A stretch of DNA of 57,126 nt, taken from assembly GCA_003228105.1 (NCBI GenBank), contig QGNN01000007.1:1-57126 (forward strand), written 5' to 3'. The translations under genes were made by a program, and so were the position numbers. Below the pieces are notes generated by a model. The model was not told the origin of the DNA. It saw only the letters and a list, made by a program, of their open reading frames with translations, and did no database searches. Within the stretch, counting starts at the first letter, position 1; every line of letters begins with the position of its first letter. Source of the DNA: Chloroflexota bacterium. GTDB lineage: Bacteria > Chloroflexota > Dehalococcoidia > Lucifugimonadales > UBA826. Below are positions 1 through 57,126 of the stretch, one piece after another.

Positions 1-243
1 AACATAGTCGGGAACGTATGGGAATGGCAACAAGATTGGTTCAGCAATTCCTCCAGCGATATAGATGCCAAATATGACCCTAAGGGTCCGGATTTGGGTA
101 CATCAAAAACCATAAAAGGAGGATCATACCTCTGTCATGAATCATATTGTAATCGCTATCGAGTGGCCGCCAGAAGTGCAAATACACCCGATAGTTCTAC
201 CGGCAATCTGGGATTTAGATGTGTTTCCGACATTAAAACCTAA
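1..243 (+). CDS. Formylglycine-generating enzyme (FGE/SUMF1 family), C-terminal fragment
   Basis: Only the last 80 residues are present, because the gene begins before the window. The fragment carries the FGE-fold signature GNVWEW (residues 4-9 of the fragment), then [11 protein letters not shown] (40-50) and a terminal GNLGFRC. The two cysteines of the CHESYC segment match the active-site cysteine pair of true aerobic, copper-dependent FGEs, so this is not merely an EgtB/PvdO-type relative. The family oxidises a sulfatase active-site cysteine to formylglycine. The substrate sulfatase is not in the window and may lie upstream. The stop TAA is at 241-243. The family call is strong; the substrate is inferred. 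Confidence 0.88.
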
Positions 244-365
244 CATTGTTGATAGCGGAATTAAAAACCTTGCGATACAATTTTGCCGGTTGAGCCAAAT
301 CCTGAATACTTCCCCAAAGAGTATTAGTTCACATTATACAAATGGGCAGTTAGGTGACCAATAAA

Positions 366-3020
366 ATGACTAGTAATGAAATAAGGGAAGCCTTCCTAAA
401 ATATTTTGAAAGTAAAGGGCATCTCAGAGTCCCAAGCTCATCTTTAATACCCGTCGGTGATCCTACTCTATTACTGACAATCGCCGGAATGAATCAATTC
501 AAACCATATTTTTCTGGCCAACAGACCCCGCCAAGACAAAGATTGACCTCTGCTCAAAAATGTTTCAGAACCCCGGATATAGATATAGTCGGGGATGCCA
601 CTCACAACACATTATTTGAGATGTTAGGTAACTTTAGTATCGGCGATTATTTCAAAAAAGAAGCCATTGAATATGCTTTGGAATTTTTAATTGGTGAATT
701 AAATCTCCCAAAGGAAAAGTTTTACATTACTATCCACCACACAGACGATGAAGCCCAAGAAATGTGGGAAAACATTGGGGTTCCCAAGGAACGTATATAT
801 CGATTCGGGGATGAAGACAATTGGTGGGGTCCTCCGATACATGGCAATGAAGGGCCATGCGGGCCATGTAGTGAATTACATTATGATTTTGGATCGGACA
901 GAGGGTGTCTCAGAAATGACTGCGCTCCTAATTGTGAAAATCTAATGTTAACTGGTGAAAAATGCACTCGGTTCGTGGAACTATGGAACTTGGTATTCAT
1001 GCAGTATTACCATCACCCCGATGGGACCAGAGAAAAATTACCTGCACCAAGTATTGACACTGGGATGGGTTTGGAAAGAGCCACCATCGTCATGCAAGAC
1101 GTAGAAACAATGTACGAGACAGATATATTCGCCTCTCTGGTAACGCAGGTTTGTTCAATCAGTGGACGCAAATACGGGAAAGATTTGGAGACTGATTATG
1201 CTATTAGAGCAATTGCAGAACATACAAGAAGCTCCACATTTTTGACAGCTGATGGAGTGGTCCCAGGTAACGAAGGCAGGGGTTATGTACTAAGACGGGT
1301 TATTCGGAGAGCCATCAGACTTGCTCGAAAACTTGGATTGCAGGAAGCATTCATGTCACCTATTGCTGAATCCGTGATAGAAAAAATGGGAGTGACCTAC
1401 CCAGAACTATACAACCATAAGGAATTTATTTTAAGCGTCCTAACATTAGAGGAGGAACGATTCCAACAGGCTTTCGAGAATGGCTTTACCATGCTAGAGG
1501 AAGCGATGGGAAATTCTTCCACTTTGGAAGGGGGTCTAGTTTTTAAACTCTGGGATACTTATGGATTCCCAATGGAAATGACTCAGGAAATAGCTGCAGA
1601 GAGAAATATTACCGTGGATATGGCCGGTTTCGAAAAAGAGATGCAGGCACAGAAAAACCGGGCCCGATCTCACGCACAATTCGATGGCGATCACGCCCGA
1701 GTTCGTTTATACGAAGAGTTAGGGGTTGGTAATACTAACTTCACCGGCTATGAAACACTGGACGGAAAAAGCGTTGTAGTTGGTTTAATTTCAATGGGTC
1801 TATCTGTTGCTGAAGTTTCGCAAGGTCAAGAATTGGAGATGATTTTACAAGAAACTCCATTTTATGCCGAGGGAGGCGGACAGGTGGGGGATGGTGGCAC
1901 CATTGGTAATTCAGAATGTGAAATGGCAGTTCACGACACAAAAGAATCGATCCCGGGTCTCATTGTGCATTATGGGTTCTTGTCAAAAGGAACCATTTCA
2001 ATCGGGAACTCAGTGCAGAGTCATGTTGATCCAACAAGAAGAGATGACACCGCCAGAAACCATACTGCTACTCATATGCTACACGCCGCCCTGCGACATG
2101 TGCTCGGGCCTCATGTAAGACAGGCAGGGTCCCTTGTTACAGCATCCAGACTCCGATTCGATTTCAGCCACATAAAGGCTGTTACTCCAGAGGAGATGTG
2201 GCAGGTGCAATTCCTAGTCAACGAAAAAATAAGACATAATGCAGAGATTAATAGGAGCGAGGATACCTACAGCGGAGCCATTAAAAAAGGTGCCCTAGCT
2301 TTTTTTGGAGACAAATATGGAGACACAGTACGCTTGGTAGAAATTTCTAACGGGGATACTTTCAGTTTTGAAGTATGTGGTGGAACCCATGTGAACCAAA
2401 CCGGAGAAGTTGGAGCTGTATATATTTTGGGTGAATCTAGTATTGGCGCTGGCATGAGAAGAATAGAAGCCATCAGTGGCAGAGAGGCAGAGAGACTTGT
2501 TTGGCAAAACATGCAACGAGATTCCAGAATCGCGGATATATTGCAAACCACTCCATCGGATATTGAAAACAGGGTAACAGCTATTTCAGGACAAATATCC
2601 TCGGCTAATAATCAAATCCAAAAATTAGAAAGACAAATGTCGGCCTTGGCTGCCACAGCCTTGCTAGATGAGGTACAAATAGTCAACGAAATCAAGGTCT
2701 TAATATCAGTTACAGAAGATCCTTCAGCAGAACTATTACGATCAACAGGAGATTGGCTCCGAGACAAGTTAGGAACAGGTGTCGTAGCTATAGGTTCTAT
2801 AGTGAAGGGAAACCCAATGGTAGTTTGCATGATAACTCCAGACCTGGTCGAAAAGGGTTTAAACGCTGCAAACATAGTTCAAAAAGTGGCCAAAATAATC
2901 GGCGGCGGTGGCGGTGGAAAGCCTGAATCGGCCCAAGCCGGCGGAAAAGATTCCAATAAATTAAGAGAAGCTTTGTCCATTATTCCTAGTATGATTTCAG
3001 ACCTATCTAGAGGAGAGTAG
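366..3020 (+). CDS. alaS: Alanyl-tRNA synthetase
   Basis: Charges tRNA-Ala in the cytoplasm. The protein has about 884 residues, the usual length. It shows the class II catalytic core at the N terminus, the editing-domain zinc motif HTATH near the middle and CGGTH further on, and a C-terminal glycine-rich C-Ala/DHHA1 domain (run of GGGGGG followed by KPESAQAGG). A GTG at 354 would add four residues, but ATG 366 is preferred. AGGTGA at 352-357 then sits 8 nt upstream as a Shine-Dalgarno, and the protein begins in the family-typical way (MTSNEIREAF). ruvX follows within a few bases, a common alaS-ruvX pairing. Confidence 0.97.
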   Translation: MTSNEIREAFLKYFESKGHLRVPSSSLIPVGDPTLLLTIAGMNQFKPYFSGQQTPPRQRLTSAQKCFRTPDIDIVGDATHNTLFEMLGNFSIGDYFKKEAIEYALEFLIGELNLPKEKFYITIHHTDDEAQEMWENIGVPKERIYRFGDEDNWWGPPIHGNEGPCGPCSELHYDFGSDRGCLRNDCAPNCENLMLTGEKCTRFVELWNLVFMQYYHHPDGTREKLPAPSIDTGMGLERATIVMQDVETMYETDIFASLVTQVCSISGRKYGKDLETDYAIRAIAEHTRSSTFLTADGVVPGNEGRGYVLRRVIRRAIRLARKLGLQEAFMSPIAESVIEKMGVTYPELYNHKEFILSVLTLEEERFQQAFENGFTMLEEAMGNSSTLEGGLVFKLWDTYGFPMEMTQEIAAERNITVDMAGFEKEMQAQKNRARSHAQFDGDHARVRLYEELGVGNTNFTGYETLDGKSVVVGLISMGLSVAEVSQGQELEMILQETPFYAEGGGQVGDGGTIGNSECEMAVHDTKESIPGLIVHYGFLSKGTISIGNSVQSHVDPTRRDDTARNHTATHMLHAALRHVLGPHVRQAGSLVTASRLRFDFSHIKAVTPEEMWQVQFLVNEKIRHNAEINRSEDTYSGAIKKGALAFFGDKYGDTVRLVEISNGDTFSFEVCGGTHVNQTGEVGAVYILGESSIGAGMRRIEAISGREAERLVWQNMQRDSRIADILQTTPSDIENRVTAISGQISSANNQIQKLERQMSALAATALLDEVQIVNEIKVLISVTEDPSAELLRSTGDWLRDKLGTGVVAIGSIVKGNPMVVCMITPDLVEKGLNAANIVQKVAKIIGGGGGGKPESAQAGGKDSNKLREALSIIPSMISDLSRGE

Positions 3021-3023
3021 CAT

Positions 3024-3440
3024 CTGAACCCCGGAAGTATATTGGCTCTAGATGTAGGAACTGTCCGTATAGGGGTAGCTGCCAGTGACCCTACACAGAC
3101 GATTTCCACTCCATTACGGAGTCTAACTCGGAAAAACCCATTCTTGAAAATAAGAGAAATATGCTCAGATAGAGACGTTGTATTGATCCTAATAGGGATG
3201 CCGTATTTACCTTCTGGAAAATCAGGTACTCAAGCCCAAATAACAGCCGAGTTTATTAATGACCTGAAAATATCTACTGAGATCCCCATCCGAACCATAG
3301 ATGAAAGAATGAGCACTATTGAGGCAAAAAAACGACTTAAAGAGGCAGGTCATAAAAACACCAGCAGAACAAAAAACAAAGGAATCATTGACTCTGCCGC
3401 CGCCGCCGTATTGCTGGACGAATATATTAGTTCCCTTTAA
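3024..3440 (+). CDS. ruvX: RuvX/YqgF-family putative Holliday junction resolvase
   Basis: RNase H-fold protein of the YqgF family, linked to Holliday junction resolution and pre-16S rRNA processing. The N-terminal motif LALDVGTVRIGVA, the central RTIDERMST (conserved acidic residue) and the C-terminal DSAAAAVLLDEY (last catalytic Asp) are all present. The first ATG/GTG/TTG start is TTG 3042, which would begin directly at LALDVG with no room for the first beta strand. A CTG at 3024 lies 8 nt after GAGGAG (3010-3015), just behind the alaS stop, and gives the usual N terminus (LNPGSILALDVG). I therefore take CTG 3024 as the start; TTG 3042 is the conventional alternative. Probably co-transcribed with alaS. 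Confidence 0.9.
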   Translation: MNPGSILALDVGTVRIGVAASDPTQTISTPLRSLTRKNPFLKIREICSDRDVVLILIGMPYLPSGKSGTQAQITAEFINDLKISTEIPIRTIDERMSTIEAKKRLKEAGHKNTSRTKNKGIIDSAAAAVLLDEYISSL

Positions 3441-3447
3441 GAGTAAT

Positions 3448-4464
3448 TTAAAATCTTACAACCATTTGCACTTGGGTAGATGGTTTTATCAGGGCTTCAA
3501 AAGCTTCCTGTATACCATCTAAGGGCAAAAAATCAGTGTCCAGCAGCATTGGTTCCAGGTCAACTTTGCCATTTGATATCAAATCAAGAGCTACTCTCCA
3601 ATCATAAGGTTCAGCACCAAAAGTGGTGTTTAACTGAATTTCTTTTCCTGCCCAATCAACTGGGAGCATTGGCACATTTTCCCAAGCTAAAGCAACGAGC
3701 ATAACACTTCCCTTTTTCCGAACCATATTTAGAGCAGCATCCAAGGTAGACGAGGCAGCCGCACATTCAAATACAACGTGAGGGCCATCTCCCTCTGCCA
3801 AATTAACTACTGTGGAGATGACATCCTCACGGGACGGGTCCACAACGGCATCAGCACCAAATTGTAAAGCCGTATCTCTACGGGTAGCAGAGGGTTCTGA
3901 GACTATTATTTTTCGCGCTCCAGCAGCTCTCGCGGCTTGCATAGTTAGTAAACCGATGGGCCCTGCACCCAAAACAGCTACCACATCGCCTAATTTCATA
4001 TTTGACAATCTGAGCGCCCTAACTGCAACGGAACAGGGTTCCGTTAGTGCTGCCTTTAAATCACTAACGTTGTCAGGAATCGACAAAGGTGCCCAATCAT
4101 TCAACAAGGTGAATTCAGAGTACCCTCTTTTCCGGGTGTCAGTAAATCCTTCTAATCGATAGTTGTATTGTTCCTGCCTTCTCAACGGGGCTTCCAGTCC
4201 CGGCGGAGGTGTACCACCGCCCCCAATGACTCTGTCACCTTCTTTCCACATGGTAACTCCCGGGCCCACGGCGGCTACAGAGCCACTAAATTCATGTCCC
4301 ATTACAGTACCAGCTGGAGCAATATCATAAAGAAAAGCATGAACATCAGTCCCACAAATGGCACTATAACTAACTTTCACTAAAATTTCCCCTGGCCCAG
4401 GCTCAGGAACAGGTAGATCTTCAATAACAAGTTCCTGTTTCCCTTTGTATACAGCTGCTTTCAT
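3448..4464 (-). CDS. Zinc-dependent medium-chain alcohol dehydrogenase family protein
   Basis: MDR-superfamily NAD(P)-dependent oxidoreductase, about 338 residues, with threonine/sorbitol dehydrogenase-like architecture. Visible features are the GroES-like N-terminal domain with catalytic zinc ligands (ICGTDVH and GHEFSG) and a Rossmann fold with VLGAGPIGLL. The cysteine-rich loop that binds structural zinc in many relatives is missing; a glycine/proline-rich segment replaces it. The reading frame runs 13 codons further upstream to 4503, but ATG 4464 has GGGAG at a proper distance and gives the family start MKAAVYKG. Convergent with ruvX. The substrate cannot be read from sequence. Confidence 0.86.
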   Translation of the reverse strand: MKAAVYKGKQELVIEDLPVPEPGPGEILVKVSYSAICGTDVHAFLYDIAPAGTVMGHEFSGSVAAVGPGVTMWKEGDRVIGGGGTPPPGLEAPLRRQEQYNYRLEGFTDTRKRGYSEFTLLNDWAPLSIPDNVSDLKAALTEPCSVAVRALRLSNMKLGDVVAVLGAGPIGLLTMQAARAAGARKIIVSEPSATRRDTALQFGADAVVDPSREDVISTVVNLAEGDGPHVVFECAAASSTLDAALNMVRKKGSVMLVALAWENVPMLPVDWAGKEIQLNTTFGAEPYDWRVALDLISNGKVDLEPMLLDTDFLPLDGIQEAFEALIKPSTQVQMVVRF

Positions 4465-4532
4465 GTCATCACTCCCAAAGTCAATGATATTAAATGAGTG
4501 CATTATAAATACCTAAATCAAAAAAGGGGAAA

Positions 4533-4588
4533 TTTAAACAGGCCAGCGGCGTCCTAAGAAAATCTTAGGCGCCGCTGGCCTGTTTAAA
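4533..4588 (-). terminator. Rho-independent terminator of the fab/nusB/acpP operon
   Basis: A very long hairpin: outer arms 4533-4551 and 4570-4588 (19 bp, perfect), inner arms 4553-4559 and 4563-4569 (7 bp), one bulged base at 4552 and an AAA loop. Read on the minus strand it follows the acpP stop by about 25 nt. A T-run follows after a short spacer (plus-strand A-run 4520-4525). Confidence 0.8.
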
Positions 4589-4613
4589 AGTGCAGGTAAG
4601 TCGTGTAAGTGAT

Positions 4614-4868
4614 CTAGTCCTTTACACCCTTATCCCGTAGATAATCGATAGCTGCCTGAACCGTAGTTATTGATTCGGCGTCTTCGTCAGATATTTCTAT
4701 TTCAACATCATCAGAACTAAATTCTTCCTCAAAAGCCATTATCAATTCAACCAAATCAAGTGAATCTGCGTTCAAATCATCTGTAAACGAAGCTCCAGGC
4801 AAAACTTCAGCCTCATCTACACTTAATTTTTCTGCTACAACAGCTTGAATTTTTTCAAGTAGCGACAT
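4614..4868 (-). CDS. acpP: Acyl carrier protein
   Basis: 84-residue acidic four-helix acyl carrier protein of type II fatty-acid synthesis. The serine of the DSLDLVEL motif (near residue 36) is the attachment site for 4'-phosphopantetheine. The start ATG is preceded by GGAGG with 7-nt spacing. It is the last gene of the leftward operon DUF177-rpmF-fabD-nusB-acpP. The C-terminal tail is slightly longer and more charged than in E. coli AcpP, but the fold residues are intact. Confidence 0.97.
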
Positions 4869-4896
4869 TTGATGCCTCCATTTTATTTATTACGTG

Positions 4897-5328
4897 CTAA
4901 ACAGTGATACCAATTTTCATATAAGACCCAAGAACCCCATTGACAAAGTTAGGAGAACTTTCTGACCCAAATCTTTTTGCCAACTCAACGGCTTCGTTAA
5001 GCACCGCTTTTTCAGGAACTTTGTCTTTACACCATACTAATTCTGCAATTGCCATTCGAAGAATATTGCGATCCACTATTGCTATTTGCGTCAAAGGCCA
5101 ATCCGGAGCTAACTCACTGATTATAGTATCGATTGACGCGAAGTTTTCAAGTACATTTGCAACTATGTCACCAGCAAATATGTGAAAGCTATTTTCAAAT
5201 TCATATACGTTAAAGCCCCTTTCAAGAACCTCCATTGCATCATGACCCACAGAGTCATATTCACACAAAGCTTGCAGGCTCAAAACTCTCGCTTCTCTTC
5301 TACTATAGATACGGGATTTATATTCCAT
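4897..5328 (-). CDS. nusB: Transcription antitermination factor NusB
   Basis: 143 residues, all-helical NusB family, which binds boxA RNA with NusE (S10) to support antitermination in rRNA operons. Recognisable segments are the N-terminal SRREARVLSLQALCEYD, the central DRNILRMAIAELVW, and the C-terminal VLNEAVELAKRFGSE followed by FVNGVLG. Its position between fabD and acpP is unusual, as nusB more often sits with rib genes or alone. The 19-nt gap to fabD and about 28-nt gap to acpP indicate co-transcription with fatty-acid genes. Confidence 0.93.
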   Translation of the reverse strand: MEYKSRIYSRREARVLSLQALCEYDSVGHDAMEVLERGFNVYEFENSFHIFAGDIVANVLENFASIDTIISELAPDWPLTQIAIVDRNILRMAIAELVWCKDKVPEKAVLNEAVELAKRFGSESSPNFVNGVLGSYMKIGITV

Positions 5329-5347
5329 TTCAACTACGAGTTCTTCG

Positions 5348-6298
5348 CTAATTCCTGCTGATTGCTACAATAGACTCTATATCATTGATACTAGATACAT
5401 TCGCAGCTCTATCAATCTTTTTTACCATTCCCCCTAAAGACCGTCCTGGTCCTATCTCGAGAAAATTTGTTATCCCTGACTTTATCATGAAGTCAACAGA
5501 TTTTTTCCATTGCACACACCCTGAGATTTGAGTTATCAATTCTCCTTTTATTTCGTCACCTGTTTGGAGAGGGTTTCCTGTACAATTAGCTACAATAGGC
5601 ACATCTGGATCATTGAATTTCAGCCCATCGATGAATTCCATAAGGCCAGCTTTCGCAGGCTCCATTAACCCAGAATGAAAAGCCCCTCCAACTTTCAAAG
5701 GAACGACTTTTTTCGCTCCCCTAGCATTTGCCATATCCATTGCTCTAGCTACAGCAATTTTTTCCCCACTTATCACGATTTGTTCATGAGTGTTGATATT
5801 TGATATATATACGCCAGATTCTCTCGCTATTTCCTGTAAAACCATTTCATCCAACCCCAAAATTGCGGCCATGGTCCCCGGATTTGAATCGCAAGCATTT
5901 TGCATCAGTTCCCCACGTTCTTGAACTAGCAAAGCCGTGTCCATAACTGACAAAACTCCTGACGCCGCAAGGGCTGTATACTCGCCAAGGCTATGTCCTG
6001 CCATTAGGTATGGAACAGGCATGAATTCTTGTGTAATGTTTTCTTTCATTGCTTCCATACAAGCCAAACTCACTGCCATGATTCCGGGTTGGGCATTCTT
6101 GGTCTCGCGCAAATCATCTTCCGAACCTTCAAACATGATTTTAGATAGAGGCCTACCTAAAGCTTCATCGACCATCTCAAACACTTGCCTGCCGGAGTCC
6201 GAACCTTCGTAAAGCTCCAGCCCCATTCCGACAGATTGAGCACCCTGACCAGGGAATAGAAAAGCTGTCTTGGAATTTCTTGCAAAGGTGAGTGTCAT
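5348..6298 (-). CDS. fabD: Malonyl-CoA:ACP transacylase
   Basis: 316 residues, usual length. It transfers malonyl from CoA to acyl carrier protein to feed fatty-acid elongation. The oxyanion/nucleotide segment FPGQGAQSVGMG, the nucleophile elbow GHSLGEYTAL (catalytic Ser) and the later AFHSGLM (catalytic His) are all present, as is the C-terminal EIGPGRSLGGM. The start ATG is preceded by AAGGAC. Its partner acpP is two genes downstream in the same operon; fabF is elsewhere, at 21588-22835. Confidence 0.97.
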   Translation of the reverse strand: MTLTFARNSKTAFLFPGQGAQSVGMGLELYEGSDSGRQVFEMVDEALGRPLSKIMFEGSEDDLRETKNAQPGIMAVSLACMEAMKENITQEFMPVPYLMAGHSLGEYTALAASGVLSVMDTALLVQERGELMQNACDSNPGTMAAILGLDEMVLQEIARESGVYISNINTHEQIVISGEKIAVARAMDMANARGAKKVVPLKVGGAFHSGLMEPAKAGLMEFIDGLKFNDPDVPIVANCTGNPLQTGDEIKGELITQISGCVQWKKSVDFMIKSGITNFLEIGPGRSLGGMVKKIDRAANVSSINDIESIVAISRN

Positions 6299-6331
6299 AT
6301 TAATGTCCTTTAGTAAGCTACGCCCGAGGTT

Positions 6332-6535
6332 TTATACAACTGTTTGATCAGATGTTTGATCAGAGTTGGTCACGTTACGGCCATTATAAGTGCCACAGCT
6401 CGCGCATGCCCTGTGGGGCATGCGAGGAAGGTGGCACTGAGGGCAATTAGAAAGTGAGGCAGGTTTTATAGAGTTATGAGCATTCCGACCCCCTTTTCTT
6501 TTCTTGGAGTGTTTTTTCTTGGGTAGTGGTGGCAT
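6332..6535 (-). CDS. rpmF: Large-subunit ribosomal protein bL32
   Basis: 67-residue zinc-binding ribosomal protein. The N terminus is the expected basic PLPKKKHSKKRKG segment. The four zinc cysteines occur as CPQC and CASC. The C terminus runs about 12 residues past the second CxxC and contains a repeated SDQT, a small lineage-specific tail. It sits directly downstream of the DUF177/YceD gene, as in very many bacteria. Confidence 0.97.
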   Translation of the reverse strand: MPPLPKKKHSKKRKGGRNAHNSIKPASLSNCPQCHLPRMPHRACASCGTYNGRNVTNSDQTSDQTVV

Positions 6536-6552
6536 ATTGGTTCCCTTGTTTA

Positions 6553-7077
6553 TTATTCCGTTGGCCTAAAAGACTCTAATAGAGCAGCCAATTTAGTATT
6601 CTTTTTATTATTTCTGCAATTACATTTTTCTTTATTGAGGTTTATACCGCAATCTACGCACAATGCCTTACAATATTCTTTGCATTTAGAATTGATAGAT
6701 GCGTGCAATGAAATATATTGGCGCACCGCATCGGATAAATCCAATACATTATCCTCTCCGATATAAAAATTGTCTTCACCTATTCCTTCTAATTCGTTTC
6801 TTTCACCAGTAACTAAATTTAACAACGGGAAGTACTCTTCCTCTATCGCTAAATCTAAGGGTTCAATATATTGATCTAGACAACTCCCGCATTGCCTACC
6901 AATTTTAGCCGACAAACAAGCACTTACCCATACTCCTACATCAGTTTTGGTAAGTAAAACTGAACCATCAACATCGCACTTAAATTCAGATCGACCCATT
7001 TTGAGGGTACTGCTTACACTTTCTAACTTTTTGTTACCACTACTCGCCTTGAGCAGCGTAGCTACTTTAAAGTCCAT
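6553..7077 (-). CDS. DUF177/YceD family protein (large rRNA subunit accumulation protein)
   Basis: 174-residue DUF177 family member, the standard partner of rpmF, implicated in 23S rRNA accumulation. It shows a central cysteine motif CGSCLDQY and a C-terminal CVDCGINLN segment flanked by further cysteines (CKEYCKALC, CNC), suggesting metal binding. The frame continues to ATG 7098, but ATG 7077 gives the family-typical N terminus (MDFKVATLLKAS) and has AAGG 6 nt upstream, so it is preferred. It is the first gene of the leftward operon. The gap 7078-7302 is a divergent promoter region facing the TcuA-like gene; I could not single out a convincing -35/-10 pair there. Confidence 0.88.
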   Translation of the reverse strand: MDFKVATLLKASSGNKKLESVSSTLKMGRSEFKCDVDGSVLLTKTDVGVWVSACLSAKIGRQCGSCLDQYIEPLDLAIEEEYFPLLNLVTGERNELEGIGEDNFYIGEDNVLDLSDAVRQYISLHASINSKCKEYCKALCVDCGINLNKEKCNCRNNKKNTKLAALLESFRPTE

Positions 7078-7302
7078 AGCACGCCTTATGCTGTCCATTC
7101 AAAGAGACAATTCAAACAAATACTATATCTTTGGCAAGGGAACTCGGTCAACCAAAGTACAAGCTATTTTTAATCAATTATTTAACACTTAATGTATTTA
7201 GAATAAAAGTGTTTGAAAATCCGTTACGGTTAGATTACATTGGCTGACGTAACAAAAATATCCGCTGGAACCTACCAACCACCCGATGAAAAAGGCAAAA
7301 CA

Positions 7303-8793
7303 ATGACATCTCCAGAAAAAACCTATGACGTAGTGATAGTGGGGGCCGGAAACGCCGCCTTAACTTCAGCACTATCTGCGGCATCAAAAGGTGCAAAAGT
7401 GGCAATTCTTGAAAAAGCCCCTGAACACCTACGAGGAGGTAATTCTTATTTCACAGGTGGACTTTTCCGATTTGCATACAATGGGATAGAAGATATTTCA
7501 AAGTTATTACCTGAAATAACATCAGACGAAAAACAAAATATAGATGTGGGATCCTACAATGAATCTGAATTTTATTCTGATGTTATGAGGGTTACTGAAG
7601 GTTTATCAGACCCTTCCTTACTTCAAATACTAACATCTCAATCATTCCTCACCATGCTATGGATGCGAAATCAAGGGGTCCCATGGATACTTGCCTATGG
7701 CAGACAAGCTTTTGAACATGAGGGTAAACAAAAATTCTGGGGAGGATTGATTGTAGAAGCAGTCGGTGGAGGTAAAGGGTTGTCCGATAGGCTTTTTGAA
7801 TTGGTTGAACGAAACAATATCGAAGTACTGTATCAAACTAGCGGCACAGATTTATCGGTCGACCAACAAGGACACATCGAAGGAATAGTTGCGAAATCAA
7901 AATATGGATACGAGAAAATCTCCTGTAAATCAGTTGTACTGGCTTGTGGAGGCTTCGAAGCAAACTCAGAAATGCGAACCAGATATTTAGGACCAGGTTG
8001 GGAACTAGCAAAGGTTCGAGGAACCCAATATAACACCGGTGATGGTATAAATATGGCTCTTCGAATCGGGGCACAATCTCACGGGCACTGGAGTGGGTGC
8101 CATGCGGTTGCTTGGGATTTAAATGCACCTCCTCACGGTGATAGAAATGTGGGAGACCTTTTTCAAAAACACTCTTACCCATTTGGGCTGATAGTAAATG
8201 TTGATGGAGAAAGATTTGTCGATGAAGGTGCGGATTTGAGAAACTACACCTATGCAAAATACGGCCGCGAAATATTAAAACAACCTCAGAGGGTTGCCTT
8301 TCAACTTTTTGACCAAAAGACTAAACATCTATTAAGAGATGAATATTTTATTCCCCAAATGACGATGGTGGAAGCTGAAACAATAGAAGAATTGGCTGTC
8401 GGGTTAGACATTACTCCTGAACAGTTACAAATAACTGTTCAGGACTTCAATGGGGCAGTGCAAGACGGTGATTTTAATCCTACCGCCCTTGACGGGAAGC
8501 ACACTGAGGGAATTACCCCCCCCAAATCCAACTGGGCGCAAAAATTAGATACACCTCCTTATTTAGGGTATGCAGTAACCTGTGGAATAACATTTACATT
8601 TGGTGGCCTGAAAATAGATACGAACACACAAGTCCAAGACAATTCTGATATGCCCATACCTGGGCTTTACGCTGCAGGAGAACTCACTGGAGGGTTGTTT
8701 TACAACAACTATCCCGGAGGATCCGGTCTAATGTCTGGCGCAGTATTTGGGAAAATAGCCGGTGAGAATGCCGCAAAGGAAGCCTTAGTTTAG
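7303..8793 (+). CDS. FAD-dependent dehydrogenase, tricarballylate dehydrogenase (TcuA)-like
   Basis: About 496 residues of the fumarate reductase/succinate dehydrogenase flavoprotein superfamily. The N-terminal dinucleotide fold DVVIVGAGNAAL and the following RGGNSYFTGG resemble TcuA-type FAD dehydrogenases (GGNS signature) more than respiratory fumarate reductases. The C-terminal NYPGGSGLMSGAVFGKIAG closes the FAD site. It probably oxidises or reduces an organic acid or enone; the substrate is unknown. The frame opens at TTG 7240, but ATG 7303 has AAAAGG at good spacing and starts just ahead of the fold. It heads a cluster with an NHL protein and a ThDP enzyme. Confidence 0.82.
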   Translation: MTSPEKTYDVVIVGAGNAALTSALSAASKGAKVAILEKAPEHLRGGNSYFTGGLFRFAYNGIEDISKLLPEITSDEKQNIDVGSYNESEFYSDVMRVTEGLSDPSLLQILTSQSFLTMLWMRNQGVPWILAYGRQAFEHEGKQKFWGGLIVEAVGGGKGLSDRLFELVERNNIEVLYQTSGTDLSVDQQGHIEGIVAKSKYGYEKISCKSVVLACGGFEANSEMRTRYLGPGWELAKVRGTQYNTGDGINMALRIGAQSHGHWSGCHAVAWDLNAPPHGDRNVGDLFQKHSYPFGLIVNVDGERFVDEGADLRNYTYAKYGREILKQPQRVAFQLFDQKTKHLLRDEYFIPQMTMVEAETIEELAVGLDITPEQLQITVQDFNGAVQDGDFNPTALDGKHTEGITPPKSNWAQKLDTPPYLGYAVTCGITFTFGGLKIDTNTQVQDNSDMPIPGLYAAGELTGGLFYNNYPGGSGLMSGAVFGKIAGENAAKEALV

Positions 8794-8800
8794 AGAATTC

Positions 8801-8829
8801 TTGACCAAATTCACATATAAACCTAAAGT
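8801..8829 (+). promoter_or_regulatory. Possible sigma-70-type promoter for the NHL/ThDP genes
   Basis: TTGACC at 8801-8806 and TAAAGT at 8824-8829 are separated by 17 bp, upstream of the NHL gene. The -10 matches consensus at four of six bases, so the call is tentative. The upstream flavoprotein gene may also read through. Confidence 0.35.
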
Positions 8830-8860
8830 ATGGGTTCTTGCTATGATAAGAAAACTATCG

Positions 8861-8880
8861 ATTGACCTAGATTAGTCAAT
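8861..8880. promoter_or_regulatory. Short inverted repeat just before the NHL gene, possible operator
   Basis: ATTGAC (8861-8866) and GTCAAT (8875-8880) form a perfect 6-bp inverted repeat with an 8-bp spacer. It ends three bases before the AGAGGAG ribosome-binding site of the 8899 gene. The size and symmetry suit a dimeric regulator, but no regulator gene is adjacent and I did not find a second copy upstream of the other NHL gene. Confidence 0.3.
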
Positions 8881-8898
8881 ATAGAGGAGAATCTCATA

Positions 8899-9786
8899 AT
8901 GCCATACGGTAGTGGGGACTATACATACGAAGTCGATCAAGATTGGGGCAGGTTACCAGAGGGGTACGAATTCAATCAGGTGGCAGGGGTAGCGGTGGAT
9001 AAGGAAGATAATGTATACCTTTATAACCGAAGTGAACATCAGGTCATGGTATTTAAAAAAAATGGTGATTTTTTAAAATCCTGGGATGTTAAATTTTCCA
9101 ATCCTCATGGAATGCACATAGGACCAGATGGGAATTTTTATTTTGCTGACCGTGATGCCCATGTCGTCCTTAAATACAGTCCAGACCAAACACTTCTACT
9201 TACTCTCGGCACTTACCATGTTGAATCAAATACCGGCTACAGTGGAAATCTGATGGTAGTTCCGCACCCGGCTGGACCCTTTAATCTGCCGACGGGGGTA
9301 GTTGTCGCTGACGACGGTAATATTTTCGTGTCGGATGGTTACGGAAATTGTAGATTCCATAAGTTCTCCCCTGATGGTGCGTTACTAGATACTTGGGGTG
9401 AAGCAGGAAAAAATAACCCCATGGATTTTCATCTTCCCCATGGAATAGGCCTAAACAATGATGGATTACTAGCAATCTGTGACCGCGAAAACCACAGAAT
9501 CCAATTTACCGATCAAGATGGGGAATTCATGTTTATTTGGGATGGATTCTTACAACCAACCGATATAGTCTTCGGACCAGATGGAGAAGCATACGTATCG
9601 GAATTGCAACACAGAATTTCAATATTAGATGCAGAAGGGAACTTGATAAGCCGGTGGGCAGATGAGAGTAGCTCATCCGCGGGTCATTTCATTGCCCCTC
9701 ACGGAATCGCTGTGGACTCTTCGAAAGATATCTATGTTGGAGAGGTTTTGGAAGGAAGGCGAATACAAAAATTTATTAGGCAATAA
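8899..9786 (+). CDS. NHL-repeat beta-propeller protein (peptidyl-alpha-hydroxyglycine lyase-like)
   Basis: 295 residues composed of NHL-type repeats: recurring GVAVDKEDNVYLYNR, GMHIGPDGNFYFADRDAH, VFVSDGYGNCRFHKFSPDG-like and GLLAICDRENHRIQ blocks that would form a six-bladed propeller. There is no signal peptide. The blade pattern with DGYGN and DRENHR resembles the lyase domain of peptidylglycine amidating enzymes, but catalytic function cannot be assigned. AGAGGAG sits before the ATG. A paralogue at 30566-31516 shares blade spacing and motifs. The gene lies between a TcuA-like flavoprotein and a ThDP enzyme, so a role in handling a small organic substrate is possible (inference). Confidence 0.85.
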   Translation: MPYGSGDYTYEVDQDWGRLPEGYEFNQVAGVAVDKEDNVYLYNRSEHQVMVFKKNGDFLKSWDVKFSNPHGMHIGPDGNFYFADRDAHVVLKYSPDQTLLLTLGTYHVESNTGYSGNLMVVPHPAGPFNLPTGVVVADDGNIFVSDGYGNCRFHKFSPDGALLDTWGEAGKNNPMDFHLPHGIGLNNDGLLAICDRENHRIQFTDQDGEFMFIWDGFLQPTDIVFGPDGEAYVSELQHRISILDAEGNLISRWADESSSSAGHFIAPHGIAVDSSKDIYVGEVLEGRRIQKFIRQ

Positions 9787-9818
9787 TCGAAAAATAAAAA
9801 TAATTTAGGAGACATTAA

Positions 9819-11462
9819 ATGAACGGTGACCAATTAATGGCCAGTTTACTGAAAAAAGAAGGAACCGAATGGATTTCCTGTTTCCCGGCTCAAACCTTGA
9901 TTGAAGCTTGCTCACAGGAAGGAATCAGACCTATCCTCTGCAGACAAGAACGAGCTGGGGTAAATATGGCCGACGCATATAGTCGGATCCACAATGGTAA
10001 CAAGATCGGGGTATTTACCATGCAAAATGGTCCAGGCGCAGAAAATGCATTTGGCGGAGTAGCACAAGCTTTTGCGGATAATGTACCCATGCTACTGATA
10101 CCAGGGGGATCCACTGAAAGAAGAGTAGGGGTCCATCCCGGATTTGACGCAATTCCAAATTATCAACATATAACTAAATGGGCAGGCCGTATTAACACGA
10201 TCGAGCGCATACCAGAAATGGTTAGCCAAGCATTCACTCATTTGAGAAATGGAAGACCTGGTCCCGTATTACTCGAATTGCCAGGTGATGTTGCCCATGC
10301 CGAAGTTCCAGCAGATATAGAAGAATACCAACCCAGTCGTTCATATAAATCATACGCAGCAAACGAAGATGTGAGGGATATAGTCACCGCTTTGCTAAAG
10401 GCAGAAGCACCTGTTATAAACGCAGGCCAAGGCACATTGTACGCAGAAGCCACAGATGAACTAATAGAATTTGCAGAGCTAGTCAATGTTCCGGTCATGA
10501 CCACCCTTGCGGGTAAAAGCGCCTATCCAGAAGATCATGCCCTAGCATTAGGCACTGGAGGCAATACGGGCACCTTAATGGTTGACAGATTTCTCCAAAA
10601 CACAGATTTCGTTTTGGGAATAGGAACTAGTTTCGCAATATCAAACTTCACTGCACCAATGCCTCAGGAGGCCACCAAGGCACAAATTACCAATACCGCT
10701 GAGGATATTAACAGAGATTACCGTGTCGAATACGGTGCGGTCGGTGATGCTAAATTAGTTTTGCAGCAATTGATTGAGGAAGCAAAATCCCAGCTAGGCG
10801 AGCATGGAAGGGGTGATGTGCACGGGGTAAAAGAAAAGATATCCATAATAAAAGATGAATTCATGAAAGAATGGGGACCAAGATTAAATTCAGATGAAAC
10901 TCCTATGAGTCCATACCGAGTATTCAATGAGATGATGAAGGCTATCGATCCCAGAAATGCGATAGTCACTCATGACTCCGGGTATCCTAGAAATCAGCTT
11001 GTTCCCTTTTGGCCGGCCCTCGCTCCTCGCTCCTATATAGGTTGGGGCAAATCAACACAACTGGGATACGGCCTAGGATTAGCGCTTGGCGCCAAAGTTG
11101 CAGCACCGGATAAACTAGTCATAAATGTTATGGGAGATGCTGCATTTGGTATGTCAGGTTTGGATATAGAGACTGCTAGCCGATCTGGACTTGGAACAAT
11201 AACGGTCGTATTGAATAATGGTGTCATGACACACTATTACGACCACTTTCCGCACGCGACGGAGAATTGGAAGAGTAATGAATTAGGTGGTATATATTCT
11301 GACACAGCAAAAAGTCTGGGAGCACATGGTGAACGAATACATAATCCGGATGAAATAGGTCCGGCAATGACAAGAGCTGTAGAAGTTGCTAACGGTGGGC
11401 AACCTGTACTACTGGAAATGATTACCAAAGAAGAAGAAAATATCTCAACCTATGGAAGATAG
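9819..11462 (+). CDS. Thiamine diphosphate-dependent enzyme, acetolactate synthase large-subunit-like
   Basis: 547 residues of the ThDP-enzyme superfamily, in the order PYR domain, central nucleotide-type domain, PP domain. The catalytic glutamate that activates the cofactor is in CRQERAGVNMADAY (about residue 48). The metal/diphosphate motif is VMGDAAFGMSGLD, ending in VLNNG about 30 residues later. It is typical of acetolactate synthase/benzoylformate decarboxylase/oxalyl-CoA decarboxylase relatives. No ilvN or ilvC lies nearby, so a catabolic decarboxylase or ligase role is more likely than valine synthesis. TTAGGAGA precedes the ATG. A truncated relative is at 13575-13904. Confidence 0.88.
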   Translation: MNGDQLMASLLKKEGTEWISCFPAQTLIEACSQEGIRPILCRQERAGVNMADAYSRIHNGNKIGVFTMQNGPGAENAFGGVAQAFADNVPMLLIPGGSTERRVGVHPGFDAIPNYQHITKWAGRINTIERIPEMVSQAFTHLRNGRPGPVLLELPGDVAHAEVPADIEEYQPSRSYKSYAANEDVRDIVTALLKAEAPVINAGQGTLYAEATDELIEFAELVNVPVMTTLAGKSAYPEDHALALGTGGNTGTLMVDRFLQNTDFVLGIGTSFAISNFTAPMPQEATKAQITNTAEDINRDYRVEYGAVGDAKLVLQQLIEEAKSQLGEHGRGDVHGVKEKISIIKDEFMKEWGPRLNSDETPMSPYRVFNEMMKAIDPRNAIVTHDSGYPRNQLVPFWPALAPRSYIGWGKSTQLGYGLGLALGAKVAAPDKLVINVMGDAAFGMSGLDIETASRSGLGTITVVLNNGVMTHYYDHFPHATENWKSNELGGIYSDTAKSLGAHGERIHNPDEIGPAMTRAVEVANGGQPVLLEMITKEEENISTYGR

Positions 11463-11496
11463 GCGATAAAATTCTGTGTGCACGCTGACTTTTATT

Positions 11497-12414
11497 CTAT
11501 ATTGTCGCCGTGTACACAGAATTCATAGCTAATGGTCTGAATTTGCGTTTGTATTGCCTCAGCCCATCAATATTTAGGTCGCTAGCGTCATTGACTAACT
11601 TATAATCCCTTAACATCCCAAAAGTTTTCCACCTAAGATATTCCGATAACCCATCAATTCCTATCACAGTCTTTGCCACAAAAAAGCAGGCCGTATTTTG
11701 GTTTATAGGGCCAGCCATAGAAAACCCAACCAGTTTTTTATCTACCTCAACCCCCCAAGCCATTAAGTCTTCCGTATCAAAATCACCAATGGAATTAAGG
11801 GCGGCTCGTGTATAGCCCCAGTCCAACAGAAATTTATTTTTCCTCCCTTGAAGAGAACGCCATTTCCCCAGCATTTCCAAGGCTGCAGGAACATCGTTTT
11901 TTTCCATTTGAAAAAATATGGGGTTTTTCCTGGTTGCCCTATTAATTTTCTTTCTAATATCTCTAAACATTCCACCTTCTAAACGAAATACCACATTTGG
12001 ATCATAAAGATATTCATTCTCTCTCTTTTCAATATGGATATCTTCCCTAAATATATTTCGGAGATGTAAAACGTCTGAAGAATCAACCCATAAAATTCGC
12101 ATTTCTGACTGATTCAGAGAATCCTTAATGCGTGAAAGATAAGTCTTTGTTTCCGAAGTCAAAGTGGAGGGGGGTATAACGAGGTCAATTCGATTAGAGT
12201 TTTTTCCAGTTATGTGTTGGAACAAAAAAAATGAGTTTCCTTTTCGAGCCAGATAGAGGGGTCTTCCAGGTGGTAAACTGTAGCAAGCAAGGTAGGGAGC
12301 AAAATAAACCCAGGAGTCTCTTTCTATTTTGTTGAATGTTTCCTTCAGCGAAGCAATATCAAATACTGTTAAAACTTTATAATTGTCTGTTATATTTTGA
12401 AGTAGTTTCCTCAG
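11497..12414 (-). CDS. DUF2156 / phosphatidylglycerol lysyltransferase C-terminal-like protein (GNAT fold), CTG start
   Basis: 305 residues when read from CTG 12414. The first in-frame ATG/GTG/TTG is a TTG 63 codons later (12225), which would cut into the domain. The upstream 63 codons are open and give family-like sequence (DSWVYFAPYLACYSLPPGRP). The CTG overlaps the TGA of the upstream gene as CTGA and has AAGGAG 8 nt before it. The C-terminal DLNIDGLRQYKRKFRP matches the closing signature of the DUF2156/MprF-like tandem GNAT family, which uses aminoacyl-tRNA or acyl donors. The protein has no membrane segments. Coupling to a BpsA-like gene suggests a shared polyamine or lipid substrate (inference). 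Confidence 0.75.
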   Translation of the reverse strand: MRKLLQNITDNYKVLTVFDIASLKETFNKIERDSWVYFAPYLACYSLPPGRPLYLARKGNSFFLFQHITGKNSNRIDLVIPPSTLTSETKTYLSRIKDSLNQSEMRILWVDSSDVLHLRNIFREDIHIEKRENEYLYDPNVVFRLEGGMFRDIRKKINRATRKNPIFFQMEKNDVPAALEMLGKWRSLQGRKNKFLLDWGYTRAALNSIGDFDTEDLMAWGVEVDKKLVGFSMAGPINQNTACFFVAKTVIGIDGLSEYLRWKTFGMLRDYKLVNDASDLNIDGLRQYKRKFRPLAMNSVYTATI

Positions 12415-13421
12415 TTTGATGTCTCCTTGGAATTCGTATAAATGAGATTAAGGGAAGTCGGGTCTGAGGTTTTTATATATCCAGATGAGAAAAATTTCCC
12501 CATCTTGCTTATCCCAGCATGCTTTTGTGAGCCGACATATTCGTTGAAAGCAGGGATTAGTTCTTGAGGTGAGAGGCCCATACTTGCTATGTTTTTGAAC
12601 AAACGGGCATTTTCAACTGGGATTAGATTCGAATAGGATACAAACCCTAAACCGTTCGTTCTTTTTTTTAACATTTCCGCACCAACGGAAATGAACCTCG
12701 TCAAACCCTCAACTGTATACGGCGGATCTGTAATAAATACATCCTGAGAATTTTTGTAACATGATGGGATTTCCTCAATAAAATCGATCTTATTCAAGCG
12801 TATCTCAAAATTAAGTTTAAAGCTCATAGATTCAATGAAATTTAATATTCTCTCATCAATATCAAAAACGGTTAAGCTATTTATTTTTAATCCGAATTGT
12901 GTAGTAAAAAGAAACATGGCAAGTGAAGTCAAATCATCATCCCCTAATATTGCTATATCCCTCCCCTCTATTGAGTCATTTTGATGGAAATACATAAGTC
13001 TTTTAAAACACGTCAAGGAGGTCGCATGGGATTGATCAAGACTATAGTCAGGAGAAGGTCTTTGTTTCGTCAATTCATCGAATTGAGAGACCAACCTGGT
13101 TACTGTATCTGAAACTTCATACTGGCAATTAAAGTCAGGAATCTTAGTGTCAAGTATTCCAATAGAACGCAAAAGCTTCATTCCTGTGTCCGTCAAAATC
13201 GCACCTCCTTTCCTTGAAAGGAGTTTCCTTTTCTCTAATTCCCGGCGAGTTGCTGAAAGTGCTGGTACAGGAATGCCGGTCGCCCTCGAAATATCATGTA
13301 TAGGTACCGTTCCTCCTCTAAGTATTTCCCTCATGATTAGCCTAACCCCCTGATACCCCTCCTGCAATCGTGAATCCACAGAAACTTGAATTAACATTTC
13401 CTCGGCCTCGGACTTATCCAT
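12411..13421 (-). CDS. BpsA-like N4-bis(aminopropyl)spermidine synthase (branched-chain polyamine synthase, DUF43)
   Basis: 336 residues. An N-terminal winged-helix-like domain (about 20-95; ISRATGIPVPALSATRRELEKR) precedes a Rossmann methyltransferase-like aminopropyltransferase domain. Diagnostic motifs are the DQSHAT segment near 129, AILGDDDLTS (about 157-166) and the TDPPYTVEG (231-239), which match BpsA enzymes. BpsA adds two aminopropyl groups from decarboxylated S-adenosylmethionine to spermidine and is best known from thermophiles. No speD/speE is in the window. Its stop TGA overlaps the CTG start of the DUF2156 gene, so the two are translationally coupled. The family is fairly secure; the exact product is not. 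Confidence 0.8.
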   Translation of the reverse strand: MDKSEAEEMLIQVSVDSRLQEGYQGVRLIMREILRGGTVPIHDISRATGIPVPALSATRRELEKRKLLSRKGGAILTDTGMKLLRSIGILDTKIPDFNCQYEVSDTVTRLVSQFDELTKQRPSPDYSLDQSHATSLTCFKRLMYFHQNDSIEGRDIAILGDDDLTSLAMFLFTTQFGLKINSLTVFDIDERILNFIESMSFKLNFEIRLNKIDFIEEIPSCYKNSQDVFITDPPYTVEGLTRFISVGAEMLKKRTNGLGFVSYSNLIPVENARLFKNIASMGLSPQELIPAFNEYVGSQKHAGISKMGKFFSSGYIKTSDPTSLNLIYTNSKETSN

Positions 13422-13574
13422 AAATTACACATACCCCTCGATAATACTAATTTTATGCTGTCGGAATGATAAAACGTAATTCCACAGCTTACTTCATCTC
13501 CAAATGATAAATAATGGAAATGTTATACTCCGCCTCATCTTAGCGGTAAGTACAAAATTTAGGGAGAGCATGTT

Positions 13575-13904
13575 ATGTTGGTAATAGATGCTATTTCACA
13601 AATTCTAAAGAAAGTTAGAAGCGGTATTCCGATTTTAACTGTGGTCCTTAATAATTCAACGATGGCCATAGAGACAGCTCACATGGCTTCCTCACATGAA
13701 CTGTACAGTACCAGGGATTTGGGTGGTGATTATGCAGATATGGCTAGAGCTATGGGTGGCTGGAGTGAAAGAATCGATGATCCGGCAAAAATACAAGACG
13801 CATTCCTTAGGGCAAAAAAGGCAACTGAAAACGGACACTCTGCGCTCCTGGAATTTATAACCTCGGAAGAGCAGGATTTTTCGTTCAGGGGAGCATTACG
13901 TTAG
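13575..13904 (+). pseudogene. Remnant of a ThDP-dependent enzyme (C-terminal end only)
   Basis: 109 codons that align by eye with the last fifth of the ThDP enzyme at 9819-11462: RSGIPILTVVLNN, then DLGGDYADMARAMGGWSERI, then a closing ALLEFITSEEQDFS. The PYR and central domains and the GDG metal motif are absent; the first ~14 codons are unrelated-looking sequence where that motif should be. A ribosome-binding site (AGGGAGAG) precedes the ATG, so a short product could be made, but it cannot be a working ThDP enzyme. I see no further homologous sequence in the 150 bases upstream. Confidence 0.75.
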
Positions 13905-13960
13905 CGATGTATTCCCGTAAATTTTTGCTGCCATATATTAGATGAAAAAGGTTAGTTCAT

Positions 13961-14839
13961 ATGAAGGATATCTTAACCGTTACCTTGTTGGGAACAGGTA
14001 CTCCTGTTCCTTTAATAGAAAGAATGGGATGCAGTATTTTGGTGCAGGCTGGAGAGGACAGCATATTAATCGATTGTGGTAGAGGAGCTGCGCAAAGGAT
14101 CAACCAGACTGAAACTCATATAAATTCAGTGACCACCGTATTGTTGACTCATTTACACTACGATCATTACATCGGAGTCCCTGATTTATGGCTCACAGGA
14201 TGGCTCTACGGCAGGACACAGGCAATGTCAGTGTATGGCCCCTCAGGTACAACAAACATGATTCACCACTTATCCAAGGCGTTTGAGATAGATGTCCACA
14301 TACGAAGAGATCTAGACGAGAAGTTTGATCCAGAAGGCGTACTAATTTCAGGACATGACATTGTTCCTGGATTTATTTATGAAAAATCAGGGTTGCAGAT
14401 TCAATCCTTTGAGGTAGATCATTATCCTGTTCCAGATGCAATGGGATACATAATCACTTACGGGAAGAGGAAAGTAGTAATCTCAGGTGACACTAGATAC
14501 ATGCCTACCATGGCTTCAATTGCAAAAGAAGCTGACCTTCTAATTCACGAAGTTGCAGCGCCTGAAGCAATATGGAAAAGATCAACTATGATCGGTAGAA
14601 ACCCTGAACACACCAAGAAAATTATCGATCATCATGCGACGCCGTCACAAGTAGGCTCGATTTTCGCGGAATCAACACCTAGATTAGGAGCCTTGTATCA
14701 TATTGTGGGAGGCCCTGGAGCGGAAGAAGAGATATCAGAAACCATCAAAAAGGTGTACAACGGAGATTTCCTCATACCAGATGACCTCACTGTTATTGAA
14801 ATTGGAGACGAGATCAAAATATCCAAGGTGCCTAGTTGA
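13961..14839 (+). CDS. Metallo-beta-lactamase-fold hydrolase (RNase Z/arylsulfatase-like)
   Basis: 292 residues. The N terminus begins with the strand LLGTGTPVP typical of the RNase Z-like branch. The dinuclear zinc motif THLHYDH is at residues 63-69 (H64, H66, D68, H69), with later ligands in VISGDTRY and a C-terminal IVGGPGAE. Length and motif order fit RNase Z-type MBL hydrolases, but the exosite arm of true tRNase Z is not evident, so an esterase or arylsulfatase-type role is equally possible. The gene is convergent with the HpaB-like gene and lies behind the ThDP remnant. Confidence 0.83.
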   Translation: MKDILTVTLLGTGTPVPLIERMGCSILVQAGEDSILIDCGRGAAQRINQTETHINSVTTVLLTHLHYDHYIGVPDLWLTGWLYGRTQAMSVYGPSGTTNMIHHLSKAFEIDVHIRRDLDEKFDPEGVLISGHDIVPGFIYEKSGLQIQSFEVDHYPVPDAMGYIITYGKRKVVISGDTRYMPTMASIAKEADLLIHEVAAPEAIWKRSTMIGRNPEHTKKIIDHHATPSQVGSIFAESTPRLGALYHIVGGPGAEEEISETIKKVYNGDFLIPDDLTVIEIGDEIKISKVPS

Positions 14840-14850
14840 ATATTACCAAC

Positions 14851-16296
14851 CTAACCTCGATCAATTATCTCAAGTGTCTTCTTCTTCACTAACTCCTTAT
14901 CATAGCTACCAAAACTAAGGGCAGCAGTTCGATGAGGGTCACCACTAAAAAACCTTTCGTACAAAACTTGGCGGCCACCAAATGAACTTATACTAATATC
15001 CCAGCCCATACGAAAAAGCTTGGTCCGTTGCTTGGCATCCAGTGTATCAGTCGATAAATACTCTTCAAGCAATTCTCCAATATCGGAATCGAAGTCTGCC
15101 TCAGTCGGAACAGCGATTAGACTACTAGATCCAATAAGTTGCAAAATCTCAATTAACCTAGGATATACAGATGTGAAAGAAGATTTCGCAGCAGACAGAG
15201 AAGCAGAATCTGGCTCCATGACCCCCCATTCGTTCATTTTAGCATTAGAGATGGAAGCTTCAAGGCAAGCTTTACTAATCTCATAAGGGGTTATCAACTC
15301 TGAAGCAAGAGCTTGTATATATGGAATTCCATTCGTACTTAAAGCTTCTGTCATTAAAGCTGCTAACCCAAGCACAAATTCCGCCTTAGCCATATTTTTG
15401 GTCACTATTTGTTGGTTAATATGGGGTCCTGCTCTAGTGTTCGAAAAAGCGGAATTGGATATTTCAACATTATTGAAAATAAATACTTTTTCCCAAGGTA
15501 CAAATACATCGTCAAATATAACGATTGCATCACCCTCGTCAAATTTTGATGACAGCGGATGGTCAAAAGAAGATCTGCCGACAGACAATGCTTCCCTGCA
15601 CAAGAATTTTAGTCCTGGGGTGTCGCAAGACACACCAAAAGCCAAAGCGTACTTTGATGCTTCCTTATCGGTTGGTACCACCGAAGATGGAAATACTAAT
15701 ATTTCGTCGGAGAGCGGGGCAAGAGTAGCTAATATACGAGCACCTTTCACTATGATCCCATCGTCTCTCTCACGTTTAACATGTAATCCGAGATCATCAC
15801 CTTTAGCATAGGAAGGGTATTTCTTTGTTTTGCGTACATTTACCAAGGTATGCGTGAGAGTTAAATCATTTTCCATCACATATCTGAAGTAATTCTGGAT
15901 ATTTTGGCCAAACGTTCTATCCTCTCTGCCAAAAAAATCAGAGGCAGCTGAACAAGCCATCAATATTACATTCATGTAGTCGGGAGTCCTAGCCAAAACT
16001 CCGCCACTAAATCTTGCCCAATTAAGCATCATATTGCCTCTTTGAATCAAATGATCCTTTGAGGTGGGTGTAATGAAGGAAAGTCCTTCAGATTTATCAT
16101 TACTCTCTGGGTTGAAAGTCATTTTTGAAGAAAGGCCAACATCATGTTGCATTTCGTACAAAGATGCTATGGAGTCGGCACAACCCGAGAAGGCTCTGTG
16201 ACTGGTTACATCTTTAACCTTCTCACCTTCAATCCAGAGATCTTTTGGGTGTAACCGTAACCTTTCCAGATATTGGTTTCCGTTCTTAGCTGGCAC
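14851..16296 (-). CDS. 4-hydroxyphenylacetate 3-hydroxylase (HpaB) family flavin monooxygenase
   Basis: 481 residues, typical of the large oxygenase component that uses reduced FAD from a separate reductase. Family landmarks include the N-terminal YLERLRLHPKDLWIEGEKV, the FINPESNDKSEG-like middle region, and VFVPWEKVFIFNN with the following cofactor-domain helices. The protein starts at GTG (16296) with AGGTG nearby. It lies 28 nt downstream of a VOC-family gene, together suggesting an aromatic-ring hydroxylation/ring-opening module. No flavin reductase is adjacent. Related proteins include 4-hydroxybutyryl-CoA dehydratases, but the sequence reads more like HpaB/PvcC. The substrate is unknown. 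Confidence 0.85.
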   Translation of the reverse strand: MPAKNGNQYLERLRLHPKDLWIEGEKVKDVTSHRAFSGCADSIASLYEMQHDVGLSSKMTFNPESNDKSEGLSFITPTSKDHLIQRGNMMLNWARFSGGVLARTPDYMNVILMACSAASDFFGREDRTFGQNIQNYFRYVMENDLTLTHTLVNVRKTKKYPSYAKGDDLGLHVKRERDDGIIVKGARILATLAPLSDEILVFPSSVVPTDKEASKYALAFGVSCDTPGLKFLCREALSVGRSSFDHPLSSKFDEGDAIVIFDDVFVPWEKVFIFNNVEISNSAFSNTRAGPHINQQIVTKNMAKAEFVLGLAALMTEALSTNGIPYIQALASELITPYEISKACLEASISNAKMNEWGVMEPDSASLSAAKSSFTSVYPRLIEILQLIGSSSLIAVPTEADFDSDIGELLEEYLSTDTLDAKQRTKLFRMGWDISISSFGGRQVLYERFFSGDPHRTAALSFGSYDKELVKKKTLEIIDRG

Positions 16297-16324
16297 TTTG
16301 CACCTACTATCCCGTCACAAGCCT

Positions 16325-16813
16325 CTAGGATGAGGAGGTGATTTCAGTGTCAGTTAATTTTTTTGCTTTTAAACCATCGAGAGAATCTGGAAAATCTCCA
16401 GCGAACAAATATCCGTCTTTCGGCCAAGATGATTTGGGCATTTCGTAGAAAATTTCGATCTCGTTACCATCAGGGTCAGATATGTAAAACCCTAAAGACA
16501 CTCCATGATCCGCGATGCTTCTAATTTCTAAGCCCTCAGCAACGCACTTCCGATGTATTTCCTTAACATCCTCCAATGATTCCATTTCCCATGCAAAATG
16601 TGCGAGAGAGTGAGTAGCAGAATCCTCTATGTCATCAGATTTAATAAGAGCTAGCTCATGAGAAGCATCCTCTCGAGCACTCATAAATATCATGGTCCCA
16701 GTGGGCCGTCTGGTAGTTACATGTAACCCCAGAATATTAGTGTAAAAATTTTCAGAATCATCAATATCATTTGCACGTAGGACAATATGTCCTAGCTGTT
16801 TTACTTTTACCAT
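16325..16813 (-). CDS. VOC-family (glyoxalase/extradiol dioxygenase) protein
   Basis: 162 residues with paired beta-alpha-beta-beta-beta modules. Predicted metal ligands are His9 (QLGHIVLRA), a histidine in LAHFAWEM and a glutamate in EIEIFYEMP. The segment SDPDGNEIEIFYE is characteristic of type I extradiol ring-cleaving dioxygenases and related VOC enzymes. It is first in a two-gene unit with the HpaB-like monooxygenase, which supports a catechol-type substrate (inference). The C terminus carries an extra lysine/aspartate-rich tail. Confidence 0.84.
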   Translation of the reverse strand: MVKVKQLGHIVLRANDIDDSENFYTNILGLHVTTRRPTGTMIFMSAREDASHELALIKSDDIEDSATHSLAHFAWEMESLEDVKEIHRKCVAEGLEIRSIADHGVSLGFYISDPDGNEIEIFYEMPKSSWPKDGYLFAGDFPDSLDGLKAKKLTDTEITSSS

Positions 16814-16918
16814 AATTAGTAACCTCCCACTAAATGACCTTTGAAATAAAATAACCCCAGTGAAACGATATCTTCTCTTTATACCTCAGCAGTTAAACAA
16901 GGAATGGTAGGTTTAATC

Positions 16919-17974
16919 CTATCCCTCTCTTGGAAACCAATAGCAACCATATTCGTCAACGCAGGGGGCACAATGGGCAACTAAATGACCGGGAGAAACT
17001 TCTCTCATGACGATCTCATTAGCGTCACAGGCTGGGTCAGGGGACGGACAGAGAGGGTCGTAACTGCAGGCGGACGGTGGAGACATCGGGCTCGGAACAC
17101 CCCCTCTCAATACTATCCTTTCTCTATCAGCCTCCATTAGAGGGTCTGGTATTGGAACAGCAGACAACAAAGCTTTGGTATATGGGTGAACTGGATTATC
17201 GTATAGCTCATTTCTCTCTGCTATCTCGACGATATGACCTAGGTACATAACCGCAATCCGATCACTAATGTGCTTCACCACTGATAAATCATGGGCGATG
17301 AATAGATATGTAAGGCCCAAATCTTCCTGAAGATCTTCAAGCAGGTTGATTATTTGCGCCTGAATCGACACGTCCAAAGCAGACACCGGCTCATCGCACA
17401 CTATGAAACTGGGATTAACCGCTAGAGCCCTGGCTATACCTATCCTTTGTCTCTGGCCTCCACTAAATTCATGGGGATATCTATCTGCCATGTACGGGCT
17501 CAGACCACAAGTCGTTAGCAACTCTGAAACCCTATCTCTATATTCACCTTTGCTAGCAGTCAACTTGTGCACTTTTAAAGGTTCGCCAACTATATCTCCA
17601 CAAGTCATACGAGGATTCAAAGATCCATATGGATCCTGAAATATCACTTGCATTTCCCTTCGCATCCTACGAAGTTGGCCTGCATTTAGGCTAGTAACAT
17701 CCACGCCATCGAAGAAAACTTCACCTGCTGTAGGTTTATACAATTGCAGGATGCATCTGCCAGTAGTTGTCTTACCACATCCACTTTCGCCTACAAGGCC
17801 AAGGGCCTCACCCTTTTTTATGGTAAAGCTCACATCATCTACAGCTTTTATTTCGGCGACTTTCTTCTGAAAAATAATGCCTTCATTGACTGGGAAATAC
17901 ATCTTAAGATTGCTAACTTCGAGTAAAGTATCCCCCACCTGAGCCTTTGAGGCGCCATCTGTTTTTGTAACCAT
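16919..17974 (-). CDS. Oligopeptide/dipeptide ABC transporter ATP-binding protein (OppF/DppF type)
   Basis: About 351 residues. Walker [10 protein letters not shown], signature [15 protein letters not shown] and Walker B FIVCDEP are intact, and the C-terminal oligopeptide-transporter domain with its cysteine motif ([14 protein letters not shown]) is present; some family members bind an Fe-S cluster there. The frame extends to GTG 17992, but ATG 17974 has GGAG at proper spacing. Downstream of the OppD-like gene in the same orientation, 55 nt away. Permease and binding-protein genes are not in the window. Confidence 0.92.
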
Positions 17975-18029
17975 TTTCACTCCACAAAACACGATTAACT
18001 ATTTATAACAAAATCTCATAGGTTTTTAA

Positions 18030-19043
18030 CTAAGAATCTCTTGGAAACCACCTACAGGCATATTCTTGTTCGCAATGAGCGCAAAATGCAACCCAGTGGT
18101 TAGGCTCTACTTCTCTGAGAACTGGCTCTCCAGTTAAGCATTCAGGGCTTGGTGACGGGCAATTAGATTGAAATCCGCAACCCGACGGCCTATTACCAAG
18201 ATTAGGGGGCATCCCTTCAATAGCTTCCAACCGTTCACGAGTATTATCGTCCGCATCCAACCGCGGAACCGAGTTAAGTAACCCTATCGTGTAAGGATGC
18301 ATTGGGTTCTTATAAATCTCCACTGCACTAGAAGTTTCAACGATTTTACCGACGTACATAACAATCACACGGTCGGCATATCTAGCAACTACTCCCAGGT
18401 TATGGGTAATTATTATTAAAGCTGTGCCTAAATCCTTAGACAGATCCTGCATCAGTTCTAATATTTGTGCCTGAATAGTGACATCAAGTGCAGTAGTCGG
18501 CTCATCTGCAATAATTAGCTGCGGATTACAGCTTAACGCCATGGCAATCATAACTCTCTGGCGCATTCCACCACTGAACTGGTGAGGATAATCGTCTAAA
18601 CGAGTTACCGAGTCAGGAATACCTACCAGGGTAAGCAATTCTGCTGCCCTTTCCTTCGCATTGGTTTTGTTCATTTTTTGATGCAATTCCAGAGTCTCAG
18701 TTATCTGGCGACCTACAGTAAGAACTGGGTTTAGAGATGTCATTGGCTCCTGGAAAACCATAGAAATGTCGTTGCCGCGAATAGCCCTCATCTCCTTCTC
18801 GTCCATCTGGACTAGATCTTCACCACGAAACAATACTTCACCCTCTACAATTCGACCAGGTGGGCTTGCTACCAATCGCATAATGGACATGGCGCCCACA
18901 CTTTTGCCACATCCACTTTCCCCAACAATTCCTACTACCTCACCCTCTGCAACTTCATACGAAATTCCATCAACTGCTTTCACTACCCCATCTGCGGTGA
19001 AAAAATGAGTCTTTAGATTTTTGACTTCGAGCAACGGAGCCAT
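18030..19043 (-). CDS. Oligopeptide/dipeptide ABC transporter ATP-binding protein (OppD/DppD type)
   Basis: 337 residues. Walker [11 protein letters not shown]-loop in [13 protein letters not shown], signature [15 protein letters not shown] and Walker B LIIADEP are all present, followed by the C-terminal oligo_HPY region with a cysteine motif ([14 protein letters not shown]). It pairs with the OppF-type gene to form the heterodimeric ATPase of a peptide or nickel-type importer. A GGGGGAA stretch precedes the ATG. The first two promoter-proximal transporter genes, if any, are not upstream here: the next gene is a cytidylate-kinase-like protein 127 nt away. Confidence 0.93.
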
Positions 19044-19170
19044 ACGACATTCCCCCTATGTTGCTTCTTCAGGTTTTTTAAATCCGAATAACCAAACTTG
19101 ATTTTGTGTATCACATTCTAATAAACCGATCCAATAGTAACAACTTATAAATGCATTGATTTCATGGAAA

Positions 19171-19890
19171 TTATTTAAACATACGACCATCAGCAAACGA
19201 ATTCAGATTTTGAACAACCATATCAGCAGCATAATCCGTGCTGATTTCACTAGAGTTAATGGTGAAATGGAATAGATTGGGATTATCTGGTTCATCCAGT
19301 TCAAAATACTTTTTAAAAAAATGTTTTCTGGCCTGATCTCTTTGTTCAAGAGTGGCAATAGCCTTTCTCTTATTGATAGTTTCTCGACTCATCAAGATCT
19401 TCACTCTATCCTCAAATGAAGCTACCACTCCCACTCGCAAAACATTAGGCATGTCCTTCAAAATCACGTGCCCACCTCTCCCAATGAATACAACATCACC
19501 ATCCGCTGCCATTTCTTTCATGGTAGATTCTATAGCTTCGATATATACGTCGTCCTCCACTTCATGACCTCTCGTTATTATCGGCTGTGGGATATCCTCA
19601 TACTCTTCTGTTAATAAGGCCGTAATACCTGGCCCGAAATATGGGTCACCAGCCGACCCGGTAACAGCTGAACGCTCAAAAAGTCTCTGTATCACGTGTA
19701 TCCATTTCTCCGATCGGGTTGGAAGCTTCTCCTCTTTTTGGTGTAAAGCCTGAACGGTAGCACCCACATTTTTAGCTATATTGGACAGAAAGATCCTATC
19801 TACATAGTCAGCCTCTATTTTTTGTGCAACTAAAGGACCTATGTCCCTCGCACCTCCTCCAGACATACCTCCAAGTGTTATCGTATACAT
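19171..19890 (-). CDS. Cytidylate kinase-like family protein
   Basis: 239 residues of the family distantly related to cytidylate kinase. The P-loop is replaced by a glycine-rich GGMSGGGARDIG segment at the N terminus, followed by IEADYVDRIFL, the ITRGHEVE and VVFIGRGGHVIL motifs and a basic lid (RETINKRKAI). Members are often stand-alone proteins of unknown substrate in Chloroflexota and related phyla. Preceded by a Shine-Dalgarno (GGAGGTGACAA). It is probably a nucleotide or small-molecule kinase; I would not call it cmk. Confidence 0.8.
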   Translation of the reverse strand: MYTITLGGMSGGGARDIGPLVAQKIEADYVDRIFLSNIAKNVGATVQALHQKEEKLPTRSEKWIHVIQRLFERSAVTGSAGDPYFGPGITALLTEEYEDIPQPIITRGHEVEDDVYIEAIESTMKEMAADGDVVFIGRGGHVILKDMPNVLRVGVVASFEDRVKILMSRETINKRKAIATLEQRDQARKHFFKKYFELDEPDNPNLFHFTINSSEISTDYAADMVVQNLNSFADGRMFK

Positions 19891-20003
19891 TTGTCACCTC
19901 CATTGGATTATGTTTCTTCCGAATCTAAATATCATGGAGTCAAAAGCAGTGTAAAACCTCTAAATCGAATGCTGACAAACATTAGTACGCATGTCAACTT
20001 TTA

Positions 20004-20516
20004 TCAAAATTCTACTAAGGAGAACAACCCTTCATCCTCCAAAATTTCTGGAATACAAAGATCTTTCAAAATTATGACTGTGTTGATACCTACTATAATC
20101 CCGTCCATTTCTTCGATTAATGCCCTTGAAGCCTGGATAGTTCCACCAGTGGCAACCAAGTCATCAACTAATACCACCCTTTGAGAGGGTTGTATTACAT
20201 CTGAATGGATTTGAAGTACGCCGGAGCCATATTCCAGATCATATTTAACCTCCCGAACCGAATATGGTAATTTACCTTCTTTCCTTATCGGCACAAATGG
20301 TAGCTTCATCTCGTAGGCAAGAGCGGAGCCAAAAATAAACCCTCTTGACTCTATGCCAACGATCACATCAGGAGAAATTGTTTTTGACTTTTTTGCGAAA
20401 GCATCAACACAATATCGAAATGACTCTTGATGATAAAGTAAAGGTGTAATATCTCTAAACAATATTCCTGGTTTAGGAAAATCTGGAATATCTCTTATAT
20501 ATTGCTTTAAGTTCAT
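20004..20516 (-). CDS. apt: Adenine phosphoribosyltransferase
   Basis: 170 residues. It salvages adenine to AMP using PRPP. The PRPP-binding motif VVLVDDLVATGGT, the N-terminal IRDIPDFPKPGILFRDITPLL and GIESRGFIFG are all characteristic of Apt. Length is the family norm. It is read leftward, apparently as a single gene; the cytidylate-kinase-like gene begins over 100 nt beyond its stop. Confidence 0.97.
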   Translation of the reverse strand: MNLKQYIRDIPDFPKPGILFRDITPLLYHQESFRYCVDAFAKKSKTISPDVIVGIESRGFIFGSALAYEMKLPFVPIRKEGKLPYSVREVKYDLEYGSGVLQIHSDVIQPSQRVVLVDDLVATGGTIQASRALIEEMDGIIVGINTVIILKDLCIPEILEDEGLFSLVEF

Positions 20517-21283
20517 TACCTAACCATTAGGACCGTGATTTACAGGGCACCACGATGATAAATCCAAACTCAATGGAATTGGAGGAGATCTTATATGGTA
20601 AGTGAGAAAAGGGAAACCACAATCAAAAAAGGTTCGGAGCCAAAATATATCTCTCTTTGTAAAAACAAAATATAGCCTTCCCTTGAATCACATAGCGGTA
20701 AGGTAATTTGTTTGATGAAAGGTCTCATTGGCCTGAGTCCCGCCACATTAATGCAAATAACTTCCTCTAATAACGTTCATTCATGGGACAGTAGTTAAAA
20801 TTCATGGTCTTCTCTCCGGGAATAATTTGTCGAACGGGAGACTGTAAGGGTATTGAAACCCATTTCCCAGCGACCAAAGAACGTGATCCCGGTAGAAGAC
20901 AGAAGACCCGTCTATGGATACCGTAAATCTATGAACTCACAGAATGATATTTCAGAGTTCGTCACCTGTTCAGAAAGCGGAATATGGACAAGAATCGAGT
21001 CAATGGGGGCTTGTATATTAGGCATGTGGACAAGCATGACTTCCACCACACCAATGGAGGTAATACTCCTTCCTAGGTATCATAGCCCTTCCCATTGGGA
21101 ACAGACTAGATATGCACCAGGAAATATGGGCACTTCTAAAGAGTTGTAGGATAGAGAAATGTCATATAGATCTCGAAGGATAGAATTGACAAAGACTACT
21201 AAAGTAAGCCTAATGACATCTTTGGACATCGATCATTGAATTCGATTTCTTAAGATATATGTTAATCCGATGGAGGTAACAGA
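20517..21283. other. Gene-poor stretch with fragments of a possibly decayed gene
   Basis: No intact gene is convincing here. A short frame, 20595-20675 (+, 26 codons, strong GGAGGAG upstream), ends abruptly in TAG. A second, 20715-20798, is 27 codons. A third, 20853-21149 (+, 98 codons from TTG), has no ribosome-binding site. A neighbouring frame around 21025-21078 reads VDKHDFHHTNGGNTPS before a stop. Together this looks like a rightward gene broken by frameshifts and stops, but I could not recognise its family. The ABM gene that follows has its own strong ribosome-binding site. Confidence 0.4.
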
Positions 21284-21568
21284 ATGATTGGAGTTCTAAC
21301 ACATCACTGGGCCGAGCAAGGCAAAGTCGAAAATGCTATACATATTTTAAACGGAAACGGTGAAGCTCAAAGTAAGGCGCCAGGGTTCATAAATAGAACC
21401 ACCCTGCTATCCAAAACAGACCCAACGCAAATCAGTTCATTGGTAGTTTGGGAAAGCGATCATATTTACGATGAATGGAAGGAAAGCGCCGAAAGGGCAA
21501 AAGCGATGAAAAATGCAGAGGACCTGTGGAGCCGGACACCCGAATCAGAAAGGTTCGACATACCTTAG
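21284..21568 (+). CDS. Antibiotic biosynthesis monooxygenase (ABM) domain protein
   Basis: 94 residues forming a single ferredoxin-like ABM domain. The pattern THHWAEQGKVENAIHIL, then APGFINRTTLL and SLVVWESDHIYDEWKES, is that of small ABM proteins, which act as cofactor-less monooxygenases or haem-degrading enzymes. GGAGG lies 7 nt before the ATG. It stands alone between a decayed stretch and the convergent fabF. The substrate is not inferable. Confidence 0.82.
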   Translation: MIGVLTHHWAEQGKVENAIHILNGNGEAQSKAPGFINRTTLLSKTDPTQISSLVVWESDHIYDEWKESAERAKAMKNAEDLWSRTPESERFDIP

Positions 21569-21587
21569 ACAAGGTGCCTCTTTAAAG

Positions 21588-22835
21588 TTAGCCCTCAAAT
21601 GAGCTAAAAACAACGCATGCATTCTGGCCACCAAACCCAAAATTATTAGACAGAACTGTATTCACTTTAGCTTTTCTCGCCACATTGGGAACATAGTCCA
21701 AATCACAATGAGGGTCCGGATTATTGTAGTTGATAGTGGGTGGAATAAGATTTGACTGTATAGTTTTTACGGTGGCGACTGCTTCAATAGCACCTGCTCC
21801 ACCTAGGGCATGCCCAATCATGGATTTATTCGAACTTATGGGAATTTTATAAGCTAGATCACCAAAAGCAAGTTTGATTGCTTTGGTCTCCGAAGCGTCA
21901 TTTAATGGCGTTGAGGTTCCATGAGCATTGATATAATCAATATCTTCTAGTAGCTTGTCGCCATTTTCAATAGCCCATTTGATAGCCCTTGCAGCGCCTT
22001 CTCCATTTGCATCAGGCTGCACAGCATGATACGCATCTGATGAAACGGCATAACCTATAATTTCTCCCTTGATATCTGCGCCTCTTTCTTGGGCGTGGTC
22101 TAAGGTTTCCATTATGAGGATTCCAGCTCCTTCGGCCGGAACGAAGCCATCTCGGTTTGAATCAAACGGTTTACTCGCATCTTGGGGATTCCCATCAAAT
22201 CTACTTAGAGCCTTTATAACGTGAAATCCTGCAAGCCCAATTCTGCTTATACCTGCCTCACAACCGCCGGCCACTATGACATCCGCCGCACCTCTTCTGA
22301 TGGCCTCATAGGCCTCCCCAATCGCTTGATTGCCTGCAGCACATGCAGTTATAACAGTCGAGGAATACCCTTTCAAATTGAATACTCGGCTAACTTGGGC
22401 TGCAGCCATATTAGGAAGTATCATCGGTATGAAAAAGGGACTTACTTTCATCCCTCCTTTTTCAAAAAGAATCTTTGCATTGTCTTCTGTAGTAGGGAAG
22501 CCGCCATTACCATTACCCATCACAACGCCCATTCGGTCGTTATTTAATGACAAATCTAAACCAGAATCTTCAATTGCGGTAGCAGCAGCAGCTACGGCAA
22601 ACTGGGAAAACCTGGCCATTCTTCGAGCCTCTTTTGGATTTGTATATTGGCCCGCATCAAATCCTGTAACTTCCCCCGCTATGTCACTCGGAAATCCTTC
22701 AGTATCACATAAGGTAATTTTATTTATTCCAGAGTGTCCGTTAGACAAGCCATCCCAAAATTCCTCTACCGTTTGGCCTAAAGGGGACATCACTCCTAAC
22801 CCGGTTATTACTACCCTTGTACCGTCTTTTGCCAT
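21588..22835 (-). CDS. fabF: Beta-ketoacyl-ACP synthase II
   Basis: About 415 residues, the normal length. It condenses malonyl-ACP with acyl-ACP in chain elongation. The Cys-His-His triad is visible: TACAAGNQAIGEA (Cys), NAHGTSTPLND (His) and GHALGGAGA (His). The frame runs 41 codons further to 22958 and would overlap folC, but that extension is not FabF-like. ATG 22835 gives the family start (DGTRVVITGLGVMSPLG) and is taken. It is last in an operon with folC and an OLD-like ATPase, away from fabD/acpP. Confidence 0.96.
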   Translation of the reverse strand: MAKDGTRVVITGLGVMSPLGQTVEEFWDGLSNGHSGINKITLCDTEGFPSDIAGEVTGFDAGQYTNPKEARRMARFSQFAVAAAATAIEDSGLDLSLNNDRMGVVMGNGNGGFPTTEDNAKILFEKGGMKVSPFFIPMILPNMAAAQVSRVFNLKGYSSTVITACAAGNQAIGEAYEAIRRGAADVIVAGGCEAGISRIGLAGFHVIKALSRFDGNPQDASKPFDSNRDGFVPAEGAGILIMETLDHAQERGADIKGEIIGYAVSSDAYHAVQPDANGEGAARAIKWAIENGDKLLEDIDYINAHGTSTPLNDASETKAIKLAFGDLAYKIPISSNKSMIGHALGGAGAIEAVATVKTIQSNLIPPTINYNNPDPHCDLDYVPNVARKAKVNTVLSNNFGFGGQNACVVFSSFEG

Positions 22836-22893
22836 TGTTTTTGCCAACCCTTTAGTGTCATTTAATCGTTTTGATTCATACCCATCTATTATT

Positions 22894-24255
22894 TTAGGGC
22901 AAATTTGGATAAATCTCCGGCGGAATTTCTTTAATAACTTCAGAAACCTCTGCAGCAACAGACAAAGACCCAGTACCCAATATTAAATCATTCTGGCCTG
23001 CCAAACTAAAGGCGTGGTCTAAACCTTCAGAAACACTACCATATGCCTTGGTCGTGACAATATCGCAATTGGCGGAAGCTATTCTAACAATTTCCGCCCC
23101 GATAGCCTTGGGGTGCCTCGAAGATACTGGAATTAGCACGGGATTTAGTGACTTCAAAGGTTCCAACATATTGACAATATCATGGCCTCCAATCGCACCG
23201 AAAACTATTATAACTTTGCAGTTAACCATATAATCATTAACAGTTTCCACCAACCGTTCCATTGAGTATGGATTGTGGGCCCCATCGACTATTAAAGTCG
23301 GGCCTAATGTTTCTAACACTTCGAACCTGGCTGGCCAACAAACCTTGGACAGCCCAACTTCAACTGCATCATCATCAATTAGATATCCTAATTGCTTTAA
23401 AGTCTCAATAGCACATATGGCAGTAAGGGCATTTTCCGTCTGGTGAATTCCAAGTAATGGTAGTTTGAATTCGTAATTTCGTAGTGGGGTTCTTACGTGG
23501 AGATACTGGCCAGACAAATCTTTATTTTTTATATCGACAGAATAATCATCACTAACTTTTTTTACCGGTGCATTACAATCAGCTGCAATTTCTGTCATAA
23601 CATTCATCGACTCCCAGTGTTGAGGAGATGTGACTACTGGAATTTCATCTTTTATGATTCCTGCTTTCTCAGAAGCGATTTTAGCTAAGGTATCTCCTAA
23701 TATATTGACATGGTCAAGGCTGATAGAAGTGATTACGGAAACGATGGGTAATAATATGTTCGTCGCGTCCAACCTACCACCTAATCCCGTTTCCACCACT
23801 TGGAAATCGACATTCGATTCACGAAAAAAATGGAATGCTGCTGACACCATAAATTCAAACCAAGTAACTTCACCATATTGACTATTTTGCCCAGTCTCCA
23901 AAACCACCGGCCAGATCTGTTTAACAAGATTGGTAAAATCATTTTTGGAGATCGGTTCAGGCCCTATCCTAATCCTTTCGGTTAACGAATATAGATGAGG
24001 TGAAGTTGCTAAGCCCACTTTGTATCCAGCTGAACCTAATATAGCGGTAATCATGGCTGCGGTGGTACCTTTTCCTTTGGTGCCAGCTATGTGAACAGAA
24101 GGAACGCCTAAGTGGGGGTTGCCCAACAGAGCACAGAGGAAACGCATCCTTTCCAAGTGAAAAAATGAGTGTTCAGGACTATGCTTGCCTCTTTCAAAAT
24201 CGGCTAAAGTAAGCGTTTGGTCAACGGCACGGTAGTAGGCACGATCTTTTCCCAA
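22894..24255 (-). CDS. folC: Folylpolyglutamate synthase / dihydrofolate synthase
   Basis: 453 residues from TTG 24255. It adds glutamate to dihydropteroate or folates in an ATP-dependent Mur-ligase-type reaction. It shows VHIAGTKGKGTTAAM (P-loop), ETGLGGRLDATN (omega-loop region), SLDHVNILGDT and the C-terminal VDGAHNPYS. No good ribosome-binding site precedes the TTG, but the preceding stop is only 5 nt away, so coupling to the upstream ATPase gene is likely. It is followed by fabF, 58 nt downstream. Confidence 0.95.
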   Translation of the reverse strand: MGKDRAYYRAVDQTLTLADFERGKHSPEHSFFHLERMRFLCALLGNPHLGVPSVHIAGTKGKGTTAAMITAILGSAGYKVGLATSPHLYSLTERIRIGPEPISKNDFTNLVKQIWPVVLETGQNSQYGEVTWFEFMVSAAFHFFRESNVDFQVVETGLGGRLDATNILLPIVSVITSISLDHVNILGDTLAKIASEKAGIIKDEIPVVTSPQHWESMNVMTEIAADCNAPVKKVSDDYSVDIKNKDLSGQYLHVRTPLRNYEFKLPLLGIHQTENALTAICAIETLKQLGYLIDDDAVEVGLSKVCWPARFEVLETLGPTLIVDGAHNPYSMERLVETVNDYMVNCKVIIVFGAIGGHDIVNMLEPLKSLNPVLIPVSSRHPKAIGAEIVRIASANCDIVTTKAYGSVSEGLDHAFSLAGQNDLILGTGSLSVAAEVSEVIKEIPPEIYPNLP

Positions 24256-24260
24256 AGGCG

Positions 24261-26276
24261 CTAGAACTGAGTCTGAAGGGGTAATGATCCTGTAGCGACT
24301 GAGGACTGTAAAGATTTAAAATCTACCACACCAGTCCCTTTTAAATCTGATTTGTTAGATGCAGCACGGGATGTACGCGAGCCACCACGTTTGGAGGAAT
24401 TCAAGGTATCAATAGAACCTGCTTCAGTGATCAAGGAATTTATTCTTTCAACCAACGTTTTAGCTTTCTGTATACTATCTTCAGATATGTGGACTTTGAA
24501 ATCCTCGAAGTTTTCCAGAAGATATGCTGCAGGCACATATCGATCAAAAACACCCCCGGCGGTTCCCGTTTTCGCGAAATATGCTTTCAGTCTTTCCACG
24601 ATTCTTGGATTACTCTCCGTGATGGACCTCATAGTCAATGTTTGTTCAAGTTGATTAGCATAAGAAAGATTGACCAATTCCAAATAAATCTTCGGCTCAA
24701 ATAAATCCTCGATGTCCGCGTCTCTTACTCTAGAAACTTGTACCCACTTTACCGGGTTCTCGCCTTCTAATTCGTTTTTCCTGTTAATAGCCTCTATCTT
24801 TTCCTTGTTGGTAAGAGTTAAGTCCATCATCACTGCGACACTAACATAGTTATCCCCGAGAAGCGTGAGAAAGGTGGAAAGGTTATCCGTCCTACCTACA
24901 GGTATTATTACCCACCTTGGATCAATCCTTATACCTGACTCAGCTGCCACCATATCACCTAAAACTTGCAGGTATATCAAATCCGAAGGAGAGTTAACCA
25001 TCAAACAGTGGGGAGATAGAAATAGAGTTTGGGCCATCTGGTACCCCAAAGCCATCTGCAAGGGGAATACAGTCTCCTTGTCATTATTAACAGGATCGTC
25101 ACTTACCACAGTGCCTACACCATCCATGTCTTGAACTAATCTAATTCGATGCAATTTCTCCAAATCAATCATAAAAGGTGAATGGGTAGTGTAAAGAACC
25201 TGACATCTTGGTGAAAGCCTTTCATCCATGAATCTCAAGAAATCTTTTTGGGCCATTGCATGAAGTGCTGTGCCCGGCTCATCGAGTAGAATTATCAAGT
25301 CGCCGTTTTCTGTTTCTTCCAGATGCGAAAAATACGATAAAAAAGAAAAAAACCAAACAAACCCCTTCGATCTCTCATCAAATGACACGGTGACACGGTG
25401 CCTCGCATTTTCTATTCTTACGTGTAAAATTTTTCCTTGATTCAAAGGAGCAGCATCCCTAGGGTCGGCCTGAGATACATCAAATTCAACTTTTAATTGG
25501 CGGTTTTGTTGCCAATATTCAAATATCTCATCAGTTATGGTTATTGAGGCAGATTCTAATTCAACTTTTATGTCCTCATACCCTAAATCTTTTTCCAAAT
25601 CCTTTAGAGAAACTCCCGATAAAGTTAACAGCGACAGGAATGTCCTATCGGCATCATCAAAAGGTCCTCCATTTTCAGCCCTCTGTCTGAGCTCATTGAT
25701 AGATATTTTTCCTCTCATGAGGCTGTAATTGTCAAAGTAAACGAATTTTGGAAGCCATTTTTCCAAAAATTGCTCTGAAATTCCCTCCGAAACATTACTA
25801 ACGTCTTTCACAGACTGCACAGCACTTTGAAAGGAAGTTGGAGCAGGTGTTGCAGGCTGAGTAAAAGTCGTCATGTTGAGAGGTTGGGCAATTGATTCTG
25901 CAAGGCTAATTTTCCAATTTCGTTCATTTTTGTAATTCTTGGTGACGATAACCTTGTTTGAAGCTAATATCCCATTACCAAAATTCGCCTCGATTTCAGA
26001 TATTTCCTCATCATTCAGCTCAAATTCTGCCTGTGCCACCTCGCATGGATTTTGATCATGAATTTTTTTATATTTGATATACCCTTTTCGGGGGTAATCT
26101 CTAATGTCAAAAGTATCTTCTTCACCGGAAATAGAGTTAATCTTTCTAATAGCTTGAAGAAATGCTGTTTTACCAGACTCGTTTTTACCTACCAGAGCCG
26201 TAACATCATCAACTCTAACCCATGAGGAATCGTCAATACTTCTATAGTTGATTACCCTAGCCTGAGTTAGTTTCAT
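24261..26276 (-). CDS. OLD-family-like AAA ATPase with degenerate TOPRIM domain
   Basis: 671 residues. The N-terminal ABC-type ATPase head has Walker A GKNESGKT (30-37), a signature-like SKGFVWFFSFL (303-313), Walker B LIILLDEP (327-334) and the H-loop THSPF (364-368). The C-terminal half follows the OLD-nuclease layout, but the TOPRIM residues look lost. LMVNSPSD (425-432) has Asn428 where the catalytic Glu is expected, and MMDLT (483-487) has a single Asp instead of DxD. The extreme C terminus is Ser/Arg-rich and probably disordered. It is first in the operon with folC and fabF, with GGAG before its ATG. The role is unknown: DNA repair or defence by family, possibly non-nucleolytic. Confidence 0.78.
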   Translation of the reverse strand: MKLTQARVINYRSIDDSSWVRVDDVTALVGKNESGKTAFLQAIRKINSISGEEDTFDIRDYPRKGYIKYKKIHDQNPCEVAQAEFELNDEEISEIEANFGNGILASNKVIVTKNYKNERNWKISLAESIAQPLNMTTFTQPATPAPTSFQSAVQSVKDVSNVSEGISEQFLEKWLPKFVYFDNYSLMRGKISINELRQRAENGGPFDDADRTFLSLLTLSGVSLKDLEKDLGYEDIKVELESASITITDEIFEYWQQNRQLKVEFDVSQADPRDAAPLNQGKILHVRIENARHRVTVSFDERSKGFVWFFSFLSYFSHLEETENGDLIILLDEPGTALHAMAQKDFLRFMDERLSPRCQVLYTTHSPFMIDLEKLHRIRLVQDMDGVGTVVSDDPVNNDKETVFPLQMALGYQMAQTLFLSPHCLMVNSPSDLIYLQVLGDMVAAESGIRIDPRWVIIPVGRTDNLSTFLTLLGDNYVSVAVMMDLTLTNKEKIEAINRKNELEGENPVKWVQVSRVRDADIEDLFEPKIYLELVNLSYANQLEQTLTMRSITESNPRIVERLKAYFAKTGTAGGVFDRYVPAAYLLENFEDFKVHISEDSIQKAKTLVERINSLITEAGSIDTLNSSKRGGSRTSRAASNKSDLKGTGVVDFKSLQSSVATGSLPLQTQF

Positions 26277-26459
26277 ATCTTCTCCACCTCTACGATTTAC
26301 ACCTTATCGTACCTTTAATATTTCTTACCCTAAAGAACACGTTCCCATTATATGAATGGCCAGTTCAAACTAACCATAGGGGGGCGTCAAAGGCAAGGCA
26401 TTTATGTACAGTGTTTGATAGGCTTGGTATTCCCATCTCGAACAGGTTTCGAGTGCAAA

Positions 26460-27314
26460 TTATACTTGGCTATACCCACTACCCACACGATCTCGATCAA
26501 CCCCTGTACCTTTGGCTTCATTTATCCAACCGAATTCTTTAAGAATCTGCTGACTATATGTCACTCTACCTGTTACTTTATCTATGGGTTCAGTAGCCAA
26601 TAATAGTGCTGCTTTGGCCATTAATTCCGGATGCTCACCTCGTGGATCATCCATGCCTGTTACCAAATTATGAAAAACGGTTCCGGGTGTAGGAACTACT
26701 TGGGAGGGAGACACACAAGTTACCGAAATTCCATCACCATATACTTCCTGAGCTAAACCTTGGGTAAATCTCTCTAAAGCTGCCTTCTCGGCTCCGTAGC
26801 AAGTACCACCAGGGTTTGACGGAACATTTGAATAGGGGCCACGACCTGGACCGATCGCCGCTCCGGAGGAAATGTTTACAATACTCCCAGATCCAGTTGA
26901 AATCATATCTTCCAATGCTAACTGGCTTAGAATAAATGGAGCGTGGAAATTGACTGCCCAGGACCTCATCCAGCGGTTAATCGGATAGTCCCTCACAGGA
27001 ATAAAATATGTCAAAGCAGCATTATTAACCAGCACATCGACTTTTCCATATAATTCATGTGTCTCGGCAAAAAGGCGCTCGCAGTCTTCAGGCAGTGATA
27101 TATTGACAGTAACTGGCTCGGCCTCACCCCCAGCTTCCTTGATATCACTCACTGTTTTTTGCAATGAACCTTCCAGCGGATGATCCCCCTCTTTTAAAGT
27201 TCTTGCTGCACAAACTACTTTTCCTCCTTCTTTGGCAAAAACCCTAGCAATCTCTGCTCCAATGCCTCTGCTTGCACCAGTTACTACGACAGTTTTTCCA
27301 TCCAAGGTACCCAT
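26460..27314 (-). CDS. SDR-family oxidoreductase
   Basis: About 284 residues, classical short-chain dehydrogenase/reductase. Cofactor motif TGASRGIGAEIA near the N terminus, NNAAL for NNAG, and catalytic Tyr-Lys as YGAEK after INISSG. The frame extends to 27365, but ATG 27314 has AAGGAGAA at ideal spacing and gives the usual start. The long insert before the catalytic Tyr (GPGRGPYSNVPSNPGG) is larger than in most relatives. Arg39-type residues (CAART) suggest NADP preference (inference). It stands alone; 26277-26459 between it and the OLD-like gene holds nothing I recognise. Confidence 0.88.
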   Translation of the reverse strand: MGTLDGKTVVVTGASRGIGAEIARVFAKEGGKVVCAARTLKEGDHPLEGSLQKTVSDIKEAGGEAEPVTVNISLPEDCERLFAETHELYGKVDVLVNNAALTYFIPVRDYPINRWMRSWAVNFHAPFILSQLALEDMISTGSGSIVNISSGAAIGPGRGPYSNVPSNPGGTCYGAEKAALERFTQGLAQEVYGDGISVTCVSPSQVVPTPGTVFHNLVTGMDDPRGEHPELMAKAALLLATEPIDKVTGRVTYSQQILKEFGWINEAKGTGVDRDRVGSGYSQV

Positions 27315-27430
27315 AACATTTCTCCTTATATAGTTCCCATAACGAACTGATGATCCTACCACCAAATAGGAATTCGTTAAAGGATTTTATTTTACAAGGT
27401 CATCTTCACACAAGATACCCGTTCAATTTG

Positions 27431-27460
27431 TTGACCCATTTATGGATAAAAATTTATAAT
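27431..27460 (+). promoter_or_regulatory. Sigma-70-type promoter of manC
   Basis: TTGACC at 27431-27436 and a perfect TATAAT at 27455-27460 are 18 bp apart. Transcription should start near 27467, about 47 nt before the GTG start of manC. This is one of the cleanest housekeeping promoters in the window. Confidence 0.7.
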
Positions 27461-27513
27461 CTTGGATAAATAATCCTTAATTTGCCCCGAGTCCATGCGA
27501 GGTTCTACCAGTT

Positions 27514-28959
27514 GTGAATTTGAGACCAGTTATATTGGCAGGTGGTTCAGGTAAACGTTTGTGGCCCCTTTCCCGAAATCAATACCCCAAACCTTTTCTC
27601 ACCAATAATAGTCATACATCTTTAATCCAAAACACCGTACAGCGATCACTAAATTTGGATTTAGCTCTCCCTGTCATCGTTTGCAACGAACAAAATCGAT
27701 TTTTACTGATTGATCACCTGAATTCCATATCAGCTCAAGTTGAAAAAATTCTTCTGGAACCTTTACCCAAAAATACAGCCCCCGCCTTGACGCTCGCAGC
27801 ACTCTATATTTTAGAGAATTTGGGAGACCATATTTTATTTTCAATGCCTTCCGACCATTTCATAGAGGAAGATGATGATTTCTTTGAGGCGGTAGGCACT
27901 GCCTCAAAACTCGCAGCGGACGGAGGGATAGTTACATTTGGAATAGATGTTGAAACCCCCGACATAAACTTTGGCTACATCCAAAAAGGTAAATCTACAA
28001 AAAGTGCTTACTATGAATTGAAAGGGTTTCACGAAAAACCAGATTTTAAGACCGCACAAAAAATGCATGAATCTAAAGAATTTCTATGGAACAGCGGGAT
28101 GTTTTTTGTAAAAGCTAGTTCATGGGTTCACAACTTAAAAATTCATTCTCCAAGAATTTTAGAAGCCTGTGAAAGATCCATTCAAAATGGCACAGAAGAT
28201 GGCATATTTTTTCGTCCTGGACCTGAATCACTAGGTGATTGTCCAAGTAAATCTATCGATCATGCAGTCATGGAGAACCTGAAGCATTCTGAGAATGTCT
28301 TTAAGAATTGGGTGGTTCCCTTAAAATCATCATGGTCAGATTTAGGATCGTGGAGTTCTTTCATGGGGTCTCAAATTCCTGATAAATCCAATAACCTGCT
28401 GCAGGGCGATGTTATTACTGATTCTGTCCAAAATTCCATAATCGTGAGCGACCACCGGACTGTGGCGGCTTCCCATATTGACAATCTGATCATTGTGGAG
28501 ACACCGGATGCAATATTGGTAGCAGATAGGAATCAGGAACACGAAATTAAAGACTTAGTGAATAAAATCCCGGTTGAAAGCACGGTGATTTTCGAAAGCC
28601 ACAAAAAAGTATTTCGACCATGGGGACATTATGAAATTGTTGATAGTGGAAAAGAATTCCAGGTTAAAAGGCTAACTGTGTTTCCGAAACACGCGCTTTC
28701 ATTGCAAATACATAACCACAGAACAGAACATTGGGTGGTGGTATCTGGAGTTGCAACAGTTACAAAGGGCAGTGAGACAATGACACTAGAAAAGAATCAA
28801 TCAACGTACATACCAAGGCAAGTCCAACATAGATTGGAAAATAACAAAGACGAAAATCTTGAAATAATAGAAGTGCAATCGGGTTCATACTTTGGAGAAG
28901 ACGACATTGTTAGACTCGATGATAGGTATGATAGGGCTTCCGACATATCGAATTTATGA
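27514..28959 (+). CDS. manC: Mannose-1-phosphate guanylyltransferase / mannose-6-phosphate isomerase
   Basis: 481 residues, the bifunctional type II enzyme that makes GDP-mannose for glycans. The N-terminal nucleotidyltransferase domain has LAGGSGKRLWPLSR and QYPKPFL. The C-terminal cupin isomerase domain (about 365-475) has RPWGHYEIVD, LQIHNHRTEHWVVVSG and the closing IPRQVQHRLEN. Translation starts at GTG 27514. A small membrane peptide and an SDR gene follow on the same strand. Confidence 0.93.
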   Translation: MNLRPVILAGGSGKRLWPLSRNQYPKPFLTNNSHTSLIQNTVQRSLNLDLALPVIVCNEQNRFLLIDHLNSISAQVEKILLEPLPKNTAPALTLAALYILENLGDHILFSMPSDHFIEEDDDFFEAVGTASKLAADGGIVTFGIDVETPDINFGYIQKGKSTKSAYYELKGFHEKPDFKTAQKMHESKEFLWNSGMFFVKASSWVHNLKIHSPRILEACERSIQNGTEDGIFFRPGPESLGDCPSKSIDHAVMENLKHSENVFKNWVVPLKSSWSDLGSWSSFMGSQIPDKSNNLLQGDVITDSVQNSIIVSDHRTVAASHIDNLIIVETPDAILVADRNQEHEIKDLVNKIPVESTVIFESHKKVFRPWGHYEIVDSGKEFQVKRLTVFPKHALSLQIHNHRTEHWVVVSGVATVTKGSETMTLEKNQSTYIPRQVQHRLENNKDENLEIIEVQSGSYFGEDDIVRLDDRYDRASDISNL

Positions 28960-28982
28960 GCAACCGATAGGGGCAATTTTAT

Positions 28983-29153
28983 ATGAAGGAAATACCACTC
29001 ATATTTCCATTTGCGTTGTTGGTCATAATCATAGCGTTGATGTTTTCCACAGCCTATGGATTAGCTGATAGTACGATAAAATCAAAAGGAGCCTCAACAA
29101 GTCAATATAATTGGGAAGAAAAAGCTGCTTTTTGGGTTTGTCTTTTTCATTAA
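28983..29153 (+). CDS. Small predicted membrane peptide, unknown
   Basis: 56 codons between manC and an SDR gene. An AGGGG stretch lies upstream of the ATG. The N-terminal third is strongly hydrophobic (IPLIFPFALLVIIIALMF) and ends in AYGLA, which reads as a signal peptide or single membrane anchor. The remainder is short and polar and ends in WVCLFH. It could be a genuine small membrane protein or the 5' stub of a lost secreted protein. I do not recognise a family. Confidence 0.4.
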   Translation: MKEIPLIFPFALLVIIIALMFSTAYGLADSTIKSKGASTSQYNWEEKAAFWVCLFH

Positions 29154-29180
29154 ATTCCAGTATTAAATTAGGAGATTAGT

Positions 29181-29930
29181 ATGAAAATTCTCGACGGCAA
29201 AGTAGCCATCGTCACGGGTGCCGCGACAGGAATTGGTTACGGAATATCCAAACGTCTCGCCAACGATGGAGCAAACTTGGTAATGGTAGATTTGGACGCC
29301 AGTATGATGGAGCAATCAGCTAGTGAAATTGCGGCCAGAACACAGGAAGTAAAAATCTCCATTGGTGATGTTTCCGACCCTAAAACAGCTCAAGAAGCGG
29401 TCAATAAAGCAATTACTAAATGGGGAAAGATAGACATACTAGTAAATAATGCCGGTATAGGTGGAGTTAACGGAAATATTTGGGAATTAGACGTGGAGGA
29501 AATGGATAGAGTGTACCGAACTAATCTTCGAGGGGTCTTTTCCTTTTGTCACGAGATAATCCCTCATATGTTAGAAAAAGATTACGGGAGAATTGTTAAC
29601 ATCGCCTCGATCGCTGGTAAGGAAGGGAATCCACGTATGGTTCCGTATTCGTCCACCAAAGCTGCGGTGATCGGCCTTACAAAATCTATAGGCAAAGAAC
29701 TGGCAGGCACCGGAGTTTTGGCAAATTGTGTTACTCCTGCAGTGGTTCAAACTCGTATATTAGAGGAATTTACTCCGGAGCAAGTTCAATATATGGTGGA
29801 TAGAATACCTATTGGAAGAACTGGTGAAATATCCGAAATAGCTGCTTTGGTGGCTTGGTTGTCGTCTAATGAATGCTCTTTCAGTACAGGCGCCGTATTC
29901 GACATAAGCGGAGGACGCGCCACTTACTGA
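29181..29930 (+). CDS. SDR-family oxidoreductase (FabG-like)
   Basis: 249 residues. Cofactor-binding TGAATGIGYGIS, VDLD at the end of strand 2 (Asp indicating NAD preference), NNAG, catalytic Ser in NIASIAG and YSSTK. A C-terminal AALVAWLSSNECSF...GAVFDISGG matches the family closing motif. AGGAG precedes the ATG. The substrate is not evident; it is unlikely to be the fatty-acid FabG because no fab gene adjoins it. Confidence 0.9.
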   Translation: MKILDGKVAIVTGAATGIGYGISKRLANDGANLVMVDLDASMMEQSASEIAARTQEVKISIGDVSDPKTAQEAVNKAITKWGKIDILVNNAGIGGVNGNIWELDVEEMDRVYRTNLRGVFSFCHEIIPHMLEKDYGRIVNIASIAGKEGNPRMVPYSSTKAAVIGLTKSIGKELAGTGVLANCVTPAVVQTRILEEFTPEQVQYMVDRIPIGRTGEISEIAALVAWLSSNECSFSTGAVFDISGGRATY

Positions 29931-29982
29931 CCTTAATTTGAATAAAGCAATTAGGGAGATATTGGAATTAGATAAGTTTCCC

Positions 29983-30426
29983 TTATATCTGAAAGGTGTT
30001 TACTCCTACTTCAGCACCAACTGAAACCACCCCACCTTTCTCTACAAATGCCAAGAGACCCCTCTTTCCGTCAATTTCTTCCTTCAAACCAGGTCGTATT
30101 TCATCCATACGAGAGCAAGGTTCGCAATCTCCGGTGATTTCCAATACCACGTCGGCCCCTAAAGAAACCCTATCCCCAGCGGAAATAGTTGATAAATCTA
30201 ATCCTTCCAAAGTTACGTTTTCACGTACTTGACCAGGCTCAAGATCAAAATGGTTCAATGTCTCTACATCCATGATCAATACTTGCCTTTGTGAACGCAG
30301 CCCATCGGAGCGCAAATGCCTGTCACCGTGCATACCGTGCCCGGTAATAAACTTAGCCTGAGTAACCTCTTCCATCGGCTCACGGCTTCCCAAACATAAT
30401 CGTAATGAAACTATTGAACCGGCCAT
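29983..30426 (-). CDS. MOSC-domain protein
   Basis: About 147 residues. The MOSC (molybdenum cofactor sulfurase C-terminal) domain is recognisable from HGMHGDRHLR, VRENVTLEGLDLS and the conserved cysteine in TGDCEPC. Such stand-alone proteins are thought to bind molybdenum cofactor or transfer sulfur. The frame opens 9 codons earlier at 30453, but ATG 30426 has a GGAGG 9 nt upstream and is preferred. It is convergent with the SDR gene and divergent from the NHL gene. Confidence 0.86.
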   Translation of the reverse strand: MAGSIVSLRLCLGSREPMEEVTQAKFITGHGMHGDRHLRSDGLRSQRQVLIMDVETLNHFDLEPGQVRENVTLEGLDLSTISAGDRVSLGADVVLEITGDCEPCSRMDEIRPGLKEEIDGKRGLLAFVEKGGVVSVGAEVGVNTFQI

Positions 30427-30565
30427 AATGAGTAACCTCCATGGGGCATTCATGCTTCTGCCCCCATTTTACACCTTTTTAAAAAAGGTCCGTTGTATAA
30501 TCGCGCTCACGTCCAATAAATTAAAACCGAAAGATAAATAGACCAATCACATTAAGGACACTTAT

Positions 30566-31516
30566 ATGGATTCACAAGTAACAATTGGTAATGGCGCTTT
30601 TAAATATAACGTAGTCGATAATTGGGAACAGATGCCATCTGGCTACTCGTGGCCTGAAACGGCAGGTGTTGCTACGGATGAGAATGACAATGTATACGTT
30701 TTTAACCGCGGTGAGCATCCTATGATGGTATTTGATAAAGATGGAAAATTCCTAAAGTCATGGGGGGAAGGTGTATTCACGAGAGCGCATGGTGTAAGTA
30801 GAGGACCAGACAACACCTTATATTGCACCGATGATGGCGATCATACTGTTAGGCAATGCACCCTTGACGGAAAGGTGTTAATGACAATAGGAAACCCAGG
30901 AAATCCTTCAGGATTATTCAGTGGAGAACCTTTCAATAGATGTACCCATACGGCAACAGACCCAGAAACGGGCGACATTTTTGTGACCGATGGCTACGGG
31001 AACTCTCGAATACATAAATATTCCCCTGACGGAAACCTCCTGCACTCATGGGGAGGGCCTGGAACTGGCGAAGGTGAATTTAACATCATACACAACATTG
31101 CAACAGACAAAAATGGGTATATTTACATCTGCGACAGAGAGAATCACAGGATACAAGTTTTTGATAAGAGCGGAAATTTCGAAGCCGCTTGGTCAAATGT
31201 GCACAGGCCCTGTGCTATTTACATAGATGCGCAACAAAGAATTTATGTTGCGGAGTTAGGTTATGGAAACAATGTAAGTAAAAAGGTACCAAACATAGGC
31301 CCCAGGGTGAGTGTTTTGGATCAATCCGGAAAAGTATTAGAACGAATTGGAGATATGGGATATGGATTTGAAATCGGTCAATTCGCTGCGCCGCATGGCT
31401 TGTGCCTTGATTCCAATTTGAGCATATATGTCGCAGAAGTAGCTAGAACAAATATGAGTCATTACACTACTCCTCCTGATGTCCTCAGAAGCTTCCAAAA
31501 ACTGGTCAAAACCTAG
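30566..31516 (+). CDS. NHL-repeat beta-propeller protein, paralogue of the 8899 gene
   Basis: 316 residues of NHL blades: GVATDENDNVYVFNRGEHPM, GVSRGPDNTLYCTDDGDH, IFVTDGYGNSRIHKYSPDG and YICDRENHRIQVFDKSGN. The same blade order and the DGYGN/DRENHR pairs occur in the 8899-9786 protein, so they are paralogues. No signal peptide. Function is unknown; the family includes peptidyl-hydroxyglycine lyase-like propellers. A TATAAT with an upstream TG (30493-30501) could serve as an extended -10 about 65 nt before the ATG. Followed by a DUF3500 gene. Confidence 0.85.
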   Translation: MDSQVTIGNGAFKYNVVDNWEQMPSGYSWPETAGVATDENDNVYVFNRGEHPMMVFDKDGKFLKSWGEGVFTRAHGVSRGPDNTLYCTDDGDHTVRQCTLDGKVLMTIGNPGNPSGLFSGEPFNRCTHTATDPETGDIFVTDGYGNSRIHKYSPDGNLLHSWGGPGTGEGEFNIIHNIATDKNGYIYICDRENHRIQVFDKSGNFEAAWSNVHRPCAIYIDAQQRIYVAELGYGNNVSKKVPNIGPRVSVLDQSGKVLERIGDMGYGFEIGQFAAPHGLCLDSNLSIYVAEVARTNMSHYTTPPDVLRSFQKLVKT

Positions 31517-31598
31517 TAACCGCCCATAGTAGATGCTAATCTACCTCGAACAACCAATCCGAAAGAACCATTAACCAATCGAACGAAGGAGGGTGGAA

Positions 31599-32585
31599 AT
31601 GGCAGCAACTAAAGCACACAGTGAGTTGGTCCAAAAAATGACCGAAGCTGGTTCCAAATTTTTAGAAAGCCTTTCTCCAGACCAAAAAAACAAGGCTTGT
31701 TTCGAATATTTGGATGGGGAAAGAATATTTTGGTACTACCCTCCTATGAACCGCCACGGCTTAGCCTTGAGGGACATGGAATCCAACCAAAGGGATTTAG
31801 CCTTTAAGTTGATGTCAACTGGTCTGACTAACAAATCATATGAGCAAGCTAAACAAATAATTGCTCTTGAAAACGTATTGGGACCTCTTGAGAAAGAGAG
31901 AGGTGTGAAATCATTCAAAAGAGATCCTGAATTGTATTATTTCACTATATTTGGAACACCTGGTGGAGATGACCCCTGGGCCTGGAGGGCAGAAGGACAT
32001 CACGTTTCGCTACATTTCAGCGTCTGGAAAGGTGAAATCATATCTATGACGCCTTTTTTCTTTGGTGCTAACCCTGCCGAGGTCAGACAAGGACCCAAAA
32101 ATGGTCTGCGAATCCTGAGCCATCGGGAAGATATTGCGTTCGACTTAATGAATAATTTTGATGAAGGGCAGAAAAAGAAGGCGATAATTTATGGAGCCGC
32201 ACCCTACGACATAATTACATACAACAGCTCCAAAGTTTCCTTACCTGCTCAGGAAGGCCTATCAATCTCAAAAATGACAGGAACGCAACGAGAAATTATC
32301 GAGTCTTTAATATCAGAATACATCAATCAAGTGCCCGAAGAATTGGCACAGAAAAAATTTGACGACCTTGAAAAATATGGGTTGGAAAATGTTCATTTTG
32401 CCTGGGGTGGTGCTACTGATGCTAGCGGTGAACACTACTACAGAATTCACGGAGGAAATTTCGTGGTGGAATTCGACAACAAACAAAACAGTGCGAACCA
32501 TATACATTCTGTATGGCGCGATGTAGACAACGATTTCGCCGAAGATGTCATGAGGCAGCACCTACTGGCCTACCACGTACTCTAG
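31599..32585 (+). CDS. DUF3500 family protein
   Basis: About 328 residues, whole-length match in character to DUF3500: an N-terminal helical part, then the WYYPPMNRHGLALRDM motif, the WRAEGHHVSLHF core with paired histidines and a C-terminal IHSVWRD. The histidines (HH at the centre, H near YRIHGG) could bind metal. Function of the family is not established. ATG 31599 is chosen over GTG 31593 because of AAGGAGGG just upstream. It is downstream of the NHL gene and ends at a bidirectional terminator. Confidence 0.85.
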   Translation: MAATKAHSELVQKMTEAGSKFLESLSPDQKNKACFEYLDGERIFWYYPPMNRHGLALRDMESNQRDLAFKLMSTGLTNKSYEQAKQIIALENVLGPLEKERGVKSFKRDPELYYFTIFGTPGGDDPWAWRAEGHHVSLHFSVWKGEIISMTPFFFGANPAEVRQGPKNGLRILSHREDIAFDLMNNFDEGQKKKAIIYGAAPYDIITYNSSKVSLPAQEGLSISKMTGTQREIIESLISEYINQVPEELAQKKFDDLEKYGLENVHFAWGGATDASGEHYYRIHGGNFVVEFDNKQNSANHIHSVWRDVDNDFAEDVMRQHLLAYHVL

Positions 32586-32590
32586 GATCA

Positions 32591-32631
32591 TTTTTTAAGA
32601 GGGAGGAAATGGATTTCTCCCTCTTAAAAAA
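32591..32631. terminator. Bidirectional rho-independent terminator
   Basis: Arms 32591-32605 and 32617-32631 pair perfectly over 15 bp around an 11-nt loop. The stem has T-runs on the outer side of each strand, so it can stop both the rightward DUF3500 transcript and the leftward dnaK transcript. Confidence 0.88.
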
Positions 32632-32633
32632 CA

Positions 32634-34529
32634 TTAAACCTCTCTAAATTCACCTTCAACGGTATTCTCTGGATCATCCTGTGAAGGAGTTTCTTCCTCC
32701 GGCGGCGCTCCAGCTGCCTCACCGGTTTTGCTGTAAACTTCCTGACCTATCTTTTGAAGAGTTTCCTGAAGTTGCTGAAGGGCAGATTCAATAGTGGCAT
32801 TGTCTTCCCCCTCCAAAGCAGCCTTCAAATCAGATATTTTTTGCTCCACCTCATCTTTAAGTGAAGCATCAACATGCTCCTCATTTTCTTTAACCAATGT
32901 CTCTGCTGCGAATACAGCCGATTGAGCCGTGTTTCGAATTTCAACCATCTCACGTTTTTGCCGATCTTCTTCTGCATGTTGCTCAGCTTCATCAATCATT
33001 TGGTCTATTTCATCTTGAGATAATCCTGAACTGGCAGTTATTGTGATTCTTTGTTCTTTACCTGTACCTTTATCAGTGGCTGAAACATTTAGAATTCCAT
33101 TGGCATCTATATCAAATGTGACCTCCACTTGAGGAACGCCTCTCGGGGCCGGTAAAATACCATCGAGATTAAATCTTCCGATGGTCTTATTCTCAACTGC
33201 CATTGACCTTTCACCTTGCAATACGTGTACCTCAACAGAAGGCTGGTTATCAGAGGCAGTTGTGAAAGTTTCACTTTTTGAAGTGGGTATAGTCGTATTT
33301 CTCTGTATCAACGGTGTAGTTACACTTCCTAAGGTTTCTATACCCAAAGTCAGCGGAGTTACATCTAACAGCAAAATATCCTTAACATCACCTTGCAAGA
33401 CACCAGCCTGCACAGCAGCACCGATCGCCACGACTTCATCTGGATTTACTCCTTGATGAACCTGCTTACCAAAGAAATCTTCTACTGCCTTTTGTACAAC
33501 CGGCATCCGAGTCATACCGCCCACCAGGATAATCTCATCAATTTCAGATGAACTAACCTCAGCATCAGTCATAGCCTTCCTACAAGGCCCTATTGTTTGT
33601 TGGACCAAATCATTCACTAATTGCTCTAATGTTGACCTTTCCATTGTCTCAACTAAATGTTTCGGCCCAGAGGCATCTGCTGTAATAAACGGTAAATTGA
33701 TTTCTGTCTGCATTAAGGTAGAAAGTTCGATTTTTGCCCTCTCTGCTGACTCTCTAAGTCTTTGTAGAGCCATTCGATCACTCTTCAAATCAATCCCTTG
33801 GTCTTGTTTGAACTTATCGCAGATCCAATCAATAATAAGTTGATCAAAATCATCTCCTCCCAAATGAGTGTCTCCGTTGGTTGCTTTAACCTCAAAAACC
33901 CCATCCCCCATCTGAAGAACCGTAATATCGAAGGTACCACCCCCCAGGTCATATACTGCTATAGTCTGGTCGCTTTCGTTATCTAAACCGTATGCAAGTG
34001 CTGCCGCTGTCGGTTCATTAATGATTCTCATTACCTCTAGGCCTGCGATTTTTCCGGCATCCCTCGTAGCATTCCTTTGACTATCATCGAAATATGCGGG
34101 CACAGTAATCACCGCTTGGGTAATTTCTTCGCCTAATTTGGATTCTGCATCCTGTTTCAGTTTCTGAAGAACCATAGCAGCAACTTCTGGAGGAGCGTAG
34201 TTCTTATCCCCCATAGAAACATGAGCATCGCCATTTGCGTGTTCAACCACCGAGAATGGAATTGACTCTTTATTCTTAGAGACAGAATCATCCCCATACT
34301 TCATTCCCATGAAGCGTTTTACTGAAAAAACCGTATTATCGGGATTTGTAACCGCCTGCCTCTTAGCCGTTGTTCCAACATATCTTTCATTAGATCTAGG
34401 ATTAATACCTACCACTGATGGGGTTGTCCGATTACCTTCAGCATTTTCAATCACCCGAGGTTCGCCACCTTCTATAATTGACATACATGAATTGGTAGTA
34501 CCTAAATCAATACCGAGAATTTTCGGCAT
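32634..34529 (-). CDS. dnaK: Molecular chaperone DnaK (Hsp70)
   Basis: 631 residues. ATPase domain with [10 protein letters not shown]-like start, [10 protein letters not shown] and VGGMTRMP; linker [14 protein letters not shown]; substrate-binding domain and helical lid; acidic C-terminal EGEFREV in place of the usual EEV-type end. Start ATG 34529 overlaps the grpE stop as TAATG, so translation is coupled. No dnaJ or clpB follows: the operon ends at the terminator 3 nt past the stop. Confidence 0.98.
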
Positions 34530-35119
34530 TACTTGTCCTCCTGTTTACTTAATTGGTCTTCTTGATTTTCTTGCTCAGTAAATTTCGAAACGATTACCCT
34601 TGCAGGCCTGATGATTCTTTCATTTAGTCGATATCCTTGCTGAATCACATTAAGTATCAACCCATCTTCAATATCAGAATTTTCTTCATACAAAAGGGCC
34701 TCATGTTCTCGAGGGTCAAAAGATTTACCCAGAGATTCGATCTGACTCACACCCTCTAACTCCAGTGCTTTTTCCAAATTCCGCAGTACCAATTCGACTC
34801 CCTCTGTCCATTCGATTTGGGCCTCCTCAGGAACATTTTCAACAGCCCTTTCTAAGTCATCAACTATAGAAATAAATCTTGAAATCACTCCGAATTGAAC
34901 TGCCCTTTTGGCTTCTTCCATTTCCTGGTTAGCCCGATTTCTATAGTTAACTAAATCAGCTTGTGCCCGTTGGGCGATCAATTTGTAATGGTCTATTTCT
35001 TCGTTTAAATCAACTGGTGTTTCCGGTGCATCTGACGAATATTCTTCACTCCCAAGGTTATTCGACTCTTGATCGTCTGACTCTGGGGTTGGGTCTCCGG
35101 ATATTTCTTTTTCTTTCAA
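34529..35119 (-). CDS. grpE: Nucleotide exchange factor GrpE
   Basis: 196 residues. Acidic disordered N terminus, long coiled-coil helix (about 40-100; [14 protein letters not shown]), then the beta domain with [14 protein letters not shown] and the closing [18 protein letters not shown]. It stimulates ADP release from DnaK. Overlaps dnaK by one base and lies 30 nt downstream of hspR. Confidence 0.95.
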
Positions 35120-35149
35120 ATATTCTCTCCCTGAGATAAAAATACAAAT

Positions 35150-35629
35150 TTAAGAAGGCCTAGTCTTTAATATCTTGAACATTTCATTTAGACAATTTTC
35201 CAAATATTTTTTCAATTCACCCTTTTCAGCCTGATCCAAACCCGATTTCATTTTCAGCATCTGGTTAAACATACCTAGTGAAAGCTCTACACCTGCTAAA
35301 TTCAGACCTAAGTCACCCACTAAATGTTTGATAAGTCTCAGCCTGACTATATCTTCCTCAGAATATAATCGGAGCATCCCAACAGTTCTTGAGGGCCTTA
35401 CTAACCCCGATCTTTCGTATTTACGCAAGGTCTGTGGATGCATTTCTAGCAGCCGTGCAGCCACGCTAATAACATAGAGTCCATCCGGTGAGGCATAGGC
35501 ACTTTCATTGCTTCTCGTTCGTGGCCTACCCCGCCCTGACCTAGGACTACCTTGATTGACAGAAACCCCAAGTCGAATCACGCGCTGGTTCGAATCAGGA
35601 CCTTGTCTCCCAGAGTCTCTATGTGGCAT
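35150..35629 (-). CDS. hspR: MerR-family heat-shock repressor HspR
   Basis: 159 residues. After a basic, low-complexity N-terminal extension of about 45 residues comes the MerR helix-turn-helix: YVISVAARLLEMHPQTLRKYE, then SGLVRPSRT and RLYSEEDIVRLRLIKHL. A short coiled coil follows. HspR represses dnaK-type operons using DnaK as co-repressor. It is the first gene of hspR-grpE-dnaK, preceded by a HAIR-like palindrome over the promoter, which fits autoregulation. Confidence 0.92.
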   Translation of the reverse strand: MPHRDSGRQGPDSNQRVIRLGVSVNQGSPRSGRGRPRTRSNESAYASPDGLYVISVAARLLEMHPQTLRKYERSGLVRPSRTVGMLRLYSEEDIVRLRLIKHLVGDLGLNLAGVELSLGMFNQMLKMKSGLDQAEKGELKKYLENCLNEMFKILKTRPS

Positions 35630-35687
35630 AAAATATTTCTATACTCCGATTGGATGTATACTGAAGCTTAGGTTTTTAATTGAATAA

Positions 35688-35722
35688 ATGTTATAAGTTG
35701 ATCCGTTTCGTGTCAACTTATA
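35688..35722 (-). promoter_or_regulatory. Promoter of hspR-grpE-dnaK with overlapping HAIR-like operator
   Basis: On the minus strand a perfect -35 TTGACA (35716-35711) is 17 bp from a -10 TAACAT (35693-35688). A perfect 10-bp inverted repeat, 35692-35701 and 35713-35722 with an 11-bp spacer, covers the -35 and touches the -10. Its core is TTGA-N11-TCAA, the same spacing as in the HAIR operator (CTTGAGT-N7-ACTCAAG) bound by HspR. The leader to the hspR ATG is about 50 nt. Confidence 0.75.
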
Positions 35723-35792
35723 TTATATCGATCATTAACTACATTCCAACCAATATTCTAATGTCAGCGAGCACTCTTATGAGAAAACGGTT

Positions 35793-36434
35793 ATGACACC
35801 TGATTTAGTTATTTTTGACTGTGACGGTGTACTTGTTGATAGTGAAATCATATCTAACTCAGTGCTTTCCGAGTCATTGGAAACCGTTGGGTTAGATATC
35901 CCACCAGATGTATGTATCGACCTATTCCTTGGAAAATCCTGGGATTATTGTTTTAGTGTGATAAAAAAACGTTTGGGAACAGACCCTCCTCATAATTTTC
36001 ATGAAACTTACATGGAAAAACTGTTTGTCCAGTTTGAAAAAAACTTGAAACCGGTCGAAGATATACATTTCGCCTTGGAAAACATACCTTACCCAAAATG
36101 TGTGGCATCCAGCGGGCCACACCTAAAAATAAGTAAAACCTTATCTGTCACAGGTTTACTGGAGAGATTTGGTGAGCACGTATACAGTGGAGATGATGTG
36201 AAATCCGGAAAACCAGCCCCAGACCTTTTTCTACACGCAGCAGTGAAAATGAGTGCTACTCCCTCAAATACTTTGGTGATAGAAGACTCAACAGCTGGTG
36301 TAGAGGCGGCCTATAGTGCTGGAATGACTCCGCTAGCATTCTGCTCAAAAAAAACTAACCCAGCATTTGGACAATCGAAAACCATAGTTTTTCGTAGCAT
36401 GAGAGAATTGCCCGATCTGATAAATAGGTTGTAA
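35793..36434 (+). CDS. HAD-superfamily hydrolase (beta-phosphoglucomutase/phosphatase-like)
   Basis: 213 residues. HAD motif I FDCDGVLVDSE with the two aspartates, motif II serine in CVASSGPH, motif III lysine in SGKPAPDLFLHAA and motif IV VIEDSTAGVEAA. The helical cap after motif I is type C1. It acts as a small-molecule phosphatase or phosphomutase; the substrate is unknown. The gene is divergent from hspR and 19 nt ahead of the DUF6282 gene. Confidence 0.88.
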   Translation: MTPDLVIFDCDGVLVDSEIISNSVLSESLETVGLDIPPDVCIDLFLGKSWDYCFSVIKKRLGTDPPHNFHETYMEKLFVQFEKNLKPVEDIHFALENIPYPKCVASSGPHLKISKTLSVTGLLERFGEHVYSGDDVKSGKPAPDLFLHAAVKMSATPSNTLVIEDSTAGVEAAYSAGMTPLAFCSKKTNPAFGQSKTIVFRSMRELPDLINRL

Positions 36435-36453
36435 TCAGCAATCGGAGGAAGTT

Positions 36454-37275
36454 GTGAACGACGAAATTGAATCTCTGTTGAAAGGGTCTATTGATCTTAA
36501 CGTATACGCTGCCCCTGACGTCCCCAAAAGGCGAATGGATGCCTTGGAAACGGCGAGAGCAGCCTACGAAGCTGGAATGGGCGGGTTCGTATTAAAATCA
36601 CACAATTACCTCACATACCCTATGACCTACGCTTTATCTCAAATGTATCCAGGGCTAGGAATATACGGATCAATTTCATTAAATTCACCTGTAGGAGGAA
36701 TTAATCCAGAAGCGGTGGAAACAGCGGCTCGATTAGGTACAAAAGTTGTCTTTATGCCTACTATTTCAGCCAGGTTTCACTTATCAAAACCCAGCTCTGG
36801 GAAAAGTCTATATATATTAGACGAATCAGAGAAGCTCACTGATGACACTCTTGACGTAATTGATATCGTTCAGGCAAACGATATGGTCTTGGCCTCAGGA
36901 TATATTTCACCATTAGAGACGATAAAATTATTTGGCGCCGCCAAAAATCATGGCGTAAAAAAGATGATCGCAACTCATCCTGAAGAACTCCTTGAAGACC
37001 AATTGAAAGATTTGACCACCCTAGGAGTCTACATGGAATACAGCTTCCTTTCATGTATGCCTTTAACAGCAAAAATAAGTCCTGTGGCTTTGTCAGCGCA
37101 GATACTCAAAGCTGGCATTGAAAGATCCGTAGTAACAACTGCTTTTGGGCAGCCAGTAAACCCTCCACCATCTGAAGGCATGAGAATGGCCATAGCCGCT
37201 TTACTGGATTCAGGAATGTCACCGGAGAATATTTCTCGATTGGTAAAAGATAACCCTAGCGAGTTATTAAGTTAG
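36454..37275 (+). CDS. DUF6282 family protein (amidohydrolase-like), altered metal motif
   Basis: 273 residues from GTG 36454 with GGAGG upstream. The overall pattern (GSIDLNVYAAPDVPKRRMD, GFVLKSHN, GGINPEAVETAARLGTKVVFMPT, IATHPEELL) matches DUF6282, TIM-barrel proteins related to amidohydrolases. Relatives carry a DxHxH metal motif near residues 14-18. Here it reads D14-L-N16-V-Y18, so both histidines are replaced. The remaining histidines (KSHN, ATHP) are kept. It may be an inactive or re-purposed member. Confidence 0.78.
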   Translation: MNDEIESLLKGSIDLNVYAAPDVPKRRMDALETARAAYEAGMGGFVLKSHNYLTYPMTYALSQMYPGLGIYGSISLNSPVGGINPEAVETAARLGTKVVFMPTISARFHLSKPSSGKSLYILDESEKLTDDTLDVIDIVQANDMVLASGYISPLETIKLFGAAKNHGVKKMIATHPEELLEDQLKDLTTLGVYMEYSFLSCMPLTAKISPVALSAQILKAGIERSVVTTAFGQPVNPPPSEGMRMAIAALLDSGMSPENISRLVKDNPSELLS

Positions 37276-37330
37276 TTAAAAAATCTCCACTCCTGTTGAT
37301 AAACTCTGGACCTGGTGTTTCCTCTCATCT

Positions 37331-37732
37331 TTATTCTGACTTTTGTCTTGTTATATTGAATGCTAAAAAAGCTAGCAGCAACCAAGCAAATATAAATAAT
37401 AAGGCCCCGAAAGGGGCTACAGCACCCAGCCAATTAAAAGAGCTCAAACTTATCGTGTACAAGCTACCACAGAATATGACCGTGCCCACCAAAATCAACC
37501 ACGGTATATAAAAAAAGAGCCTGTTGAATTCAAATTTGAAATTCAATATTATTCCGATAAGAATCAAAGCCACTGAGTGAAACATCTGGAATCTGACGGA
37601 AGTTTCATAGGTATTTTTAGAATCCATATCCATGACAGGATCGAGCCAATGAGCTCCCAGTGCTCCAACCAAAACGGATAAGAAAGCTAATATTGAACCC
37701 ACACCTATCCAATAACTAGCAATAGTTTTCAA
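37331..37732 (-). CDS. DUF423 family membrane protein
   Basis: 133 residues with four hydrophobic segments (about 7-27, 48-68, 74-94, 99-122). The N-terminal GVGSILAFLSVLVGALGAHWLD and FQMFHSVALI are the DUF423 signatures. Function is unknown. It lies 3 nt downstream of a small coiled-coil protein gene, so the two form a pair. Confidence 0.88.
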   Translation of the reverse strand: MKTIASYWIGVGSILAFLSVLVGALGAHWLDPVMDMDSKNTYETSVRFQMFHSVALILIGIILNFKFEFNRLFFYIPWLILVGTVIFCGSLYTISLSSFNWLGAVAPFGALLFIFAWLLLAFLAFNITRQKSE

Positions 37733-37735
37733 ATA

Positions 37736-37924
37736 TCAGCCTTGGTCAATAACATCTATAGGTTCTCTGCGGGGAATATTCCCCATTTTTTTCAATTGAT
37801 TGGTTAATCTGATTCGTTCCTCCAATAACCAGTCGAACTGAACATCGCATCCAGCAATTGGGCCGGGATAATATCTTATTTCTTCATTTAATTCTTTTAG
37901 TTTATTCTTGAGGTTTGATTCCAA
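37736..37924 (-). CDS. Small conserved-looking protein, unknown
   Basis: 62 residues from TTG 37924, with AAGGT 7 nt upstream. Sequence: charged helix, then YYPGPIAGCDVQFDWLLEER and a basic helix ending in a proline-rich tail. The single cysteine and tryptophan sit in the central segment. It is translated just ahead of the DUF423 gene with a 3-nt gap. I recognise no named family. Confidence 0.6.
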   Translation of the reverse strand: MESNLKNKLKELNEEIRYYPGPIAGCDVQFDWLLEERIRLTNQLKKMGNIPRREPIDVIDQG

Positions 37925-38107
37925 TTTATTACCTTAGCCGGCCATTCTGATAATTGCTCAGGCCGCATGATAGCAGGGAGAAACTTGACCTTTACACCTT
38001 TTTGCCCAAAAAGCCTATGCGGGCAAATTAATTTTGTATTATGAGGATACACGAGGGTACAATTCCAGACATCTACAAAAAGACATATTTTATACACGGA
38101 GACACTG

Positions 38108-39088
38108 ATGAGCGAGATGCCCGCAGCGATATCAACTGGGTTGGGAGAATGGCGGTGTGATGCTATAGATATCCCCAAAATGGAACCTGGAAAAGTATTA
38201 GTAAAAACGAATCTGGCATCGATATGTGGTAGTGACTTACACATAACTTATATGGGCTGGAATGCACATGAATTCCCTCTTCCTCACGGTTACCCCGGAC
38301 ACGAAGGTATTGGACAAATAGTAGACCCTGGTGATACAGATTTTGCCGAAGGGGAATTAGTCCTCACTGTGCCAAATATTTGGAACTCCAAGTGCTTCGC
38401 AGGCTACCAATTAATTGATCCTAATTTCCTTCTACGGGTACCAACAGGTGTTCCAGAGACGCACCTACTAATGGCACAACAGCTTGGGACAGTGGTTTTT
38501 GGAACAAGAAAATTACCGACATTAGTCGGAAAAACTATAGCCATTTTAGGACAAGGTTCTGTTGGTTTATTCCACGATTTTATGTTACGGAAACTCGGAG
38601 CTCATAAAATCATAGGAATCGAACCAGTAGCAGAGAGGTTGCAAGCTGGCCGCAATATGGGAATTGACGAAGCAATTGATGTTACAGGCGACAAAGCTAC
38701 AGAGGCCGTGATGGACATTACATCCGGTGAAGGTGCGGACCTGGTCATAGAAGCTGTAGGCAGTGTTGACACTTTGAATCAATCTTTGAAATTAGTTAAG
38801 CCTTTCGGAAAATTGGCAGTGTTTGGGTTGCCTCCAACTATGGAAAAAGTTCCTTTTGATTGGGATACCTTTTTCCGTAAATGCATAGACATGCATTCAG
38901 TGTTTGGAGCCCAAGACGAGCCTGGTTTGCCGGCCTTCCAACTAGCTATGGACTACATAGAAAATAAGGAAATTGATATGGCACCCTTCGTTACTCACCA
39001 ATTTCCAATATCTGAAATACAGAACGCTTTTAACCTGGCCGACTCTCGTGAGGATGGAGCCTTAAAAGTTTCCCTTACCTTTGAGTGA
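38108..39088 (+). CDS. Zinc-binding medium-chain dehydrogenase family protein
   Basis: 326 residues. Catalytic zinc ligands appear in SICGSDLH and GHEG. The structural-zinc cysteine loop is absent. The Rossmann domain shows ILGQGSVGLF. An LVIEAVGSVD motif and FGLP follow. Related to threonine/sorbitol dehydrogenases; it differs clearly from the 3448-4464 protein. It is first in a rightward run with an amidase and an MFS transporter, suggesting a small catabolic unit (inference). Confidence 0.85.
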   Translation: MSEMPAAISTGLGEWRCDAIDIPKMEPGKVLVKTNLASICGSDLHITYMGWNAHEFPLPHGYPGHEGIGQIVDPGDTDFAEGELVLTVPNIWNSKCFAGYQLIDPNFLLRVPTGVPETHLLMAQQLGTVVFGTRKLPTLVGKTIAILGQGSVGLFHDFMLRKLGAHKIIGIEPVAERLQAGRNMGIDEAIDVTGDKATEAVMDITSGEGADLVIEAVGSVDTLNQSLKLVKPFGKLAVFGLPPTMEKVPFDWDTFFRKCIDMHSVFGAQDEPGLPAFQLAMDYIENKEIDMAPFVTHQFPISEIQNAFNLADSREDGALKVSLTFE

Positions 39089-39103
39089 AAATAAGGAGAT
39101 TAA

Positions 39104-40441
39104 ATGGGGAAATCACTTGAATATTCTACGATAGAGGAATTGTCTGAACTACTAAGGTCTTCAAAAATTTCAACAAAAGAATTGGTACTTCATTTACTGG
39201 ATCGTTCTAAAAAACTTGACCCAAATTTGAATGTGTGGGTAACGCTCAACCCAAATTTGGAAACCGAAAACTATAGCCAGGAGAGTACTAATAAATTAGC
39301 CGGTATACCTATAGGCATAAAGGACATTTATTGCACCCGTGACATGAGAACAACCTGTTGTTCTCCAATATATGAAAATTATGAGCCTGAGTATGACGCC
39401 CGAACGGTAAAAATGCTAAGAGATTCCCAGGCTGTGATCATGGGTAAAACCGTAACCACTCAATTTGCTTGTGGAGATCCTCCTCCTACCAAAAATCCCT
39501 GGAATTTTTCAAGAACACCAGGAGGGTCCAGTAGTGGTTCAGCAGTCGGAGTAGCTTCAGGGATGTTCCCGGCTGCCCTAGGGTCTCAAACTGCAGGTTC
39601 CGTTTTAAGGCCTGCGTCATATAACGGTATCGTTGGATTCAAACCGACATACGGTCTCGTCAGTAGGCAAGGAGTTTTCCCAGTAGCATTATCTCTTGAC
39701 ACAATGGGATGGTTTACCCGCTCGGTAAAAGATGCTGCAATCCTGTTGCGGCATTTATCTGGTTATGATGCCGAAGATAAGGATTCGGTGGAAGTGGATA
39801 GCAAACCATATATTTCGATTCCTAAACCGATCTCCCGACCACCTCATATCGGCGTTGTAGAAGATTTCTACTATGAAAATTCAGATCACAGCACTATGAA
39901 AAATTTTGCTCTTTTATTGGAGAGACTTTCAAAGGCAGGGGCGATAATAGAGACTGCGGATACACAACTTGATTTTAATAGCATCTTAGACTCTCACAGA
40001 GTCATCATGAATTGCGAGGCAGCACATACCCATAAAGATAATTTTAAAAAAAGGCCTGATGACTTTGCTCCCAGAGTAAAAGAAGTAATCGAAAATGGTT
40101 TGAATACCCCAACGCATCTTTATATACAATCAAAGCATTTTCAACAGAATTACATTAAGCAAGTATCAAAATTGTCAAAGAAATACGATGCTTTGATAAT
40201 GCCAACAAGTCTGTCAGGTGCTCCAACCTCAGAGACTACGGGGGAACCTATCTTTCAAGCTCCGTGGACAATGGCCGGGGTGCCAGCAATCTCTTTGCCA
40301 TACGCTTTGGACAATGACGGTATGCCACTGGGAGTACAAATAATATCGGACCACTTTGACGAATCGAATTTACTATCGACTTCAATGTGGATTGAGTCGG
40401 TGGTGAATTTCACCCATAAGCCACCTCTGCTTAATGATTAA
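39104..40441 (+). CDS. Amidase signature family enzyme
   Basis: 445 residues. The Ser-cisSer-Lys triad is visible: lysine in IPIGIKDIYC, the cis-serine in RTPGGSSSGSAVG and the nucleophile serine in GSQTAGSVLRP. The protein is a little shorter than GatA and no gatB/gatC adjoins, so a catabolic amide or aryl-acylamide hydrolase is more likely than tRNA amidotransferase. AAGGAG precedes the ATG. It sits between a zinc dehydrogenase and an MFS transporter. Confidence 0.9.
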   Translation: MGKSLEYSTIEELSELLRSSKISTKELVLHLLDRSKKLDPNLNVWVTLNPNLETENYSQESTNKLAGIPIGIKDIYCTRDMRTTCCSPIYENYEPEYDARTVKMLRDSQAVIMGKTVTTQFACGDPPPTKNPWNFSRTPGGSSSGSAVGVASGMFPAALGSQTAGSVLRPASYNGIVGFKPTYGLVSRQGVFPVALSLDTMGWFTRSVKDAAILLRHLSGYDAEDKDSVEVDSKPYISIPKPISRPPHIGVVEDFYYENSDHSTMKNFALLLERLSKAGAIIETADTQLDFNSILDSHRVIMNCEAAHTHKDNFKKRPDDFAPRVKEVIENGLNTPTHLYIQSKHFQQNYIKQVSKLSKKYDALIMPTSLSGAPTSETTGEPIFQAPWTMAGVPAISLPYALDNDGMPLGVQIISDHFDESNLLSTSMWIESVVNFTHKPPLLND

Positions 40442-40476
40442 AAGTCCTGTCAGACCCTTGGGGTTTTTCCAATAGT

Positions 40477-41781
40477 ATGGCTAGATTGGATACATGGTTG
40501 GAAAGACTAGGAAACCGGTGGTTCTTCTATGGCTGGCTTATAGTATTTTCTTCTTTCACATCAAGCATGATAAATGCCGGCACTGGTAGCTATGCTTTAG
40601 GATTTTTCATCATACCGATGGGTGAGGAGATAGGAATATCCAGAACTCAGTTTTCAGTAATTCCTATATTTAAACTCGCCACAATTCCAATACTTCCCCT
40701 ATTAGGCCTATTGGTGGATAGAAGGCATGGAGGAAGAATAATAGTTTCCGTTGGCAGTTTGGTCGGGGGTACTGCCTTGGCTTTTACCTCTCAAATAGAC
40801 AAAGTGTGGCAGTTCTACATGTTGTACGGAATTATTTATGGCTTTGGCACTGCTGCCATGGGTAGTCAATTGGTTGGTCCATCATTAATGGCCAAATGGT
40901 TTGTGAGAATGAGAGGAAGAGCGATGGCCATTGGCACCATGGGCATATCGGCCGGTGGTGTTGTAGTCGCGCCTGTTGCAGGTTTGGCCATCTCCACCCT
41001 TGGATGGAGAGCAGCTTGGGTAGTATTGGGAATGATGGCGGTAGTCGCTATCGTCCCCGTATCATCACTATTTCTTAGGAGAAGCCCCGAAGACATTGGG
41101 CTACTGCCTGATGGAAATGCATCGGACTCGAATGCAAAAGTTACCGCAGATAATGAAGTAAATTCCTGGACCCTGAAACAATCCATACGGAACACCCAAT
41201 TCTGGATACTTTTGCTAATTCAGTGTCTAGGCCTTTCGGGTTTGGTGGTCGTACTATTTCACGAAGTCGCCTATATTCAAGACAAAGGACTAAATATACA
41301 GTCAGCAACCTTGATAGCGACCTCATTAGCCACCTCAGCCATGATTAGCAAACTCCCTTTCGGCTATCTAGCAGAAAAAATGGATATAAGAAGAGTCCTT
41401 GCGCTTTGCTTAATACCTGCTGGATTATCAACCTACATGATCATACCCATCGATTCTGTTTGGATTTTGGTGATTTGGGGAGTTATACATGGGTTTTTTA
41501 TGGGGGGATTCCCTACTTTAACTAATGTGGCATTACCTGAATATTTTGGGCGCCAGTATATGGGAAGCATTAGAGGAGTTATTGCGCCTATCACCATGAT
41601 TGTTTCGGCATTGTGCCCACTAATAGCCGGTATTCTTTGGGAAGAAAGTTACAGTTACTCAGTGGCATTTTTCTTGTTCGGGTCCGCATGGATAATCGGA
41701 GGCCTACTAACTTTCACATTAAGTAAACCAAAGGATCCACCTGTTGTTAAAAATATTGCAAACCAAAAAGTACAAGGTTGA
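40477..41781 (+). CDS. MFS transporter
   Basis: 434 residues with about 12 membrane segments. The cytoplasmic loop 2-3 motif is LLVDRRHGGRI. A basic central loop divides the halves around residues 195-225. The start reads WFFYGWLIVFSSF, which is typical of MFS proteins of the oxalate/formate and monocarboxylate type. It is 36 nt after the amidase gene, suggesting uptake of its substrate or export of its product (inference). Confidence 0.87.
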   Translation: MARLDTWLERLGNRWFFYGWLIVFSSFTSSMINAGTGSYALGFFIIPMGEEIGISRTQFSVIPIFKLATIPILPLLGLLVDRRHGGRIIVSVGSLVGGTALAFTSQIDKVWQFYMLYGIIYGFGTAAMGSQLVGPSLMAKWFVRMRGRAMAIGTMGISAGGVVVAPVAGLAISTLGWRAAWVVLGMMAVVAIVPVSSLFLRRSPEDIGLLPDGNASDSNAKVTADNEVNSWTLKQSIRNTQFWILLLIQCLGLSGLVVVLFHEVAYIQDKGLNIQSATLIATSLATSAMISKLPFGYLAEKMDIRRVLALCLIPAGLSTYMIIPIDSVWILVIWGVIHGFFMGGFPTLTNVALPEYFGRQYMGSIRGVIAPITMIVSALCPLIAGILWEESYSYSVAFFLFGSAWIIGGLLTFTLSKPKDPPVVKNIANQKVQG

Positions 41782-41836
41782 CGTGATATTTTTTGCTCTG
41801 GTGATAATATGATGTCAATTGTTATGGAGGATAAAC

Positions 41837-43852
41837 ATGGCCCCACCCATTGAATTCATAGGTTTAATACCATCTTGGATCTTAGTATACGTAGCAACAT
41901 TAGGTTGCTTTGGAGCCGCAGCCTCCTTTTTATACATCAGGATGTTTAAACCTATATTGCAAGGAAAACCTTCTGGAAGAACGGATCAGCTCCCCAAAAG
42001 AATCCTTGGAGCCATACCTTACATCCTGGGCCAAAAAAAAGTCCTCCAAAGTACCGATGTAGTGAGTGACAGAGCAGGGATGGCACACGCCATCATATTT
42101 TGGGGCTTCTTGTCCTTCTCCCTAAGCTACCTGATCTTTATATACGGTGATTCAATCAACCCTAATTTCTCAAAAACCTTACTTTCTGAAGCTGGATTAA
42201 CAATTTTCGGAACCTACTTAGATATTTTGGCCGTAGCCTTGCTGTCCGTGATAGTTTTAGCTGTAATGCGAAGATGGGTATTTACTGCTAATAGGTTGAG
42301 GTTTGACTTAACTCAGAAAAGAGAGGCTGCCATAATACTTGCCTTGATAGCCTTCTTGATGATCAGCACCATAATAGGGGAGGCCTTTTATGTTGCTGCA
42401 CAAAACGTCCATTCTCATTCCCCAATAGGGAATTTTTTGGGGGATATATTAAACAACGGTGGCTTTGACAGGGATGCGTCTTCTTTTATATACCAGATAA
42501 GCTGGTGGATACATCTGACCATAATACTGGGATTCTCCGTCTATATTCCAATATCTAAACATGTTCACCTGGTTGGAGCTCCAATCGGTTTTGTTACACG
42601 GCAGTTAGGTGCTAAAGGAACGTTGACAACAATAACTGATTTTGAAACAGCCGAGTCTTTCGGGGCATCCAAAATGAAAGATTTTAACCAAAAACAGCTA
42701 CTTGATGCCTTCGCATGTGCTGTCTGCGGTAGATGTACAGACGTATGTCCTGCAAACCTAACAGGAAAAACGCTCTCTCCGATGCATATAGTGCAAGGGC
42801 TCAGGTACCATATTGCCGATGCCACCTCGGTTGATACCGAAGAGGATATACCCAATATCATCGGATCACGAATAGAGAAGCAAGCTGTATGGGACTGTCT
42901 AACATGTGGTGCTTGCACCGAGGTATGTCCAGTCGGCAATGAACCATTCCATCCTATAGTAGATATGCGACGCTATATGGTCATGGAAGAACCAGACATA
43001 CCAGAAGGAGCAGAGGGAGCGCTGCGAAATCTGGAACAAAGAGGGCATCCATGGAGTGGCACTACATTCACCAGAGAGAGTTGGTATGAGGGTCTTGATG
43101 TAAAAACATTCTCTGAAAACCCAGAGGCTGAATATCTCCTATGGGTGGGATGCACTAGTGCCTTGGAACAGAGGAGTCAGAGCATTCCCAGAGCCATGGT
43201 TTCTATTCTCAATCGAGCTGAGGTAGATTTTGCCATATTGGGTACCGAAGAAACTTGTAGTGGGGATCCAGCCAGAAGAATGGGCAATGAATATTTATAT
43301 CAAATGTTGGCCATGCAAAACATAGAAACTTTTAACAAGTATGGCATAAAAAAGATTCTCACCAGTTGCCCTCATTGCTTTAACAACATCAAAAATGAAT
43401 ACCCTCATCTTGGTGGCAAGTACGAGGTAATGCACTACAGCGAATTAATCTCAGACCTTATTGAGAAAGAAAAAATTAAACCTGTAGTCACCATAAATAC
43501 CACTTTGGCATATCATGACTCATGTTATTTAGGAAGGCATAATGGCATCTATGAGGCGCCGAGACAGATTGCTAAATCTATACCAGGGTTGGAATTAGTG
43601 GAAATGAAAAAATGCAGAGGAAACGGATTCTGCTGTGGAGCTGGGGGCGGCCACATGTGGTATGAGGAAGAAGGTAATCAAAGGGTTAACCATTCCAGAA
43701 CAGATCAGTTCTTGGAAACAGGTGCCGATACAGTAGGAGTTTCATGCCCATTTTGTATGCAGATGATGGAAGAGGGTGTCCAATCCAAGGGAGAAGGCAG
43801 GTCCAAGCAGGTGAAAGACTTGGTAGAGCTAGTAGAAGAAAGTCTTGGTTAA
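41837..43852 (+). CDS. Membrane-bound heterodisulfide reductase-like Fe-S oxidoreductase
   Basis: About 671 residues. The N-terminal part has five or six membrane helices of the nitrate-reductase-gamma/HdrE type, with histidines for haem b. It is followed by two [4Fe-4S] motifs, CAVCGRCTDVCP and CLTCGACTEVCP, and two cysteine-rich CCG-type domains (TCSGD in the first, FCCGAGGG in the second). This HdrDE fusion architecture passes electrons between the quinone pool and a cytoplasmic partner such as ETF. ATG 41837 has GGAGG 6 nt upstream; the frame opens at TTG 41819. The first CCG motif is degenerate (TCSGD). Electron donor unknown. Confidence 0.87.
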   Translation: MAPPIEFIGLIPSWILVYVATLGCFGAAASFLYIRMFKPILQGKPSGRTDQLPKRILGAIPYILGQKKVLQSTDVVSDRAGMAHAIIFWGFLSFSLSYLIFIYGDSINPNFSKTLLSEAGLTIFGTYLDILAVALLSVIVLAVMRRWVFTANRLRFDLTQKREAAIILALIAFLMISTIIGEAFYVAAQNVHSHSPIGNFLGDILNNGGFDRDASSFIYQISWWIHLTIILGFSVYIPISKHVHLVGAPIGFVTRQLGAKGTLTTITDFETAESFGASKMKDFNQKQLLDAFACAVCGRCTDVCPANLTGKTLSPMHIVQGLRYHIADATSVDTEEDIPNIIGSRIEKQAVWDCLTCGACTEVCPVGNEPFHPIVDMRRYMVMEEPDIPEGAEGALRNLEQRGHPWSGTTFTRESWYEGLDVKTFSENPEAEYLLWVGCTSALEQRSQSIPRAMVSILNRAEVDFAILGTEETCSGDPARRMGNEYLYQMLAMQNIETFNKYGIKKILTSCPHCFNNIKNEYPHLGGKYEVMHYSELISDLIEKEKIKPVVTINTTLAYHDSCYLGRHNGIYEAPRQIAKSIPGLELVEMKKCRGNGFCCGAGGGHMWYEEEGNQRVNHSRTDQFLETGADTVGVSCPFCMQMMEEGVQSKGEGRSKQVKDLVELVEESLG

Positions 43853-44307
43853 CTGTTATCTTTTTCAGATTCTTCCACAGCAACATATTTTGAAGGGCAT
43901 TTAACTATCACATTTTGACTATCAAATTCCTGCCCTGGGGTATGAGCGCCTTCAAGAATAATTTCTGAATGCTCATTAAAAAATAAATCTGGTAACACTC
44001 CGTTATGAACTGCTTCAATTTCACTTATTCCATCCATCAATGAAAAACTCGCTGATGTGGACCCTTCAACCCTATGAAAAGACCCTGGTTTTAGCTTTCC
44101 ACTAACCCTCACCATACGTCCTTCAGCAGTAGGAGGCTGTCTGGATATCTCACTCACAGTATAGTAATAAACGGTTGCCCCTTGAAAAGCCATGTAGGCG
44201 AAATAGCCTAGGGCGGCGCACAATACAAGAGCGGCAAAAAGAAACTTGCCTCGATTGCTTGTCATTTTGGATTCGGAAATATAACTGTCGTTACCCTGGT
44301 CATTCAT
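43849..44307 (-). CDS. ccmE: Cytochrome c maturation protein CcmE, Cys-type
   Basis: 152 residues. Membrane anchor at about 22-41 followed by an OB-fold domain. CcmE carries haem covalently in transit to apocytochrome c. The haem-binding motif here is C137-PSK-Y141, the CxxxY form found in archaea and sulfate reducers, instead of HxxxY. Order on the minus strand is ccmC-ccmD-ccmE; ccmA, ccmB and ccmF are not in the window. The 3' end overlaps the convergent Fe-S oxidoreductase by 4 nt. Confidence 0.85.
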   Translation of the reverse strand: MNDQGNDSYISESKMTSNRGKFLFAALVLCAALGYFAYMAFQGATVYYYTVSEISRQPPTAEGRMVRVSGKLKPGSFHRVEGSTSASFSLMDGISEIEAVHNGVLPDLFFNEHSEIILEGAHTPGQEFDSQNVIVKCPSKYVAVEESEKDNS

Positions 44308-44315
44308 TTTAGCTG

Positions 44316-44594
44316 TTATTCTTTTTCAGAAATAATTTTTTTTAGCATAGCTACTTCATTTCTCATTTCTTTTAACCTTCGAGAAAGAAAGAAAATATAT
44401 CCGAAAAATATAGCCCATACTAAAAAAAACACTGTAAATAAATATTTTAAATTTGCGTCAGGATCATTTTGTTTGGCTTCGCTAACTAATGCCGAATCGG
44501 CAAAAACAAAAGACTTTTCCAAAACAAACATAGACACAGCAACGATAGATATGAATGACACTAATCCAAGAAACCTACTAATTAAGGGATACAT
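44316..44594 (-). CDS. CcmD-like small membrane protein
   Basis: 92 residues. An N-terminal hydrophobic stretch (possible signal), then a second helix (YLFTVFFLVWAIFFGYIFFL) followed by a basic-to-charged coiled helix ending in KKIISEKE. Position between ccmC and ccmE and the C-terminal layout are those of CcmD-family proteins, which help release holo-CcmE. It overlaps ccmC by 17 nt. Assignment rests on context plus topology. Confidence 0.7.
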   Translation of the reverse strand: MYPLISRFLGLVSFISIVAVSMFVLEKSFVFADSALVSEAKQNDPDANLKYLFTVFFLVWAIFFGYIFFLSRRLKEMRNEVAMLKKIISEKE

Positions 44595-45255
44595 ACTGAT
44601 GAACCTCGTCTAAATCATCTTCGCATTTTCTCATTTGAACTCTTTCTAACATCACATAAACATAAAAAATGGTAAATGTAACCAACGATACAATGAATGT
44701 TATGTACATTTTGCCATCTAAGTCAGAATCTGATTCTGCGAGCGGCCCAATATTTAGATTGGGATGGGCAGTCCTCCACCAAATCGACGCCAAATATATA
44801 ACCGGCGCATCAATAGCCCCTATCAAAGCCACAACCGAAGCATACCTCCGCCCTTGAGACCCCGGGGTGGAGAAGGAACGAACCATGAGATAACCGACGT
44901 ATACAAACCAAAGAATTAAGGTAGTAGTGAGTTTAGGATCCCAAGACCACCAAACTCCCCAAACTGGTTTGGCCCATACTGCTCCAGTTATCAATATTAG
45001 AGTAGCAAATATAACTCCTAACTCAGCGGCAGAATATGCAATAGAGTCCCATAGGTTTTTTCTTGTTAACAGATGGATCACACTGGCTATACCGACTACA
45101 AAAATGGAAACCATTCCGATCCAGCCAAGAGGAACATGGACATAGAATATTCGTTGCGAAACACCTAGGTTCTGTTCAGTAGGCACCCACATAAAAACCA
45201 TATATACGGTCACGAGCATGAAAGTGCAGCTAGCGGCAAATAGTATCGTTTTCAT
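44578..45255 (-). CDS. ccmC: Heme exporter/handling protein CcmC (CcsA family)
   Basis: 225 residues with six membrane helices. The tryptophan-rich periplasmic motif WGVWWSWDPKLTTTL and flanking histidines (YVHVPLGW near residue 40; RTAHPN near 173) bind haem that is passed to CcmE. First gene of ccmC-ccmD-ccmE. The gap 45256-45359 to ilvD holds no recognised element. Confidence 0.92.
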   Translation of the reverse strand: MKTILFAASCTFMLVTVYMVFMWVPTEQNLGVSQRIFYVHVPLGWIGMVSIFVVGIASVIHLLTRKNLWDSIAYSAAELGVIFATLILITGAVWAKPVWGVWWSWDPKLTTTLILWFVYVGYLMVRSFSTPGSQGRRYASVVALIGAIDAPVIYLASIWWRTAHPNLNIGPLAESDSDLDGKMYITFIVSLVTFTIFYVYVMLERVQMRKCEDDLDEVHQYVSLN

Positions 45256-45359
45256 TTCCTAAAATTAACCCTTAATCTGCAAGAATTAAAGACTTCAATC
45301 TATCGATTAAAACTGATGCTAGTGAATTATATCACTATCTATTCAGAATAATTAGAGAG

Positions 45360-47051
45360 CTAGCTAGTAACAGCCCCAACTGAAGCCGAGGACACTAATT
45401 TGGCATATTTGGCCAAAACGCCTCTCTCGTAATTGGGTTTTCTTGGGCTCCATTTTAATCTTCTATCTTCTAACTCTTTAGCAGTCAGTTTTACGCTCAG
45501 GTCCCGTGCTTCTATATCCAGGTTAATTATGTCCCCATCCTCTATCAACGCGATTGGCCCCCCTACTGCCGCCTCCGGGGAGACATGGCCTATTGAACCA
45601 CCTCTAGTTGCCCCTGAGAATCTACCGTCAGTAATAAGAACTGTCGTTTCCCCCAACCCAGCACCCATGATTGCTCCCGTCACAGCCAGCATTTCCTGCA
45701 TTCCTGGTCCGCCTTTAGGTCCCTCTTATCTTATGACAACCACATCACCATCCTTGATAGATCCCCTAGTAACAGCCTCAAAAGCACTACGCTCTCCATC
45801 AAATACTCTTGCTGGTCCTTCATGTTTTTCAATCTTGGTTCCGGCAACTTTTATGACAGCTCCTTCAGGAGTTAAATTACCTTTAAGGATAGCTAGTCCT
45901 CCAGTTGAATTTTTTGCATTAGGAACCGAAAAAATCACTCTTTCATCTGGCTTTGTATCAACATCAGAAAGGTTCTCTTCTAGGGTTTTACCATTTATAG
46001 CTTTGGCATCGCCATGTAACATTCCTGCATCTAGCAATTCCTTTAGTACTACTTGAACTCCTCCAGACTTGTCGACATCAGACATTACATAATTTCCTCC
46101 AGGTCGTAGATCAGTTAGGTATGGTGTCTCTCTTGAAAGAATATCGAAATCATCTATTGTTAATTCGACCTCTGCCTCTCTCGCAATGGCCAAAAGGTGA
46201 AGAACAGCATTAGTAGACCCTCCCATCGCCAACACTAACCTTATCCCATTCTCAAAAGCCTTCCGGGTCATGATATCCCTAGGTTTAATCCCATTTTCAA
46301 GCATGTAATATAAATGTTTGCCTGCCTCGTGAGCCACATCCAAATTTCGAGGGTCCACTGCAGGAATAGATGCGGCACCGGGTATCGACATACCCATCGC
46401 CTCAATAGCTGATGCCATAGTGTTCGCTGTAAACATGCCGGAACAGGCTCCTTCTCCAGGACAAGCCACCCGCTCCATGGCTATCAATTCTTCTAACGAA
46501 ATTTGCCGAGTCGAGAATGCCCCAACCGCTTCATACATATCTTGGACATTTATATCCTTACCTGCATAGTTGCCTGGAAGAATGGCGCCTCCATAAACAA
46601 AAACCGATGGTATGTTGAGGCGCGCCATGGACATCATGGCCCCTGGCATATTTTTGTCGCATGCCGCTACAACGGCCAAACCGTCCATCCCTTCAGTAAA
46701 ACACACGGTTTCAATAGAATCTGCAATCACTTCGCGACTTACCAAAGATCCCTTCATACCCTCCGTCCCCATCGATATTCCGTCGCTAATCGTGATGGTG
46801 CCAAACATAAAAGGTACACTCTAGGCATCCCGTATACCTTCTTTCACCTTATCTGCGATCCTTGTCAAATGCACATTGCACGGGGTGACATCGCTGGCCA
46901 AATTAGCAACAGCAATAAATGGTTTTTCCATATCCTCGTCGGTTAGTCCAACGGCACGTAGCATAGATCTCGCTGGGGCTCGATCTGGGCCCAGACTGAC
47001 TTTCGCAGATTTATGTTTCAGTAATTTTAATTTTTTTGTGTTGGTGGTCAT
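45360..47051 (-). pseudogene. ilvD: Dihydroxy-acid dehydratase interrupted by two in-frame stops
   Basis: The stretch is exactly 564 codons and encodes a complete IlvD in one unbroken frame except for two stops. One is TAG at 46823-46821, after GIRDA and before SVPFMFGTITISDG. The other is TAA at 45725-45723, where VIR is followed by EGPKGGPG and relatives have Tyr. The Fe-S cysteines (DVTPCN, AACDKN, GACSGMF) and all other motifs are preserved, and there is no frameshift. IlvD makes 2-keto acids for isoleucine and valine. It may be a recent pseudogene, an assembly or sequencing error, or a read-through gene. Confidence 0.85.
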
Positions 47052-47152
47052 TTTTCACTTCCTTAAATTTGGGTTCAGAGGTCGATTGGATCATTTTTAT
47101 GACCTCAAATTATCCTACTTAGGAGGTATTTAGCGCTGGCATTATATATGAC

Positions 47153-47195
47153 AAGCCCCTGCTATCCCAGTTTAATACTGGGATAGCAGGGGCTT
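47153..47195 (-). terminator. Rho-independent terminator after the 47213 gene
   Basis: Perfect 18-bp arms 47153-47170 and 47178-47195 around a 7-nt loop. It lies 17 nt past the stop of the leftward 47213-47422 gene. The T-tract is weak on the minus strand and better on the plus strand, so it may act in both directions. Confidence 0.78.
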
Positions 47196-47212
47196 TTATT
47201 AAGGAGCCGTTT

Positions 47213-47422
47213 TTAGGTATTTGTTGGACCGTATCTGGCTATTAATGCAATCACTCTGGGGTCTATTGAGTCCGGTATTTGACTTCCTGAATCATGGTAG
47301 GCAATTGCTAAGTGAGCGTCTCTATGCAGTTGCTCACTTTCTGGCATCCCTTTGTAGTCGGTATTAAGTTCACCAAAAAGGCCATCGATATGTTCTTTTT
47401 CAAATGTGCTCCGACTAGTCAT
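47213..47422 (-). CDS. Small protein downstream of the dehalogenase-like gene, unknown
   Basis: 69 residues: EKEHIDGLFGELNTDYKG, then HRDAHLAIAYHDSG, then IDPRVIALIARYG. Contains several histidines, no cysteines and no membrane segment. It follows the reductive-dehalogenase-like gene by 27 nt, has no clear ribosome-binding site, and ends just before a strong hairpin. The shared transcript suggests a functional link. No family recognised. Confidence 0.6.
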   Translation of the reverse strand: MTSRSTFEKEHIDGLFGELNTDYKGMPESEQLHRDAHLAIAYHDSGSQIPDSIDPRVIALIARYGPTNT

Positions 47423-47449
47423 GCCGATATCGCCGGTATCTTAAAATCT

Positions 47450-48724
47450 TTATAATCCGGCATCATAAATAGATTCTTCGGACAAGATATCTCCCAATTT
47501 CTCCACGAATTCCTGTTTCTCGTCTTCGCTGACTTTGCCTTTTCCCTCGATTTTCTGTTTGAACTGAGTGAATAGCCATTCATCTTTTGTTCCGTGGGGT
47601 ATATCAAAAAATTCTCTGTTAAACGAAGGAAGTTTCCCGGGGCCGTAGTAACCCTTGCCCCGAATTTCATAGCCTTCCAAGTTATCCGTTCCTTTTCCTA
47701 GAACTTCTCCTGTCTCGACAAAATGCTCCATCACAGGGGCCATACCATAGCGCTGTACCGGACAGACTAGCATGCAAACCCCGCAACCTTCGTAGGTAGC
47801 CATGACAGGTCGGCATCGATCGTACATTAATTTGTGCTTTTCAACACCCCTCCAAAAGACCTTCTCTTTAACCAAAGCTCTTCCAGGGCATCGATTGACA
47901 CAAACCTGACACATTTCACAGAACTTATGTATGCCATAATCGACTGGGTCATCGTAGGTTACTATTGCATCTGTGCTAATAATAAGAAGTCTAGATCTGT
48001 TACCAAAATGGGGTGAAAGCAGCTGCCCATTAGCACCAAGTTGTCCCAGACCCGCCTCGACAAACATCGGTATGTACGCAGCACTATTGTCGTTTGGACT
48101 ATGTACCTGCGCTCTGTAACCTAAATCTCTAATGAAATCAGCAAGATCCAGGGCTAGTGCACCCTCTTCCTCATATGTTCCAAAGTGGGCAAATTCAGCT
48201 TCCATACTTGGTATAGTTTGGGTTTGCCAATAATCCTGTTCAAGTGCCAAACATATCGCATGCTCATACTTTACCCAGGCTTTTTTGCTTTTGTAAGCAT
48301 ATTTTCTATCGAATTTTGTAAACCCTACCTCACCAAACCCAAGTTTCCTTGCTTTCTCTCTGATCTCTTCAGTCACATCCTTAGCGGGAGTGACATCTCC
48401 AGTTGGCTGTTTATTTCCTGATACATATGCCGCTTCAACAAGTGGTTTATTGACTTCATCGTGATGTTTACGGTATTCATACATCTCCCCGGTATAAACC
48501 GTCCACGTCCATTCCCTATCCGCAGCCTTCTCGATGTTCTGGCTAACAATTGGATAGTTTCGAGAGTACCAAGCTACATCATTATCCTTTTTAACTATCC
48601 CTGGTACCGTCGCCAGTTCCTCTGCCACTGGAATCTCCACGGAATCGTGATCTTGAGTCCTACCTGGTCTCTTAACGGTATGGTGAATTTCCTTTAAGGT
48701 CATTCCAAATCCCTCCAAAGACAT
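47450..48724 (-). CDS. Reductive-dehalogenase-like corrinoid/Fe-S protein without TAT signal
   Basis: 424 residues. The C-terminal region has two [4Fe-4S] motifs in the RdhA/QueG arrangement: CEMCQVCVNRCP, then C-x9-CGVCMLVCP. Upstream, EAGLGQLGANGQLLSPHFG and LLIISTDA match the cobalamin-binding reductive dehalogenase/epoxyqueuosine reductase core. There is no TAT signal peptide and no anchor-protein gene, so the enzyme should be cytoplasmic, unlike respiratory RdhA. Length exceeds QueG by its N-terminal extension (about 1-110). Reduction of a halogenated or other substrate is inferred. Followed by a small unknown protein. Confidence 0.83.
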   Translation of the reverse strand: MSLEGFGMTLKEIHHTVKRPGRTQDHDSVEIPVAEELATVPGIVKKDNDVAWYSRNYPIVSQNIEKAADREWTWTVYTGEMYEYRKHHDEVNKPLVEAAYVSGNKQPTGDVTPAKDVTEEIREKARKLGFGEVGFTKFDRKYAYKSKKAWVKYEHAICLALEQDYWQTQTIPSMEAEFAHFGTYEEEGALALDLADFIRDLGYRAQVHSPNDNSAAYIPMFVEAGLGQLGANGQLLSPHFGNRSRLLIISTDAIVTYDDPVDYGIHKFCEMCQVCVNRCPGRALVKEKVFWRGVEKHKLMYDRCRPVMATYEGCGVCMLVCPVQRYGMAPVMEHFVETGEVLGKGTDNLEGYEIRGKGYYGPGKLPSFNREFFDIPHGTKDEWLFTQFKQKIEGKGKVSEDEKQEFVEKLGDILSEESIYDAGL

Positions 48725-49226
48725 CTTTAGCGATCCTGACCATGATATTAATGATCATAATAAATTGTATCTACACAAAGTTTAGTTTAGTAATTGTACG
48801 CCTACAAGTCAATGAAATACTGTTGGTTTATCCATGACCAATCATTTCTATCACTTCGAGATCACACCCAGAGAATAGCCTCTGTATACATCTCCCAACC
48901 TTAACCACGCAACTGAATTAACAAAACATCCCGATAAAACAAGAACACTATATTGAAAACTAGAAATGTGGCTCAGCACTGAATCACAACCAGAAGACCT
49001 ACCTAGCACAGATGCGTTTAAAGAAATGGTTTTCCATCTGAGCCCTCTAAATAAAAACCTTAAAGGGAAAATAAATCAGGGAAAAGGCTCCCAAAAGTGT
49101 TCATCCGGTTCGAAGTGAAAGGGCAGTGCCTAAAATCTGATTTTGGCTGCCTGCAATAAAATCATTTTCGATGTCATTTTTTTGTTGGCTTTCTTAAAAG
49201 TAGCGAACCAAATTATATCGGCAATT
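48725..49226. other. Intergenic region without a confident gene
   Basis: A 500-base gap between the starts and ends of two leftward genes. The only open frame of note is 48966-49118 (+, 50 codons), which has no ribosome-binding site and no recognisable family. I see no tRNA, no RNase P or SRP RNA core motif and no strong hairpin. The part next to 48724 probably carries the promoter of the dehalogenase-like gene, but no clear -35/-10 pair stands out. Confidence 0.5.
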
Positions 49227-49991
49227 TCAAAGGGGCCTCTTTTTAGGAATCCCCGCCTTTCTAGGATAAATATCAGGAGTTTCTGCTATTTTTCGTATAA
49301 CCACCAGCTTACCTGGTAACAACGGCAATTTATCACCAACATTAACGACACTGTCTATTTGCCCACCTAATAAATTCAAAGCAGTCTCTGATCGATCAAT
49401 TTCAGGCTGAACCCGTGAGCTTTTCATAGCAATGAAGGTACCTCCAACGCTACAAAATGGTAAAGCGAGCTCAAGTAAAACAGGAAGGCTTGCAACAGCT
49501 CTTGATACAACTACAGAATACTTTTCTCTATGTTTTCTATTTTTTGCTATATCTTCTGCCCTCCCCACAATTGTATCCACATTAGTCAGGTTCATTTCAT
49601 TGACAGCAAAATCAATGAAATCGATTTTTTTCTTAACAGAATCCAACATAACCAGGTAATTTCCTGGAAACATCACCTTTAACGGAATCCCAGGCATACC
49701 GAACCCTGACCCTATATCCAGTATGCTTTCCCTTCCATCAAATAGTGATGGAACTGCCATGACAACACTTAGAGAATCCAAATAATGTCTGAGAACCACC
49801 TCAGGCCAGTCCAACACCTTAGTCAGATTAACCTTAGAATTGGCGTCAACCAGTAAATCGTGGAAAAGCATCATTTTGGATATAGCGGTCTTCTGAGGAA
49901 TTATCTTTAATGAAGAAAGACCAGAATAGAATCTTCCTATATCCCGATTCTCAGGAGGGTTTGAAGCATTTTGTCTGGGAACAGAAAACAA
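49227..49991 (-). CDS. rsmG: 16S rRNA (guanine-N7) methyltransferase RsmG
   Basis: 254 residues from TTG 49991. SAM-dependent methylation of G527 in 16S rRNA. The class I methyltransferase motif ILDIGSGFGMPGIPLK, the preceding KVNLTKVLDWPEVVLRHYLDSL and VVVSRAVASLPVLLE are all typical of RsmG. The first ~25 residues before the family core are extra and lack a ribosome-binding site, so the true start may be a few codons inside. It stands alone; mnmG and parA, frequent neighbours, are absent. Confidence 0.92.
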   Translation of the reverse strand: MFSVPRQNASNPPENRDIGRFYSGLSSLKIIPQKTAISKMMLFHDLLVDANSKVNLTKVLDWPEVVLRHYLDSLSVVMAVPSLFDGRESILDIGSGFGMPGIPLKVMFPGNYLVMLDSVKKKIDFIDFAVNEMNLTNVDTIVGRAEDIAKNRKHREKYSVVVSRAVASLPVLLELALPFCSVGGTFIAMKSSRVQPEIDRSETALNLLGGQIDSVVNVGDKLPLLPGKLVVIRKIAETPDIYPRKAGIPKKRPL

Positions 49992-50248
49992 TTATTTCAC
50001 GTATTCCTGAATTTTCCTGAATTTTTCATGAGACAAAATCGTCTCTTTTCAACCGAAATTAACCAGTAGCAAAAATGTCTAACCATATTGTACGATGTGC
50101 CTAAACTAGTACTGTCAGTATTCTCGCAGCAATTTTTATTGGAATTTTTATCCCTGAAGTACTACTATGCGGAACATGTTTGTGGTAATGTTGCTACTAC
50201 GCGTAACTAAATAACTAAGACTAACAAATCATTGGTCAAGGAGGCAGC

Positions 50249-51355
50249 GTGCAAGCTATGTTCAGGACCAAGACATTAATAATCATGACCGCATTGATGG
50301 TGTCGTTTTTAATACCGACAGTAGCCTTTGCAGAATCCGATACCCTTACTTTCGGTACAGCCGTAGTAACGGATGATCAGGCTGTTAACGACTCCTTAGT
50401 CGTTTCAATGGCGGGGGTTACTCCCCTTGGGGAAGGTAGTGCATATAATGCAGTGCTCGTATCATCAGATGGTACTAAATCTTTAGATTTAGGAGAGTTA
50501 TCTGTAATCCAACCAGTTCTTCAAGGTGTTCTCCAAGCGACTGGAAACGTAAATTTCGTTTACGACAGTACCTCGGAAGGATATGACGGTGAAGATCTCC
50601 TCACGACCTATAGCCGGATTAAGTTGACGATCGGGCCGGGTGGGTCTACAGCCTACAGTGATAACGTACCAGTGAATGCTGCCGTTTATATCAGTTCCGT
50701 AATGGCTGATCTTAATAGCATAGATGCGCATTTAGCAGCAGCAATAGCTAGCGCTTTCTCTGCTCAATCCTCATCAGACATTGATGAGGTAAAAGCTCAG
50801 ATAGGTGCTGCCGTTGCGGATGCCTCCACAATTAGCGATCTCGCAAATGGTTTAGGAGCTAACGCTACTGCCGCAGCTGCTGAAGATACTGAAGACAGCA
50901 ATCTAGCTGAAGGTGCTGCCGGAGTAATAGCGTCTGCAGCCAACATTTCAACTTGGATTAATGCTGCGAAGGCTACTGCGGACGATGACATTACTCCCCA
51001 AACCAATGCAGCGGTCGCAAATATTTTCGCATCAAAAATTTTCAACGAACTGTCGGCAGCTAGGAATGGCTGGGATGGGAATACAGATGGAAGCATTTCT
51101 TCCTCTACCGGAGAGGGAGGGGTCGCTCAGGCTAGAGCCAGCGCCCAGCAAATGGCCACTCTAACCTTAGAAGCTAAGGATCTCGGAGAAAATGAAGCAT
51201 CGACCGTGCCGGGGGAATCAGGCGGTAGTGTCCTAGGGCTTGGACTACCAAGCGTTGGGGAAAGAATAATTAGAGATCTCATGTTACTGTCAGGCCTGCT
51301 TGGTATCGCGATGGTAGGAATTGGTTCTGTTATCCTTTCAAGGAACAGAACATAA
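50249..51355 (+). CDS. Secreted, C-terminally anchored surface protein with LPxTG-like tail
   Basis: 368 residues. Cleavable signal peptide (about 1-31, ending VAFA-ES), a beta-type N-terminal domain, a long alanine-rich, probably helical middle (about 155-270) and a Gly/Ser-rich linker. The tail has the tripartite layout of a cell-wall sorting signal: LPSVG (333-337), a hydrophobic segment and a basic RNRT end. LPSVG resembles sortase LPxTG with Val for Thr. GTG 50249 follows AAGGAGG; ATG 50258 is an alternative. Unknown function, likely structural or adhesive. Its transcript ends at the 51381-51413 hairpin. Confidence 0.72.
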   Translation: MQAMFRTKTLIIMTALMVSFLIPTVAFAESDTLTFGTAVVTDDQAVNDSLVVSMAGVTPLGEGSAYNAVLVSSDGTKSLDLGELSVIQPVLQGVLQATGNVNFVYDSTSEGYDGEDLLTTYSRIKLTIGPGGSTAYSDNVPVNAAVYISSVMADLNSIDAHLAAAIASAFSAQSSSDIDEVKAQIGAAVADASTISDLANGLGANATAAAAEDTEDSNLAEGAAGVIASAANISTWINAAKATADDDITPQTNAAVANIFASKIFNELSAARNGWDGNTDGSISSSTGEGGVAQARASAQQMATLTLEAKDLGENEASTVPGESGGSVLGLGLPSVGERIIRDLMLLSGLLGIAMVGIGSVILSRNRT

Positions 51356-51380
51356 TTCAGATATAAAATTCCTTTGGATA

Positions 51381-51413
51381 AAAAAACCCCGTTCGAGAGA
51401 GCGGGGTTTTTTT
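51381..51413 (+). terminator. Rho-independent terminator abutting the next start codon
   Basis: Arms 51381-51391 and 51402-51412 (AAAAAACCCCG / CGGGGTTTTTT) around a 10-nt loop, followed by T. It ends the surface-protein transcript. The ATG of the lipoprotein gene begins at 51414, immediately after the T-run. Confidence 0.87.
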
Positions 51414-52148
51414 ATGCCTACCGTAGTGAATAATAATAGTAAGACTAACTTCTACATTATTCTAGTAGCAATTTACTTGATCGGTATATTGAATCTATCT
51501 TGTGCATCAAATAACCCACTTTCGACCGCAAGCCAAACCAGGACGGCAAAGCAAATACTAGACCAGAGTGGAACAATAATGAACTCTGTCTCGTCTTTTG
51601 AATTCCATTTGTCGCATAAGAATATAAACGGCACTCGAATTGGTGATTTGGTCTTATCGAAAGCAACCGGGCTAATATCTGATAATAATTCAATGTTTAT
51701 TGAAGCCAATTTTTTGTTTGGCAATTTGACCCTTTCTGGCGGTTTCTCAACGGTCGACAATACTACTTTTTTCTTAAACCCACTTACTCAAAAATGGGAA
51801 ATGACTGAAGATTCCATAACCCCTCTTTCCTTTTTTGATCCCGAGAAAGGAATCAATAAAATACTATCCAGCACTACTTCCCCGAAATTCAGATCTAATA
51901 GCGAGAAATATTGGAATATAGAAGGATCTATGCCGGCTTCATCACTTTCTAATTTGATCGGAGATACAAGTGATAATAACGTTGAAATAATTGTGTGGAT
52001 AGACAAAGATTCCCTCTACCTAACCAGAGCGATTATTTTTGGTCAATTGAATGGATATGATGATTCAGCAAATATAAATGAAATCCAAAGAATAATTGAC
52101 ATATCCCGATTTAATGAAGAAATAGTTATTGAGAACCCTTTAAACTAG
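51414..52148 (+). CDS. LppX/LprAFG-family lipoprotein (LprG-like)
   Basis: 244 residues from ATG 51414. A membrane-spanning signal (about 12-28) ends in LNLSC with Cys30 as the probable lipidation site; the lipobox is imperfect. The rest, beginning with AKQILDQSGTIMNSVSSFEFHL, matches the LppX_LprAFG fold, a beta-alpha half barrel that holds lipids in mycobacterial LprG. The frame extends 31 codons upstream but through a terminator, so that part is not coding. No ribosome-binding site lies before ATG 51414; GTG 51426 is an alternative. Followed by an MFS exporter, as in mycobacterial lprG-p55. Confidence 0.78.
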   Translation: MPTVVNNNSKTNFYIILVAIYLIGILNLSCASNNPLSTASQTRTAKQILDQSGTIMNSVSSFEFHLSHKNINGTRIGDLVLSKATGLISDNNSMFIEANFLFGNLTLSGGFSTVDNTTFFLNPLTQKWEMTEDSITPLSFFDPEKGINKILSSTTSPKFRSNSEKYWNIEGSMPASSLSNLIGDTSDNNVEIIVWIDKDSLYLTRAIIFGQLNGYDDSANINEIQRIIDISRFNEEIVIENPLN

Positions 52149-52165
52149 TATTTACAGATAAGTAC

Positions 52166-53704
52166 ATGAGGAAACTTGCCAATAAAAATGTAATTCTAAT
52201 ACCTATTTTTGCAGGTATATTTTTTGCTGCAGACGATCAAACGGTGATCGTAACGATACTTCCCCAGATAATGTCGGATTTAATGGTGGAAGTGACCGAA
52301 CTGGATAAGGCCATGTGGACAGTTACGGGTTACTTATTAGGGTACGTATCTGTAATGCCTATTATGGGCAGGGTTTCCGATATATATGGACGTAAATTTA
52401 TCTATGTAGTTTCTATGTCAGTTTTTATGCTGGGGTCAGTTGGTACGGGATTGACTAATTCCATGGGATTTTTGGAATCTTATGCATACCATGATAGTAC
52501 TTTAATCAGAAGTTGTGTATCTGGCATTTTAGAAATCACAACCTCTCTAGATTGGATCATTGGCGCTCGAATAATCCAAGCTGTCGGGGCTGGCGCCTTG
52601 ATCCCAATTACGATAGCAATCATTAGTGATATTTATTCTGGTAATGAAAGAGCTATCCCTTTGGGTTTAACCGGGGCGGCGGCAGAAGCCGGCGCAGTCA
52701 CAGGTCCTTTATGGGGGGGAATAATCACTCAGTTTTTTTCATGGCAGTGGGTGTTTTGGTTAAACATACCAATCGGATTACTCGTAATAGCGGGTATTTT
52801 ATTTCTTGTCCCGAACTCTAAAGGCACCACACATAAAATAGATTATCTTGGCTCAGCCGTAATAGTCGCCGCAATCTGCTTTATCACGTTGGGATGCTCA
52901 CAATCTGGAAGTAACACACCATTTTTAGTGATTTTTATATCTATTGGGGTGTCTTTATTAATTGGTTATTACCTACTATCAAAGCTGAATGATAATTCAG
53001 TCGTACCAATTGAACTATTTAAAAACATCCAATTCTTGGCTGCGAACACCTTACATTTATTCTATGGAGCAACCCTTATCATAAGTATGGTGACAATACC
53101 ACTGATGGTAAATACCGTCCTATCTGGCACCTCTCTGGAGGGAGGGTTAATTCTAATGAGAATGACAATCGCTATCCCCGTAGGGGCGGTGATGGGGGGC
53201 TGGCTTAGCAAACATTATGATCTCAGGATACCAGCGATATCTGGGCTTATATTTTGTTTTGTAGCTCTACTATTTATGAGCCGCTGGAACGAATTAATTG
53301 GGGATCCACTGATGTCATATCATTTATTAGTGGCTGGGTTTGGCTTCGGCTTGACGATAGCCCCAATTACGACATCAGCTATCAATAGCTCCAGTAAGCG
53401 TTACCAAGGTTCAGCAGCTGGAATAATCAGCTCTTCACGATTCCTGGGGATGACTTTTGGGATTGCTGCCCTATCAGCTTGGGGATCTCAAAGATTCCAA
53501 GATTTACTGCTAAGTATAGATTTAAAAATTCCTGGTACTGGAGTTCTTGGAAATTCCACGTCGGAATTTGAAAATCAATTAATCCAAGCAGGAATAAATT
53601 TATTCCACGATTTCTTTATGATCGGTTCAGTACTTTGTCTAATAGGAATATTCCCATGTCTTTTTTTGGTAAAAACCAGAATGGCCAAAGATCCCTGGGC
53701 ATAG
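52166..53704 (+). CDS. MFS exporter, DHA2 family (14 TM), p55-like
   Basis: 512 residues, about 14 membrane helices. Acidic residues D23-D24 in the first helix (FFAADDQTVIVT), motif A GRVSDIYGRKF, and the motif C-like region GAAAEAGAVTGPLWGG. Length and layout are those of DHA2 drug/lipid exporters such as mycobacterial P55 (Rv1410c), which acts with LprG. The gene starts 17 nt after the LprG-like gene, supporting joint lipid or glycolipid export across the membrane (inference). Confidence 0.85.
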   Translation: MRKLANKNVILIPIFAGIFFAADDQTVIVTILPQIMSDLMVEVTELDKAMWTVTGYLLGYVSVMPIMGRVSDIYGRKFIYVVSMSVFMLGSVGTGLTNSMGFLESYAYHDSTLIRSCVSGILEITTSLDWIIGARIIQAVGAGALIPITIAIISDIYSGNERAIPLGLTGAAAEAGAVTGPLWGGIITQFFSWQWVFWLNIPIGLLVIAGILFLVPNSKGTTHKIDYLGSAVIVAAICFITLGCSQSGSNTPFLVIFISIGVSLLIGYYLLSKLNDNSVVPIELFKNIQFLAANTLHLFYGATLIISMVTIPLMVNTVLSGTSLEGGLILMRMTIAIPVGAVMGGWLSKHYDLRIPAISGLIFCFVALLFMSRWNELIGDPLMSYHLLVAGFGFGLTIAPITTSAINSSSKRYQGSAAGIISSSRFLGMTFGIAALSAWGSQRFQDLLLSIDLKIPGTGVLGNSTSEFENQLIQAGINLFHDFFMIGSVLCLIGIFPCLFLVKTRMAKDPWA

Positions 53705-53718
53705 CACGGGCGATCATT

Positions 53719-54066
53719 TTAATTGGTGAACCTACCCCCATCCACGTTAATGGACTGACCTGTAATGTTTTCGGCGAGATCGGATGCTAAAAAGGCCACC
53801 ATACTTCCAATATCTTCCGGAGTCTGCTCTCTTTGAAGCGGAATCAAAGTTTTAACAGTTTGATCGAAAAGCTTTTTACCTTCAAGACCTTCGGTTTTAA
53901 GACTGCCTCCAAATTAAGATTTTTTCGATCCCTGATGTGTTCTGAAACAATTTCATCAACTGAATTTTCATTAGTAACATCCATTTGCCCCTACCAAGAC
54001 CAAAACCGAACATATACCGCTCCCTCCACCTGTGACTATAGCTTCTTTACCAGACAAATTAATCAT
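53719..54066 (-). pseudogene. Remnant of an SDR oxidoreductase
   Basis: Reads as pieces of one short-chain dehydrogenase. The start ATG 54066 gives MINLSGKEAIVTGGGSGI (cofactor motif), then a frame change to DVTNENSVDEIVSEHI, then another to a C-terminal TPEDIGSMVAFLASD and NITGQSINVDGGRF, ending at TAA 53721-53719. The catalytic Ser/Tyr/Lys region is deleted and the total is half the normal length, so the gene is dead. It begins 3 nt after the selenoprotein gene's stop, so it was once in the same operon. Confidence 0.8.
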
Positions 54067-54068
54067 AT

Positions 54069-54413
54069 TTAGTCCGACCTCAAAATCTTCTTCCATTCCG
54101 AAGTTACAAATCTTTTGCCCTGGTACATTACAATGGGCCTTTTGATTAACCTAGGTTCTTTAATCATTAGATCCAACATTTCGGAAGCAGTTATATTTGA
54201 TTTTTCCAAACCTAACTTTTTGAAAGAGGGGCTTCTCCAAGAAAATAGCTCCGAAGGATTATCTCCTGATAAAACCTCCTGAAGTTCATCTAAAGAAAAT
54301 GGGGTGTTGAAAAAATCTCTTATTTCACAGTCAAATCCAGCCTGCGAAAGCTCCGCTTTCGCTTTTGTACAGCTACTTCAACGATTCCAACCGTAAAACG
54401 ACAAATGCTGCAT
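54069..54413 (-). CDS. ArsC/Spx-family thioredoxin-fold selenoprotein (in-frame UGA = Sec12)
   Basis: 114 residues if UGA 54380-54378 is read as selenocysteine. ATG 54413 is preceded by GGAGG (5-nt spacing). The N terminus is MQHLSFYGWNR-U-SSCTKAK: Sec12 stands where ArsC and Spx proteins have the catalytic cysteine, in a UxxC motif. The rest is an unbroken ArsC-type domain (FDCEIRDFFNTPFSLDELQ, ELFSWRSPSFKKLGL, KEPRLIKRPIVMYQGKRFV) of full family length, with Arg60 at the ArsC arginine position. A SECIS-like hairpin follows the UGA. It is 25 nt downstream of hom. Likely a glutaredoxin/thioredoxin-dependent reductase; substrate unknown. The alternative is a Cys-to-stop nonsense mutation. Confidence 0.8.
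54344..54380 (-). promoter_or_regulatory. SECIS-like element: UGA plus downstream hairpin
   Basis: On the minus strand the UGA is at 54380-54378. After 15 nt comes a perfect 8-bp stem, GCGAAAGC (54362-54355) pairing with GCTTTCGC (54351-54344), closing a GGA loop (54354-54352). Bacterial SECIS elements lie inside the coding region with the apical loop roughly 16-37 nt after the UGA and a G at the first or second loop position. Here the loop begins 24 nt after the UGA and starts GG. Confidence 0.75.
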
Positions 54414-54438
54414 GCAAACCTCCAACGTTACAAGCCGG

Positions 54439-55731
54439 TTATTCGACCACCCTGATCACATTACCTATCATTCTAACAACATCTAGTTCCTTTAAGCTCG
54501 ATATAGCCCTCGTTACAGAACTTTCGCTGGCTTCGTGAGTCATAATGACCAATTCAGCATTTGTAGATTGATCACCTAATCCTTTTTGGATAAAAGATGA
54601 AATGCTGATCCCGCAATCTCCTAGCACTGCAGCAATTCTAGCTAGTACTCCTGGTTGATCGTCAGCTTCAAGTCTAAAGTAATATTTGGTTATCAATGTA
54701 TCTATTGATCTAATCTCTATCCCATCCGATAACCGGACCGGGTCTAGTAAGTCAGTGCCACCAGCAATGGTTCGGGCGATGTTGACAATATCTGCCACTA
54801 CGGCACTACTGGTGGGCATAGAGCCCGCGCCCGGTCCATGAAACAATACCCTATCTAACAAATCCGTCTCTACTTCCACGGCATTCAGAACATCATCCAC
54901 CTTAGCTAACATTTGCTCCTTTGGTATCAATGCAGGATGAACTCTTCCTAATACACTAGAATCGGTTCGAGTAGCTATGGCTAACAGCTTTATCGAATAT
55001 CCTAATTCTTTAGCGTATGAAAAATCCTTATCCGTAAGGCTGGTTATCCCTTCAGTAAATATATCAGTATGTTTCACGCTAGCCCTGAACGCTAAAGTAG
55101 ACAGTATCGATAATTTATATGCCGCATCTATCCCCTCTACGTCACTGGTTGGATCTGATTCAGCATAGCCCAATTCTTGGGCCTCCTGCAGCACTTGCTG
55201 ATAATCAGCTTGTTCGTTCGCCATTCGAGTTAGAATATAATTGGTAGTCCCATTGATGATAGCTTTAATAGATTTGATGTCGTTAGCCACCAAATCACGC
55301 ATCAAGGGTGAAATAATTGGTATTCCTCCGCCCACACTTGCTTCAAAAAGTACTCTAACATTATTTTCTCTAGCCAAAGAGAATATCTCAGAGCCATGTT
55401 TTGATATCACTTCTTTGTTGGCGGTAACTACATGTTTCCCGTTTTTTACCGCTGCCAGAATCAATTCCAATGCTGGGTGTTCACCACCCATCAGTTCCAC
55501 AACAATATTTACTGATTCATCATTTATTAATTCTTCAGGATTATCGCCTAAAATATTTTGAGAAACCATGAATCCTCTTTGCATCGACGTATCACGAACT
55601 GCTACTTTCATTAGCTTTAATGGTGATCCGACGTGACTATGCAATGCGGTAGAGTTTTCAGTTATTGCCCTCGCTACCCCTGATCCAACTACTCCCATTC
55701 CAATGAGTCCAACCCCTATGGAATTTCTCAT
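54439..55731 (-). CDS. hom: Homoserine dehydrogenase
   Basis: 430 residues. NAD(P)-dependent reduction of aspartate semialdehyde to homoserine for threonine and methionine. Cofactor motif GLIGMGVVGSGVA, catalytic-domain VTANKEVISKHG and GTTNYILTRM, then AYKLSILSTLAF. A C-terminal ACT domain (about 345-430; YYFRLEADDQPGVLARIA) provides allosteric control. It ends 25 nt before the selenoprotein gene; 9 nt separate it from the PpiC-type gene upstream. Confidence 0.96.
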   Translation of the reverse strand: MRNSIGVGLIGMGVVGSGVARAITENSTALHSHVGSPLKLMKVAVRDTSMQRGFMVSQNILGDNPEELINDESVNIVVELMGGEHPALELILAAVKNGKHVVTANKEVISKHGSEIFSLARENNVRVLFEASVGGGIPIISPLMRDLVANDIKSIKAIINGTTNYILTRMANEQADYQQVLQEAQELGYAESDPTSDVEGIDAAYKLSILSTLAFRASVKHTDIFTEGITSLTDKDFSYAKELGYSIKLLAIATRTDSSVLGRVHPALIPKEQMLAKVDDVLNAVEVETDLLDRVLFHGPGAGSMPTSSAVVADIVNIARTIAGGTDLLDPVRLSDGIEIRSIDTLITKYYFRLEADDQPGVLARIAAVLGDCGISISSFIQKGLGDQSTNAELVIMTHEASESSVTRAISSLKELDVVRMIGNVIRVVE

Positions 55732-55740
55732 AATACGCCT

Positions 55741-56850
55741 CTACCTCGAATTCAATATTGATTGGAACGGGTCCGGTGTTGGGGTTGGGGCACGAGATGA
55801 CAACCGTAGCTGTTGAAAGACCCAATCGTAAATATCCGAATTGAAAATAGCATAGACGTCATGGTTGCTTCTTTCGTCGTTAACCCAATCTTGTAGTGCC
55901 TTCGATTTTAATTCCTCGCGTACTTCAAATGACAATTCTTTCGCCGCTTGGCGATCGGAGATCATAAAAAAGAAAGTCTGGGTGAGGTTGTCTTTGTTTT
56001 TGACAGGCTCACTTAATTCTCCAGGCTCTAGTAAGAAGAAGTCACGCTCGTAATCTAGGATAACTCCTTTGGCAATCCAACCCATGTCTCCTCCCAACCT
56101 GACTTTTTCTGGTATATCTACTGAAAATTCTCGCGCTATTGCAATATAAGCTAGCTGAAATTGCTTTGGATCTATGATATCCCTGACCGCATCCTCATAT
56201 TTCAGTTGCATTATGTCCATTTCACCAGTTTGTGGCATCACAATTCGGAAAAGGTGAACTTGCTCCGCTACAAACGGAACCGACTCTCCGACCTGCTGTC
56301 TAAATTTTTCCCTAAGGATCGCCTTCTGCACTATTGACCTATGGGTTGATTCATCTATCTGAATAGTATTCAAATAGCTCAAATGTCGCTCAGAGGTTTC
56401 TCGGGAAATCTGTTCCTCCGATTTACCTAAGGCCATTTGCTTCTTCGGCCGCATGATAAGAGCGATTTGGTCATCTATCTCCTCGTCAGAAATAAAAATT
56501 CCCTGAGAAGGGCCCATTTGCATCAAAATCTCATTTTCTACCATCAATTGCAGAGACTCAAATATCCCAGCACTAGCATCAAATGTGCTTCCCATAAATT
56601 CCGAACTTTTTTGTCTTATTCTCACTAGCTCAACCAGATCTCCTCTTGTGTACTCAACGCCATCCACTTTCACCACTAACTCCCTATGTGGCATTACAAA
56701 CACCACAATGTATCCGGCTATGAATATTGAGATAACTAACAAAAAGGATATTCCTAAGAGGCCCATAGTTAGTTTTTGGCGACGTCTTAGCACAGGCTGC
56801 TGCATAGCAACTCTTCTTTTATCTACACGTGAAGGGCGACCAGAACTCAC
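55741..56850 (-). CDS. Membrane-anchored PpiC/SurA-type peptidyl-prolyl isomerase
   Basis: 369 residues. Basic N terminus, one membrane helix (about 28-53), then a SurA-like helical N domain (VDGVEYTRGDLVELVRIRQ) and a parvulin domain (about 220-310; VHLFRIVMP, REFSVDIPEKVRLGGDMGWI, FFLLEPGELSEPVK). The C terminus is Thr/Pro-rich. It faces the outer side of the membrane and would assist folding of exported proteins. Parvulin active-site residues are only partly recognisable, so activity is uncertain. It is cotranscribed with hom. Confidence 0.83.
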   Translation of the reverse strand: MSSGRPSRVDKRRVAMQQPVLRRRQKLTMGLLGISFLLVISIFIAGYIVVFVMPHRELVVKVDGVEYTRGDLVELVRIRQKSSEFMGSTFDASAGIFESLQLMVENEILMQMGPSQGIFISDEEIDDQIALIMRPKKQMALGKSEEQISRETSERHLSYLNTIQIDESTHRSIVQKAILREKFRQQVGESVPFVAEQVHLFRIVMPQTGEMDIMQLKYEDAVRDIIDPKQFQLAYIAIAREFSVDIPEKVRLGGDMGWIAKGVILDYERDFFLLEPGELSEPVKNKDNLTQTFFFMISDRQAAKELSFEVREELKSKALQDWVNDERSNHDVYAIFNSDIYDWVFQQLRLSSRAPTPTPDPFQSILNSR

Positions 56851-56910
56851 TTGATTTAAGACTTTCCTGGAATGATTAATTATTCACACGAGGGGGAACA
56901 TACAGGTTAC

Positions 56911-57126
56911 CTATGACCTAGGCCTGTAATGAACGGGCAAAGCACCTTTCTGGGCAGGGGAAAAAGGAAGTAAGGCCAAGTGGCGGGCCTTCTTCACAGC
57001 TGTTGCCAAAGATCTTTGGCATTTCGCACACATACCACTTTTTCGACGAGCCTCTATCATGTACCTTTCAGAAAGAAATTTCTTAAGATAATCAACATCC
57101 TTATAGTCCAGTTCTTTTTTATCCAC
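56911..57126 (-). CDS. rpsR: Small-subunit ribosomal protein bS18, N-terminally cut by the window edge
   Basis: The visible part is 71 residues: [20 protein letters not shown], then [23 protein letters not shown] and a basic tail. The first visible codon, GTG 57126, is the Val of the usual FCVDK segment, so the real start and the N-terminal basic/cysteine segment lie outside the window. A CAKC pair is present where many relatives have CAKH. It is followed by the PpiC-type gene 60 nt further on. Confidence 0.94.

Follow-up and report, generated by a model that had tools for sequence, protein, structure and literature searches.

The locus examined here raises the question of whether a single UGA within an otherwise intact reading frame marks a decaying gene or encodes selenocysteine (Sec), and, in the latter case, to which kind of protein the Sec residue belongs. 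The frame lies in contig QGNN01000007.1 of a marine, SAR202-type Chloroflexota bacterium (Lucifugimonadales; UBA826; assembly GCA_003228105.1), and the stretch analysed, hereafter the window, comprises positions 1-57,126 of the forward strand. Three features define the gene:

54069..54413, minus strand: predicted selenoprotein gene of 114 amino acids with an ArsC/Spx (thioredoxin-fold) domain and the motif U12-S-S-C15, recognized by sequence, Pfam, alignment and AlphaFold2
54378..54380, minus strand: UGA codon 12, the sole internal stop, almost certainly read as Sec, with TGA at 128 of 139 aligned loci and a Cys codon at the other 11
54419..54423, minus strand: Shine-Dalgarno sequence GGAGG, 5 nt 5' of the ATG, seen in the sequence and kept in close relatives

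In the window translation, the frame runs intact from ATG to TAA (54413-54069, minus strand), giving 114 residues that read MQHLSFYGWNRUSSCTKAKAELSQAGFDC...KKILRSD*. A preliminary description of this DNA had reported an ArsC/Spx-type frame with a GGAGG before the ATG and a lone internal TGA at codon 12, all of which the window sequence bears out; the "115-codon frame" that it gave is complete, its exact size being 114 residues plus the stop. The window ORF list contains no standard ORF of at least 80 codons at 54069-54413, and automatic annotation would probably pass over the gene.

A homologue is present in 61 of 98 related genomes, and 57 of these 61, including all seven congeners, carry exactly one in-frame stop, which is TGA, a pattern that recurs at identities down to about 34%. 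The four homologues without a stop comprise three full-length or nearly full-length copies (genomes G055, G056 and G046) and one partial match. Over 139 aligned loci, a count that includes some records reached twice through two collections, codon 12 is TGA in 128, TGC in eight and TGT in three, while TAA, TAG or any other sense codon occurs at that position in none of the 139. The in-frame TGA is thus not a chance event, since it recurs as a single stop in 57 of 61 homologue-bearing genomes and at 128 of 139 loci. The comparison with related genomes that had been proposed, looking for Cys or TGA at codon 12, accordingly returned 128 TGA and 11 Cys codons and no random stops.

These counts bear directly on the reading of the frame as a prematurely stopped, decaying pseudogene. 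In its favour one may cite the adjoining downstream gene, a short-chain dehydrogenase (SDR) that is broken in the source genome:

53719..54066, minus strand: SDR remnant directly downstream, disrupted by three deletions of about 10, 88 and 361 nt; congeners have the unbroken gene

Against decay stand the identical lone TGA in the congeners and most other relatives, the use of TGA and never TAA or TAG at codon 12, a covarying hairpin described below, and low Nei-Gojobori omega values past the UGA (0.07-0.22 among congeners), which place the downstream part under purifying selection. The preliminary description had argued against decay from the intact frame past the UGA; we reject the pseudogene reading, which TGA conservation and low omega leave with hardly any probability.

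Selenocysteine insertion in bacteria would call for a SECIS element, and a candidate lies shortly past the UGA:

54344..54362, minus strand: SECIS-like hairpin with an 8-bp stem (GCGAAAGC/GCUUUCGC) and the loop GGA, 15 nt past the UGA, identified by covariation

Over 28 sequences, 98.2% of the cells of this hairpin pair, and five of its eight pairs show compensatory changes in which both sides are altered, as against pairing of only 32-58% in slid controls in which the partner was moved by 1-3 columns. The apical-loop G is kept in 98 of 102 distinct TGA sequences, of which 11, from distant members, pair poorly in the fixed register; in certain distant Chloroflexota members the stem requires a different register. 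Because the encoded amino-acid stretch is the same, the Cys-codon genes serve as a control for coding constraint on the hairpin, albeit one of only nine distinct sequences. In most of these the hairpin is degraded, with a mean of 3.2 of eight pairs kept versus 7.2 of eight in the TGA genes.

The own genome encodes SelA (534 bits), SelB (349 bits) and SelD (384 bits), each over its cut-off, and the SelD gene has one in-frame TGA of its own, making it a probable second selenoprotein. A covariance-model search of the same genome for tRNA-Sec returned ordinary tRNAs only. In all seven congeners, tRNA-Sec is complete (62-66 bits, anticodon TCA) and its gene, selC, adjoins trxA. One contig of the source assembly (C32) matches this trxA-selC locus at 94% up to its last base, and its end, ...GGGAGCGGTTGAGGCCTGGTGGTCTCTGCGGACTTC, corresponds to the initial 36 nt of selC. 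The break falls precisely at the anticodon, and no other contig of the assembly yielded the remaining 3' half. As selC stops where the contig ends, the gene is present and was broken by assembly. Lack of the machinery, which the preliminary description had named as grounds for abandoning its claim, can therefore be set aside: SelA, SelB and SelD are present, and so is tRNA-Sec, cut by a contig end. Among relatives, a genome with the TGA form (G057, 95% complete) gave no tRNA-Sec match at E 1e-7, and G046, which has the Cys form, gave none either; in G056, also of the Cys form, the best match of the search was a tRNA-Ser, and G055 has the Cys form yet retains tRNA-Sec.

The same components weigh on whether the UGA might be read as Trp or Gly through a change of genetic code rather than as Sec. 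Nothing beyond the in-frame TGA itself would suggest it, while normal window genes terminate under table 11, homologues carry Cys and never Trp or Gly at codon 12, and SelA, SelB and SelD are present, so that we give this reading practically no credence. UGA-12 is almost certainly read as selenocysteine, judging from the pattern of the sequences compared.

We then turn to the kind of protein encoded. The product reaches 59.3 bits with Pfam ArsC (PF03960; gathering cut-off 24), and its AlphaFold2 model (pLDDT 90) shows a thioredoxin fold with the ArsC/Spx helical insertion. The best PDB matches of the model are Spx (E 1e-9, TM 0.83) and ArsC-family structures, over a TM range of 0.83-0.86. In the alignment, Spx Cys10 and Cys13 fall opposite U12 and C15, respectively, and Sec takes the place of ArsC Cys12, in agreement with the earlier statement that the TGA falls exactly on the catalytic Cys. 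Across the family, U/C12, C15, R88, R92 and P93 are invariant.

These likenesses raise the possibility of an Spx-like redox-sensing regulator that would bind the C-terminal domain of the RNA polymerase alpha subunit (alpha-CTD) and be switched through a selenenylsulfide. Spx structures are the closest matches in both sequence and fold (TM about 0.83), the active site occupies the position of Cys10-x-x-Cys13, and the Spx/MgsR model TIGR01617 gives 60.8 bits. This score is nevertheless below the curated cut-off of 75.05, and scores with Spx models are far lower than those models demand; the window protein further differs from Spx/MgsR in having Sec for Cys10 and a shorter C-terminus. The column of Spx Gly52, a residue on which binding to the alpha-CTD depends, is filled in the family by D/P/S/N/A/K, mostly D/P/S/N and rarely G, and the window protein has N there. 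A role as an Spx regulator is not supported, because the score lies under the cut-off and the Gly52 column is not kept, and we consider it improbable.

An arsenate reductase (ArsC) with a Sec nucleophile is slightly less improbable, although still unlikely. The ArsC-family fold, the correspondence of Sec to ArsC Cys12, an invariant Arg92 and a mostly conserved Arg60 agree with it, whereas the glutaredoxin-coupled ArsC model TIGR00014 gives 49.2 bits where its cut-off demands 106, His is not conserved at position 8, and the recurrent neighbours of the selenoprotein loci include no ars genes. A second Cys is conserved, too, where E. coli ArsC has the motif CxxS. With the curated cut-offs missed, membership of both the Spx regulators and the classical ArsC enzymes was rejected.

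We consider a general thiol-disulfide reductase more probable than an enzyme of arsenate reduction or a protein that binds RNA polymerase. Most likely, standard SelB/SECIS recoding yields a thiol/selenol-disulfide reductase of the UxxC type. By analogy with the family, catalysis would most likely proceed through a selenenylsulfide of the UxxC motif. In the proposed sequence of events, SelB carrying Sec-tRNA(Sec) would bind the hairpin just past UGA-12, and the ribosome would insert Sec at this codon rather than stop there. From its place at the N-terminal end of the first thioredoxin-fold helix, Sec12 would then attack an oxidized thiol or disulfide; Cys15 would resolve the resulting intermediate by forming a selenenylsulfide, to be reduced in turn by a partner of the thioredoxin or glutaredoxin type. 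We infer both the decoding of UGA in the source organism and the redox cycle, and hold with high confidence that the gene encodes a Sec-containing ArsC/Spx-fold oxidoreductase that would work through SelB/hairpin-directed Sec insertion and a Sec12/Cys15 redox cycle.

Selenoproteins of this general kind have been listed before, as the preliminary description had noted for marine metagenome surveys. UxxS ArsC selenoproteins were reported from the Sargasso Sea ("Arsenate reductase 1", PF03960; PMC1088965, PMC2398784), and the GOS survey of Zhang and Gladyshev (2008) listed 42 sequences of a UxxC type ("Arsenate reductase 2", cd03032; PMC2398784). More recently, a 2026 review assigned the UxxC ArsC family to NF041106 (PMC13188914). 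The window protein shares ArsC-family membership and a Sec nucleophile with "Arsenate reductase 1" and differs from it in having UxxC instead of UxxS. With "Arsenate reductase 2" it shares an ArsC/Spx-type domain, U as the first residue of UxxC, occurrence in marine bacteria and the expectation of a bacterial SECIS; the sequences of that set are anonymous metagenomic reads, likened to ours by UxxC motif and domain type, and on these grounds the two subfamilies are probably, though not certainly, the same. The protein is thus confirmed as a known kind of selenoprotein (UxxC, ArsC family). The novelty first claimed, for a hom-linked UxxC ArsC form in Chloroflexota, is weakened by the UxxC entries of the GOS survey and by the restriction of the hom linkage to part of the family. 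Among the papers searched, none mentions both selenoprotein and SAR202.

The "ArsC family (seleno)protein" model NF041106 (ArsC_rel_Se_1) has ArsC-family membership and UxxC in common with the window protein, which scores 14.2 bits with it against a cut-off of 85. In the genome search, none of the 98 related genomes reached this cut-off, the best relative attaining at most 34 bits. Being so far under the cut-off, the window family looks like an unmodelled subfamily. We lean, by a modest margin of belief, toward a large subfamily of UxxC (seleno)proteins with the ArsC/Spx fold that stands apart from NF041106, in which the Sec form prevails and a few separate Sec-to-Cys changes have occurred. 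It would be common in SAR202-type and other Chloroflexota and extend to Syntrophaceae/Smithella and a Latescibacterium, and gene callers would truncate or omit its gene.

SAR202-type Chloroflexota are abundant ocean bacteria, almost uncultured, and a conserved and easily missed Sec redox enzyme links the supply of selenium to their redox biology. More than 100 members and a clear SECIS provide annotation with the basis for a model that calls the gene in full instead of dropping it. Additionally, the existence of both a Sec and a Cys form offers a direct test of the benefit of selenium in the ArsC/Spx fold.

A scan of a public genome collection yielded 163 relatives, of which 80 were kept. By closeness, SAR202/Dehalococcoidia come first, in line with the Chloroflexota host guessed earlier from the letters, followed by Syntrophaceae/Smithella and a Latescibacterium; 45 of 400 sampled Chloroflexota genomes have a family member. 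A tree built from 109 distinct members (100 Sec, nine Cys) shows four changes of the Sec/Cys label, but their direction and exact number are not firm, as the alignment columns are few and many forks are unresolved. One record titled Flavobacteriales (L117) holds a copy nearly identical to two SAR202 copies (L123 and L132), in the same gene neighbourhood, and is probably a mis-binned contig. A Dehalococcoidaceae copy (L127) and another of the same class (L163, genome G459) nest within the Syntrophaceae clade, a placement due to either gene transfer or mis-binning.

Directly upstream of the gene lies a homoserine dehydrogenase:

54439..55731, minus strand: hom, homoserine dehydrogenase with an ACT domain, Pfam 209.6 bits

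In the genus, the order in one direction is ssb, rpsR, a SurA-like gene, hom, the selenoprotein gene and the SDR, where ssb and rpsR were named by eye from their sequences and the SurA-like gene, hom and SDR by Pfam. The linkage with hom noted at the outset holds for the source window and part of the SAR202-type Chloroflexota and is not general, hom being the immediate same-strand upstream neighbour at 16 of 80 loci. Other lineages place the selenoprotein gene between mutS and mutL or beside prs, and a general functional link with hom was discarded on this account. The mutS-selenoprotein-mutL arrangement characterizes one Chloroflexota group (L117, L123, L132, L147 and L154, with mutS assigned by cluster). 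As no single partner is conserved, the neighbours say little on function. At two junctions of the SDR deletions, short overlaps of 15 and 6 nt are seen, and the deletions represent either true decay or assembly joins. Elsewhere in the window, a protein encoded at 47450-48724 (minus strand) has weak matches to 4Fe-4S domains and, from its sequence, looks reductive-dehalogenase-like.
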